From an uncultured Lachnospiraceae bacterium (GTDB lineage: Bacteria > Bacillota > Clostridia > Lachnospirales > Lachnospiraceae): a stretch of DNA of 45,787 nt. Under the pieces are notes generated by a model. The model saw only the letters and a program-made list of their open reading frames with translations. It was not told the origin of the DNA and searched no databases. The stretch spans positions 1 to 45,787 of the forward strand of contig CAMOJK010000008.1 of assembly GCA_946616835.1 (NCBI GenBank), written 5' to 3'. Shown here one piece after another: positions 1 through 45,787 of the stretch (position 1 is its first letter; each line of letters starts with the position of its first letter). A program made the translations under genes and the position numbers.

Positions 1-599
1 TGGAGACCGCTTTTACGGCTGCAACATTTGTGGTATTGAACAATCTTGCAGTTGGTTATGGTGAACTGGCAGTAGCTGGAATGGGCATATCCCAGAAAGT
101 GATGAGCTTCGGAAGCTATATCTATCAGGGCTTTGCCGCCGGACTGCAGCCTCTGATGGGTTACAATTGCGGCGCTAAAAATTTCGACAGGATGTTAAAG
201 CTCTTAAAGGCAAATGTGCTTGTGACCGGAGCAGTGGAGATAGTGGTGATGGTGATATTCGGTATCTTTGCACCGGTCATCATAGGAAGGTTTACTGTAA
301 ATCCGGTAGTGATCAGGTATGGCTGCAGGGTGCTCAGGGCTAACATGTTCATACTGCCTTTTGTAGGAGCTACATCGTCTTCAAGAGCGACTTTTCAGTC
401 CATGGGAAAGCCTTTGTGTGCATTGGGGATAACAATTGTGAGACAGGGAGTATTGTATATACCGTTGCTTTTTCTTATGAATTCGATGTTTGATTTTTAT
501 GGACTTATATGGGCACAGCCTGTGACGGAACTTGTGACAATGATTGGTGCGCTCATACTGCTGACAGGCTTTCTGAAAAAAATGCGGATGGATGCGTAA
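1..599 (+). CDS. MATE family efflux transporter, C-terminal part (5' end outside window)
   Basis: The reading frame is open from base 3, so the gene begins before the window. About 199 C-terminal residues are present. They are very hydrophobic, with several predicted membrane segments. The stretch GELAVAGMGISQKV, then GFAAGLQPLMGYNCGAKN, is typical of the second half of MATE (multidrug and toxic compound extrusion) transporters, where a GxxQPLxGYNxGA-like motif is conserved. Such proteins are cytoplasmic-membrane antiporters that export cationic compounds with Na+ or H+. The substrate cannot be read from this piece. The gene ends 112 bases before argH, which has its own promoter, so the two are probably not one unit. 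Confidence 0.85.
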   Translation, partial: ETAFTAATFVVLNNLAVGYGELAVAGMGISQKVMSFGSYIYQGFAAGLQPLMGYNCGAKNFDRMLKLLKANVLVTGAVEIVVMVIFGIFAPVIIGRFTVNPVVIRYGCRVLRANMFILPFVGATSSSRATFQSMGKPLCALGITIVRQGVLYIPLLFLMNSMFDFYGLIWAQPVTELVTMIGALILLTGFLKKMRMDA

Positions 600-643
600 C
601 CGGTTTGGACAGTTAATAAAAGCTTCCCACACTAAATCGGCAG

Positions 644-672
644 TTGAAATTATTATCATCATGTGAAATAAT
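644..672 (+). promoter_or_regulatory. Predicted sigma-A promoter of argH
   Basis: TTGAAA (644-649) and AATAAT (667-672) are separated by exactly 17 bases, each one mismatch from consensus. It lies 40 bases before the argH start, in the only gap between argH and the upstream transporter gene. Confidence 0.6.
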
Positions 673-711
673 GTAGCAATAAAATCAGGATTAAACAAAG
701 AGGAGAGCTAT

Positions 712-2088
712 ATGGCACAGCTTTGGGGAGGTCGTTTTACAAAGGAAACAGATAAGAATGTTTATCTTTTTAATGCGTCCATTAATTTCGATAAAAGGCT
801 TTATAAGCAGGACATAGAAGGAAGCATTGCGCATGCAACTATGCTGTCCCGCCAGGGAATCATTTCTGAGGAAGAAAAGGATTCAATAGTAAAAGGACTT
901 AATGACATAAGGAATGAGCTTGAAAACGGAACCCTTGAGATTACTGAAGAGTATGAGGATATCCATAGCTTTGTAGAGGCTAAGCTTACGGAACGCATAG
1001 GTGATGCAGGGAAGAAGCTTCATACAGGACGCAGCCGTAATGACCAGGTGGCTCTGGACATGAAGCTTTATATAAGGAATGCGGTGGATGAGACCGATTC
1101 GCGGGTGAAGGAACTGCAGGGGGCTCTGCTTAAGATAATGGAAGATAATCTCGATACATATATGCCGGGATTTACCCATATGCAGAAGGCTCAGCCTGTG
1201 ACACTGGCTCATCATACAGGTGCTTACTTTGAGATGTTCATAAGGGACAGATCAAGACTATCGGATATAAGGAAGAGGATGAATACCTGTCCTCTGGGCT
1301 CCGGAGCACTTGCAGGTACCACATATCCGCTGGACAGGGATTTTACCGCTGAGTTCCTTGGCTTTGATGCTCCTACAGGCAACTCAATGGATTCTGTATC
1401 GGACAGGGACTATATTATAGAATACCTGGATGCCCTTTCCATTATAATGATGCACCTTTCAAGGTTCTGTGAGGAGATAATCTGCTGGAACTCAAATGAG
1501 TACCGTTTTGTGGAGATAGATGACGGATTTTCGACAGGCTCATCCATTATGCCGCAGAAGAAAAATCCGGATATCGCTGAGCTTGTAAGAGGCAAGACTG
1601 GAAGAGTGTACGGAGCATTAATGGGAATGCTCACCACGATGAAAGGCATCCCTCTCGCATATAATAAGGATCTGCAGGAGGATAAGGAAGGCGTATTTGA
1701 TGCCATAGATACCGTGTCAGAGTGCCTGGAAATGTTTACGGGAATGGTTGTCACTATGAAGTTCCGCAGGGATGTGATGGAAGAAAGTGCAAAGAAAGGC
1801 TTTACCAATGCAACAGATGCGGCAGACTATCTGGTGAGAAAGGGAATGCCTTTCAGGGATGCACACTCCGTCATAGGCAGGCTTGTATTGGAATGTATCG
1901 ACAAGGACAAGAGCATAGAAGAAATGTCCCTGGAGGAACTTAAGGAAATCTCTTCAATGTTCGATGAAGATATATATGAAGCTGTTTCAATGAAGACTTG
2001 TGTGGAGCGCCGACTCACTAAGGGCGCACCGGGACATAAGGTTATGGAAGAAGCGGTGGAAGCATATAAAAAATATCTTGCCGGCTGA
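712..2088 (+). CDS. argH: Argininosuccinate lyase
   Basis: This cytosolic enzyme splits argininosuccinate into arginine and fumarate, the last step of arginine synthesis. The 458-residue length is normal for the family. The N-terminus (AQLWGGRFT) is characteristic, and the fumarase/aspartase superfamily signature GSSIMPQKKNPD begins near residue 276 and carries the catalytic serine loop. The HTGRSRNDQV substrate-binding motif is also present. A strong ribosome site (AGAGGAGAG) precedes the ATG. No other arginine gene is adjacent, so argH appears to be a single gene with its own promoter. The 79-base gap to asd has no obvious terminator. Confidence 0.97.
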   Translation: MAQLWGGRFTKETDKNVYLFNASINFDKRLYKQDIEGSIAHATMLSRQGIISEEEKDSIVKGLNDIRNELENGTLEITEEYEDIHSFVEAKLTERIGDAGKKLHTGRSRNDQVALDMKLYIRNAVDETDSRVKELQGALLKIMEDNLDTYMPGFTHMQKAQPVTLAHHTGAYFEMFIRDRSRLSDIRKRMNTCPLGSGALAGTTYPLDRDFTAEFLGFDAPTGNSMDSVSDRDYIIEYLDALSIIMMHLSRFCEEIICWNSNEYRFVEIDDGFSTGSSIMPQKKNPDIAELVRGKTGRVYGALMGMLTTMKGIPLAYNKDLQEDKEGVFDAIDTVSECLEMFTGMVVTMKFRRDVMEESAKKGFTNATDAADYLVRKGMPFRDAHSVIGRLVLECIDKDKSIEEMSLEELKEISSMFDEDIYEAVSMKTCVERRLTKGAPGHKVMEEAVEAYKKYLAG

Positions 2089-2167
2089 ACAGTATATTCC
2101 GTTTCCTGCGGAACGTTAATCATTTAAACGGATTAAATATCATCAAATAAAAATAAGGAGAAAAACT

Positions 2168-3250
2168 ATGGAAAAGTTAAGAGCAGCAATTTTAGGTGCA
2201 ACAGGTATGGTAGGACAGAGGTTCATTACCATTTTATCAACTCACCCCTGGTTTGAGGTTACTGTAGTGGCAGCAAGTCCCAGGAGCGCAGGCAAGACCT
2301 ATGAAGAGGCAGTAGGTGACAGATGGAAGATGGATGTTCCCATGCCTGAAGCAGTAAAGAAGCTTGTTGTAATGAACGTTAACGAGGTTGAGGCGGTTGC
2401 ATCCCAGGTCGATTTCTGTTTTTCAGCTGTTGATATGACTAAGGATGAGATAAGGGCTATCGAGGAAGCTTATGCAAAGACAGAGACACCTGTTGTGTCA
2501 AACAACAGCGCACACCGTTGGACACCTGATGTTCCCATGGTAGTGCCTGAGATCAATCCCGAGCATATGGATGTTATCGAGTTCCAGAAGAAACGTCTGG
2601 GTACAAAGAGAGGCTTTATCGCAGTTAAGCCTAATTGCTCTATTCAGGCTTATGCACCTGTATTTACTGCATGGATGGAGTATGAGCCTTATGAGGCAAT
2701 CGTATCTACATATCAGGCAATAAGCGGCGCAGGAAAGACCTTTAAGGACTGGCCGGAGATGGTAGGCAACATAATCCCTTATATCGGTGGTGAGGAAGAG
2801 AAGTCCGAGAAAGAGCCTCTTCGTCTGTGGGGTAAGATTGAGAATGGTGTTATCGTACCGGCCACATCACCTGTGATCACCAGCCAGTGCATCCGTGTGC
2901 CGGTACTCAACGGACATACTGCTTCCGTATTTGTAAAGCTTAAGAAAAAGGCTACAAAGGAAGAGCTTATTGAGAAGATGGTTAATTTCTCAGGTGAGCC
3001 TCAGAAATTGCAGTTGCCCAGTGCACCTAAGCAGTTCATCCAGTATCTTGAGGAAGACAACCGTCCTCAGGTAGCACTTGATGTTGACTATGAAGGTGGT
3101 ATGGGTATAAGTGTAGGCCGTCTTCGTGAGGACAGTGTTTACGACTGGAAATTCGTAGGCCTTGCACACAATACTTTGAGAGGCGCCGCAGGCGGAGCTG
3201 TACTTTGTGCAGAGCTCTTAAAGGCAAAGGGATATATTACTGCAAAGTAA
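2168..3250 (+). CDS. asd: Aspartate-semialdehyde dehydrogenase
   Basis: It reduces aspartyl phosphate to aspartate semialdehyde with NADPH, the branch point to lysine/diaminopimelate, threonine and methionine. The N-terminal GATGMVGQRF is the nucleotide-binding P-loop of this family. The catalytic cysteine is C157 in KPNCSIQ. The 360-residue length and the motifs fit the archaeal/fungal-type branch rather than the shorter E. coli-like branch. AAGGAG precedes the ATG. The stop is followed within 25 bases by the next gene, suggesting an operon of asd, an ATPase and topB, which is a functionally mixed grouping. Confidence 0.95.
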   Translation: MEKLRAAILGATGMVGQRFITILSTHPWFEVTVVAASPRSAGKTYEEAVGDRWKMDVPMPEAVKKLVVMNVNEVEAVASQVDFCFSAVDMTKDEIRAIEEAYAKTETPVVSNNSAHRWTPDVPMVVPEINPEHMDVIEFQKKRLGTKRGFIAVKPNCSIQAYAPVFTAWMEYEPYEAIVSTYQAISGAGKTFKDWPEMVGNIIPYIGGEEEKSEKEPLRLWGKIENGVIVPATSPVITSQCIRVPVLNGHTASVFVKLKKKATKEELIEKMVNFSGEPQKLQLPSAPKQFIQYLEEDNRPQVALDVDYEGGMGISVGRLREDSVYDWKFVGLAHNTLRGAAGGAVLCAELLKAKGYITAK

Positions 3251-3274
3251 GGGGTGCTCGTCAAGGTGGATAAT

Positions 3275-4639
3275 ATGTATGTCGGTAGAAAAAAAGAGTC
3301 AGCTTACCTGTCTGAAGTATATCAGAAAGAAGGCAGCGGGCTTTATGTACTGTACGGCTGTCCCGGTATAGGAAAGACTGCTCTGGCCCTCAGGTTTGCA
3401 AAGGGAAAGAATTACAGTTATTATCAGGCAAGAAGCTGTGCCGAAATGCATCAGAAACTATTATGGATGAGAGAAGCAGGCGGACTTGGTGAGGGTCTGC
3501 CTGCATATTATGATATTTTCAGGGCATTATATGATGATGCCATGGAAAAGGATCCGGAGAAAAAATTTGTTCTGATGGTTGATGAGTTTCAGGATATCAT
3601 CCGATACTCGGAGACATTTATGGATGATCTGGTTGAGTTTGTCGAGACGGCGGAGACTGATGTCTTTGTCCTTCTTATATCATCTTCCATATCTTTTGTT
3701 GAAAATGATTTCGTTCCAAGGATAGGAAAGCTGTCGCAGGCTATCAAGGGTTTTTACAAGCTGCCGGAGCTTGGCTTCCTGGACTGCGTCAATTTCTTTT
3801 CAAAATACAGCACTAAGGAGTGCATGGAAGTATACAGCATCCTGGGGGGGATTCCTGCCTATTGGGAACAGTTTTCCGATGAAGTCAGCGTAAAGGACAA
3901 CATCATAAAGAAAATCCTGAATAAGGACAGTATGTTATGCAGGGAAGGCATGCGGCTTGTGGAAGAGGAACTCAGGGAGACAAGTGTTTACTGCACTATT
4001 CTCCACTGCATGGCCAATGGCATGAATAAGCTGAATGACCTGCATCTTTACACAAATTATTCCAGGGCAAAGATTAGCGTCTACTTAAGGAATCTCATGG
4101 AGATGGAACTTGTAAAAAAGGTCTTTCCTTTTGACGGGGCTTCCCTTGAAAATGCAAGAAAGGGCCTTTACCGTATAGGACCTCATTTCCTTTTGTTCTA
4201 TTTCCGTTTTATATATGGCAATGCATCACAGTATCAGTGTGTTGATGCTGAAGAGTTTTATGAGAGCTTTGTTAAGCCGGAACTCGACTCATTTTACGGT
4301 GAAAGCTTTTCGCGTGTATGCAGGGAGTACCTAAGCATTATGAATGATGAGCATGGTCTGCCCATAGATGCAGTTACTACCGGTGAGTGGCCCGGGAAAA
4401 AGGGCAGCATAGACATAGTCATGCAGGATCAGGAAGAAACCAATCTGCTTGCGTTCTGTATTTCAGGTGAGGAAATGACTGATGTGGATGCTCTTGACCG
4501 TGCTTTTGATATCGCGGAAAATGCTTCACTTACACCAGATTATATTTATATTTTTTCCAGAGGCAGCTTTACGGATGAACTCCGGGAAGAAGCTGAAAAG
4601 ACAGGCGGCGTTACGCTTATTGGCATAGACGATCTGTGA
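3275..4639 (+). CDS. Archaeal-type AAA ATPase with C-terminal DUF234-like region
   Basis: The protein begins with the family-typical YVGRKKES, then a Walker A motif GCPGIGKTAL (about residues 28-37) and a Walker B motif VLMVDEFQD. This pattern is that of the archaeal ATPase family (ATPase_2/AAA_14), whose C-terminal half usually carries a DUF234 nuclease-like domain. The C-terminal part here (SFSRVCREYL, then KGSIDIVMQD and LLAFCIS) fits such a domain. I chose ATG 3275, which has AAGGTGG five bases upstream. A GTG at 3254, right after the asd stop, would add seven residues. The cellular role is not established. It sits between asd and topB. Confidence 0.8.
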   Translation: MYVGRKKESAYLSEVYQKEGSGLYVLYGCPGIGKTALALRFAKGKNYSYYQARSCAEMHQKLLWMREAGGLGEGLPAYYDIFRALYDDAMEKDPEKKFVLMVDEFQDIIRYSETFMDDLVEFVETAETDVFVLLISSSISFVENDFVPRIGKLSQAIKGFYKLPELGFLDCVNFFSKYSTKECMEVYSILGGIPAYWEQFSDEVSVKDNIIKKILNKDSMLCREGMRLVEEELRETSVYCTILHCMANGMNKLNDLHLYTNYSRAKISVYLRNLMEMELVKKVFPFDGASLENARKGLYRIGPHFLLFYFRFIYGNASQYQCVDAEEFYESFVKPELDSFYGESFSRVCREYLSIMNDEHGLPIDAVTTGEWPGKKGSIDIVMQDQEETNLLAFCISGEEMTDVDALDRAFDIAENASLTPDYIYIFSRGSFTDELREEAEKTGGVTLIGIDDL

Positions 4640-4657
4640 CAGGTGAGGTAGGGAGTT

Positions 4658-6802
4658 TTGTCGGATAAGGCTTTATTTATCGCCGAGAAACCTTCTGTTG
4701 CACAGGAGTTTGCCAAGGCGCTTAAATATAATATGAAGCGTGCAAACGGCTACCTTGAAAGCGAGGAGGCCGTTATCACATGGTGTGTAGGTCATCTTGT
4801 CAGCATGAGCTATCCGGATAAGTACAGTCCGGAGCTTAAGCGCTGGAGTTTTGAGACTATTCCTTTTATTCCCAATGAATTTAAATACGAGGTGATCCCA
4901 TCTGCGGCAGCGCAGTTTAAGATAGTCAGTGCCCTCCTTAACAGGGCTGACATAAAGACTATCTATGTCTGCACCGACTCGGGACGGGAAGGTGAGTATA
5001 TCTACCGGCTCGTGGCACAAGAGGCCCATGTGAGCGGTAAGGTGCAGAAGCGGGTGTGGATCGATTCCCAGACCGAGGAAGAGATACAGCGCGGTATACG
5101 GGAGGCAAAGGACATAAGTGCTTATGATAATCTCTCAAATGCCGCATATCTTAGGGCTCAGGCAGATTATCTGATGGGAATAAATTTTTCCAGGGCCCTT
5201 ACCTTAAAATACGGCGGCTATGTAAAGAGCTATCTGAAAGCCGACCGTGCGGCTATTTCAGTGGGCAGGGTAATGACATGCGTACTGGGAATGGTTGTTA
5301 TCAGGGAACGGGAGATAAGACAGTTTAAAAAGACACCGTTTTACCGTATAAACGGTAATTTTGTGATAGGCGGAAAGACTATTCCGGCGCAGTGGCGTGC
5401 AGTGGAAGGTTCTGCCTATTTCGGCTCGCCGCTTCTGTATAAGGATAACGGATTCTTAAAAAAGGAAGATGCAGAAGGCCTGATAAAAAAGATACAGGCT
5501 GATGCTTCCTGTAAGAACGGTACATCAGCCGTGATCGCTGCTAAGGAAAAGAAAACGGAGAAAAAAAATGCACCCCTCCTTTTTAACCTGGCGGAGCTGC
5601 AGAATATCTGCTCAAAGTTTTTCAAGATTTCTCCTGACGAAACACTTAAGATAGCTCAGGAACTCTATGAGAAAAAGCTTACAACCTATCCCAGAACAGA
5701 CGCCAGAGTTCTTTCAACAGCAGTAGCGAAGGTGATAGATAAGAATATAAAAGGCCTTACATCATATCCCATATGTTCTGCCATTGCTGCTGATGTTCTG
5801 AAGAATGGCACATATAAGAATATTGCAAAGAGCCGTTATGTGAATGACAAGCAGATAACTGACCACTATGCTATCATTCCTACCGGGCAGGGATTTCAGA
5901 ACCTGCAGGGATTATCTCCTGTGAGCGCAAAAGTTTATGAAGTTATAGTCCGCAGGTTTCTTGCGATTTTCTATCTACCGCAGGTGTATAAAAAGATTTC
6001 TCTTACGCTTAAGCAGGGAAGTGAGACTTTCTTTGCGGGTTTCAAGGTAATGGAAAGTGAAGGCTTCGGAGCAGTGATGAAGTACAGCTTCTTTAAGAAT
6101 AACACTGCGGATAGTACTGAAAACGGAAATGATGAGAATAGCAGTGGCGGTGACGCTGCAGGGAAGAAGTCTGATAATGCGGATAATGAAGAAGCCGAGT
6201 ATGGTTGTGATCCGGAGTTCCTTAAAATCCTGTCGGGACTAAAAGACGGGACGGAGACAGTGTGTGCCGGCCATGACATAAAGGAAGGGGAAACATCCCC
6301 TCCGAAAAGGTATAATTCCGGCAGTTTGATACTTGCCATGGAAAATGCCGGACAGCTCATAGAAGATGAGGAGATGCGTGCCCAGATAAAAGGCTCCGGT
6401 ATCGGCACAAGTGCCACAAGGGCGGATATTCTGGATAAACTCATAAATAAAGAGGAGTATCTTGCACTCAATAAAAAGACTCAGATTATCATGCCTACAT
6501 TAAAAGGTGAAATGGTCTTTGATGTGGTCCGTTATTCCATAGGTTCTATGCTTAATCCTACGCTGACAGCCAGCTGGGAGAAGGGGCTTTCCCAGGTCAC
6601 TGAAGGTGAGCTGGGGAAAAATGATTATACTGTCAAGCTTAATGAATTTGTAAGGAACAATACAGAAAAGGTAAAAGGACTTACCAATACTTCGACATTG
6701 TATAAATGCTTCGATTACGCTGCATCCTTTTATAAGGATGCCGGAAATACCAAGGATAAGGGAAAGTCAAAAACAAAAGCTAAGAAAAAGCAGGAGGGTT
6801 GA
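4658..6802 (+). CDS. topB: DNA topoisomerase III (type IA)
   Basis: Type IA topoisomerase that passes single DNA strands through a transient 5'-phosphotyrosine break and decatenates replication intermediates. The Toprim domain is at the N-terminus (LFIAEKPSVAQ, then CTDSGREGEYIYR). The catalytic tyrosine is Y344 in TTYPRTDARVL. The 714-residue length fits Firmicute TopB. There is no zinc-finger tail; the C-terminus is a Lys-rich stretch. A low-complexity insert rich in Asn, Asp, Glu and Ser lies near residues 485-520. The start codon is TTG, supported by the GAGGTAGGGAG ribosome site and by the family N-terminus beginning there. It starts 18 bases after the ATPase gene. Confidence 0.93.
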   Translation: MSDKALFIAEKPSVAQEFAKALKYNMKRANGYLESEEAVITWCVGHLVSMSYPDKYSPELKRWSFETIPFIPNEFKYEVIPSAAAQFKIVSALLNRADIKTIYVCTDSGREGEYIYRLVAQEAHVSGKVQKRVWIDSQTEEEIQRGIREAKDISAYDNLSNAAYLRAQADYLMGINFSRALTLKYGGYVKSYLKADRAAISVGRVMTCVLGMVVIREREIRQFKKTPFYRINGNFVIGGKTIPAQWRAVEGSAYFGSPLLYKDNGFLKKEDAEGLIKKIQADASCKNGTSAVIAAKEKKTEKKNAPLLFNLAELQNICSKFFKISPDETLKIAQELYEKKLTTYPRTDARVLSTAVAKVIDKNIKGLTSYPICSAIAADVLKNGTYKNIAKSRYVNDKQITDHYAIIPTGQGFQNLQGLSPVSAKVYEVIVRRFLAIFYLPQVYKKISLTLKQGSETFFAGFKVMESEGFGAVMKYSFFKNNTADSTENGNDENSSGGDAAGKKSDNADNEEAEYGCDPEFLKILSGLKDGTETVCAGHDIKEGETSPPKRYNSGSLILAMENAGQLIEDEEMRAQIKGSGIGTSATRADILDKLINKEEYLALNKKTQIIMPTLKGEMVFDVVRYSIGSMLNPTLTASWEKGLSQVTEGELGKNDYTVKLNEFVRNNTEKVKGLTNTSTLYKCFDYAASFYKDAGNTKDKGKSKTKAKKKQEG

Positions 6803-6806
6803 ATAA

Positions 6807-7478
6807 ATGGAAAATGCAAAAATCTCCAAACTTTATGATCTTACCAAGACCATAGCAGCAGGTATCTTTGAGGGAAAGGAATATCCCTGGGAGGTGCTTC
6901 CGGAAATAGGAAGTTTCATAGTTAAGCTCGGTGAGAGTTTAGATCTGGAAAAATACGAAAAGAGGGGCGAAAACATATGGGTGGCAAAAACTGCCAAAGT
7001 TTTCGAATCTGCATATCTTAACGGCCCGCTTATAATTGATGAAGGGGCTGAAGTAAGGCACTGTGCTTTCGTGAGAGGAAATGCCATTGTAGGAAAGAAC
7101 TGCGTGGTAGGAAATTCCACCGAGCTTAAGAATGTGATCCTTTTCGATAATGTCCAGGTACCTCATTACAATTATGTTGGGGATTCCGTATTGGGTTATA
7201 AGTCTCACATGGGGGCCGGCTCAATTACATCCAATGTTAAAAGTGATAAGACACTTGTAGTTGTAAAGGACGGAGAAGACCATATAGAAACGGGGCTTAA
7301 GAAATTTGGCGCAATGCTTGGAGACTATGTGGAGGTCGGATGCAATTCCGTATTGAATCCGGGATCTGTAATAGGCAGACATACAAATATATATCCTACA
7401 TCCTGTGTCCGCGGAGTGATACATGAGAATTGTATTTTCAAAAAGAACGGCGAGGTCGTGAGGAAAGAAGACAGATGA
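6807..7478 (+). CDS. Left-handed beta-helix (hexapeptide repeat) nucleotidyltransferase/acyltransferase-like protein
   Basis: The 223-residue protein has hexapeptide-repeat spacing from about residue 55 onward (AKVFESAYLNGPLIIDEGAEVRHCAFVR split over several turns, and later VEVGCNSVLNPGSVIG). This predicts a left-handed beta-helix like the C-terminal domain of GlmU-type UDP-GlcNAc pyrophosphorylases. The N-terminal nucleotidyltransferase domain of GlmU is absent, so it is at most a transferase or a sugar-binding relative. Related short proteins in Clostridia are named UDP-N-acetylglucosamine pyrophosphorylase-like. It starts four bases after topB and its stop overlaps the start of the HD gene (ATGA), so the three are co-transcribed. 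Confidence 0.75.
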   Translation: MENAKISKLYDLTKTIAAGIFEGKEYPWEVLPEIGSFIVKLGESLDLEKYEKRGENIWVAKTAKVFESAYLNGPLIIDEGAEVRHCAFVRGNAIVGKNCVVGNSTELKNVILFDNVQVPHYNYVGDSVLGYKSHMGAGSITSNVKSDKTLVVVKDGEDHIETGLKKFGAMLGDYVEVGCNSVLNPGSVIGRHTNIYPTSCVRGVIHENCIFKKNGEVVRKEDR

Positions 7479-7969
7479 AAATAAGGTATCTTTTCATAAG
7501 GCACCTTCCGCCTGAAAAGCTTAAGGTATTTAAGAATGTGCTTCGCGAAACCCGTCAGGATTCACGATTTGATGAAATGACGAATTTTATCCAGCACGGC
7601 GATACCACGGTCAAGGAACACTGCATCACTGTGGCATACACCGCTTATTTTCTTGTGGTAAAGTTTGGCCTGAAGGTTGATGAAAGGTCCCTTATAAGGG
7701 GGGCTCTTCTTCATGATTATTTTCTTTATGACTGGCATGAAAAATCCATGGCTAATATGATACACGGGTTTACGCATCCGCATAAAGCGTTCCTTCAGGC
7801 AAAGAAGGATTTTGAGCTAAGCCATGTTGAGTCTGATATGATAAGGCATCATATGTTCCCGCTTACGCCGATGCCACCGAAAACAAAGGAAGGGATTATC
7901 CTTTGTATTGCGGATAAGATATGTGCGACAAAAGAGACTGTTATGGGGCGTTTTCCCTGGAGGACTTAA
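7475..7969 (+). CDS. HD domain phosphohydrolase-like protein
   Basis: A compact 164-residue protein with the HD-superfamily pattern: a histidine in VKEHCITVAY, the HD pair in GALLHDYFLYDW, and a late aspartate in CIADKICATKE. These residues bind metal in HD hydrolases acting on nucleotides or phosphoesters. The substrate is unknown. I chose ATG 7475, which overlaps the previous stop as ATGA and has AGGAAAG upstream. A longer frame from 7430 would start inside the preceding gene without a ribosome site. Confidence 0.8.
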   Translation: MKIRYLFIRHLPPEKLKVFKNVLRETRQDSRFDEMTNFIQHGDTTVKEHCITVAYTAYFLVVKFGLKVDERSLIRGALLHDYFLYDWHEKSMANMIHGFTHPHKAFLQAKKDFELSHVESDMIRHHMFPLTPMPPKTKEGIILCIADKICATKETVMGRFPWRT

Positions 7970-7978
7970 GTAAAGATC

Positions 7979-8872
7979 ATGTTAATGGAATATTTATCTG
8001 ACGGAGTTTCACTTTCACCCTTTATGGTATGCGGAATGGATTTTCCGCAGCTTACCATTGCGATGCTAATATATGCTTTTACCGGTTGGATATATGAGTC
8101 AACGGTTTATTCAATTGCTGAACAGGGAAAGCTTATGAACAGGGGCTGCTTTATCGGACCGTACTGTCCCATTTATGCAGTGGTCTCCATACTTAATCTT
8201 TATCTCCTGCGGGGCATAGAATCACCCATAAAGATAATGATAGTCTCATCCCTTACGGTTTGTGCTGTAGAGTATATAACAAGCTGGGTGCTTGAAAAGG
8301 TGTTCAACGCCAGATATTGGGATTACAGTTCATATCCGTTAAATATAAATGGGCGTATAAGTGTACCCTCAGGAGTGTTCTTTGGGTTGGCCATTCTCTT
8401 TCTTGTAAAGCTTTATCATCCGGCTGTAATCAGACTTATGGCACAGATCCCGCCTAACATCAGATATTATGTTTCCATAGGTATATGGGTAGTGTTCTTA
8501 AGCGATGCTGTGTTTACAACTATAAGCATGTGCAACCTGAATAAAAAGTGCAAGGAAATTTATGATGCCATAGACAAGTATTCCGAGCAGCAGCTGGACA
8601 AGATCAATTCAAAGGCAGGAAAACTAAAGAAATTCCGCATGGTCCGCAGGGGCCAAAAGCTTGTGGTAATGGCAAAGGGCGTGAATAAGAAAATTGTGGA
8701 GGTGGAAACACATTACCTTATGGCAGTAAGGGATTTCCAGTCTACAAAATATCCGGGAATGATAGACCAGATGCGCCGGGTGTTCTCAAGGAAGGCCGGT
8801 GGCACATTTGATGAACTGTCGGATGATGATGTTGATGACGGAATCGTGATCGATACGGATGAAGAAGAGTAG
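7979..8872 (+). CDS. Putative ABC-transporter type IV (CmpB-like) membrane protein
   Basis: The first about 190 residues contain five or six membrane segments with the family hallmarks FTGWIYESTVYS, NRGCFIGPYCPIYA, VEYITSWVLEKVF and YWDYSSYPLNINGRI. These match the PF06541 family named 'putative ABC-transporter type IV', which is common in Firmicutes. The C-terminal 100 residues are a charged cytoplasmic region ending in an acidic tail rich in Asp and Glu. No ATPase partner is nearby, and transport activity is unproven for the family. A GGAGGA lies 14 bases before the ATG. A second ATG at 7985 is possible. Confidence 0.75.
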   Translation: MLMEYLSDGVSLSPFMVCGMDFPQLTIAMLIYAFTGWIYESTVYSIAEQGKLMNRGCFIGPYCPIYAVVSILNLYLLRGIESPIKIMIVSSLTVCAVEYITSWVLEKVFNARYWDYSSYPLNINGRISVPSGVFFGLAILFLVKLYHPAVIRLMAQIPPNIRYYVSIGIWVVFLSDAVFTTISMCNLNKKCKEIYDAIDKYSEQQLDKINSKAGKLKKFRMVRRGQKLVVMAKGVNKKIVEVETHYLMAVRDFQSTKYPGMIDQMRRVFSRKAGGTFDELSDDDVDDGIVIDTDEEE

Positions 8873-8917
8873 GCAGAGATATTGCCTGAAAATTTACACT
8901 TTGCCGGAATATGAGAT

Positions 8918-9406
8918 TTATTGTTTGGTTTGAAGGATATCACTTATCTGGGCCAGACACTCAAAAGCATAGTTGTAGCTGCTCCTGGCTAAGGCTTCTT
9001 TTTCCTCATCAAAGGTTTCGGCTTCATATACCTCATGATAGAGTTGCACGGCATTCCGCATGGAAGTGGCAGCACTTCGTGAAATGTCGGATATGTTTTC
9101 ATAGCCTTTAGGCGGTTTTACATCGGCCATTTGGGAAAAAGTCCTGTCCATATGGTCAAGGTAGAAGAGCAGGTCGGTGGAGGCACCCTCTGACTGAGGA
9201 TCGATTGCATTTATTGATACAGAAAGCTTCTCGACATTGGAAACAAAAGTGGTCATATTTGAAGTGTAATTCTCCACATCTTTTTTATCCGAGCAGCCTG
9301 TTATCAGTATAAATACAAGCATAATGGGAAAAAGCATGAAGTTTATGCCTGAAAAGCTTTTTGAATCTCTATTTGATGTTTTGTTTGAGTTAAGGCTGAA
9401 TTTCAT
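8918..9406 (-). CDS. Putative lipoprotein
   Basis: A minus-strand gene convergent with the preceding operon. The N-terminal region has a hydrophobic stretch ending in a lipobox, LITGC, so the mature protein would be anchored to the outer face of the membrane through a lipidated cysteine. The rest is about 120 helix-prone residues with no recognised domain, probably a helical bundle. I prefer the ATG at 9406, which has AAGGA ten bases upstream; an in-frame ATG at 9424 adds six residues. No function can be assigned. Confidence 0.65.
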   Translation of the reverse strand: MKFSLNSNKTSNRDSKSFSGINFMLFPIMLVFILITGCSDKKDVENYTSNMTTFVSNVEKLSVSINAIDPQSEGASTDLLFYLDHMDRTFSQMADVKPPKGYENISDISRSAATSMRNAVQLYHEVYEAETFDEEKEALARSSYNYAFECLAQISDILQTKQ

Positions 9407-9510
9407 GATATAATAATCCTTCAATATATGGATTTGATTTTAAGCCAAAGCTTACTTAAGTGAATTTATCACAACTCATTTAATTATTCAAGTACACGGG
9501 AGGTAGCGAG

Positions 9511-11124
9511 ATGAACGGTGCAGAGGCCCTGGTAAAATGTCTCGAACAGGAAAAAGTGAAGAGTGTATTCGGGTATCCCGGAGTTGCTATATGTCCTTTT
9601 TATGATGCCCTATACAGTTCGGAAATAGAAACAGTGTTAGTCCGGACAGAACAGAATGCCGCACATATGGCAAGTGGAATGGCAAGGGTGACGGGAAGGT
9701 CTGCAGTCTGTGCAGTGACCTCCGGTCCGGGGGCAACCAATCTTATTACGGGAATTGCTACGGCTTTTGCTGATTCCATCCCTATGATATGCATAACCGG
9801 ACAGGTGAGTTCGGAACTTATAGGGTCGGATGTTTTTCAGGAGGCGGATATCACCGGGGCTGTGGAGAGTTTTGTTAAGTATTCATATCTTGTTAAGGAT
9901 CCAAATGAGATTCCGAGGATAGTGAAGGAAGCTTTCTATATTGCAAATTCCGGACGCCCGGGTCCTGTACTCATTGATTTTCCGATGGACCTGCAGAAAG
10001 CTGAAGTTAAGAAATTTGAGTATCCCGAGGAGGTAAAGCTTCGTACTTACAAACCTACGGTTAAGGGGAATGCTCTTCAGATAAAGAAAGTCATCCGTGA
10101 GTTTGAAAAGGCAAAGAAACCCCTTATCTGCGCAGGCGGAGGCATTCATCTGGGGGATGCGGCAGGTAAGTTAAAAGAGCTGGTAGAGGAATACCAGATA
10201 CCTGTTGTTTCCACCATGATGGGAATAGGCGTGCTGCCCACAAAACATCCGTTGTATTATGGAATGGTTGGAAATAACGGCTCACCTGCGGCAAACAGGG
10301 CTATGCGTGAAGCTGATATGATAGTAATGATAGGCGCGAGGGTAGCCGACAGGGCTGTCAATCAGACAGAGGTACTTACGGAAAATACGGTACTTGTCCA
10401 TATTGATGTGGATCCTGCCGAGATAGGAAAGAACGCAGGCGCTACTATTCCTATCGTCGGGGATGCGGCTCACATACTGGCTGATATGGCAGAATATGAG
10501 ATAGACGGTGATTATGCCGCATGGATCAGGGAATTGGATGGATATAAGAAGGACCTTAAGGTTATAAGGCCTGAACATCCGGGATATGTGGATCCTGCAT
10601 CATTTGTGAGAATGCTTTCGGAAAAAATGGATGATGATGCAGTATATGTGGCTGATGTTGGACAGAATCAGATATGGTCCTGCAGAAACCATATTGTAAG
10701 GAACGGAAGGTTTTTGACCAGCGGCGGCATGGGGACAATGGGATATTCCATTCCCGCAGCCATAGGTGCAAAGTATGCGTATTCGAAGAAACAGGTTGTT
10801 GCTGTCTGTGGAGATGGCTCATTCCAGATGTCTATGATGGAACTTGCCACCATGAAGCAGTATGGCATAAATGTTAAGATAGTCGTAATGAGAAACAACT
10901 ATCTGGGAATGGTCCGTCAGTATCAGCATTTTTCACTAAAGGACCGATATGCCATGGTTGAGCTGAATAAAGCACCGGATCTTGATTTTATTGCAAAGGC
11001 TTATGATATGAAATACATGCTTATAGCAGACATGGAAAATCTGGAAAAACAGATAGAGGGATTTCTTGCAGATGATGATTCATGTCTTTGTGAATGCCTG
11101 ATAGATCCCATGGATCTGGTTTAA
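9511..11124 (+). CDS. ilvB: Acetolactate synthase, large (catalytic) subunit
   Basis: A thiamine diphosphate enzyme that condenses two pyruvates to acetolactate, or pyruvate with 2-ketobutyrate, for valine, leucine and isoleucine. Visible motifs are the TPP-activating glutamate in VRTEQNAAHMA, SGPGATN, the GDGSFQMSMMEL...NN metal/TPP motif and the C-terminal NNYLGMVRQYQ. The 537 residues are slightly short for the family, mainly because of a short C-terminal tail. GGGAGGT precedes the ATG. The gene is followed after a few bases by ilvN, the usual arrangement. No T-box or leader-peptide attenuator is evident upstream. Confidence 0.93.
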   Translation: MNGAEALVKCLEQEKVKSVFGYPGVAICPFYDALYSSEIETVLVRTEQNAAHMASGMARVTGRSAVCAVTSGPGATNLITGIATAFADSIPMICITGQVSSELIGSDVFQEADITGAVESFVKYSYLVKDPNEIPRIVKEAFYIANSGRPGPVLIDFPMDLQKAEVKKFEYPEEVKLRTYKPTVKGNALQIKKVIREFEKAKKPLICAGGGIHLGDAAGKLKELVEEYQIPVVSTMMGIGVLPTKHPLYYGMVGNNGSPAANRAMREADMIVMIGARVADRAVNQTEVLTENTVLVHIDVDPAEIGKNAGATIPIVGDAAHILADMAEYEIDGDYAAWIRELDGYKKDLKVIRPEHPGYVDPASFVRMLSEKMDDDAVYVADVGQNQIWSCRNHIVRNGRFLTSGGMGTMGYSIPAAIGAKYAYSKKQVVAVCGDGSFQMSMMELATMKQYGINVKIVVMRNNYLGMVRQYQHFSLKDRYAMVELNKAPDLDFIAKAYDMKYMLIADMENLEKQIEGFLADDDSCLCECLIDPMDLV

Positions 11125-11139
11125 GGAGGGACAGTGCAT

Positions 11140-11622
11140 ATGAAAAGGATTTTTTCGGTACTGGTTGAAAACAGAAGCGGTGTTCTCTGGAAAGTAGCAG
11201 GTCTCTTTTCCAGGAGAGGTTATAATATCAACTCCTTGGCAGTGGGGGAGACGGATGACAGTCATGTGTCAATGATGACCATCTTAAGCAGCGGTTCGGA
11301 GCAGACTCTGGAGCAGATTGAAAAGCAGCTCAATAAAAAGCTGGATGTCATAAAGGTAAAGACCTTTGATGAGAGCAGGGCTGTCACAAGGGAGTTGATG
11401 CTTATGAAGGTTAAGTATAATAAGACCAACCGCCGCGAGATAATGGAAATCTGCGAGGTCATGGGGGCGGAGATCGTTGATATGTCCGAGACTCTTATGA
11501 TGCTGCAGATCTGCAGCACCCCGGAAAAGATTCAGCTCATGATAAGCATGCTAGCCCAGGTCAGCATAGTTGAAGTGGCCCGAACAGGAACATTAGCTCT
11601 TCAAAAATGTATGGAAGACTGA
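11140..11622 (+). CDS. ilvN: Acetolactate synthase, small (regulatory) subunit, copy 1
   Basis: An ACT-domain protein (KRIFSVLVENRSGVLWKVAGLFSRRGYNI at the N-terminus, given here in the family pattern only) that binds the IlvB subunit and confers feedback inhibition by valine. At 160 residues it has the normal length. I chose ATG 11140, nine bases after AGGAGGG; the GTG at 11134 is too close to the ribosome site. It directly follows ilvB and is probably co-transcribed with it. A second, diverged copy lies just downstream. Confidence 0.9.
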   Translation: MKRIFSVLVENRSGVLWKVAGLFSRRGYNINSLAVGETDDSHVSMMTILSSGSEQTLEQIEKQLNKKLDVIKVKTFDESRAVTRELMLMKVKYNKTNRREIMEICEVMGAEIVDMSETLMMLQICSTPEKIQLMISMLAQVSIVEVARTGTLALQKCMED

Positions 11623-11657
11623 GCAAAAGAAATCGGAAAAAATTATTTGAATTTTTT

Positions 11658-11686
11658 TTGCAGTTGGCATTATTTTTTGGTATACT
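11658..11686 (+). promoter_or_regulatory. Predicted promoter between the two ilvN copies
   Basis: TTGCAG (11658-11663), a 17-base spacer and TATACT (11681-11686) lie in the 158-base gap between the two small-subunit genes. It would start transcription of the second ilvN copy and ilvC independently of ilvB. The surrounding DNA is very T-rich. Confidence 0.65.
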
Positions 11687-11780
11687 CTTCTCTGTATTTG
11701 TTTTTATAAATTTTTTCAGGGGAGTTGTTTCCGAATATTTCACTTGGTGAGCCGCATTACTGCGGCAGAAAGAGGATAAA

Positions 11781-12308
11781 ATGGTTTCTCAGGCAGCACC
11801 GCAGATGAATAAAAAAGTTTTTCAGCTTCTTGTAGATAATACATCCGGCGTTCTCAGCCGCATTTCAGGTCTTTTTTCAAGACGCGGCTATAATATTGAG
11901 AGTATCACTGCGGGAGTGACTGCGGATCCCCGTTTTACGCGCATAACCATCGTTACCAGCGGTGATGATGAGATACTTGAGCAGATTGAAAAGCAGGTTG
12001 CAAAGCTTGTAGATGTGCGTAACATTAAGGTACTTAATCCGGACGATTCCGTATACAGGGAGCTCTGCCTGATAAAGGTTGAGGTTACCGAAAAGAGCAG
12101 AGAAGGTCTTATAGCGGTTTCCAATGTGTTTAGGGCAAATATCATAGATGTCAGCCAGACCTCCATGATAGTGGAGATTACGGGCAACCAGAATAAGATT
12201 CATGCGTTCTTAGAGCTTTTGAACGGATATAAGATACTCGAAATAGGAAGAACGGGTATCACCGGTCTTACCAGAGGCGACGAAGATGTTGTCTGGTTTG
12301 ACGATTGA
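11781..12308 (+). CDS. ilvN: Acetolactate synthase, small (regulatory) subunit, copy 2
   Basis: A second ACT-domain regulatory subunit (175 residues). It shares with copy 1 the blocks SGVL, GLFSRRGYNI, LEQIEKQ, and a C-terminal half ending near RTG. It is clearly diverged and has a longer N-terminus and an acidic C-terminal tail (GDEDVVWFDD). Having two small subunits next to a single large subunit is less usual. It may serve a second large subunit elsewhere or alter feedback. It has its own promoter and precedes ilvC by 93 bases. Confidence 0.88.
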   Translation: MVSQAAPQMNKKVFQLLVDNTSGVLSRISGLFSRRGYNIESITAGVTADPRFTRITIVTSGDDEILEQIEKQVAKLVDVRNIKVLNPDDSVYRELCLIKVEVTEKSREGLIAVSNVFRANIIDVSQTSMIVEITGNQNKIHAFLELLNGYKILEIGRTGITGLTRGDEDVVWFDD

Positions 12309-13418
<1,110 letters not shown>

Positions 13419-13460
13419 TTTGGATTAGTTATATAATGGCAGTATATATGTTATAATTTC

Positions 13461-13490
13461 ACCCGGGGGATTCTATCCTCCGGGTTTTTT
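13461..13490 (+). terminator. Rho-independent terminator of the ilv genes
   Basis: ACCCGGGGGA pairs with TCCTCCGGGT (one G-T wobble) across a five-base loop and is followed by a run of six T. It lies 43 bases after the ilvC stop. Confidence 0.9.
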
Positions 13491-13592
13491 ATAATATCAG
13501 TGAGAACGGATATCATTCGTCAGGGGGGCAAGTGTGCCCGGAAAACGGTCTGATGATACTGAAATGTGATTATAGTCCAAATGGCAGTCTGA

Positions 13593-14855
13593 ATGTCAGC
13601 TAAATATGGAGATTATCGGGAATATCAAGTGAAAAGGACAGGCAGGGATAAAAAGAGAACACACGCATACGAGATAAACCGGCTTATCTGCATAAGCTTC
13701 GGGATTGCTTTTGCCCTTATTTATCTGGCAGAAATGGAAATACTCTATCTGACCGGTGCAGAGGTAGCGGTGCTTATATGGGATGCTTTTGCCATGCTCG
13801 GTCTTTATCTGATACTTTATCTGGTAATCGTGCTTTTCGTTATAAGGAAGATCAACAATATGTTTGCTCCGTTGGAAAGATTTGTTCGGGGAATGATACG
13901 CGACAAGGAAATCGCCTCAACGGATGGTGATCTGGAGAAGCTGGCACAGTCTTTAAGCGATAATATGTCGCTTCGTCGGGAAGAAAATACTATTCTTGAA
14001 AACAAGCTGACTACGACACGCAGTGATTTAAGAAAAGTAAATACAAAGAATAAAACTGAAAGCGGGCAGCTCCGCAGGGAACTGGTAAACTGTATAGATG
14101 TGGCAGATGCTGCCGCAAACGGAATAATGTCTAATAGTTCGGATATTAGTGAACTGTTAAGATCCCTGGATGAGCTGATCCCCTATATGGAAAAGGTTAT
14201 AAGCGAAAAAGATGCCCTCTTAGCTGAAAGCGGAAGACTTGAAGCGAGGCTAAAAAAAATCTCCGGCAGGGTTAAGGAGATTGCTGAGAGCGTGGGAGAT
14301 CTTAAACAGGATCAGGAAAGCCTGGAGGAAATTAACAGAAACTCGGCCGAACTGGTGGAGACTCTTTACAATGACATGACGGGGCTTCAGAGCCTTTCTG
14401 CCAGGGTAAACCTTTATGCCACAAATACTTCAATGGATATTTCCAGGAATGGCTTTGAAACCTATGCGGCTGTAGCGGCCATAGACGAAATAGAGACGCT
14501 TACGAAGAAGATACTTGATACCACGGATGCCCTGACGCTTATGATAATACGCATAAGGAATGAGCTTAAGCTTTCAGCTGACCAGACCGGAGACTGCATT
14601 GAAAAGGGCAGGGAAAGCGGATCCTTTGCAGCAGAGCTGGAAACTGATATAGCCGGATGTGATGCGGATATTGCAAATTTTTTCAGATTGGTGTCCGGTA
14701 TGAATGATGATATAAACAAAGCTACCGATATAAGGTCTGTAAGCGCTCAGAGAGAGTCGTTAGAAGACGGACTTAATGGAAGTGAAATGGCAGTAAGGGC
14801 TTTGGCTGAAAGACTTGTGATGATAGCGGAAGAACATAACGGAGAAGAACAGTAG
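13593..14855 (+). CDS. Membrane-anchored coiled-coil protein with a degenerate chemoreceptor-like signalling domain
   Basis: Two membrane segments lie near residues 30-50 and 58-82, followed by a long, largely helical, charged cytoplasmic region. Around residues 255-310 the sequence reads SLSARVNLYATNTSMDISRN, then FETYAAVAAIDEIETL. This recalls the hairpin tip of methyl-accepting proteins (the QTNLLALNAAIEAARAGE / GFAVVADEIRxLA pattern), but the conserved Glu and Arg contacts to CheA and CheW are largely lost. No ligand-binding domain is present. It may be a structural or repurposed receptor derivative. It begins an apparent operon with mnmA ten bases downstream. The ribosome site is weak, so the exact start is uncertain. 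Confidence 0.6.
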   Translation: MSAKYGDYREYQVKRTGRDKKRTHAYEINRLICISFGIAFALIYLAEMEILYLTGAEVAVLIWDAFAMLGLYLILYLVIVLFVIRKINNMFAPLERFVRGMIRDKEIASTDGDLEKLAQSLSDNMSLRREENTILENKLTTTRSDLRKVNTKNKTESGQLRRELVNCIDVADAAANGIMSNSSDISELLRSLDELIPYMEKVISEKDALLAESGRLEARLKKISGRVKEIAESVGDLKQDQESLEEINRNSAELVETLYNDMTGLQSLSARVNLYATNTSMDISRNGFETYAAVAAIDEIETLTKKILDTTDALTLMIIRIRNELKLSADQTGDCIEKGRESGSFAAELETDIAGCDADIANFFRLVSGMNDDINKATDIRSVSAQRESLEDGLNGSEMAVRALAERLVMIAEEHNGEEQ

Positions 14856-14865
14856 GAATTGTGCT

Positions 14866-16002
14866 ATGGGAGAGATTATTTCAGAATCGGATAAGGATCA
14901 GAATAAGAATACGGAGAAGATAAACAGGACTGCGCTTGTGGCAATGAGTGGCGGAGTGGATTCTTCCGTTGCGGCCTGGATGATGATACAGAAAGGCTAC
15001 GAATGTGAGGGAGTGACCATGCGCCTTTATCATAATGAGGAAATTGCATGCAACTTTAAGACATGCTGTTCTGATAAGGATGTTGCTGATGCCAGAAGGG
15101 TATCTGCTTCTATGGGGATGCCTTATTCCGTGCTGAATTTTACCGAGGCTTTTGATGAGAAAATCATAAAGCGTTTTGTAAGAACTTATGAAGAGGGTGG
15201 AACACCGAATCCCTGCATTGATTGCAACAGATATATGAAATTTGAAAAGCTGTTAGATACCGCTTTAGAACGGGGGCGTGAGAAGATAGTAACAGGTCAC
15301 TATGCCCGTATAGTTTATGATGTCTCTTCGGAACGCTTTATACTAAAAAAGGGGCTTGATGCTGACAAGGACCAGTCGTATGTCCTTTATGACCTGACGC
15401 AGGAACAGCTTTCTCACACGGTATTTCCGTTGGGGGAGCTTACCAAGAAGCAGGTTCGGGAGATCGCTGCAGAAAATGGATTCCTTAATGCGGATAAGAG
15501 GGAGTCTCAGGATATATGCTTTGTACCCGACGGAGATTATGCAGCTTTCATAGAGAATTATACAGGAAAAAAATACGAGTCCGGTGATTTCGTGGATTAT
15601 GATGGAAATGTGCTGGGGCATCATAAGGGAGTGATACACTATACCATAGGTCAGAGAAAAGGCTTGGGAATAGCGGCAGAGAGTCCGTATTATGTAACCG
15701 AGCTTGATACGGCAGGTAATAGGGTGGTACTCTCCCACGGTGACGGACTGTTTGCAAGGGGACTTTATGCCACGGAACTTAATCTCATTTCAGTTCCGGA
15801 AATAACGAAAGAGATAAAATGTGCCGCAAAGATAAGATATCGGCAGAAGGAGCAGCCCTGTACTGTACGCCAGACTGACAGTGACCGTATAGAGGTTGTT
15901 TTTGATGAGCCGCAGCGGGCAATAACAAAGGGGCAGGCGGTAGTGCTTTATGACGGCGATACGGTCATAGGCGGTGCCAGGATAGGCGGAAGGATGAACT
16001 GA
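14866..16002 (+). CDS. mnmA: tRNA-specific 2-thiouridylase MnmA
   Basis: It adds sulfur to U34 of tRNAs for Lys, Glu and Gln, using ATP and a persulfide relay. The PP-loop is AMSGGVDSSVAAWMM. The catalytic cysteines are C117 in NPCIDCNRYMKF and C218 in SQDICFVPDGDY. GHYARI and YTIGQRKGLGI are further family blocks. The 378-residue length is slightly above average because of a polar N-terminal extension of about 20 residues; an alternative start further in cannot be excluded. It is tightly linked to the flanking genes. Confidence 0.95.
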   Translation: MGEIISESDKDQNKNTEKINRTALVAMSGGVDSSVAAWMMIQKGYECEGVTMRLYHNEEIACNFKTCCSDKDVADARRVSASMGMPYSVLNFTEAFDEKIIKRFVRTYEEGGTPNPCIDCNRYMKFEKLLDTALERGREKIVTGHYARIVYDVSSERFILKKGLDADKDQSYVLYDLTQEQLSHTVFPLGELTKKQVREIAAENGFLNADKRESQDICFVPDGDYAAFIENYTGKKYESGDFVDYDGNVLGHHKGVIHYTIGQRKGLGIAAESPYYVTELDTAGNRVVLSHGDGLFARGLYATELNLISVPEITKEIKCAAKIRYRQKEQPCTVRQTDSDRIEVVFDEPQRAITKGQAVVLYDGDTVIGGARIGGRMN

Positions 16003-16023
16003 AATAAGAACCGAAATGCTTTT

Positions 16024-17541
16024 ATGTCAAAAGAAGATCATAAATATATTGCTATAGATTTAAAGAGTTTCTTTGCGTCAGTTGAGGCTGCAGACAGGAA
16101 GCTTGATCCATTGACTGTTAATCTTGTTGTAGCTGATCCGTCAAGAACTGAAAAGACTATATGTCTGGCTGTTTCTCCGGCACTTAAAGCTTATGGAATA
16201 CCGGGAAGGGCCAGACTTTTTGAAGTGCTTCAGCGGGTAAAGGAAGTAAATGCAGTACGGTTGAAAGCTGCGGGCGGAGCATTTTCAGGTCGCTCTTTTA
16301 ATGCACCTGAGCTGGAGGAAGATAAAAGCTTGGAGCTTGATTTTATAACAGCACCGCCCCGGATGAAGCTTTATCTTGAGACAAGCCAGAAGATCAATTC
16401 AATATATTTAAAATATATTGCACCGGAGGATATGCTTATATATTCGGTTGATGAGGTTTTCCTTGATGTGACACATTATCTGGCTTCCTACAATATGACC
16501 GCCCATGAGCTGGCAATGCATATGATAAGAGAAGTACAGGAGACTACCGGTATCACTGCTACAGCCGGCATAGGTACAAATATGTATCTGGCAAAGGTGG
16601 CAATGGATATAACTGCCAAGCATATTCAGGCAGATAAGGATGGTGTCCGTATAGCGGAATTAACTGAAGAGAGCTACAGAAAATCTTTGTGGAGCCACAG
16701 GCCGCTTACGGATTTCTGGAGAGTGGGACCGGGAACAGCTAAAAAATTAAAGGCACATGGAATGTATACCATGGGCGATGTGGCATTATGCTCCGTCGGA
16801 GATGATAAAGATTATTATAACGAGGATCTTTTATACAAGCTTTTCGGTGTAAATGCAGAGCTGCTTATAGATCATGCCTGGGGCTGGGAGCCGTGTACAG
16901 TGGCAGAGGCAAAAAATTATACACCTCAGAGCAGCAGCATAAGTTCGGGACAAGTACTGCAGGAACCTTACACTGCGGAAAAAGGAAGACTTGTGGTAAG
17001 GGAGATGGCAGATTCGGTCGCAATGGATCTGGTGGAGAAAAATCTCGTGACCGATCAGGTGGTATTAACTGTAGTATATGATATTGAGAATCTTACAGAT
17101 GCGGAAAGAAAGAAAAAATATTCCGGACCTGTGGTAAAGGATCATTACGGAAGACAGGCTCCAAAACCTGCCCACGGGTCTGAAAATCTGCCCAGATATA
17201 CATCATCGGCAAGTGCCATAGCTGATGCGGCTGTGAGGCTGTATGACAGGATCGTGGACAGTTCAATGCTTGTTCGACGCTTTTATGTGGTCATGGAACA
17301 TGTTAAGAATCGTGATGAAGCCCTGAATACCAAAAAGGAATATGAGCAGCTCACTTTGTTCGATGATCCGGAGGTTTTAGAAGAAGCAGAAAAAAAAGAG
17401 CAAAAAGAATACGAACTTCAAAAGGCAATGCTTTCTGTGCAGAAAAAATACGGAAAGAATGCGGTACTTAAGGGGATGAATCTTGAAAAGGGCGCGACTG
17501 CAATGGAACGCAATGCGCAGATCGGCGGACATAAGGCATAA
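16024..17541 (+). CDS. Y-family DNA polymerase (UmuC/DinB type)
   Basis: A translesion DNA polymerase. The catalytic carboxylates are D12 in AIDLKSFFASVE and D143-E144 in IYSVDEVFLDV. ATAGIGTNMYLAKVAMD and the HhH-like PLTDFWRVGPGTAKKL are standard palm/thumb blocks. The 505 residues, including a long charged C-terminal tail, place it closer to the Firmicute YqjW/UvrX-like group than to classic DinB. It lacks an obvious partner UmuD. It starts 21 bases after mnmA with a poor ribosome site, so its translation may be coupled or weak. No LexA box was identified upstream. Confidence 0.9.
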   Translation: MSKEDHKYIAIDLKSFFASVEAADRKLDPLTVNLVVADPSRTEKTICLAVSPALKAYGIPGRARLFEVLQRVKEVNAVRLKAAGGAFSGRSFNAPELEEDKSLELDFITAPPRMKLYLETSQKINSIYLKYIAPEDMLIYSVDEVFLDVTHYLASYNMTAHELAMHMIREVQETTGITATAGIGTNMYLAKVAMDITAKHIQADKDGVRIAELTEESYRKSLWSHRPLTDFWRVGPGTAKKLKAHGMYTMGDVALCSVGDDKDYYNEDLLYKLFGVNAELLIDHAWGWEPCTVAEAKNYTPQSSSISSGQVLQEPYTAEKGRLVVREMADSVAMDLVEKNLVTDQVVLTVVYDIENLTDAERKKKYSGPVVKDHYGRQAPKPAHGSENLPRYTSSASAIADAAVRLYDRIVDSSMLVRRFYVVMEHVKNRDEALNTKKEYEQLTLFDDPEVLEEAEKKEQKEYELQKAMLSVQKKYGKNAVLKGMNLEKGATAMERNAQIGGHKA

Positions 17542-17568
17542 ATTTGGAAAGGATATTTAGAAATATTT

Positions 17569-18975
17569 ATGGAAAGTGAGAAAATAAGAAGTGCAACCAG
17601 TTTAAAATGTCCAGCCTGCGGTGGGCGGATTTGTTATGCACCGGATGAAGGAAAGCTATGTTGTGAGTCATGTACATCTGCCTTCAGTGTTGATGAGTTT
17701 GTGAATCTTGAGAAGGAATGGCAGCCCTCTGCACAGCAGGACTGGGAGGAATTAAAGGGGCCTGAGATAAATAAAACTGATGTCAGTGTATATAACTGCC
17801 CCGGGTGTGGTGCAGGTATAATGACCGATGCGGTTTCGGGAACGGTAAAGTGTCCTTACTGTGGGTCAGATCTTGTGCTTGATGATAAGTTTGAGGAGAG
17901 GGGTATGCCGAAGGGGATCATTCCATTCAAACAGACCAGGGAATATGCCAGGATGACAATGCGCTGTCTTGCTGCCCAAAAAGCAGGAATACCGGAAAAA
18001 AAAATCAAGGAAAGCTGGCTGCAGGGAATGCAGGGTGTTTATATGCCTTATTGGATATTTGACTGTGGGGTTACGACAGTAGGCGTCTTTTCCGGCAAGG
18101 AAAGAAAGGTAACATGCGGGGAACCTGGCGTGAAAATTATAAATGAGACCGAATATAATATTACCCGTATCGGTACATCACGGGTAGATGGGATACTTGC
18201 CAGGGCGAGTGATATATTTAAGGAGACCTCTGTAAGAAAGTTATACCCCTTTAATATGGGAGAAATGGTGGATTTTAATCCGGCATTTATAAGCGGATAC
18301 AAGGTTATACTTCAGGAACTGACTCCGGAGAAAGAAAAGGATATAGTCCAGGCAGAGGTGGATAGGCATTTGCTTGGAAACAATCTGCGCAATATGGTCT
18401 TAAAGGAGTCACGTTACGATAGTGTAACGCCTCTCTTTACATTCTCAAAAGTAAAGAGTGCCAGTTACAGTTATTGCCTGCTTCCAATGTGGATCAGCAG
18501 GTTTCAATATAAGGGGTTGGAATATACTTTTGCTATGAACGGACAGACCGGTGAAGCAATGATACAGCAGCCACCGGGGGTAGCAGAGCAGTGGCGAGTC
18601 GATAATATGGGGGAGGTACAGGTGAAACCTAAGATATGGCTGAATCGTTTGATCTTTGCGGCCTGTCTTACTGCTGCAGCAATGATTGTCAAAGTTGTAA
18701 TAAATCCCGGCTTTTTAGGCTGGGTAATAGCTTTGGTTGTTTTTGTTATTGCTATAGCAGTATTTTGTGTCAAGGAGGGACGGATTCAGCTTGAACATAT
18801 GCGGGAGGGAACAAGTCTGTATGATGATGATCCGGAAGGGCTTTTTGAGGGGCCTTCAGTATCGGCACTTGGTACACCTGGCAGTATAACAGTGGAAGTG
18901 GCCCATGATGAAAAGCGTAGGACACGCAAGTTTAAGAATGATAATTTAATGCTGGATCAAAAGTTGTATCAATGA
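17569..18975 (+). CDS. Zinc-ribbon membrane protein of unknown function
   Basis: Two zinc-ribbon units are visible at the N-terminus: CPACGG...CCESC (about residues 14-34) and CPGCGAG...CPYCGS (about residues 75-100). A middle region of about 230 residues (GIIPFKQTREYA, then LPMWISRFQYKG) has no recognised catalytic motif. Two membrane segments follow near residues 360-405, and then a polar C-terminal tail. The layout matches Firmicute proteins labelled 'TFIIB-type zinc ribbon-containing protein', some of which occur with PspA-like genes. None is present here. The function is unknown. Confidence 0.65.
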   Translation: MESEKIRSATSLKCPACGGRICYAPDEGKLCCESCTSAFSVDEFVNLEKEWQPSAQQDWEELKGPEINKTDVSVYNCPGCGAGIMTDAVSGTVKCPYCGSDLVLDDKFEERGMPKGIIPFKQTREYARMTMRCLAAQKAGIPEKKIKESWLQGMQGVYMPYWIFDCGVTTVGVFSGKERKVTCGEPGVKIINETEYNITRIGTSRVDGILARASDIFKETSVRKLYPFNMGEMVDFNPAFISGYKVILQELTPEKEKDIVQAEVDRHLLGNNLRNMVLKESRYDSVTPLFTFSKVKSASYSYCLLPMWISRFQYKGLEYTFAMNGQTGEAMIQQPPGVAEQWRVDNMGEVQVKPKIWLNRLIFAACLTAAAMIVKVVINPGFLGWVIALVVFVIAIAVFCVKEGRIQLEHMREGTSLYDDDPEGLFEGPSVSALGTPGSITVEVAHDEKRRTRKFKNDNLMLDQKLYQ

Positions 18976-19020
18976 CATGATTAATTGTAAATATCAACGA
19001 AAAACATCTTAATTTTATGA

Positions 19021-19049
19021 TTGTGTGGAGAGTTCATCTCGGGTATAAT
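19021..19049 (+). promoter_or_regulatory. Predicted promoter of the DAHP synthase gene
   Basis: TTGTGT (19021-19026), a 17-base spacer and a perfect TATAAT (19044-19049) lie 35 bases before the start codon of the next gene. Confidence 0.6.
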
Positions 19050-19083
19050 TACTAAGGTTTTTCGGCAGCAGGAGGAATAGACT

Positions 19084-20118
19084 ATGGATATGCAGATGGA
19101 GTTTATAAAAAAGCTGCCAACACCTGAGGAGTTGAAGAAAGAATATCCCATTCCGGAACAGGTGGCGGCGGTAAAGAATGAGAGGGATAAACAGATCGCG
19201 GAGATCTTTACGGGAGAATCAGATAAGTTTCTGCTGATAATCGGTCCATGTTCGGCTGATAATGAACCGGCGGTTCTTGACTATATGCATCGGCTTAGGA
19301 AAGTTGCGGATGATGTCAGAGATAAGATTTTTATAATTCCCAGGGTATATACCAATAAGCCGCGCACTACGGGGCTTGGCTACAAGGGCATGCTTCATCA
19401 GCCTAATCCTGAAGGAAACGAGGATATGCTGGCGGGTATCGTGGCTATAAGGGAGATGCACAGCAATATAGTAAAAGAGACCGGCTTTACATGTGCGGAA
19501 GAAATGCTCTATCCCTCAAATCACAGATATCTTTCAGATCTTTTATCCTATGTTGCTATAGGCGCCCGTTCCGTGGAGGATCAGGAGCACAGACTTGTTT
19601 CCAGCGGTCTGGGTATTCCGGCCGGCATGAAGAATCCTACCAGCGGTGATATAAGCGTAATGCTTAATTCGATCATTGCGGCACAGAATCCCCAGAGATT
19701 CCAGTACAGAGGGTGGGAGGTACAGACTCCCGGAAATCCGCTTGCGCATGCAATCTTAAGGGGTTCAGTGGATAAATTCGGACGAAGCCATCCAAATTAC
19801 CACTATGAGGATCTGATCAATCTAGCGGCGGCATATGCGGATAAAGATATTGCTAACCCTTCTGTTATAGTGGATACAAACCATGCAAATTCCGGCAAGC
19901 AGTATATGGAGCAGATAAGGATAGCCAAGGATGTGCTTTACAGCATAAGGCATTCCGATGATGTGAAAAAAATCGTAAAGGGGCTTATGATCGAGAGCTA
20001 TATCGAGGATGGAGCTCAGAAAATAGGAGAGGGAATATATGGTAAGTCCATAACCGATCCCTGTCTTGGCTGGGAGAAAACAGAGAGTCTTATCAGGCTT
20101 ATAGCAGAATTGCTGTAA
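19084..20118 (+). CDS. aroF: 3-deoxy-7-phosphoheptulonate (DAHP) synthase, class I-alpha
   Basis: The first enzyme of the shikimate pathway condenses phosphoenolpyruvate with erythrose 4-phosphate. Family blocks are IIGPCSADN, PRVYTNKPRTTGLGYKG, a central GARSVEDQEHR, PTSGD and VDTNHANSGK with the metal-binding His. The 344 residues match the AroF/G/H class (no fused chorismate mutase). Which isozyme name applies cannot be decided, so the symbol is a family label. The ribosome site is GGAGGAATAG. A second ATG two codons in is possible. No other aromatic gene is nearby. Confidence 0.93.
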   Translation: MDMQMEFIKKLPTPEELKKEYPIPEQVAAVKNERDKQIAEIFTGESDKFLLIIGPCSADNEPAVLDYMHRLRKVADDVRDKIFIIPRVYTNKPRTTGLGYKGMLHQPNPEGNEDMLAGIVAIREMHSNIVKETGFTCAEEMLYPSNHRYLSDLLSYVAIGARSVEDQEHRLVSSGLGIPAGMKNPTSGDISVMLNSIIAAQNPQRFQYRGWEVQTPGNPLAHAILRGSVDKFGRSHPNYHYEDLINLAAAYADKDIANPSVIVDTNHANSGKQYMEQIRIAKDVLYSIRHSDDVKKIVKGLMIESYIEDGAQKIGEGIYGKSITDPCLGWEKTESLIRLIAELL

Positions 20119-20181
20119 GTCTGTCAGGCATAAAAACAAAAAATGAGGGAGAGACCACATACAGTGGCAGAAAGGAACAAA

Positions 20182-20982
20182 ATGAGTGAAGAAGTAAAAG
20201 AAGAAATAAAAACAGAAGCAACAGCAGAAGCTGCAAAGCCTGCCAAGGAGAAGAAATCCTTCTTAAGCGAGAATGCTATTGAGATAATCACGGTAATCCT
20301 GTTGGGTGTTACGGCGCTGCTTACAGCATGGGCCAGCTATGCAGGATCCATCCATGGCGGAAATCAGGCTACAAATTATGCCAAGAGTAACAATATAGCA
20401 AGCGACGGTAACTCAAGATACAATGAGGCCGTGCAGAGAATGGCTCAGGATCAGGAAATCTGGAATCAGATTTCTGAGTATGAAGTGGCAATTCTTTATG
20501 CTGATTCAATAGGTGACGAGGATGCTATTGAAGAGAATGTATGGAAACTGCAGTGGCTTTGTGCAGATAACCTGACTGAAGAAATGGGCAGTGTTATCGG
20601 ATATGATTACTACGGTTTCTTTGATGGTGAGAATGATCAGGAAGAGATACTTGCCTGGCTCCATGATGAAAGCGGTCAGGCTGTCACATCACCTTTTATT
20701 AACGAGGACTTCGTAAATGCATATTTTGAGGATTCATATAATGTTTTAGCTGAGTCTGAAGAAGTGCTGGCTCAGGGTCAGGAAGATAATGCAAACGGTG
20801 ATAAATTCTCGCTTGTTAGCGTAATATACAGCGTTGTACTGTTCCTGCTTGGTATTGTGGGTGTATTCAAGAATAAGACAAATAAGGTTGTTGTTTTGAC
20901 AATAAGTATAGTATGTCTGCTTATCGCATTCATATATATGCTTACCATACCGCTTCCTACATCAGGCGGAATCTTCGGCTGA
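20182..20982 (+). CDS. Membrane protein of unknown function (DUF4337-like layout)
   Basis: The protein has a Lys/Glu/Ala-rich cytoplasmic N-terminus, a membrane segment near residues 32-54 and an acidic extracytoplasmic domain of about 140 residues. Two closely spaced membrane segments then run to the C-terminus. This one-plus-two layout, with WASYAGSIHGGNQATNYA after the first segment, resembles DUF4337-type proteins, but that is a weak match by eye. I chose ATG 20182, preceded by GAAAGGAAC; a frame from 20143 adds 13 residues. It follows the DAHP synthase gene closely and may be read from its promoter. Confidence 0.6.
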   Translation: MSEEVKEEIKTEATAEAAKPAKEKKSFLSENAIEIITVILLGVTALLTAWASYAGSIHGGNQATNYAKSNNIASDGNSRYNEAVQRMAQDQEIWNQISEYEVAILYADSIGDEDAIEENVWKLQWLCADNLTEEMGSVIGYDYYGFFDGENDQEEILAWLHDESGQAVTSPFINEDFVNAYFEDSYNVLAESEEVLAQGQEDNANGDKFSLVSVIYSVVLFLLGIVGVFKNKTNKVVVLTISIVCLLIAFIYMLTIPLPTSGGIFG

Positions 20983-21056
20983 GGAATGACATAAGCGGTG
21001 CGGCCGTACATTTTATAAATGCAGGCTGTTGCGTATTATTACAGATAATGAAGGGG

Positions 21057-21094
21057 CAGATTACAGTAAGCTGTAGTCTGTCCTGTTTGTTTTA
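21057..21094 (+). terminator. Probable terminator after the membrane protein gene
   Basis: CAGATTACAG pairs with CTGTAGTCTG (one wobble) across a four-base loop, followed by a T-rich tract interrupted by G and C. It lies about 75 bases after the stop. Confidence 0.55.
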
Positions 21095-21112
21095 GTAATA
21101 AAATGTATTTAA

Positions 21113-21121
21113 TGATATAAT
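21113..21121 (+). promoter_or_regulatory. Predicted extended -10 promoter
   Basis: TGATATAAT is a perfect extended -10 (TGnTATAAT) placed about 120 bases before the hydrolase start. There is no good -35, which is usual for extended -10 promoters. Confidence 0.45.
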
Positions 21122-21241
21122 TACATAGGTTCTCGGTATAGTCTGCGGAAAGCATATGCATTGGAGCTGTTCCTGCTGCGGGCGTTGTTCCGGATGGCAG
21201 GCAAGAGTATAATCAGAAAAATGCGTCAGGGAGGGGGATGT

Positions 21242-22075
21242 ATGAATGATTATATGCGCGAAAGTCTGAGTTACTTTGGGCTGTATGGCAGAATGCTTCG
21301 GGTGAAGAAAAGATTTAAGCCCAAAAGAGTTGATTACGGAACAGATAAGGATCAGTATTTTCTGTTTTATGAGCCGGAAAGGGTAAAATCAGACAAAGTA
21401 ATAATCTGGGTTCATGGCGGAGGCTGGAATGCCGGTACTCCGAAGTTTTTTGATTTTGTCGGACAGTGTGTGGCGGGTGAAGGCTACAGAATGATATCGC
21501 TCGGCTACAGACTTTCACCAAAGTTTAAGTATCCCTGCCAGATAAAGGATGTGTGCAACGGATTCAATGCTGCCATAAAGTATCTGGAAGACAGAAGTAT
21601 CTGTACATCAAAGATTATAGTTGCCGGACCTTCGGCTGGAGCACATTTGACCTCGCTTATGTGCTATTCAAAGAAAATCCAGGAAAAGTGTCACGTCGAT
21701 ATTTCGGGGATTATAGGCTACATAGGCTCGGGCGGTCCATACAGCTTTAGAAACGATCAGTCGTTTACCTTAAGACTGCTCCTCGACCAGCTTTTCAAGA
21801 AAGGCTATGACAGAAGAAAGGGTGAGCCTGCTGCTCTCATGACAGGAAATCATATTCCGATGCTGCTCATACAGAGCAGGCATGACGGATTGATAGAATA
21901 TGCCTGTGCTGAGGATTTTGCACGAAAGGCCGAAAAGGTGGGGAACAGGTGCGAACTGTACAGTATCGTTGATAAAAAGAATACCCACTCCTGGTATACT
22001 GCCGGTATGTTTCTGGAAAACAGGTGCGAAAATAAGGGGCTGGATAAGTTTTTCTCATGGATAGAGGGATTATAG
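21242..22075 (+). CDS. Alpha/beta hydrolase (HSL-type esterase/lipase)
   Basis: A 277-residue hydrolase. HGGGWNAG is the oxyanion-hole motif of the hormone-sensitive-lipase group. The nucleophile is S131 in GPSAGA; SRHDGLIE carries the acid and NTHSWYT the histidine of the triad. It probably acts on small acyl esters; the natural substrate is unknown. I chose ATG 21242 with GGAGGGGG just upstream; an open frame from 21161 adds 27 residues without a ribosome site. The next hydrolase begins immediately after. Confidence 0.82.
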   Translation: MNDYMRESLSYFGLYGRMLRVKKRFKPKRVDYGTDKDQYFLFYEPERVKSDKVIIWVHGGGWNAGTPKFFDFVGQCVAGEGYRMISLGYRLSPKFKYPCQIKDVCNGFNAAIKYLEDRSICTSKIIVAGPSAGAHLTSLMCYSKKIQEKCHVDISGIIGYIGSGGPYSFRNDQSFTLRLLLDQLFKKGYDRRKGEPAALMTGNHIPMLLIQSRHDGLIEYACAEDFARKAEKVGNRCELYSIVDKKNTHSWYTAGMFLENRCENKGLDKFFSWIEGL

Positions 22076-22077
22076 AA

Positions 22078-22719
22078 ATGGGATCGGGAGAATATAATTT
22101 TGGGAATCCTGATGCAGATATCGTCATGATACAGCCGGTTGACGGACACAGCATCCGGGATATTGAGCCGGAAGTATCAGAGATAAGGAAGCTGACCGGC
22201 AAAGATTTCTGCATGAAATGTGTCATGGTTGAAAACTGGAATGATGAGCTTTCACCTTGGGAGGCACCGCCGGTATTCGGTAAGGATGGCTTTGGAGGCC
22301 AGGCAGAGGAAACACTTAAAAAGATATTAGAGCTTACCGTTGATAAAAGCAAAATATATTATATAGGGGGATATTCCCTGGCCGGTCTGTTTGCGCTTTG
22401 GTCTGCTTATCAGACGGATATATTTAAGGGGGTTGCGGCAGCGTCTCCCTCGGTATGGTTCCCGGAATTTACGGATTATATGAGGGCGCATGATGTCAAA
22501 ACAGAGTCAGTATATTTAAGTCTTGGAGATAGAGAGGAAAAAGCAAAAAATTCGGTAATTGCATCTGTCGGTGACAGGATAAGGGAAGCTGAAGTCATAT
22601 TAAGTGACAAGGGGATAAAAGAGATCCTTGAATGGAATCCCGGAAATCATTTTACAGATGCCGGATTGCGGACAGCGAAAGCCTTTGCGTGGTTAATTTC
22701 CGGGCCTGTTGGATCATGA
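22078..22719 (+). CDS. Alpha/beta hydrolase fold esterase-like protein
   Basis: A 213-residue protein with a GxSxG nucleophile elbow, S100 in GGYSLAGLFALW. It also has SLGDREEKAKN as a likely acid segment and a late histidine in WNPGNHFTDAG. The size and the motifs fit small esterases of the D-family/S9-like alpha/beta fold. I prefer ATG 22078, two bases after the preceding stop with GAGGGA upstream; an in-frame ATG at 22057 would overlap the previous gene by 19 bases. The two adjacent hydrolases are different families, not duplicates. Confidence 0.7.
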   Translation: MGSGEYNFGNPDADIVMIQPVDGHSIRDIEPEVSEIRKLTGKDFCMKCVMVENWNDELSPWEAPPVFGKDGFGGQAEETLKKILELTVDKSKIYYIGGYSLAGLFALWSAYQTDIFKGVAAASPSVWFPEFTDYMRAHDVKTESVYLSLGDREEKAKNSVIASVGDRIREAEVILSDKGIKEILEWNPGNHFTDAGLRTAKAFAWLISGPVGS

Positions 22720-22751
22720 ATGTGCTTAGTATATAGGGAGGAGTAACTGCT

Positions 22752-23615
22752 ATGCGTATATCGGAGAGCTGTGCTAAATGTCTTTATGATAAACAGGCGA
22801 ACAAGACGGATAATGCAGAGTACCTGGCTGAAGTGAAATCTATTCTGGATAACAGGGGAGAAGACGATACAAGTCCCTATATGGTTTATCTTTTTAACAA
22901 GGTCCATGAAAAATACTTTGGTAAATGTGCTGATTATAAGGATATCAAGAAATCATACAATGACCTGGTACTCGGGATGGAGGATGATCTGCGTAAAGAA
23001 ATAGAGGAAGCCCCTGACCCATTAGCCAAAGCATTTATCATGTCCAGAATAGGAAATTACATTGATTTTGGTGCCATGAATAATGTAGATCAGGATAAAT
23101 TCTTGAATCTTTTTAAAGACACGGAAATGCGTGAAAGAGATATCCTGGTTTATGAGTCTTTCATAAAGAACTGTGAATCAGGAAGAAACTTTCTCCTAAT
23201 ATGTGATAACTGCGGTGAGGTGGTACTGGACAGGCTGATGATAGAACAGCTTAAGAAAAGATTTCCACAACTTAAATTTAAGGCGCTTGTCCGTGGGAAG
23301 GAAGTACTTAATGATGCAACAGAAGATGATGCACATTATACAGGACTAGACGCTGTGGCAAAAATTGTTTCAAACGGCGAAGCTGTTGCCGGCACAATCT
23401 ATGATATGATGCCAGTGGAAGCGAAAGATGCACTTGATGAGGCTGATGTGATACTTTCAAAGGGACAGGGGAATTATGAGTCATTGTCCGGAAGAAGGTG
23501 GCATATTTTCTATGCGTTTCTTTGTAAATGCGAACTTTTTACGAGTCGGTTTGATGTTCCTTTACTCACCGGCATGTTTGTTGAGGAATTACCGGTACAA
23601 ATTGCAGAGGAATAG
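22752..23615 (+). CDS. DUF89 / ARMT1-like metal-dependent damage-control phosphatase
   Basis: Family blocks are clear: the CAKC pair near the N-terminus (subfamily II type), CDNCGEVVLDR with metal-binding Asp and Asn, VRGKEVLNDATEDDA, and DVILSKGQGNYESL. DUF89 proteins are Mn/Co/Ni-dependent phosphatases that remove damaged or excess phosphometabolites. The specific substrate is unknown. The 287 residues are normal. GGGAGGAG precedes the ATG. It follows the hydrolase pair at close range. Confidence 0.87.
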   Translation: MRISESCAKCLYDKQANKTDNAEYLAEVKSILDNRGEDDTSPYMVYLFNKVHEKYFGKCADYKDIKKSYNDLVLGMEDDLRKEIEEAPDPLAKAFIMSRIGNYIDFGAMNNVDQDKFLNLFKDTEMRERDILVYESFIKNCESGRNFLLICDNCGEVVLDRLMIEQLKKRFPQLKFKALVRGKEVLNDATEDDAHYTGLDAVAKIVSNGEAVAGTIYDMMPVEAKDALDEADVILSKGQGNYESLSGRRWHIFYAFLCKCELFTSRFDVPLLTGMFVEELPVQIAEE

Positions 23616-23660
23616 GTTAAAATATCTCTAATATGAATAATAAATTTATGGAGGCTGGGT

Positions 23661-25358
23661 ATGAATGAATTTGGTTATTCCGGGTTATTGAAAAGAAGAG
23701 TGCTTATTGTAGAGGATGAGGAGGTCAACAGGGAGATACTGGGAACTATGCTCTGTGAAAACTACGAGGTGTCCTATGCAGAAAACGGAGCACAGGCCCT
23801 GGAGATGCTGCGGGAGAGCAGAATCAGGTATTCGCTGATACTTCTGGATCTTCTTATGCCTGTTATGAGCGGAGAGGAACTGCTTGGAAAAATAAAAGAG
23901 GATGAGCTCCTATCAGGTATCCCGGTCATTGTCATGACCAGTGAAAAACCGGCAGAGGTTAAGAGTATCAAAATGGGTGCTGATGATTTCATTACCAAGC
24001 CCTATGACAGCCCGGAGATAATCTTGGCAAGATGCGAAAGGATCATTCAGCTCTATGAAGAAAAGAGCATACTGAGAAGTGCGGAAAAGGATGATCTTAC
24101 GGATCTGTTTACCCAAGAGTTTTTTGATGAATATGTAAGGCAGGTCGATAGCTATGATGAGAAGGCAGCTGACGACGCAATAGTTTTGAATATCGAGCAT
24201 TTCCATATGATAAATGAGATGTTCGGGCGCGAAACAGGTGACGAGATACTTAAGAAAGTTGCTGATATGCTCGTTCACAAATTTGATAACGGTGTATGCA
24301 TCGGCTGCAGACCGTCGGCTGATTATTTCTATCTGTATGTTGATCACAGGGACAGTTACGACGGCGTTTTCAATGGAATGTCGGAGGAACTTGCCAAATA
24401 TTCACATATCCCCAAGATAAGGCTCAGGGCAGGCGTATATCAGAATGTTGACAAGAGCATATCCGTAGATGAAAGGTTTGATCATGCAAAGCTTGCCTGT
24501 GACCGTATCAGGGGAGACTATACGAAACAGATCAGTTTCTACAGTAAGGAACTTAATGATGCAGACCTTTATAATGAAAGGCTCATAAATGATATAGATG
24601 ATGCGATAGCAAACCGGGATCTTGTAGTTTTCTACCAGCCAAAATACGGGATACAGTCGGACAAGCAGGTACTAAGGAGTGCAGAGGCGCTGATCAGATG
24701 GAAGCATCCTGAACTGGGAATGATAAGCCCGGGGGATTTCATACCGCTTTTTGAAAGCAACGGTCTTATCCAGAAGCTGGACCATTATGTATGGGCAGAG
24801 GCTGCATCACAGATAAGAAAATGGAAGGATAAGTATAGCTACACTCTTCCAATTTCAGTCAATGTATCAAGGGTAGATATTTACGATCCGGATCTCGAAA
24901 AGAGACTTCTGGAAATAATTAACGATAATGATCTGACAACATCAGAGCTTATGCTTGAGATAACAGAGAGTGCATATGCTGATGATGCCAAAGGTCTGAC
25001 AGATGTTGTCAACAGTCTCAGGGATAAAGGCTTCAAGATCGAAATGGATGATTTTGGAACAGGGTATTCGTCATTAAATATGATAACGGGTATTCCAATA
25101 GATGTACTGAAGATCGATATGAAATTTATCAGAAACATGAATAAGGACGAGAAGATCCTTAAACTGGTTGAACTTGTAATGGATATTGCCAAATTCCTTA
25201 ATGTCCCGGCTGTTGCGGAAGGCGTGGAAGAGGCTTCACAGGTCGAAAAACTTAAGGAAATGGGCTGCGAGCTCATACAGGGGTATTATTTTTCAAAGCC
25301 TGTTCCGGCTGAAGAGTTTGAGAAATTTATAATTTCCGCGAAGGAGGGAGAAAAATGA
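23661..25358 (+). CDS. Response regulator with degenerate GGDEF and intact EAL domains (c-di-GMP phosphodiesterase)
   Basis: Domains in order: a receiver domain (residues 10-130, phospho-acceptor D63 in LILLDLLMP), a GGDEF-like domain (about 140-300) in which the signature is replaced by PSADYF, and an EAL domain (about 310-560). The EAL domain keeps AEALIRW, EITESAY, DDFGTGYSS, KID and AEGVE. It should therefore hydrolyse cyclic di-GMP under phosphorelay control and not make it. GGAGG precedes the ATG. The next gene, an HPt protein, overlaps it by four bases and is probably the phosphodonor. The cognate kinase seems to be lost or distant, because only a remnant follows. Confidence 0.92.
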   Translation: MNEFGYSGLLKRRVLIVEDEEVNREILGTMLCENYEVSYAENGAQALEMLRESRIRYSLILLDLLMPVMSGEELLGKIKEDELLSGIPVIVMTSEKPAEVKSIKMGADDFITKPYDSPEIILARCERIIQLYEEKSILRSAEKDDLTDLFTQEFFDEYVRQVDSYDEKAADDAIVLNIEHFHMINEMFGRETGDEILKKVADMLVHKFDNGVCIGCRPSADYFYLYVDHRDSYDGVFNGMSEELAKYSHIPKIRLRAGVYQNVDKSISVDERFDHAKLACDRIRGDYTKQISFYSKELNDADLYNERLINDIDDAIANRDLVVFYQPKYGIQSDKQVLRSAEALIRWKHPELGMISPGDFIPLFESNGLIQKLDHYVWAEAASQIRKWKDKYSYTLPISVNVSRVDIYDPDLEKRLLEIINDNDLTTSELMLEITESAYADDAKGLTDVVNSLRDKGFKIEMDDFGTGYSSLNMITGIPIDVLKIDMKFIRNMNKDEKILKLVELVMDIAKFLNVPAVAEGVEEASQVEKLKEMGCELIQGYYFSKPVPAEEFEKFIISAKEGEK

Positions 25359-25693
25359 TAACTATAGACAGCCTTAGGGAATATGGTGCCAATGTGGATG
25401 AGGGTTTGACAAGATGCATGAATAATGAAGCTTTTTATTTAAAGCTTGTAGCAAAAGTCCTTAACGATACGGCTTTTGATTCACTGCGTAAGGCGGTAGA
25501 GGCCGGGGACAAGGAAGAGGCTTTTGAGGCGGCACACAGACTTAAAGGTGCTGTCGGAAACCTTGCACTTACCCCCATCAGTGAACCGGTAAATGAGATG
25601 GTGGAACAGCTCCGGAATAAATCGGATGCAGACTATATGAGCTATCTTGAGAGGATAGAGGAAAGGAAGAAACAGCTCGAAGATATGATCTGA
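25355..25693 (+). CDS. HPt (histidine phosphotransfer) domain protein
   Basis: A single-domain four-helix phosphotransfer protein of 112 residues. The phospho-accepting histidine is H61 in AAHRLKGAVGNL, the typical HPt signature. It would carry phosphate between a hybrid kinase and the receiver domain of the preceding gene, with which it overlaps by four bases (ATGA). Its stop overlaps the start of the kinase remnant, so the three were once one operon. Confidence 0.9.
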   Translation: MITIDSLREYGANVDEGLTRCMNNEAFYLKLVAKVLNDTAFDSLRKAVEAGDKEEAFEAAHRLKGAVGNLALTPISEPVNEMVEQLRNKSDADYMSYLERIEERKKQLEDMI

Positions 25694-26010
25694 TGTCTGT
25701 GGGATATACATTCAAAGGGATGCTGTATCCCGAAGATTATGATGAAATCTCCAAGTCTATTGACGAGCAGATTTCGGACAATGAGGACCGCTTTGATCAT
25801 GTGGTGTACCGGATAATTCGCAAGGACGGCAGGGCTGACCTTAGTTTTACTATAGGTGATACCGGTATTGGAATGAGCCCTGACTACCTGCCCAGGATTT
25901 ATGATACTTTCAGCCAGGAAGATTCGACTGTAACAAATAAGTACGGCAGCACGGGTTTAGGGCTGCCTATAACCAACATTATAGTATCATGGGTACTGGT
26001 TGAAAGTTAG
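25693..26010 (+). pseudogene. Remnant of a PAS-containing histidine kinase (internal deletion, 3' decay)
   Basis: The 105-residue frame joins the end of a PAS fold (YPEDYDEISKSIDEQI, then RIIRKDG) directly to the late part of a kinase ATP-binding domain (GDTGIGMSPDYLPRIYDTFSQE, then STGLGLPIT). The dimerisation domain with the phospho-histidine and the first half of the ATPase domain are missing, which points to a large in-frame deletion. After residue 97 the sequence matches the expected kinase continuation only across frame changes (a MGGT-like piece, then VES), and a stop follows. It cannot be a working kinase. It overlaps the HPt stop and was probably its partner. Confidence 0.75.
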
Positions 26011-26034
26011 AAATGCAAGTGTTATCATATCGCG

Positions 26035-26048
26035 TTAGTGGCTGCTAA
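26035..26048. promoter_or_regulatory. Orphan metal-regulator box (TTAG-N6-CTAA)
   Basis: TTAGTGGCTGCTAA matches the palindrome repeated through the downstream metal island. A perfect 14-base palindrome built on GCATGCATGC abuts it (26049-26062). No intact gene follows; the next sequences are a short ATG frame of eight codons and a gene fragment. Confidence 0.6.
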
Positions 26049-26117
26049 CTGCATGCATGCAGAAAAAATTGTGGCTTAGAAATATAGTATAAGACAAAAG
26101 TAGACAGGAGAATATGA

Positions 26118-26297
<180 letters not shown>

Positions 26298-26330
26298 CTA
26301 CGCCAGGATTTAATACTTTCTTTCTACGAA

Positions 26331-26360
26331 AAATGCGGCTGAAGTTTAGCCGCATTTTTT
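26331..26360 (+). terminator. Rho-independent terminator after the enolase fragment
   Basis: AAATGCGGCT pairs perfectly with AGCCGCATTT over a seven-base loop and runs into T residues. It insulates the upstream operon from the metal island. Confidence 0.85.
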
Positions 26361-26423
26361 ATTTTACAGTAAGAGCAATATGAACGAAGATTTCAAAATT
26401 ACAATTGCATATGGGGGGATACT

Positions 26424-26795
26424 TCATGATCCGCACTTCATCATGTGGGCCTTGATGGCATCAAAAGTTTTGTCGCTGATATAATGCTCGACACGGCAGG
26501 CGTCTTCGGCTGCAGTTGCCTCGTCAACGCCGAGATTTATAAACATTTTAGTAAGAACAGTATGACGCTCATATATGCGCTTGGCAAGTATCTCACCGGC
26601 TTCTGTAAGCTTGTAATAACCGTTGCTGTCTTTTTTTACGAGTCCCTCATCTTTAAGCAATCCCATAGCACGGCTGACCGAAGGCTTAGAGTATCCCAGG
26701 TGATCGGCTATGTCAATTCCTCTTACAGTGCTCGATTTCTGAGAAAGAACATATATAGTTTCCAGGTACATTTCTCCTGATTCCTGTAATGCCAT
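26424..26795 (-). CDS. DtxR/MntR-family metal-dependent transcriptional repressor
   Basis: The N-terminal winged helix carries GESGEMYLET-like and SKPSVSRAMGLLKDEGLV blocks, and the dimerisation/metal domain carries the AEDACRVEHYIS segment with Glu, Cys and His metal ligands. The 123 residues lack the C-terminal SH3-like domain of long DtxR/IdeR proteins, as in MntR-type members. It would bind DNA when loaded with Fe2+ or Mn2+. It is divergent from feoA, and eight TTAG-N6-CTAA boxes in the next 9 kb are the likely operators. AAAGGGG lies upstream of the ATG. The effector metal is inferred as iron from the controlled genes. Confidence 0.87.
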   Translation of the reverse strand: MALQESGEMYLETIYVLSQKSSTVRGIDIADHLGYSKPSVSRAMGLLKDEGLVKKDSNGYYKLTEAGEILAKRIYERHTVLTKMFINLGVDEATAAEDACRVEHYISDKTFDAIKAHMMKCGS

Positions 26796-26846
26796 AAGTG
26801 GTGTCCCCTTTCTTTGTGTTAGGAATAGTCATGGAATGTCCTGAGC

Positions 26847-26928
26847 TTGTATGCCCGGATAACTCTGTGAATGTTCCGTAGTGTCAACCAACATTGATAA
26901 GCTTACCACAGAAACAGGGGGCATACAA
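26847..26928. repeat. Nested inverted repeat (possible structured RNA)
   Basis: TTGTATGCCC (26847-26856) pairs with GGGCATACAA (26919-26928). Inside it TCTGTG (26864-26869) pairs with CACAGA (26907-26912), and within that AATGTT (26870-26875) pairs with AACATT (26890-26895). The arms form one interrupted stem. There is no T-tract on either side, so it is not a simple terminator. Confidence 0.5.
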
Positions 26929-26946
26929 TAATCCGAAAAAAAATGC

Positions 26947-26975
26947 TTGACACATTAGTGCACGCTAACTATAAT
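26947..26975 (+). promoter_or_regulatory. feo promoter with a metal box filling the spacer
   Basis: TTGACA (26947-26952) and TATAAT (26970-26975) are both perfect and 17 bases apart. The palindrome TTAGTGCACGCTAA (26955-26968) fills the spacer, so a bound repressor would exclude RNA polymerase. This is inferred from sequence only. Confidence 0.85.
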
Positions 26976-26984
26976 CATTTAAGG

Positions 26985-26998
26985 TTAGTTAATGCTAA
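26985..26998. promoter_or_regulatory. Second feo metal box
   Basis: TTAGTTAATGCTAA begins 30 bases after the start of the first box, about three helical turns, near the expected transcription start. It could bind a second repressor dimer. Confidence 0.65.
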
Positions 26999-27062
26999 TT
27001 ATAGTTTGGCTAAATTCTGTATGCGCCGATTAATTACTGTGACAATATAAATAATAATATAA

Positions 27063-27076
27063 TTAGTGACTGCTAA
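27063..27076. promoter_or_regulatory. Third feo metal box
   Basis: TTAGTGACTGCTAA overlaps the end of an AT-rich TATAAT-like sequence (27058-27063), about 90 bases before feoA. It may control a second, weaker start or act as an auxiliary operator. Confidence 0.6.
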
Positions 27077-27165
27077 TCAAATACGATAAAATTGGAAGAA
27101 ATAATTCCGAAAGTTTGTCTATGCAAATTGTGTTTTGAAAGCAAAAATGCGGAAAAGGAGGCAAT

Positions 27166-27378
27166 ATGAGTCTTAATGAGGCTGTACCCGGAACAGAATA
27201 CCTGATCACCAAGGTGGATACAGAAGGCGATGAGGAAATGGAAAGCTTTCTTTTTTCGCTTGGCTGTTATAGCGGAGAGAGGATCACCGTTGTAGACAAG
27301 GGGAGAAACCTAGTCGTATCTATTAAGGATGCGAGATACAACATCGATCCGGAGCTTGCGGCAGCAATAATGATATGA
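27166..27378 (+). CDS. feoA: Ferrous iron transport protein A
   Basis: A 70-residue SH3-like protein that helps FeoB import Fe2+. The pattern (EAVPGTEYLITKV, LFSLGCYSGERITVV, RYNIDPELAAAIMI) is that of Firmicute FeoA. AAAAGGAGG precedes the ATG. It is followed by feoB after 103 bases. Control by the upstream metal boxes is inferred. Confidence 0.9.
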   Translation: MSLNEAVPGTEYLITKVDTEGDEEMESFLFSLGCYSGERITVVDKGRNLVVSIKDARYNIDPELAAAIMI

Positions 27379-27481
27379 GGATTTCGGAATATTTTCTACA
27401 TCTGTAATATCGTTGTTTATGGGGGGGCATCAGAGAGCATAACGCAGACCGCGTATGCACATATATAGGAGGAAAAAAGAA

Positions 27482-29473
27482 ATGAGGATCGCACTGACAG
27501 GTAATCCTAACAGCGGAAAAACAACAATGTATAATCTGCTGACTGGAAGAAATGAAAAGATCGGTAACTGGGCCGGAGTTACTGTTGACAGGAAGGAGAG
27601 CAAAATCAAGGATAAGTATAACGAAGGCGGTATCGACCTGATAGCAGTCGATCTTCCCGGTGCTTATTCCATGTCTCCGTTTACATCAGAGGAGAGCATT
27701 ACGAGTGGTTATGTTAAGCATGAACATCCCGATGCGATCATTAATATTGTGGATGCCACAAACTTAAGCAGAAGCTTATTTTTTACAACACAGCTTCTGG
27801 AACTCGGGATTCCGGTGGTTGTGGCACTGAATAAGAATGACTTGAACGATAAAAAGGGCAACAGCATTGATGAAGCAATGCTTTCCGAAAAGCTTGGATG
27901 TCCGGTTATAAAAACAGTTTCCACATCTGATCAGGGAATAAAAGAAGTGGTAAGCAAAGCTGTGGAACTTTTAGGCCAGAGCCAGAAAGCTCCTTACCAT
28001 CAGGGAGAGGTGGACATTCAGAGCAAGGCTGCCGTAGAAGCTGCTGACCGCAAGAGATTTGATTTTGTCAATGATATAGTAAGCAGCGTAGAAAAGAGAA
28101 AGACACTTACCAAGGATAAGAATAAAGGGGACGCTATCGATAAGATAGTGACAAATCCGGTACTTGGAATACTGATATTTGCAGCCATAATGTTTGTCGT
28201 ATTCTATATCAGCCAGACCACAGTAGGAACCTGGCTTGCCGATATCCTGGTAGGCTGGATAGAGGCTTTCCAGGAATGGGCCGGTGAACAGCTGGGGGAT
28301 GCTAATCCACTGCTCTATGCGCTTCTTATAGACGGAATCATCGGCGGTGTCGGTGCCGTTGTCGGATTCCTGCCGTTAGTAATGGTAATGTATTTCCTTA
28401 TTGCATTGCTTGAAGACTGCGGATATATGGCAAGGGCAACCGTTGTACTTGATCCCATTTTCAAGAAGGTTGGTCTTTCCGGAAAGTCAGTAATTCCTAT
28501 GATAATCGGAACAGGCTGCGGAATACCTGCGATCATGGCCTGCAGGACCATAAAGAATGAAAGAGAGCGCAGGAGTACTGCAATGCTTGCAACATTCATG
28601 CCCTGCGGTGCGAAGCTTCCTGTTATAGCCTTATTTGCAGGGGCATTTTTCCCGGAGTCAAAGTGGGTAAGTTTTGTATGCTATATGCTTGGTATAGTGC
28701 TGATACTTCTCGGCGCACTTCTTATCAAAGCTATTACCGGAATGAAATATCGTAAGAGTTTCTTTATCATAGAGATGCCGGAGTATAAAGTTCCCGGACT
28801 TGGCTATGCATTAAAGAGTATGCTGGAGCGGGGCAAGGCATATATTGTCAAGGCGGGTACAGTAATTCTTGTATGTAATACGGTTGTACAGATCATGCAG
28901 TCTTTCAACTGGAAGTTCGAGGTTGTGGAAGAGGGCATGGAAAGTACCTCAATACTTGCAAGCGTTGCACAACCCTTCGCTCTGCTTCTTGTTCCCGTCG
29001 TAGGTATAGTATCCTGGCAGCTTGCCGCAGCGGCAATTACAGGATTTATTGCTAAGGAGAATGTCGTAGGAACCATCGCCACCGTTTATGCTATCACAAA
29101 CTTTATTGATACCGAAGAACTTGAGCTTATCGGCGAAGGAAACGCAGTTGCAACGGCAATGGGAATTACTAAAGTAGCAGCACTTGCTTATCTGATGTTT
29201 AACCTTTATACACCGCCCTGTTTTGCAGCGCTTGGTGCAATGAATTCCGAAATGAAGTCAGCAAAGTGGCTTTGGGGCGCGATAGGTCTTCAGCTTGCAA
29301 CCGGTTTCACTGTAGGCTTCCTTGTATATCAGATCGGAACAATTTTCGTAACAGGCTCTCTGGGGGCAGGATTTGCAGGTGGTCTGATCGCAGTTATCGG
29401 TTTTGCCGGGATCATTACAATGATCATACTGAACAACCGCAGGAAGATGGCACTGGAGTATAAGCTCAGCTGA
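27482..29473 (+). CDS. feoB: Ferrous iron transporter FeoB
   Basis: A 663-residue membrane protein with an N-terminal G domain: GNPNSGKTT at residues 7-15 (G1), DLPGAYS (G3) and NKND (G4). About eight to ten membrane segments follow, including the Gate blocks with GCGIPAIMACRTI and CGAKLPV. It imports Fe2+ across the cytoplasmic membrane. The chosen ATG has AGGAGG nine bases upstream; an in-frame ATG at 27455 lies before that ribosome site. It is co-transcribed with feoA and the Cys-rich gene. Confidence 0.96.
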   Translation: MRIALTGNPNSGKTTMYNLLTGRNEKIGNWAGVTVDRKESKIKDKYNEGGIDLIAVDLPGAYSMSPFTSEESITSGYVKHEHPDAIINIVDATNLSRSLFFTTQLLELGIPVVVALNKNDLNDKKGNSIDEAMLSEKLGCPVIKTVSTSDQGIKEVVSKAVELLGQSQKAPYHQGEVDIQSKAAVEAADRKRFDFVNDIVSSVEKRKTLTKDKNKGDAIDKIVTNPVLGILIFAAIMFVVFYISQTTVGTWLADILVGWIEAFQEWAGEQLGDANPLLYALLIDGIIGGVGAVVGFLPLVMVMYFLIALLEDCGYMARATVVLDPIFKKVGLSGKSVIPMIIGTGCGIPAIMACRTIKNERERRSTAMLATFMPCGAKLPVIALFAGAFFPESKWVSFVCYMLGIVLILLGALLIKAITGMKYRKSFFIIEMPEYKVPGLGYALKSMLERGKAYIVKAGTVILVCNTVVQIMQSFNWKFEVVEEGMESTSILASVAQPFALLLVPVVGIVSWQLAAAAITGFIAKENVVGTIATVYAITNFIDTEELELIGEGNAVATAMGITKVAALAYLMFNLYTPPCFAALGAMNSEMKSAKWLWGAIGLQLATGFTVGFLVYQIGTIFVTGSLGAGFAGGLIAVIGFAGIITMIILNNRRKMALEYKLS

Positions 29474-29490
29474 TCCCGGAGGGTATGAAT

Positions 29491-29700
29491 ATGGGGGCCT
29501 TTTTATCAGACCTGATCATAGTGATCATAGTAGCAGGTCTTGTGACCGCAGCAAGCCTGTATATATACAAAGAAAAAAAGAAAGGCAGGCACTGCATAGG
29601 CTGTCCTATGGCAGGAAAATGCCCAAAACATCACGCCTGTGCAAACGCCGGGACAAATTGCAGAGACGCACAGCATAAAACTGTAAATTTGAACAAATAA
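29491..29700 (+). CDS. FeoB-associated Cys-rich membrane protein
   Basis: A 69-residue protein with one N-terminal membrane segment and a short tail holding the cysteines HCIGCPMAGKCPKH...C...C. This matches the small Cys-rich proteins found right after feoB in many Clostridia. A role in Fe2+ handling at the membrane face is inferred from context. ATG 29491 lies seven bases after GGAGGG; an ATG at 29485 is too close to it. Confidence 0.85.
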   Translation: MGAFLSDLIIVIIVAGLVTAASLYIYKEKKKGRHCIGCPMAGKCPKHHACANAGTNCRDAQHKTVNLNK

Positions 29701-29709
29701 AATTTAGTG

Positions 29710-29752
29710 GGAATGTGTCCGGAAATGTCCGGATGCATTCCTGTATTTTTTT
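29710..29752 (+). terminator. Terminator of the feo operon
   Basis: GGAATGTGTCCGGA (29710-29723) pairs with TCCGGATGCATTCC (29728-29741), with two G-T wobbles and a four-base loop, followed by seven T residues within ten bases. Confidence 0.8.
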
Positions 29753-29785
29753 GCAGGTATTTTATTTATCACTCATACATATAGT

Positions 29786-29983
29786 TTGTGTAAAACAAAT
29801 CGATGACTCTAATATGAACCGAAACCGATTCAGGGACGCAGAAAATTCATCGCTGATAACGGGCTGTAAGCGCAGATCTCTCTGAAGGCTGAAAGCGTAT
29901 CGTGATCGTTTGGAAACATATGCGGGTGTGAAGATTAAATATTCAAGAAATATTCAAGAAATGAAAAAAAGAAAGGAGACATT
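29786..29983 (+). promoter_or_regulatory. Possible promoter and leader of the DUF6110/P1B ATPase genes
   Basis: TTGTGT (29786-29791) and TAATAT (29810-29815), 18 bases apart, could start a leader of about 160 bases. The leader has short hairpins (for example CAGA/TCTG around 29875) and an 11-base tandem duplication, AAATATTCAAG, shortly before the ribosome site. No TTAG-N6-CTAA box occurs here. No known riboswitch class was recognised. Confidence 0.35.
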
Positions 29984-30310
29984 ATGATCAACATCAATTG
30001 GAGAAAAGTAGGTATTTTTGCAAGCGGAGCAGTATTGGGCATAGTGGGCATAAAGCTTTTGACCAGCAAGGACGCAAAGAAGGTCTATACTCACTGTACG
30101 GCTGCAGCTTTAAGGGCAAAGGATTATGTTGTGGACCAGGCTACTGTACTGCAGGAAAACTGTGCGGATATCTATGAGGAAGCTAAGAAAATAAATGAAG
30201 ACAGGGTTGCTGAAGAAAAGGAAAAAGAGATAGATGATGAACCTGAGGGGATAGAGGATAAGTCCCTTAAAGAGGTTAATGAAGATGAACAGGAAGATGA
30301 CGAAAAATAA
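29984..30310 (+). CDS. DUF6110 family protein, FezA-like candidate
   Basis: A 108-residue protein. One hydrophobic segment (residues 9-27) contains a GAVLG glycine zipper-like motif. A conserved stretch SKDAKKVYTHCTAAALRAKDYV and a strongly acidic tail rich in Glu and Asp follow. This pattern is DUF6110 of gut Firmicutes, usually beside an SCA-type P1B ATPase. In ferrosome loci a small membrane protein (FezA) precedes the ATPase FezB; the match here rests on position and layout, not on an alignment. AAAGGAGA precedes the ATG. The acidic tail could face and bind cations. Confidence 0.75.
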   Translation: MININWRKVGIFASGAVLGIVGIKLLTSKDAKKVYTHCTAAALRAKDYVVDQATVLQENCADIYEEAKKINEDRVAEEKEKEIDDEPEGIEDKSLKEVNEDEQEDDEK

Positions 30311-30428
30311 CTATTCAGAGTTCATAGTTTTTTCAAGTTAAGATATTCCGTAATACAAGATATGTTTCTCTAGCACTTCGGACTGTACTGAAGAGTTACG
30401 AGAACAATACATAAATGGAGCACACTGT

Positions 30429-32540
30429 ATGAAAGCTGTTATAAAGCATGAGATACCCGGCCGAATGCGGGTACATTTTAATAAGCGGCGTTTTACGTTC
30501 AAAGAGGCGGATACCCTGCAGTATTATCTCCTGGGATTTGATGGAATAAAAAAAGCTGTTGTATATGAAAGAACCGCAGATGCCGTAATTAACTATTCCT
30601 GTAAACGGAGCAAATTGCTGGATATTATCAGGAAATATTCACCGGAACATGTAAATGTGCCGGACAGCTATTACGAATCTTCATCCGGGGAGCTTAACGC
30701 AAAATACTACGAAAAAATAGTAATGCGTGTGGTATGGCATTACGGTAAGAAAATGTTTATTCCTGTACCGATAAGGACAGTACTTACATGTGCCAAAGCA
30801 TTAAAGTACATATGGCGCGGGTTAAAAACGATTCCGGATAAGAAGATAGAGGTAGAGCTTCTTGACGCTGTGGCGATAGGCGCATCAGTTTTGACCGGAG
30901 ACTTTTCAACAGCTTCATCAGTTATGTTCCTGCTTGATGTAGGGGACTGCCTGGAGGAATGGACTCATAAGCAGTGCGTGGATGATCTTGCAAGGCAGAT
31001 GTCACTGAATGTAAATACGGTATGGAAAGTTGAGGGAGATGTTGAAACACCGGTAAGTGCTGACAAGATCGCCATAGGTGATACTGTCATGGTCAGGATG
31101 GGCAATATCATACCTTTTGACGGAATCGTGGTAAGCGGAGATGCGATGGTAAATCAGGCATCCATGACCGGTGAGGCAATTCCTGTGAGAAAGGAAGAGG
31201 GCTCAAGCGTATTTGCGGGAACTGTTGTTGAGGAGGGCGAAATAACGCTAAGGGTAAAGGCTGTGAGCGGCAGTGGGAGGTTTGATAAGATTGTCCGTAT
31301 GATAGAAGAGTCGGAAAAGCTTAAGTCAGGACTTGAGAGCAAGGCGGAGGGCCTGGCTGACGGGCTTGTGCCGTATACCTTTGCAGGTGCTGCGCTTACG
31401 TATCTTTTTACCGGAAACGTTACAAAAGCGGTATCAGTTCTGATGGTTGACTATTCATGTGCGCTGAAGCTTGCAATGCCACTTTCCGTACTTTCTGCGA
31501 TCAGGGAAGCAGGTGATCACGGCATAACAGTAAAGGGGGGAAGGTTCCTTGAATCTGTGTCAGAAGCAGATGTGGTTGTATTTGATAAAACCGGTACACT
31601 GACAAAAGCTTGTCCGGTAGTAAAGGAAGTCGTGTCGTTTAATGGAGAAGATCCGGATGAACTGTTACGTGAGGCAGCATGTTTGGAAGAACACTTCCCG
31701 CATTCTATCGCAAATGCCGTAGTTATTGCTGCTGCAGACAAGGGGCTTGACCATGAAGAAATTCATACAAAAGTAGATTATATCGTGGCACACGGGATAT
31801 CTACGACTATTGACGGTGTCAGGGCGCTGATAGGAAGCTATCATTTTATTTTCGAGGATGAAGGCGTGACCATACCGGAGAGTGAAATGAAACGGTTCGA
31901 GGATCTGCCTGCTGAGTATTCACATTTGTATTATGCAAAAAATGATAAGCTTGCTGCCGTGATCCTGATAGAAGATCCGATCAGGGAAGATTCGAAAGAT
32001 ACCATAGAGCGGCTGCATAAGGCAGGGCTGTCCAAGATCGTTATGATGACCGGGGACAGCAAAAGGACGGCTGAAAAGATCGCAAATGAGGTTAATATCG
32101 ACGAATTTCATGCGGAAGTTCTTCCAGAGGATAAAGCAGCTTTCGTTGAAAAGCAGAGACAGGAAGGCTGCAAGGTGATCATGATAGGCGATGGCATTAA
32201 TGATTCACCGGCTTTGTCTGCTGCTGATACAGGTATTGCAATCAGTGAAGGTGCGGATATAGCAAGACAGATTGCGGATATCACAATAGGCTCCGATGAT
32301 CTGGGATCAATCGTGACACTTAAAGAGTTGAGCGACCGTCTTATGGACAGGATAAGATTTAACTATCGGACAATAGTAGGCTTTAATACCGGGCTTATAG
32401 TGCTGAGCCTTATGGGAGTTTTATCACCTTCAGCTTCCGCACTTCTGCATAATACATCAACGATCATGATAGGGATTAACAGTACTAAAAAACTGCTGGC
32501 AAACGATCATTATGGTCAGGAAACGAATGAGGCAAGGTGA
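30429..32540 (+). CDS. P1B-type metal ATPase with SCA motif (P1B-6/FezB-like candidate)
   Basis: A 703-residue P-type ATPase: A-domain SMTGEAIPV, phosphorylation site D386 in DKTGTLT, hinge MIGDGINDSPAL. In the transport helix the usual CPC is replaced by S343-C344-A345 (DYSCALKLAMP). The SCA motif is the mark of the P1B-6 group, to which ferrosome ATPase FezB belongs. The first 65 residues look like a metal-binding HMA fold without its CxxC (HEIPGRMRVHF, GIKKAVVYERT). The likely substrate is Fe2+ moved into vesicles or out of the cell. A GGAG lies before the ATG. It follows the DUF6110 gene by 118 bases. Confidence 0.9.
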   Translation: MKAVIKHEIPGRMRVHFNKRRFTFKEADTLQYYLLGFDGIKKAVVYERTADAVINYSCKRSKLLDIIRKYSPEHVNVPDSYYESSSGELNAKYYEKIVMRVVWHYGKKMFIPVPIRTVLTCAKALKYIWRGLKTIPDKKIEVELLDAVAIGASVLTGDFSTASSVMFLLDVGDCLEEWTHKQCVDDLARQMSLNVNTVWKVEGDVETPVSADKIAIGDTVMVRMGNIIPFDGIVVSGDAMVNQASMTGEAIPVRKEEGSSVFAGTVVEEGEITLRVKAVSGSGRFDKIVRMIEESEKLKSGLESKAEGLADGLVPYTFAGAALTYLFTGNVTKAVSVLMVDYSCALKLAMPLSVLSAIREAGDHGITVKGGRFLESVSEADVVVFDKTGTLTKACPVVKEVVSFNGEDPDELLREAACLEEHFPHSIANAVVIAAADKGLDHEEIHTKVDYIVAHGISTTIDGVRALIGSYHFIFEDEGVTIPESEMKRFEDLPAEYSHLYYAKNDKLAAVILIEDPIREDSKDTIERLHKAGLSKIVMMTGDSKRTAEKIANEVNIDEFHAEVLPEDKAAFVEKQRQEGCKVIMIGDGINDSPALSAADTGIAISEGADIARQIADITIGSDDLGSIVTLKELSDRLMDRIRFNYRTIVGFNTGLIVLSLMGVLSPSASALLHNTSTIMIGINSTKKLLANDHYGQETNEAR

Positions 32541-32579
32541 AATAAGTCTGATCAGTTACAGACTGACATAAAAAAATGC

Positions 32580-32608
32580 TTGACAAATTAGCACATGCTA
32601 ACTATACT
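32580..32608 (+). promoter_or_regulatory. ZIP gene promoter with a metal box filling the spacer
   Basis: TTGACA (32580-32585), 17 bases, TATACT (32603-32608). The palindrome TTAGCACATGCTAA (32588-32601) sits in the spacer in the same register as in the feo promoter. Confidence 0.85.
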
Positions 32609-32616
32609 AATTGTAG

Positions 32617-32630
32617 TTAGAGAAAACTAA
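32617..32630. promoter_or_regulatory. Second metal box of the ZIP promoter
   Basis: TTAGAGAAAACTAA starts 29 bases after the first box, mirroring the paired boxes at feo. The centre is less conserved than in the other boxes. Confidence 0.6.
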
Positions 32631-32655
32631 CCGTGGTATTCGGAGGTAATGCGCT

Positions 32656-33438
32656 ATGAATACGGATGTCTTAATGGGTATAACGATCCCTTTTGCAGGG
32701 ACGGCGCTCGGATCGGCCTGCGTATTCTTTATGAAGAAGCAGCTTGGCGAGAAGGTTCAGAAAGCTCTCACAGGTTTTGCCGGGGGTGTGATGGTGGCTG
32801 CTTCGATATGGAGTCTTATCATTCCGGCAATGGAACAGACAAAGGGGTTGGGAAGTTTAAGTTTTATTCCTGCTGTACTTGGTTTCTGGCTGGGAATACT
32901 TTTCCTCCTGCTGCTTGACTCTGTTGTTCCGCACCTGCATATGCATGCTGAAAAGGCTGAAGGCCCTAAAGCAAAATTAAAGAAAACAACTATGATGGTA
33001 CTTGCCGTCACTCTCCATAACATCCCGGAAGGCATGGCTGTCGGCGTTGTATATGCAGGTTTTATTTCAGGAAACACAGCAATTACTGCCGGTGGTGCAC
33101 TGGCTTTGGCACTGGGTATAGCAATACAGAATTTTCCTGAGGGTGCCATTATATCGATGCCGCTTTGTGCTGAGGGAAAGAGCAGGGGGAAGGCTTTTTG
33201 GGACGGCGTGTTGTCCGGTGCCGTGGAACCTGTGGGAGCGGTTATTACCATTCTTGCAGCGGGATTCATAGTTCCGCTTATGCCATATCTGCTGAGCTTT
33301 GCCGCAGGGGCGATGATATATGTTGTGGTAGAGGAGCTGATCCCTGAAATGTCTGCGGGGGAGCATTCCAATATAGGAGTGGTCATGTTTGCGGCGGGTT
33401 TTACGCTTATGATGACGTTAGATGTTGCGCTGGGATGA
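32656..33438 (+). CDS. ZIP family metal transporter
   Basis: A 260-residue membrane protein with about eight segments. The metal-binding signatures are HNIPEGMAVG in segment 4 and NFPEGAIIS in segment 5; a His-rich loop (HLHMHAEK) lies before them. It imports divalent metals such as Zn2+, Fe2+ or Mn2+; promoter boxes shared with feo suggest iron or manganese here. GGAGGT precedes the ATG. The HMA gene follows after 38 bases. Confidence 0.92.
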   Translation: MNTDVLMGITIPFAGTALGSACVFFMKKQLGEKVQKALTGFAGGVMVAASIWSLIIPAMEQTKGLGSLSFIPAVLGFWLGILFLLLLDSVVPHLHMHAEKAEGPKAKLKKTTMMVLAVTLHNIPEGMAVGVVYAGFISGNTAITAGGALALALGIAIQNFPEGAIISMPLCAEGKSRGKAFWDGVLSGAVEPVGAVITILAAGFIVPLMPYLLSFAAGAMIYVVVEELIPEMSAGEHSNIGVVMFAAGFTLMMTLDVALG

Positions 33439-33476
33439 TCTAAAAAGTTACTTTTGGAGACTCAAACGTAATAATC

Positions 33477-33842
33477 ATGGCAAACGCAATTATAATAATA
33501 ATCCTCATAATAGTGGTTTGTGTGGCGGTAAGGCATATTTACCACACCGTAAAGCATGGCAGGTCATGCTGTGGAAGCAGCCGGGAAATGGAAAAGAAAG
33601 TACGGGTGAAAGACCGGAATAAGGCGAATTATCCGTTTTCATATAAGGTAAAAGTCGAGGGAATGGTATGTGCAGGCTGTGCCAGACGGGTGGAAAATGC
33701 AATCAATTCGGATGGGGAGCTCTGGGGAAAAGCTGACCTGGAGCATAAGGAGGTTAATGTGCTTGCCAAAAGGAAAATGGAAATGAAGGATTTCGCGGAG
33801 CTGCTTAAAGATGTGCCGTATACAGTATTGGGGGTAGAGTAA
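33477..33842 (+). CDS. Membrane-anchored heavy-metal-associated (HMA) domain protein, FezC-like candidate
   Basis: A 121-residue protein: an N-terminal membrane segment (about residues 3-22), a short CC pair, a Lys-rich linker, and an HMA domain with the metal-binding loop MVCAGCAR (C65 and C68). It would bring a thiophilic or ferrous metal to a partner, possibly the upstream ATPase, whose own HMA-like domain lacks cysteines. HMA-domain proteins accompany FezB in some ferrosome clusters. The ribosome site is poor (GGAG is 17 bases away), so expression may depend on coupling with the ZIP gene. Confidence 0.75.
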   Translation: MANAIIIIILIIVVCVAVRHIYHTVKHGRSCCGSSREMEKKVRVKDRNKANYPFSYKVKVEGMVCAGCARRVENAINSDGELWGKADLEHKEVNVLAKRKMEMKDFAELLKDVPYTVLGVE

Positions 33843-33859
33843 ATTTTTTTGTATAGCAG

Positions 33860-33873
33860 TTAGCGTATGCTAA
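33860..33873. promoter_or_regulatory. Metal box upstream of the methyltransferase gene
   Basis: TTAGCGTATGCTAA lies 32 bases before the methyltransferase start. A TTGTAT at 33849-33854 may be a -35, but no good -10 is seen. Confidence 0.65.
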
Positions 33874-33904
33874 TCACGATGATGTATAACACAGGAGAGC
33901 GAAA

Positions 33905-34705
33905 ATGGAATTACAACTTGGAGATGTCCAGACTACGGCACTTATACCCCTTGCGGTAAAAGCGAATGAAACATTAAGAAAGAATGCGCGCATATCGGAT
34001 CCGAAGGCTGTAGAGATCATAAAGGCACTTAATATAGATACGGAACAATATGATAAATTTATGTCCCACGAGGGGGTGATTGCGCGGACAATAATGCTTG
34101 GCCGCCAGCTTGAAGAGATAATAAAAAAGACACCGGATGCAGTGATCATAAATGTCGGAGCCGGCTTTGATGACCGGTTTTCCCGCGTGGATAATGGCAG
34201 GATTGCCTGGTTTGATTTAGACCTTCCGGATTCCATTGTGGCGAGGCGGAAAGCCTTTGAAGACCGGGACAGGGTCACGATGATAGCGGGAAGTGCCCTT
34301 GAGGATGATTGGTGTCCGGAAGTCGCTGCGGCACTGGCGGGCAGAAATGTAAAGCCTGTCTTTCTGGCTGAAGGGCTGTTCATGTATTTTACTCTTGACC
34401 AGATAAGGACTTTTCTGGAAATACTAAAAAATAATTTCCCTGATGGCGGGATCCTGATCGCAGAGCAGAACAGCAAGCTTATGCAGAAGAATGAAAAGCA
34501 TCATGATACCGTGAAAAACACAAATGCGCACTTTATGTCCGGAACTGATTCAGGGCAGGAAATAGCTGACCTGACGGATGGAGTAAGACTTGTTGAAGAA
34601 CACAGCTTCAATGAAGAAATGAGAAAATACAGTATCAGGGCAAAGTTATTTGCAACGTTGCTCCCTAAAATGAATGACAGATGGGCTACATTTGAATGGG
34701 GTTAA
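33905..34705 (+). CDS. LCM/TcmP-type SAM-dependent methyltransferase
   Basis: A 266-residue class I methyltransferase. The SAM-binding motif is VIINVGAGFDDRF, followed by WFDLDLPDSIVARR, the hallmark of the leucine carboxyl methyltransferase-like family that also includes polyketide O-methyltransferases (TcmP). FLAEGLFMYF is a further family block. The substrate is unknown. A metal box just upstream ties it to the island, where methyl transfer to a metal ligand is one speculative role. CAGGAGAG precedes the ATG. Confidence 0.85.
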   Translation: MELQLGDVQTTALIPLAVKANETLRKNARISDPKAVEIIKALNIDTEQYDKFMSHEGVIARTIMLGRQLEEIIKKTPDAVIINVGAGFDDRFSRVDNGRIAWFDLDLPDSIVARRKAFEDRDRVTMIAGSALEDDWCPEVAAALAGRNVKPVFLAEGLFMYFTLDQIRTFLEILKNNFPDGGILIAEQNSKLMQKNEKHHDTVKNTNAHFMSGTDSGQEIADLTDGVRLVEEHSFNEEMRKYSIRAKLFATLLPKMNDRWATFEWG

Positions 34706-34710
34706 AAAAG

Positions 34711-34730
34711 ACCGCCTGCAAAAAGGCGGT
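34711..34730. terminator. Hairpin terminator after the methyltransferase gene
   Basis: ACCGCCT pairs with AGGCGGT over a six-base loop. The following plus-strand tract (TAAAATTT) is only moderately T-rich. A T-run follows on the minus strand, so it may work in both directions. Confidence 0.6.
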
Positions 34731-34747
34731 TAAAATTTGAATGTGGG

Positions 34748-34761
34748 TTAGGGTTGCCTAA
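34748..34761. promoter_or_regulatory. Metal box upstream of DUF3793 and flavodoxin
   Basis: TTAGGGTTGCCTAA, followed by CTAAGG, resembles the long DtxR/IdeR iron box more than the other sites do. It lies 81 bases before the DUF3793 start. Confidence 0.65.
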
Positions 34762-34842
34762 CTAAGGCTCACTAAAACACCTTCAGACAAGACTGCACGG
34801 TGTGGGAAGTTTTAAAAAATTAATAATAATGAGAGGACAGAT

Positions 34843-35406
34843 ATGATAAAGGAAAGCCTGATTGAATACGGAGCACCGACTCTTGCGGGGATAAAGACAG
34901 GAAATGCTTTTTCCGTACATAACTCAAAAAAAGGAATAACGGAAGAGATAAAGGCCATAAACAATGTCCTTACAAAAAGGGGGCTTCGGCTCGTGCCTAT
35001 TAAGCAAACAGAGAAGTTTACCCTTGTTTATCTATACCGTCCCGCAAGGCTAAAGAAAGACTTGAGTTCGCCGGGGGCCGTAAGCATTCTTTCAAAGAAA
35101 GGGTACTGCTGTGATGATCCCGACAGGTGCTTAGCGCAGCTTGTCGAGCACCTTAAGAAGGATAAAGTCTTTCCTCATGAAATCGGCCTTTTTCTCGGTT
35201 ATCCGCCGGACGATGTCAGGAGCTTTATGGAAAGTCCGTGCCGGGGAGTGAAATGTGTGGGCTGCTGGAAGGCATACAGCAACCAGGAAGAGGCAGAAAA
35301 GACATTTAAACGTTTTCAAAAATGCACGGAAATATATAAAAAAGAAGTCGGAAAAGGCAAAAGCCTGGAAGATCTGATCGTAGTCGAACCTGTTAACGAA
35401 CGGTGA
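34843..35406 (+). CDS. DUF3793 family protein
   Basis: A 187-residue protein with the family blocks APTLAGIKTGNAF, TLVYLYRPARL, FPHEIGLFLGYPPDDVRSFM, KCVGCWKAYS and FQKCTEIYKK. The function is unknown. The family is widespread in Clostridia and often lies next to flavodoxin, as here (56 bases apart), pointing to redox or iron-stress physiology. A GAGAGGA precedes the ATG. The upstream metal box suggests induction when metal is scarce. Confidence 0.88.
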   Translation: MIKESLIEYGAPTLAGIKTGNAFSVHNSKKGITEEIKAINNVLTKRGLRLVPIKQTEKFTLVYLYRPARLKKDLSSPGAVSILSKKGYCCDDPDRCLAQLVEHLKKDKVFPHEIGLFLGYPPDDVRSFMESPCRGVKCVGCWKAYSNQEEAEKTFKRFQKCTEIYKKEVGKGKSLEDLIVVEPVNER

Positions 35407-35462
35407 TTCCGGGATAAAGCAAATATATATAACACAATAAATCCTAAGGAGGGAAAAAGAAA

Positions 35463-35885
35463 ATGAGTAAAGTAGCAGTAGTATTCTGGAGCGGTACGGG
35501 AAATACGGAAGCAATGGCCGGTGCTGTAGCGGAAGGGGCAAAAAATGCAGGTGCGGAGGTAGAGTCTTTCAGGGCATCTGAATTTGGTAAGGACAAGGTT
35601 TCCGGATTTGACGCAATTGCTTTCGGATGCCCTGCAATGGGTGCGGAAGTGCTTGAGGAGTCTGAGTTTGATCCAATGTTTACAGAGGTTGAATCCGCAC
35701 TTTCAGGTAAAAAGATTGCCCTTTTCGGTTCATACGGATGGGGAGATGGCCAGTGGATGCGTGACTGGGAAGACCGCTGTACAGCAGCAGGTGCACAGTT
35801 GGCAACAGACAGCGTAACAGCCAATAATGCGCCCGGGGAGGCAGAGCTGGATGCCTGCAAGTCTTTAGGTTCGGCGCTGGCATAA
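35463..35885 (+). CDS. Flavodoxin
   Basis: A 140-residue FMN-binding electron carrier. WSGTGNTEAMA near the N-terminus is the phosphate-binding loop, and GCPAMGAEVLEE and FGSYGWGDGQWMRDW contribute the isoalloxazine contacts. Flavodoxin replaces ferredoxin when iron is low, which agrees with its place at the end of an iron island. AAGGAGG precedes the ATG. It is probably co-transcribed with the DUF3793 gene. Confidence 0.95.
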   Translation: MSKVAVVFWSGTGNTEAMAGAVAEGAKNAGAEVESFRASEFGKDKVSGFDAIAFGCPAMGAEVLEESEFDPMFTEVESALSGKKIALFGSYGWGDGQWMRDWEDRCTAAGAQLATDSVTANNAPGEAELDACKSLGSALA

Positions 35886-35917
35886 AAACATATTGTATTA
35901 TATAAAGAGAAGTCTGT

Positions 35918-36024
35918 GGCAGCCGCATATTCCGGCTGCCATAGCCATATATATTATCTAAGAGAAAATGAAAAACATCCGAATTCCGGCAGGGAGAGAA
36001 CCGATTTGGAAGCGGATTTTTTTT
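35918..36024 (+). terminator. Two hairpins after flavodoxin, the second with a T-run
   Basis: GGCAGCCG (35918-35925) pairs with CGGCTGCC (35933-35940) but has no T-tract. Downstream, ATCCGAATTCC (35977-35987) pairs imperfectly with GGAAGCGGAT and is followed by eight T (36017-36024), a better terminator. Confidence 0.55.
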
Positions 36025-36052
36025 GATTTTTATGATCACAAAGTATTATAAT
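36023..36052 (+). promoter_or_regulatory. Predicted promoter of the GH3 gene
   Basis: TTGATT (36023-36028), an 18-base spacer and a perfect TATAAT (36047-36052). A leader of about 110 bases follows, with no recognised element. Confidence 0.5.
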
Positions 36053-36172
36053 TATAAAAAATCGGGTTGATATCCGGTTGAATAAAATGCCGGCGTAAAT
36101 GTTTTTTGCAGGTAGTGATAGCCTTAACCGGATGCATGGGACTAATGTCAGTTATACCGAGGAGGAAACAAG

Positions 36173-38149
36173 ATGAGAAAATGGAATGGCGTAAAAGGCC
36201 TGATGGGAATGATGCTTTCGACAGTGATGCTTGCGGGAAGCGTGTCTGGCAATGTATTTGCTGCAGAAAGCCAGTCTGACAGGGTAGAAAGCATACTGGC
36301 AGGAATGAGCATAGAGGAAAAGATAGGCCAGATGATGGTACCGTCCTTCAGAATATGGAAAGAGGTGCCGGCACCCGGAACGGAAGATATGAATCAGACT
36401 GTGGAGAATACCGATAGTACCCCTATTGCCGTAAATGTCACTGAACTTAATGATGAAATAAGACAGTGCATCGCAAAATATCATTTTGGCGGAACTGTGC
36501 TTTATGCGGAGAACTGCAATGATGCTGAGCAGGTGCTCAGGCTGACATCTGATATCCAGAGTGCAAGTCTTTCCGGCGGCGGAATTCCCATGCTTATCGC
36601 AATCGATCAGGAAGGCGGAACTGTGTCAAGGATCGGATTTGGTACGGCAGGAACCGGCAATATGTCGTTAGCTGCTACGGGCGATCCTCAGTATGCCAGG
36701 AAAATGGCGGCAGTATTCGGTGATGAAATGAAGTCTCTTGGCATCAATACGGATTTTGCTCCGGTAATGGATGTTAACCGAAATCCGAATAATCCGATCA
36801 TAGGCATCAGGTCTTTTTCCGATGATCCGGATGTGGCTGCTAAGTACGGTATAGCATATATGCAGGGACTGCATGATACAGGGACTATCGCAACTTTGAA
36901 GCATTTCCCGGGACATGGCAATACTGATACGGATTCCCATACAGGTTTCCCATGCATAAACGAGAGCTATGATTCCTTAAAGAAATCTGATCTCGTACCT
37001 TTCCAGGCTGCGATCAATGAGGGAGCGGATATGATAATGACTGCACATATCCAGTATCCTCAGATTGAAAAAGAAACTTACATATCCAAGACTACAGGCG
37101 AGCCTGTATATCTCCCGGCTACAATGAGCCGAACTATCCTGACAGGAATCCTAAGACACGATATGGGTTTTGAAGGAGTGATAGTTACTGACGGTCTGGA
37201 TATGGCTGCTATCTCAGATAATTTTAATACAGATGATGTGATATGCATGTCCATAAATGCAGGTGTAGACATGATACTGCTTCCTATCGTTACTGATACT
37301 AACAAGTTCCATGAGACGGAACGTATAATGGAGAGTGCTGTGGCTATGGTAAAAGACGGACGCATCAGCGAGGCACAGGTAAATGCTTCCGTACGCAGGA
37401 TACTTAAGCTTAAGGAAAAGTATGGCCTGCTGGACAAGAAGGACTTTACACTTACAGATGCGCAGGTAGCCCAGACGGTTGCGAATGTTGGCAGCCCGGC
37501 GCACCGCAATGTGGCATGGCAGACGGCAACCAAGTCCCTTACTCTTGTGAAGAATGAAAAATCTGCATTCCCTATTATTCCAAAGACAGGGGAGAATGTG
37601 TATATACTTTTTGCAGACGCATGTGCCAGCAGGAGTGAGGCCTGGACCATGGCTGAAACAAAGCTCAAGGCTGAAGGAAAACTTAATGATGGCGTAAGTG
37701 TTACTATGCAGAAGAATACTAGGGAAGAAGGCGATACCCAGGTGGCACAGGCTGTTCAGGCCGACTATGTGATACTAGTGTCAAGGATATATAATGCAGC
37801 CTGCCTGGATCCAAATACCGATGACGGTTTTTCCACGGGCTATTTTGACCAGATAATTACAGGACGTAAGGCTGTTGGAAAAGCTACGATAGTAGTTTCG
37901 TCACAGCTTCCTTATGATGCTGGGCGGTTTACGGAGGCTGATGCAGTCCTTCTTGCATACTGCTCAGGTGTAATGCGTTCCGTGCCGCCAACAAGCGGGG
38001 CCGGAAGCGCTTATGTACCTAATCTTCCCGCAGCACTTTGTGCATGCTTTGGAGACGGTGTTCCCGGCGGTATTTTGCCTGTGGATATACCGGTGGTTGA
38101 CTCGGAGTATAATATGACAGACAGCGTGTTGTACAAAAGAGCGCAGTAA
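36173..38149 (+). CDS. Secreted glycoside hydrolase family 3 (beta-N-acetylhexosaminidase-like)
   Basis: A 658-residue protein. The N-terminus is a signal peptide (basic start, hydrophobic core, then VFAAES). The GH3 barrel follows, with KHFPGHGNTDTDSH (the loop used by NagZ-type enzymes as acid/base) and the nucleophile D340 in VTDGLDMAA. A C-terminal GH3 domain of about 230 residues is present, so it is the long, two-domain form. It probably trims N-acetylglucosamine from peptidoglycan or related glycans outside the cell. GGAGGAAAC precedes the ATG. A small membrane protein gene follows. Confidence 0.9.
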   Translation: MRKWNGVKGLMGMMLSTVMLAGSVSGNVFAAESQSDRVESILAGMSIEEKIGQMMVPSFRIWKEVPAPGTEDMNQTVENTDSTPIAVNVTELNDEIRQCIAKYHFGGTVLYAENCNDAEQVLRLTSDIQSASLSGGGIPMLIAIDQEGGTVSRIGFGTAGTGNMSLAATGDPQYARKMAAVFGDEMKSLGINTDFAPVMDVNRNPNNPIIGIRSFSDDPDVAAKYGIAYMQGLHDTGTIATLKHFPGHGNTDTDSHTGFPCINESYDSLKKSDLVPFQAAINEGADMIMTAHIQYPQIEKETYISKTTGEPVYLPATMSRTILTGILRHDMGFEGVIVTDGLDMAAISDNFNTDDVICMSINAGVDMILLPIVTDTNKFHETERIMESAVAMVKDGRISEAQVNASVRRILKLKEKYGLLDKKDFTLTDAQVAQTVANVGSPAHRNVAWQTATKSLTLVKNEKSAFPIIPKTGENVYILFADACASRSEAWTMAETKLKAEGKLNDGVSVTMQKNTREEGDTQVAQAVQADYVILVSRIYNAACLDPNTDDGFSTGYFDQIITGRKAVGKATIVVSSQLPYDAGRFTEADAVLLAYCSGVMRSVPPTSGAGSAYVPNLPAALCACFGDGVPGGILPVDIPVVDSEYNMTDSVLYKRAQ

Positions 38150-38194
38150 GTGAAATTGCGGAACCACTAGAATGGTGTTAGAGAGGAGATAAAA

Positions 38195-38386
38195 ATGGAA
38201 CCGGAAATGGCAATGGGGATGTCTTATTTTTTCCTGGCGGCAAGGCTTTTAGGATTTGTAGTGTTTATTGCACTGCTTGTCCTGCTCGGAATAGTACTCA
38301 TAAAGGCAAAGCGTAAGAGGCGGGAAAGAATGCATGAACAGATACATGAGCTTTTTAACGGACAGAATGACGGGACGGATAAGTAA
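38195..38386 (+). CDS. Small single-pass membrane protein
   Basis: A 63-residue protein with one long hydrophobic segment (about residues 13-36) and then a Lys/Arg-rich stretch and a His/Glu-rich cytoplasmic tail. AGAGGAGA at ideal spacing before the ATG supports translation. No family was recognised. It lies 45 bases after the GH3 gene and could be in the same transcript. Confidence 0.6.
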   Translation: MEPEMAMGMSYFFLAARLLGFVVFIALLVLLGIVLIKAKRKRRERMHEQIHELFNGQNDGTDK

Positions 38387-38611
38387 CTAACTAACAAAAC
38401 TTCACGCCGCAGTCGTTGCGCAGTTCGTAGTACAGACGGCCGGGGTATTTACCCGGGAAATGGATTGCTGGTTTAGTTCTGTATTGATGCGGTTCCGGAT
38501 ATCAGGGACTATTCGGCTGCTCTCTGTTAGTAGTCTGCGTGATCGCAAAGATAGATAAGATTACTCCTATTTTGAGCTTGTGATTCCGGCAGTTAGTTTA
38601 CTGTTATACCG

Positions 38612-40420
38612 TTATTCAACAGCCTTTAATATTTCAAGCACTGCATTCTTTATGTTTTCGTTTACAAGCAGTGCTTTTTCTCTGCTTTCCTGCCTTGTAT
38701 AAAAATAGAATTTTATCTTAGGTTCTGTCCCGGAAGGACGTATGGCAAACCATGTGTCAGGACTTCCTGAACCGTCATCAAGGAAATACCTGAAGGCATT
38801 GGTGGCAGGGATGATATTATCAGGATTGTTTATGTCTGCAACAGTGCCGGAGTTATAGTTCAGGCATCGCATCACGGGATATCCGGCCACTTTGGTAATG
38901 GGATTATTTCTGATATGCTCCATCATACGCTTTATCCTTGCGGCACCTTCGCTTCCTTCAAGGATAATATTGGGCTCGTCTTCTGCATAATAGCCGTATT
39001 TCTGATAGAGAGAATCAAGGACTTCGAAAAGCGTGAGTCCTTTTTTGCTGTAATAGGCTGCTGCTTCGGCTACAAGCATTCCGGCGCTTATGCCGTCCTT
39101 GTCCCGGATGTCCGCACAGGCGCTATAGCCAACGGATTCTTCGTATCCGAAAAGATATTTCTCATTTTTTTCTTCTATGAAAGGGATAAGGCCGCAGATA
39201 TTCTTGAATCCGGTAAGGGATTCGTACATTTTTATGCCATATGAGTCAGCAATTTTTGATGACATTGTAGATGTGACGATGGAACGGACCATGACGCCGT
39301 TTTCAGGCAATGTGCCGGCACTTCTGTGACCATCAAGGATATAGTTTACCAGGATATAGCCGGTCTGGTTTCCGTTAAGGGGCACATAGTTTCCATCTTT
39401 ATCCATAAGTTCTATTGCAAATCTATCAGAATCGGGATCGGTAGCCATAAGAAGCTCGGCACCGGTTTTATGTCCAAGCTCCTCTGCAAGTCTGAATGCC
39501 TTTGGATCCTCGGGATTAGGATAACCGACTGTGGTGAATTCAGGATCCGGATCTTTCTGTTCTGGCACAATCTGACAGTCTGTAAAACCGCGTTCCTTCA
39601 TCATTTGCATAAAAGGGATGCTTCCGGCTCCGTTTAAAGGTGTATAGACAATGGGAATATTCAGATTAAGGTCATCTCCGGAATGGATGGCAATGGACTT
39701 GATCTTATCCAGATATAAACGGTCGTATTTTTCATCAAGGACTGTAACCTCGCCGGAGGCAATATAGCCTTGCGTGAGCTTTTTTATGAAATCCCAGTTA
39801 CCTGCTGTACAGAAATCCACGGTGGTATCCCTGGAAATATGTATTCCGTCAAAATAATCCACAGCATTTATGCATTCTGTCATGCCGTCAGCAACATCTG
39901 AACTGACCTGACAGCCGTCCTGCCAGTAAGCCTTGTACCCGTTGTATGCCTGAGGATTGTGGGAGGCTGTTATATTTATACCGGATACCGTGCCCAGGTA
40001 CCTTACCATGAAAGCGAGCTCGGGGGTAGGGCGGAGGTCCGGGAAAATATATGACTTTATACCATTGGCAGCAAGAATGCATGCGGCCAGCATTGAGAAT
40101 TCCCTGGAATAGTATCTTGGATCATGGGCTATGACAACGGACTTTTCAGCGGTGATAGTCATGTCTTTATCCGCATATGCTGCATTTATATAATCGGCTA
40201 TGCCCTGGGTGGCACGGCCTACCGTAAATCGGTTCATTCTGTTGGTGCCCACGCCGCATTTTCCCCTGAGGCCTGCAGTACCGAAAGCTAACTCCTTATA
40301 GAAGCGGTCTTCCAGCTCGTTTTCATTTTTATCTTTAATAAATCCTGAAAGTTCTATGTAAAGGGGATCGTTTCTGTCAAGCTTATCTGACCATAATTTA
40401 GCGGTTTCCGAATATGTCAT
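38612..40420 (-). CDS. pgcA: Alpha-phosphoglucomutase / phosphomannomutase
   Basis: It interconverts glucose 1-phosphate and glucose 6-phosphate, feeding UDP-glucose and glycogen synthesis. The phospho-serine is S153 in TASHNPQAYNGYK; the Mg2+ loop is ATDPDSDRFA; the sugar loop is GYEESVGY; the phosphate-binding end is RPSGTEPKIKFY. The 602 residues fit the large Firmicute PgcA type, although specificity for glucose or mannose cannot be read. AGGAGTG precedes the ATG. It is the only long minus-strand gene in this part. Confidence 0.93.
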   Translation of the reverse strand: MTYSETAKLWSDKLDRNDPLYIELSGFIKDKNENELEDRFYKELAFGTAGLRGKCGVGTNRMNRFTVGRATQGIADYINAAYADKDMTITAEKSVVIAHDPRYYSREFSMLAACILAANGIKSYIFPDLRPTPELAFMVRYLGTVSGINITASHNPQAYNGYKAYWQDGCQVSSDVADGMTECINAVDYFDGIHISRDTTVDFCTAGNWDFIKKLTQGYIASGEVTVLDEKYDRLYLDKIKSIAIHSGDDLNLNIPIVYTPLNGAGSIPFMQMMKERGFTDCQIVPEQKDPDPEFTTVGYPNPEDPKAFRLAEELGHKTGAELLMATDPDSDRFAIELMDKDGNYVPLNGNQTGYILVNYILDGHRSAGTLPENGVMVRSIVTSTMSSKIADSYGIKMYESLTGFKNICGLIPFIEEKNEKYLFGYEESVGYSACADIRDKDGISAGMLVAEAAAYYSKKGLTLFEVLDSLYQKYGYYAEDEPNIILEGSEGAARIKRMMEHIRNNPITKVAGYPVMRCLNYNSGTVADINNPDNIIPATNAFRYFLDDGSGSPDTWFAIRPSGTEPKIKFYFYTRQESREKALLVNENIKNAVLEILKAVE

Positions 40421-40746
40421 GAAAATACACTCCTTTCGTAGGCAGCAAGGGGGAAAGCCCGGTGACTGATATGTTAATAAAATCTCTATGTTCAGTATAG
40501 CATAAAGAGCTGTCTGCAGTTACTTATATTTTGTATGAATTGCCCTGTGAATTCATGCAAAATATATCTTCAGGTGAATTGTTTTGCGTGGGAAAACATA
40601 CTTTATGTAAAGTTATAAATGATGTATGATATATATTATTTTTGTGGCCGTACAGGGTGCTTGAGGAATTCGTCCTGACCTGCCCGGTGAGTGGGAATGT
40701 GAAAATTTTGCCGGCATTTTGTATAAAAGCCGGGTAAGGAGGAATT
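40421..40746. other. Divergent intergenic region between pgcA and the lipoprotein gene
   Basis: This 326-base gap carries on the minus strand an extended -10, TGCTATACT (40494-40502), likely driving pgcA. On the plus strand TTTATG and TATGAT, 17 bases apart around 40610-40632, could be a weak promoter. The rest is AT-rich with a few short hairpins. I see no gene in it. Confidence 0.45.
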
Positions 40747-41877
40747 ATGAAAAACAGGATTTTGATCACTTTATTTGCAACAGGCGTAAGTGCTGTTCTG
40801 TGTACAGGATGCGGTACCGGTGAGGTATCTGTGGATGTTCCGGCAGATGATGCAGTAGTAACTGAAGAACCGGAAGAACCGATCGGTATGGCAAATCCCT
40901 GGAGATACGGCATAACCGAAGAAGAGGCTGCCGGATATGTTACAGTACTTCTCCCGCTTCCCGAAGGGGCTGCGGATGTAAGCTGGGGCGTAATGGATAA
41001 AGGTGGCGAAATCAAACCGGGAGATAAACCAGGAGCATTGGTAGAGGCTCAGTTTGACATGGATAATGTTTCATACTGCTACAGGGCGCAGTATGGCGTG
41101 GCAGAGGATATATCGGGCATGTTTTTTGAAGGGACAGCAGAGGATGATATAGCAAGCCCCAAATGGCAGGATGCAGGACTTAGCGGGAAATTCTACAGAC
41201 ATATAGGGGACGGCGAGACCGTGGATCTTATTACCTGGTATGACGATAGCGCAGAGACTCAGTATGCACTTTCAGCTACAATGAACAGTGACGGTGACGG
41301 CTTTGATCTGCAGGCTGTGGCTGAAGAAATGATATGGGGAGGTGCAGATGCAAAATCAGATGCAGGAACTGATACGGGAATGCCGGCTTATGTTTATCCC
41401 GATGATACTGCAATCGAGAGTGCGGTATATCAGTTTATGGTAGATGAGTATTCGCAGTATTATGATACCTGTGATGTGAGCATTCCTTATGCTGTGATCG
41501 TTGACACTGATGACAGCGATGAAGCAGATATAAAGGTTTACGGTATTTTCTGGATCATGAATTATGATCTTGGGGAGGACAATATCCTTTTAGTTGAGTC
41601 CGGCGGCTCATATCCGGGGGTTATGCATCTGCAAAAAAAAGATGACGGAAGCTATGAAGCTGTAAGCCATGATGTTGTGGCAGACGGCTCTGATTTTGAC
41701 GACAGTGCAAAGGAACTCTTTGGTGACAGATATGAGGCATTTGTGGCTGCTATGGCTGATGACGAGACAGGAGAACAGGTAAGATTCCAGGTAATAGCAG
41801 ATTATGCAAAGTTTTCAGGTGTACCTATACAGGGATATCAGGATTACGGTCAGAAACCGGTATATTTATATGAATAA
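40747..41877 (+). CDS. Putative lipoprotein of unknown function
   Basis: A 376-residue protein. Its signal peptide ends in the lipobox LCTGC (lipidated C22), so it should be tethered on the outer membrane face. An acidic linker follows. The body has no recognised domain but is rich in Asp, Glu, Tyr and Trp, as in many surface substrate-binding proteins. AAGGAGG precedes the ATG. The next gene, a GH5 lipoprotein, starts 67 bases later, so the pair may act together at the cell surface. Confidence 0.7.
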   Translation: MKNRILITLFATGVSAVLCTGCGTGEVSVDVPADDAVVTEEPEEPIGMANPWRYGITEEEAAGYVTVLLPLPEGAADVSWGVMDKGGEIKPGDKPGALVEAQFDMDNVSYCYRAQYGVAEDISGMFFEGTAEDDIASPKWQDAGLSGKFYRHIGDGETVDLITWYDDSAETQYALSATMNSDGDGFDLQAVAEEMIWGGADAKSDAGTDTGMPAYVYPDDTAIESAVYQFMVDEYSQYYDTCDVSIPYAVIVDTDDSDEADIKVYGIFWIMNYDLGEDNILLVESGGSYPGVMHLQKKDDGSYEAVSHDVVADGSDFDDSAKELFGDRYEAFVAAMADDETGEQVRFQVIADYAKFSGVPIQGYQDYGQKPVYLYE

Positions 41878-41944
41878 TAAGATTGCAGCTGATGGTAAAA
41901 TCTGACAGGTTCAGAACAGTTACAGGCACAGGAGCAATAATTGT

Positions 41945-43324
41945 ATGAATGGTGGCAGAATTGAAAAAAGGATAATAAGCATACTGATGGCAGCGATGCT
42001 GTCATGTTCCATGTTTTTATACGGCTGTGGCAACGGAAGCAAAGGTACGGAAGAGAGTGAGGCACAGAGTGAAGGTGTGGGTGATCATGATGAGAGTACT
42101 GAAGCGCCCAGAGGGATACGGTCGGATCTGGGAACTGACGGAAGCTCTTTAGAGGGAAATGATGCATCTTCCACTGAAAACGGCCCTGCAGAAAGTACCG
42201 CTGAAAACTCTATAGAAAACGATGCGGAAGACGTTCAGGAAGAGGCTGCCGGAAATGATACAGCTACAGAGGTCGGTGATATATCATCCGTTGATTTCGT
42301 GAAAAGCATGGGGTACGGCTGGAATCTGGGCAATGCGCTTGATGCCACCAATTGCAGCTGGGTAGGCGATAAAATGGACTATGAGGGTGCATGGTGTGGT
42401 GTCAAGGCTACACCTGAGCTTATAGAGGCTGTTAATAAAGCCGGCTTTAATACCATAAGGATCCCTGTGTCGTGGCATGATCATATAGATAGTGATTACA
42501 CTATTGACAGCAGGTGGATGGACAGGGTGCAGGAGGTAGTGGACTATGCATATGACAGGGATATGTATGTCATACTTGATGTGCATCATGATGTCACGGA
42601 GGACTATTATTATCCTACGAAAGACAAGCTGGAACAATCCGAATTGTATATGGTTGCCGTGTGGTCGCAGATTTCGAAAAGATTTGCTGACTATGATGAA
42701 AAGCTTATTTTTGAGTCCATAAACGAGCCGAGGCTTGTGGGCAGGAACAATGAATGGTGGTATGACAAAAACGTACCGGAGTGCCTGGAAGCTATGGAAT
42801 GTATAAATGAGTGCAACCAGATCTTTGTGGACAGTGTACGTAATTCGGGTGGAAAAAATAAAGAACGGTTTCTTATAGTAGTGTCATATGATGATGCGTA
42901 TGAGCCGACTGTGGATGCAGGATTTAAGCTGCCGTCTGATACTGCTAATGACAGGCTTTTAGTGGCTGTTCATATGTATCTGCCTTATGATTTTGCCGGA
43001 AATCCCAACGGTACTACAGTTTTTGATGATAATGCGAAGAGGGCAAATGATACTGCACTTAATGCCGTATATGACAGGTTTGTTGCAAAGGGAGTAGGAG
43101 TGGTCATAGACGAGTATGGGGCGATGAACAAAGGCAATGATGACCAGCGTGTACTGTACTATGATTATTTTACAAAGGCTGCTAAAGACCTGGGAATGTG
43201 CACAGTTGCCTGGGACAACAATGTGTTTGAAGTAAGCACGGACTCAACCCAGGGCTTCGGGCTGATAGATTACGGCACGAAAAAGGTAGTCAAGAGCGAG
43301 ATAATTGACGCGATAGTGAAGTGA
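41945..43324 (+). CDS. Glycoside hydrolase family 5 (cellulase-like) lipoprotein
   Basis: A 459-residue surface enzyme. The signal peptide ends with lipobox LYGC (C28). A Ser/Glu/Asn-rich linker of about 85 residues follows, and then a GH5 barrel beginning GYGWNLGNALDA. The acid/base is E261 in SINEPRL and the nucleophile E390 in VIDEYGAM; NTIRIPVSWHDH and ILDVHHD are family blocks. It is probably an endo-beta-glucanase of plant-fibre degradation. The AGGAG before the ATG is eleven bases away. A terminator follows. Confidence 0.92.
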   Translation: MNGGRIEKRIISILMAAMLSCSMFLYGCGNGSKGTEESEAQSEGVGDHDESTEAPRGIRSDLGTDGSSLEGNDASSTENGPAESTAENSIENDAEDVQEEAAGNDTATEVGDISSVDFVKSMGYGWNLGNALDATNCSWVGDKMDYEGAWCGVKATPELIEAVNKAGFNTIRIPVSWHDHIDSDYTIDSRWMDRVQEVVDYAYDRDMYVILDVHHDVTEDYYYPTKDKLEQSELYMVAVWSQISKRFADYDEKLIFESINEPRLVGRNNEWWYDKNVPECLEAMECINECNQIFVDSVRNSGGKNKERFLIVVSYDDAYEPTVDAGFKLPSDTANDRLLVAVHMYLPYDFAGNPNGTTVFDDNAKRANDTALNAVYDRFVAKGVGVVIDEYGAMNKGNDDQRVLYYDYFTKAAKDLGMCTVAWDNNVFEVSTDSTQGFGLIDYGTKKVVKSEIIDAIVK

Positions 43325-43357
43325 TGTAGAAGGAAAAATAAATAAAATCTCTTTTAT

Positions 43358-43386
43358 GAGGGCGGATATATTCCGCTCTTTTTTTG
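43358..43386 (+). terminator. Terminator after the GH5 gene
   Basis: GAGGGCGGA (43358-43366) pairs with TCCGCTCT (43372-43379), one wobble, five-base loop, followed by seven T. Confidence 0.8.
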
Positions 43387-43512
43387 TATCGCGCGGGCAA
43401 CATAAGGAAATTTTTGGCTTACGCCGAACGTAAACCTGACGGACCGGGCAGGGCAATTTCTTCGCCACTGCTCGATTGATAAGCCGGTTTATTAAATTTA
43501 CGGAGGAAAAAG

Positions 43513-44136
43513 ATGAACAATAATATGAAAACTGAAGGAAGAACATTCGGGTATGTGCGTGTGAGCAGCAGTGATCAAAATGAGGATAGACAGATTATCG
43601 CAATGCGTGAAGCCGGTGTACCGCTTGAAAATATATATGAAGAAAAACAGTCCGGCAAGGATTTTAACAGACCTGTCTATAAAAAGCTTATCAGTAAGAT
43701 GAAGGCAGGTGATGTCATGTATGTAATGAGTATTGACCGTCTTGGAAGGAATTATGAAGAAATACTGGAACAATGGAGGATGATAACAAAAGAAAAAGAT
43801 GCAGATATCGTGGTGATCGATATGCCGATTCTGGACACAAGATGCGGAAAGGATCTGCTGGGAACACTCATTTCCGATCTGGTACTGGCACTTTTGAGTT
43901 ATGCGGCAGAGAACGAGAGAAGCAATATCCGAAAAAGGCAGGCAGAGGGCATTGCTGCAGCCAGAATAAACGGGGTTCATCTTGGCCGTAAGCCTGATCC
44001 GCTGCCGGAAAATTTCGGGGAAGTCTATATAAAGTGGATCAATAAGGAAATCACTATAAATAAGGCAGCACATGAATGCGGAATGGCTCAGACGACATTT
44101 TATGATAAAGCAAGGAAATATAAGACAAAAAAATAA
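43513..44136 (+). CDS. Serine recombinase (resolvase/invertase family)
   Basis: A 207-residue site-specific recombinase of the small (Hin/resolvase) class. The catalytic serine is S18 in GYVRVSSSDQN; further catalytic blocks are SGKDFNRP and the arginines of SIDRLGRN and ENERSNIRKRQAEG. The C-terminal helix-turn-helix (about residues 175-200, ITINKAAHECGMAQTTFYDKAR) contacts the half-sites. GGAGGAAAA precedes the ATG. The gene lies next to inverted copies of a dyad site that suit this enzyme, and upstream of a sortase. It most likely inverts the adjacent DNA. Confidence 0.92.
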   Translation: MNNNMKTEGRTFGYVRVSSSDQNEDRQIIAMREAGVPLENIYEEKQSGKDFNRPVYKKLISKMKAGDVMYVMSIDRLGRNYEEILEQWRMITKEKDADIVVIDMPILDTRCGKDLLGTLISDLVLALLSYAAENERSNIRKRQAEGIAAARINGVHLGRKPDPLPENFGEVYIKWINKEITINKAAHECGMAQTTFYDKARKYKTKK

Positions 44137-44150
44137 ACACTGTACCTGCT

Positions 44151-44175
44151 TTCGGAAAGGTGTACTTTTTCGAAA
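44151..44175. repeat. Left inverted-repeat site of a putative invertible element
   Basis: In reverse complement this is a 24-base dyad: arm TTCGAAAA, centre AGTACACC, arm TTTCCGAA (TTTTCGAA in the right copies, one base different). It follows the recombinase stop by 14 bases and may also serve as the tail of its terminator, because a hairpin here runs into five T. Confidence 0.85.
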
Positions 44176-44307
44176 TCACGTCCATCCTTCAGGTACATAT
44201 TCAAGCAATATATTTTTATCACATATTTTATGAAAATACAAGTATTTTTATAACTTTTTAACATTTTATGTTAACCGAGAATATTAAGAATATCTGTTTA
44301 TAGTAAT
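44176..44307. other. Putative invertible segment
   Basis: These 132 bases between the inverted sites are strongly AT-rich, hold no open frame with a ribosome site, and contain several -10-like sequences on both strands (for example TATAAC and TAAAAT types). An on/off promoter is the expected content, but I cannot tell from sequence which orientation would drive the sortase. Confidence 0.6.
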
Positions 44308-44350
44308 TTTCGAAAAAGTACACCTTTTCGAAAAAGTACACCTTTTCGAA
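44308..44350. repeat. Right sites: two overlapping direct copies
   Basis: The site occurs twice with an 18-base period (44308-44332 and 44326-44350); the copies share the half-site TTTTCGAA. Both are inverted with respect to the left site. Confidence 0.88.
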
Positions 44351-44414
44351 AATTTTTTGTTTGCTGAGTGAATTCTGTCTGATATAGACAGCATACCGGA
44401 GAGGTAAGTGGAAT

Positions 44415-45479
44415 ATGGATATGCGTCATAGAAAAACAGCAGTGCTTTTTATTTTGTTTTCTGCGATTGCAGCAGCAGGGGGGGCAATTATCCTGCATGA
44501 GCAGAGAGGACAGGAAGTAGCTGCCGCACAGTATGAAGAACTGGCGGAAAATGCAGATAATATAACTAATATAAGCGGCGAGGAGTTTTCCGCAGAAGCG
44601 GGGAGTGTTGTTACGGATGGCATTGTGACAGAAGCTTTTGGTCAAAAGCTCGTAATGGAAGAAAGTGCTGAGGTTCAGACTGTCGAATTCGACGCCGCCT
44701 TGGCGACAGCTCTGGAAGCGGCGGCTAATGAAGCATATGCTGGAGCTGCAGATGCAAATGTACCGGTATCTGCAGACGCTGCTGTTAATAATGATGCTGT
44801 AACAGGTGCAGCACTTTCGGATGCAGAATTGTTTGCCTTATATGCGCCTCAGGCCAATAAGGTCATTGACTGGAACGGACTTAATCTTACGGTGAATCCG
44901 GATATTTACGCATGGATCACTGTGCCGGGAACCAATATTGACTATCCGATGGTCCAGCACCCTTACGACAACGCTTTTTACCTGAATCACAATCTTGACG
45001 GAAGTGCGGGATATCCCGGCTGTATTTATACGGAAAATTACAATTCTAAAACTTTTACCGATCCGAATACTGTTATATACGGGCATAACTTAAAGAATGG
45101 CACGATGTTCTCCAAACTGCATGTTTTTACGACAGCCGATCTTACCAATGAGAACCATGTCTTCTATATTTATACACCGACGAAGATCTGTGTTTATCTG
45201 GTATTTGCGGCTTATGAATTCCCGGCATATCATCTGGTGCTCAACTATGATTACAGCAATATTTACGCATATGAGCAGTATCAGCAGGATATATTGACAG
45301 GATATGGTATACGCCCGGGTGGAACACATAATGTTCGCCAGGGAGTGACACTTACGGGAACTGACCGGATCGTGACACTTTCTACCTGTACAAAGGACCA
45401 TAATAAGGCATACAGGTATCTTGTGGCAGGAAAACTTATAGGAGAAATCAGTCTGGTTCCCGAAGAAATGACGCAATGA
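44415..45479 (+). CDS. Class B sortase
   Basis: A 354-residue membrane-anchored transpeptidase. An N-terminal membrane segment (about residues 8-26) is followed by an Ala/Glu-rich spacer of about 110 residues and the sortase barrel. The triad is H224 in IYGHNLKNG, C325 in TLSTCTKD and R334 in NKAYRYLVAGK; the TLSTC and NIDYPMVQ blocks point to class B. Class B enzymes attach specific proteins, often haem or pilus factors, to the wall. No sorting-signal substrate is seen in the window. GGAGAGG precedes the ATG. Its upstream DNA is the putative invertible element. Confidence 0.9.
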   Translation: MDMRHRKTAVLFILFSAIAAAGGAIILHEQRGQEVAAAQYEELAENADNITNISGEEFSAEAGSVVTDGIVTEAFGQKLVMEESAEVQTVEFDAALATALEAAANEAYAGAADANVPVSADAAVNNDAVTGAALSDAELFALYAPQANKVIDWNGLNLTVNPDIYAWITVPGTNIDYPMVQHPYDNAFYLNHNLDGSAGYPGCIYTENYNSKTFTDPNTVIYGHNLKNGTMFSKLHVFTTADLTNENHVFYIYTPTKICVYLVFAAYEFPAYHLVLNYDYSNIYAYEQYQQDILTGYGIRPGGTHNVRQGVTLTGTDRIVTLSTCTKDHNKAYRYLVAGKLIGEISLVPEEMTQ

Positions 45480-45527
45480 CGTGATCACACAGGCCCGGAG
45501 GGCTGTTGGGGGTTACGGTTATTCAAT

Positions 45528-45787
45528 ATGATAGACAAAAAAAAATATACGGAAAAAATAAAATTGGGCTTTGGTGCCAGATTCGTTGTCACACTCGTAA
45601 TGCTTGCACTGGTCATAGGCGGCATTGTGCTGGTGCTCAGGATCGTAGGCAAGCATCATGTGACGGAAGCCGTGGCACAGACTGACGAGCTTATGGTTGA
45701 TGTCGGAGGCGGGGCCGATCAGGTTGCAGATGCGTCAGGACTTCCGGAGAACCATATCCTGTATAACGGCGAAGAATATGCCCTGAA
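45528..45787 (+). CDS. Start of a membrane-anchored protein (truncated by window end)
   Basis: An open frame from ATG 45528 runs past the window end and gives 86 residues. A basic N-terminus (MIDKKKYTEKIK) is followed by one membrane segment (about residues 17-40) and an extracytoplasmic start ending NHILYNGEEYAL. That ending recalls the region just before the catalytic domain of LytR-CpsA-Psr-like proteins in Clostridia, but this is a guess from a few residues. It lies 48 bases after the sortase stop, so they are likely co-transcribed. The frame is too short for the usual cutoffs only because the window ends. Confidence 0.6.
   Translation, partial: MIDKKKYTEKIKLGFGARFVVTLVMLALVIGGIVLVLRIVGKHHVTEAVAQTDELMVDVGGGADQVADASGLPENHILYNGEEYAL

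Follow-up and report, generated by a model that had tools for sequence, protein, structure and literature searches.

At its far end the window, by which is meant the whole stretch of 45,787 nucleotides that was analysed, carries in order a GH5 gene, a serine recombinase gene, a left dyad, a short segment, two right dyads, a sortase gene and a gene cut by the contig end. The left dyad begins 15 bp 3' of the end of the recombinase gene (at 44136) and occupies 44151-44174; it reads TTCGGAAA-GGTGTACT-TTTTCGAA around a central GT and differs by one mismatch from the pattern used to search for such dyads, which has 16 fixed bases within 24 bp. The right sites, at 44309-44332 (central AC) and 44327-44350, match the pattern exactly, overlap through a common TTCGAA, have centres 18 bp apart and lie in opposite orientation to the left dyad; reverse-complemented, either of them agrees with the left site in 23 of 24 bases. 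As the central dinucleotide is non-palindromic (GT on the left, AC on the right), the sites are properly inverted. A recombinase gene beside an inverted dyad pair is the arrangement of a serine-recombinase invertible promoter switch, and that arrangement is found here. The original prediction of a 24-base dyad occurring once after a serine recombinase and twice in opposite orientation before a sortase, with 23 of 24 bases in agreement, is borne out by the pattern search and alignment, and the spacer described there is indeed AT-rich and non-coding, its length needing correction from 132 to 134 bp (44175-44308). This is the candidate invertible segment, and its layout is met with in relatives also.

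With up to three mismatches allowed the pattern matches the window four times against 0.42 expected, a count reached in none of 100 shuffles, the fourth match being at 17359 with three mismatches. With up to two mismatches no site beyond the three dyads was found in the whole 3.05-Mb assembly, and a global control of the Mpi kind through further sites in the genome is rejected on that count. Exact TTCGAAAA half-sites, the only half-sites sought, are confined to the dyads within 43513-45787, and by this measure no second type of site was recognised there. Across the family the same sites occur in two of 397 genomes, the own genome and a single match in G159; the genome G008 has the sites yet is absent from the listing of 397, so such sampling misses close kin.

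The recombinase (43513-44136, plus strand, 207 aa) is Sin/resolvase-like and likely to be the inverting enzyme. Its reading frame is intact and contains a resolvase catalytic domain (Pfam Resolvase, 1.3e-26), and its closest solved structures are Sin entries, aligned over residues 12-160 with a best E of 4.8e-29 (2r0q, titled Tn552 DNA-invertase bin3, near-identical chains being titled Sin), so that the catalytic domain, over these residues, is kin to the Sin-like resolvases. Two chains titled plain DNA-invertase gave 2.2e-13 and 5.8e-13. The designation 'Hin/Mpi-type' given earlier does not hold. Membership of the Hin/Gin invertases is rejected with Sin entries at 4.8e-29 against 2.2e-13 for a plain DNA-invertase and with Gin distant in the tree, and membership of Mpi is rejected by a score of 45.7 bits (45.4 in a second scan) for the family NF009949, far below its curated cut-off of 272. 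In a tree of 145 rows (L045, L103 and L225 left out), the deep forks of which are weak, the recombinase and the G008 copy form a pair within the recombinases of Clostridia, and the Clostridia group stands apart from Bacillales and Enterococcus plasmid relatives, from a Tn3-type resolvase and from Gin, which sits on a very long branch next to the Tn3-type resolvase. The switch label, counted over the tree without the 57 rows that carry no label, changes 4 times against 24.6 when shuffled, and is therefore clustered, yet does not form a single clade. The own genome has two further relatives, at G000:C5:11432-12025 (L044, 64%) and G000:C30:12754-13350 (L079, 41%); beside the C5 copy stands a dyad pair of its own (21/24), the arms of which are slightly different, and this copy may therefore form a separate switch or engage in cross-talk.

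Downstream of the dyads lies a class B sortase gene (44415-45479, plus strand, 354 aa), the product of which carries the sortase motifs GHN and TLSTC. It scores above the Pfam Sortase cut-off (9.3e-12), and against the class B family TIGR03064 it gives an E of 8.6e-38 at 130 bits, under the cut-off of 153.75. The gene behind it is cut by the contig end (45528-45785, plus strand) and probably encodes a LytR-CpsA-Psr (LCP) family protein: the 86-aa fragment has no Pfam match of its own and aligns at 45% over 73 aa to the post-sortase gene of L190 (in G034), which is Pfam LytR_cpsA_psr at 3.6e-22. An anchored protein had been expected in this position, and none is seen within the part of the operon that the window covers. 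In G034 the operon goes on to encode a small protein that bears the sorting-like motif PQTGE, along with glycosyltransferase-like products (named by eye), and from this content, LCP gene included, the window operon probably concerns the surface attachment of proteins or glycans. Near eight fetched sortase loci of the genus tblastn found no relative of the recombinase (one match was at chance level). A tyrosine-type integrase two genes before the sortase was seen in three of these eight loci (L195:515-1489, minus strand; L196:1281-2399; L197:1595-2713), recognised by Pfam Phage_integrase in the two that were scanned and by identical ends in L197.

Within the segment a putative promoter on the minus strand (44213-44241), made up of a −35 TTGTAT at 44241-44236, a 17-nt spacer and an extended −10 TAAAAA at 44218-44213, points to the recombinase. 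A family promoter model built on 35 hand-picked segments scores the minus strand at 7.0 and the opposite strand at −3.3; when two similar segments are taken out of its training set the minus-strand score is 3.8, a value that 95 of 500 shuffles reach and that is weak alone. A general promoter scan of the window is uninformative, with 3 matches against 1.7 expected, and leaves the direction undecided. The window's own promoter is weak and probably OFF, and with moderate confidence the window as assembled is read as OFF for the sortase.

For the relatives 63 segments were scored, drawn from 67 loci whose pair reaches 17/24 or more, with L062, L073, L095 and L114 set aside by eye and the segments of L116 and L126 placed by eye. 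The best promoter score was 9 or more in 42 of the 63, against 12.5% of shuffles. The promoter points to the recombinase (OFF) in 36 and away from it (ON) in 7, and is undecided in 20, the window among them; in 24 of the 43 segments with a decided direction, a distance of 29-35 bp separates the −10 from the exit boundary. As most loci were sequenced in the OFF state, there are few ON cases, and these include the fold-back contig L116 discussed below. The first open reading frame after the cassette runs in the same direction as the recombinase at 79 of 99 loci and in the opposite direction at 20, at least three of which (L129, L132, L141) are antisense-frame picks over a co-directional TnpB-like gene.

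Relatives of the recombinase at 1e-20 or better are present in 47 of 144 genomes, own included. The loci compared numbered 121 (40 fetched from listed places, the window, and 80 from named genomes), became 116 on removal of 5 duplicates or near-duplicates, and 108 of them were examined, the others being too short through contig ends. With the window counted in, 50 of the 108 loci have an inverted 24-bp pair scoring 19/24 or better after the gene, compared with 5 of 107 that have one before it and 0.33 in a shuffled set; at a threshold of 18/24 the figures are 58 after, 7 before and 2.7 shuffled. A cultured relative, Butyrivibrio hungatei XBD2006 (L110), has a pair of 20/24. The pair at 19/24 or better is missing in 58 of the 108, and L095, L119 and L123, among others, are without convincing sites. 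The commonest dyad core is GTGTAC and the arms are variable. Over 51 loci the arms covary with the DNA-binding (C-terminal) domain of the recombinase (r 0.20, 11 of 999 permutations), and do so with the catalytic domain held (r 0.23, 6 of 999); with the catalytic domain itself no covariation was found in the same 51 loci (r 0.02). Enzyme and sites are thus linked, modestly but beyond permutation.

Among 20 viral or phage copies, a set that leaves out two of 19 viral loci found earlier, pairs of 23-24 were found in L199 and L200, which are in the same orientation, and a pair of 18 in L201, the others reaching at most 16. In six Bacillales plasmid relatives the upstream pairs score 15-19 and the downstream pairs 15-18, which does not separate the two sides, so that an upstream res site is argued there by a common motif alone: four of the six (L218, L220, L221 and L222) have a common inverted GTTCG-N-AAAAGT-type motif upstream of the gene, as in res sites.

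A look through related genomes for the inverted form had been suggested as a check, and between the segments of more distant relatives such an inversion is found. In L132 and L141, which are the same locus, all 121 of 121 bp between the cores are identical but inverted, and identity goes from 357/450 as found to 430/450 after inversion in silico. Nine homologous segment pairs could be compared, four being in opposite orientation (L141 against L108, L121 and L132; L116 against L158) and five alike, the four opposite pairs coming from two separate comparisons, one of L141 with its kin and the other of L116 with L158. Past its segment the contig of L116 turns back on itself, its own left flank recurring in mirror image over 98 exact bases, and among the 67 loci whose pair scores 17/24 or more it is alone in this. 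A contig of this form results when an assembler meets both segment ends next to one flank; mixed orientations in the sequenced culture would yield it, and a plain assembly fold-back is also possible. L126 and L136, candidates for opposite orientation from their half-sites, were not counted, as their inner segments do not align. The metagenome assemblies L102 and L107 are 99% identical over about 900 bp upstream plus the recombinase and then diverge at the first site core, which may be a rearrangement or an assembly effect.

Contigs end within 260 bp after the gene at 14 of 115 loci against 2 of 115 before it (p 0.002), and 5 of the 14 ends fall at the dyad core or within 1 base of the dyad end. 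The nearest relative of the window, G008 (one MAG, 72% complete), has a recombinase of 98% amino acid identity and DNA of 96%, and its contig breaks off at TTTTTCGAAA, the final base common to both orientations of the window's segment; nothing of the rest of its segment was found beyond that contig end, and the best match to the sortase in G008 is at 29% identity. The tandem, spare dyad of G008 is on the left, on the recombinase side, which is the arrangement that would be expected after exchange with the outer right site.

The reading preferred here, to which a probability of roughly 0.8 is given, is that of a compact promoter-inversion cassette, and it draws on the sites, the layout and its conservation, the covariation of sites with the DNA-binding domain and the natural inversion in relatives. 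The recombinase would bind the inverted 24-bp dyads adjoining its own gene, and strand exchange at the central GT/AC would flip the segment of about 134 bp. In the assembled orientation the segment promoter would face the recombinase, so leaving the sortase OFF, and once inverted it would drive transcription across the right-hand site into the sortase-LCP operon, turning it ON. The two right sites would be alternative partners, with exchange at the outer one moving the spare copy to the left as in G008. The core of the original prediction, a recombinase-operated invertible promoter before the sortase operon, is well supported by comparison, its wording on the type of enzyme and on an anchored protein apart. 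We infer that this recombinase acts here, that the window promoter works and that sortase expression is phase-variable, as also that inversion and phase variation occur in this strain itself.

Hairpins at the sites offer a different account. The region around the left dyad (44141-44197, plus strand) is predicted to form a strong RNA hairpin (MFE −18.4 kcal/mol, z −3.81, for 44130-44200), and a terminator-like dyad lies on the minus strand of the right sites, so that inversion could be real, with the segment or hairpins of the dyads terminating or attenuating transcription according to orientation rather than setting promoter direction, for which cwpV, in the part of PMC2784873 drawn on here, is a precedent. 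In relatives the hairpin was compared at 33 of 43 loci (10 were skipped, the core pattern not being found), and beside the recombinase it is stronger in the promoter-OFF orientation at 26 of the 33 (p 0.0002), with mean energies of −17.5 (OFF) and −12.6 kcal/mol; the OFF-stronger hairpin is also seen in 5 of 6 loci sequenced ON. The gene-side site hairpin showed no orientation difference over the 33 loci (p 0.44). By analogy with fim and cwpV, as set out in that same part of PMC2784873, the OFF-side hairpin of the relatives might, depending on orientation, serve the recombinase gene as a terminator or an insulator. As a replacement for promoter inversion the hairpin account is nevertheless unlikely: in the window the hairpin is equal in both orientations (−18.4 against −18.6), and the segments of relatives carry strong promoters in both orientations.

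It is also decidedly improbable that the dyads are resolution sites or operators of a chromosomal or plasmid-derived resolvase, serving autoregulation or multimer resolution, with inversion rare or absent. The Sin-like sequence of the enzyme would suit such a role, as would the res-site position of the upstream motif, which lies in the best pair of four of the six Bacillales plasmid relatives, and the direct copies at 44309-44332 and 44327-44350 could support an 18-bp deletion. Set against this are the inverted pair after the gene in nearly half of the loci examined, the exact natural inversion between L132 and L141 together with contigs that end at the dyads, and a genome with no second site cluster at up to two mismatches. 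That the repeats are remnants of an insertion of the recombinase gene, mobile-element ends now fixed and inactive, is a very remote prospect, because near-identical recombinases in different surroundings (L126/L127) and the eight sortase relatives without a nearby enzyme relative by tblastn, which would fit it, are opposed by a matching repeat before the gene in 0 of 80 loci under a strict core test, by the intact reading frame, by the covariation of the arms with the DNA-binding domain and by inversion in relatives. In L126 and L127 homology is limited to the gene with about 50 bp before it and 39 bp after it; an exchange of the cassette at the core is suggestive but is not claimed, as metagenome assemblies may be chimeric there.

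Returning to the promoter-inversion cassette, enzyme and segment stand together before many different genes in related bacteria. Six first post-cassette genes that were scanned encode a Cna_B/pilin-like protein, an MBOAT acyltransferase, an FtsK/SpoIIIE ATPase, an SPFH protein, an MmeI-type restriction enzyme and a TnpB-like protein. TnpB-like genes behind the switch fall into two groups, one with L121:4815-5987, L108, L129, L132 and L141 and the other with L150:4807-6120, L094 and L158, and TnpB structures match L121 at an E of 2.6e-34 and L150 at only 9e-06. In L121 positions aligned to the RuvC residues are altered (GVD to GLK, DRDENAA to NREANAA), so that its product may have lost nuclease activity and be a TldR-like regulator governed by a flip switch. 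The switch also stands before an MmeI-type restriction enzyme (L106:4767-7544) and before two methyltransferase-like genes (L052 and L053, by eye); if it works at these loci, defence would be phase-variable.

For the window itself a tiny segment that the adjacent enzyme can flip seems to be the on/off switch of a cell-surface operon in a gut or rumen bacterium. A wider proposition, to which even odds might be given, is that Clostridia recruited a Sin/beta-type resolvase lineage into a portable, self-contained inversion cassette of 0.9 kb, in which a promoter with its −10 some 32 bp from the exit site accompanies the recombinase and two dyads, and which renders downstream operons phase-variable, among them sortase-LCP, pilin-like, restriction enzyme and apparently nuclease-dead TnpB-like ones, the recombinase-side RNA hairpin of many members being stronger when OFF and perhaps insulating or tuning the enzyme gene. 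If true, the sortase-LCP surface operon of the window would be switchable between cells, the recurrence of the cassette in Lachnospiraceae and Oscillospiraceae would allow phase-variable operons of uncultured gut and rumen bacteria to be predicted from sequence alone, and an evolutionary route from resolvase to promoter switch would be suggested. Among the literature matches listed, in which subscription papers are mostly outside coverage, there is no description of a Sin-like downstream-site cassette in Clostridia, and with coverage so partial this is weak evidence of novelty.

Promoter inversion by serine recombinases is itself already known, from Mpi and Hin, and the best-known invertible promoters are those of Bacteroides and, within Clostridia, those served by tyrosine recombinases. 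Hin and Gin have serine chemistry, inverted dyads and an inversion switch; the window differs in that its recombinase gene lies outside the segment. Mpi of Bacteroides is a serine recombinase that flips short promoter segments before surface genes and acts on many loci, in contrast to the window's site pattern, which is unique in its own assembly at up to two mismatches, and to its recombinase, which scores below the Mpi family cut-off. The Mpi work on Bacteroides is cited in PMC11892184, which in the sections drawn on here describes gut invertons of a defined community, with segments beside their own recombinase genes, some of them in Clostridia. In those sections the Clostridia link of highest significance concerns a recombinase group of the tyrosine type; the main text of the paper nowhere uses the words serine, sortase or resolvase, and its Firmicutes_A group 125, with a new motif given in the supplement, may overlap the present cassette.

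The cwpV switch of C. difficile likewise has a short invertible segment before a cell-wall protein gene (PMC2784873, in part), and so resembles the window in having a short segment before a surface gene in Clostridia; it differs in that its recombinase, RecV, is of the tyrosine type and its promoter sits outside the invertible segment (same source), whereas the window has a serine recombinase and a putative promoter inside. Sin and beta recombinase are Sin-like resolvases of Gram-positive plasmids, and Sin entries are the closest solved relatives of the window enzyme. From the portions of the sources drawn on here, Sin has a dyad crossover site with a 2-nt centre (PMC2428073), and beta recombinase is cited for inversion as well as resolution, going by reference titles in PMC8493755. 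Sin depends on a DNA-bending protein and on a second site, site II, arranged head to tail, and works on directly repeated res sites (PMC2428073, PMC2764113, both in part), and it is a resolvase the regulatory sites of which block inversion, according to the same part of PMC2764113, a point that counts against the inversion reading. Where the Sin-like pattern would have a crossover site upstream of the gene and no inverted partner, the window has three dyads downstream of it, two of them inverted to the first, and these flank a putative promoter.
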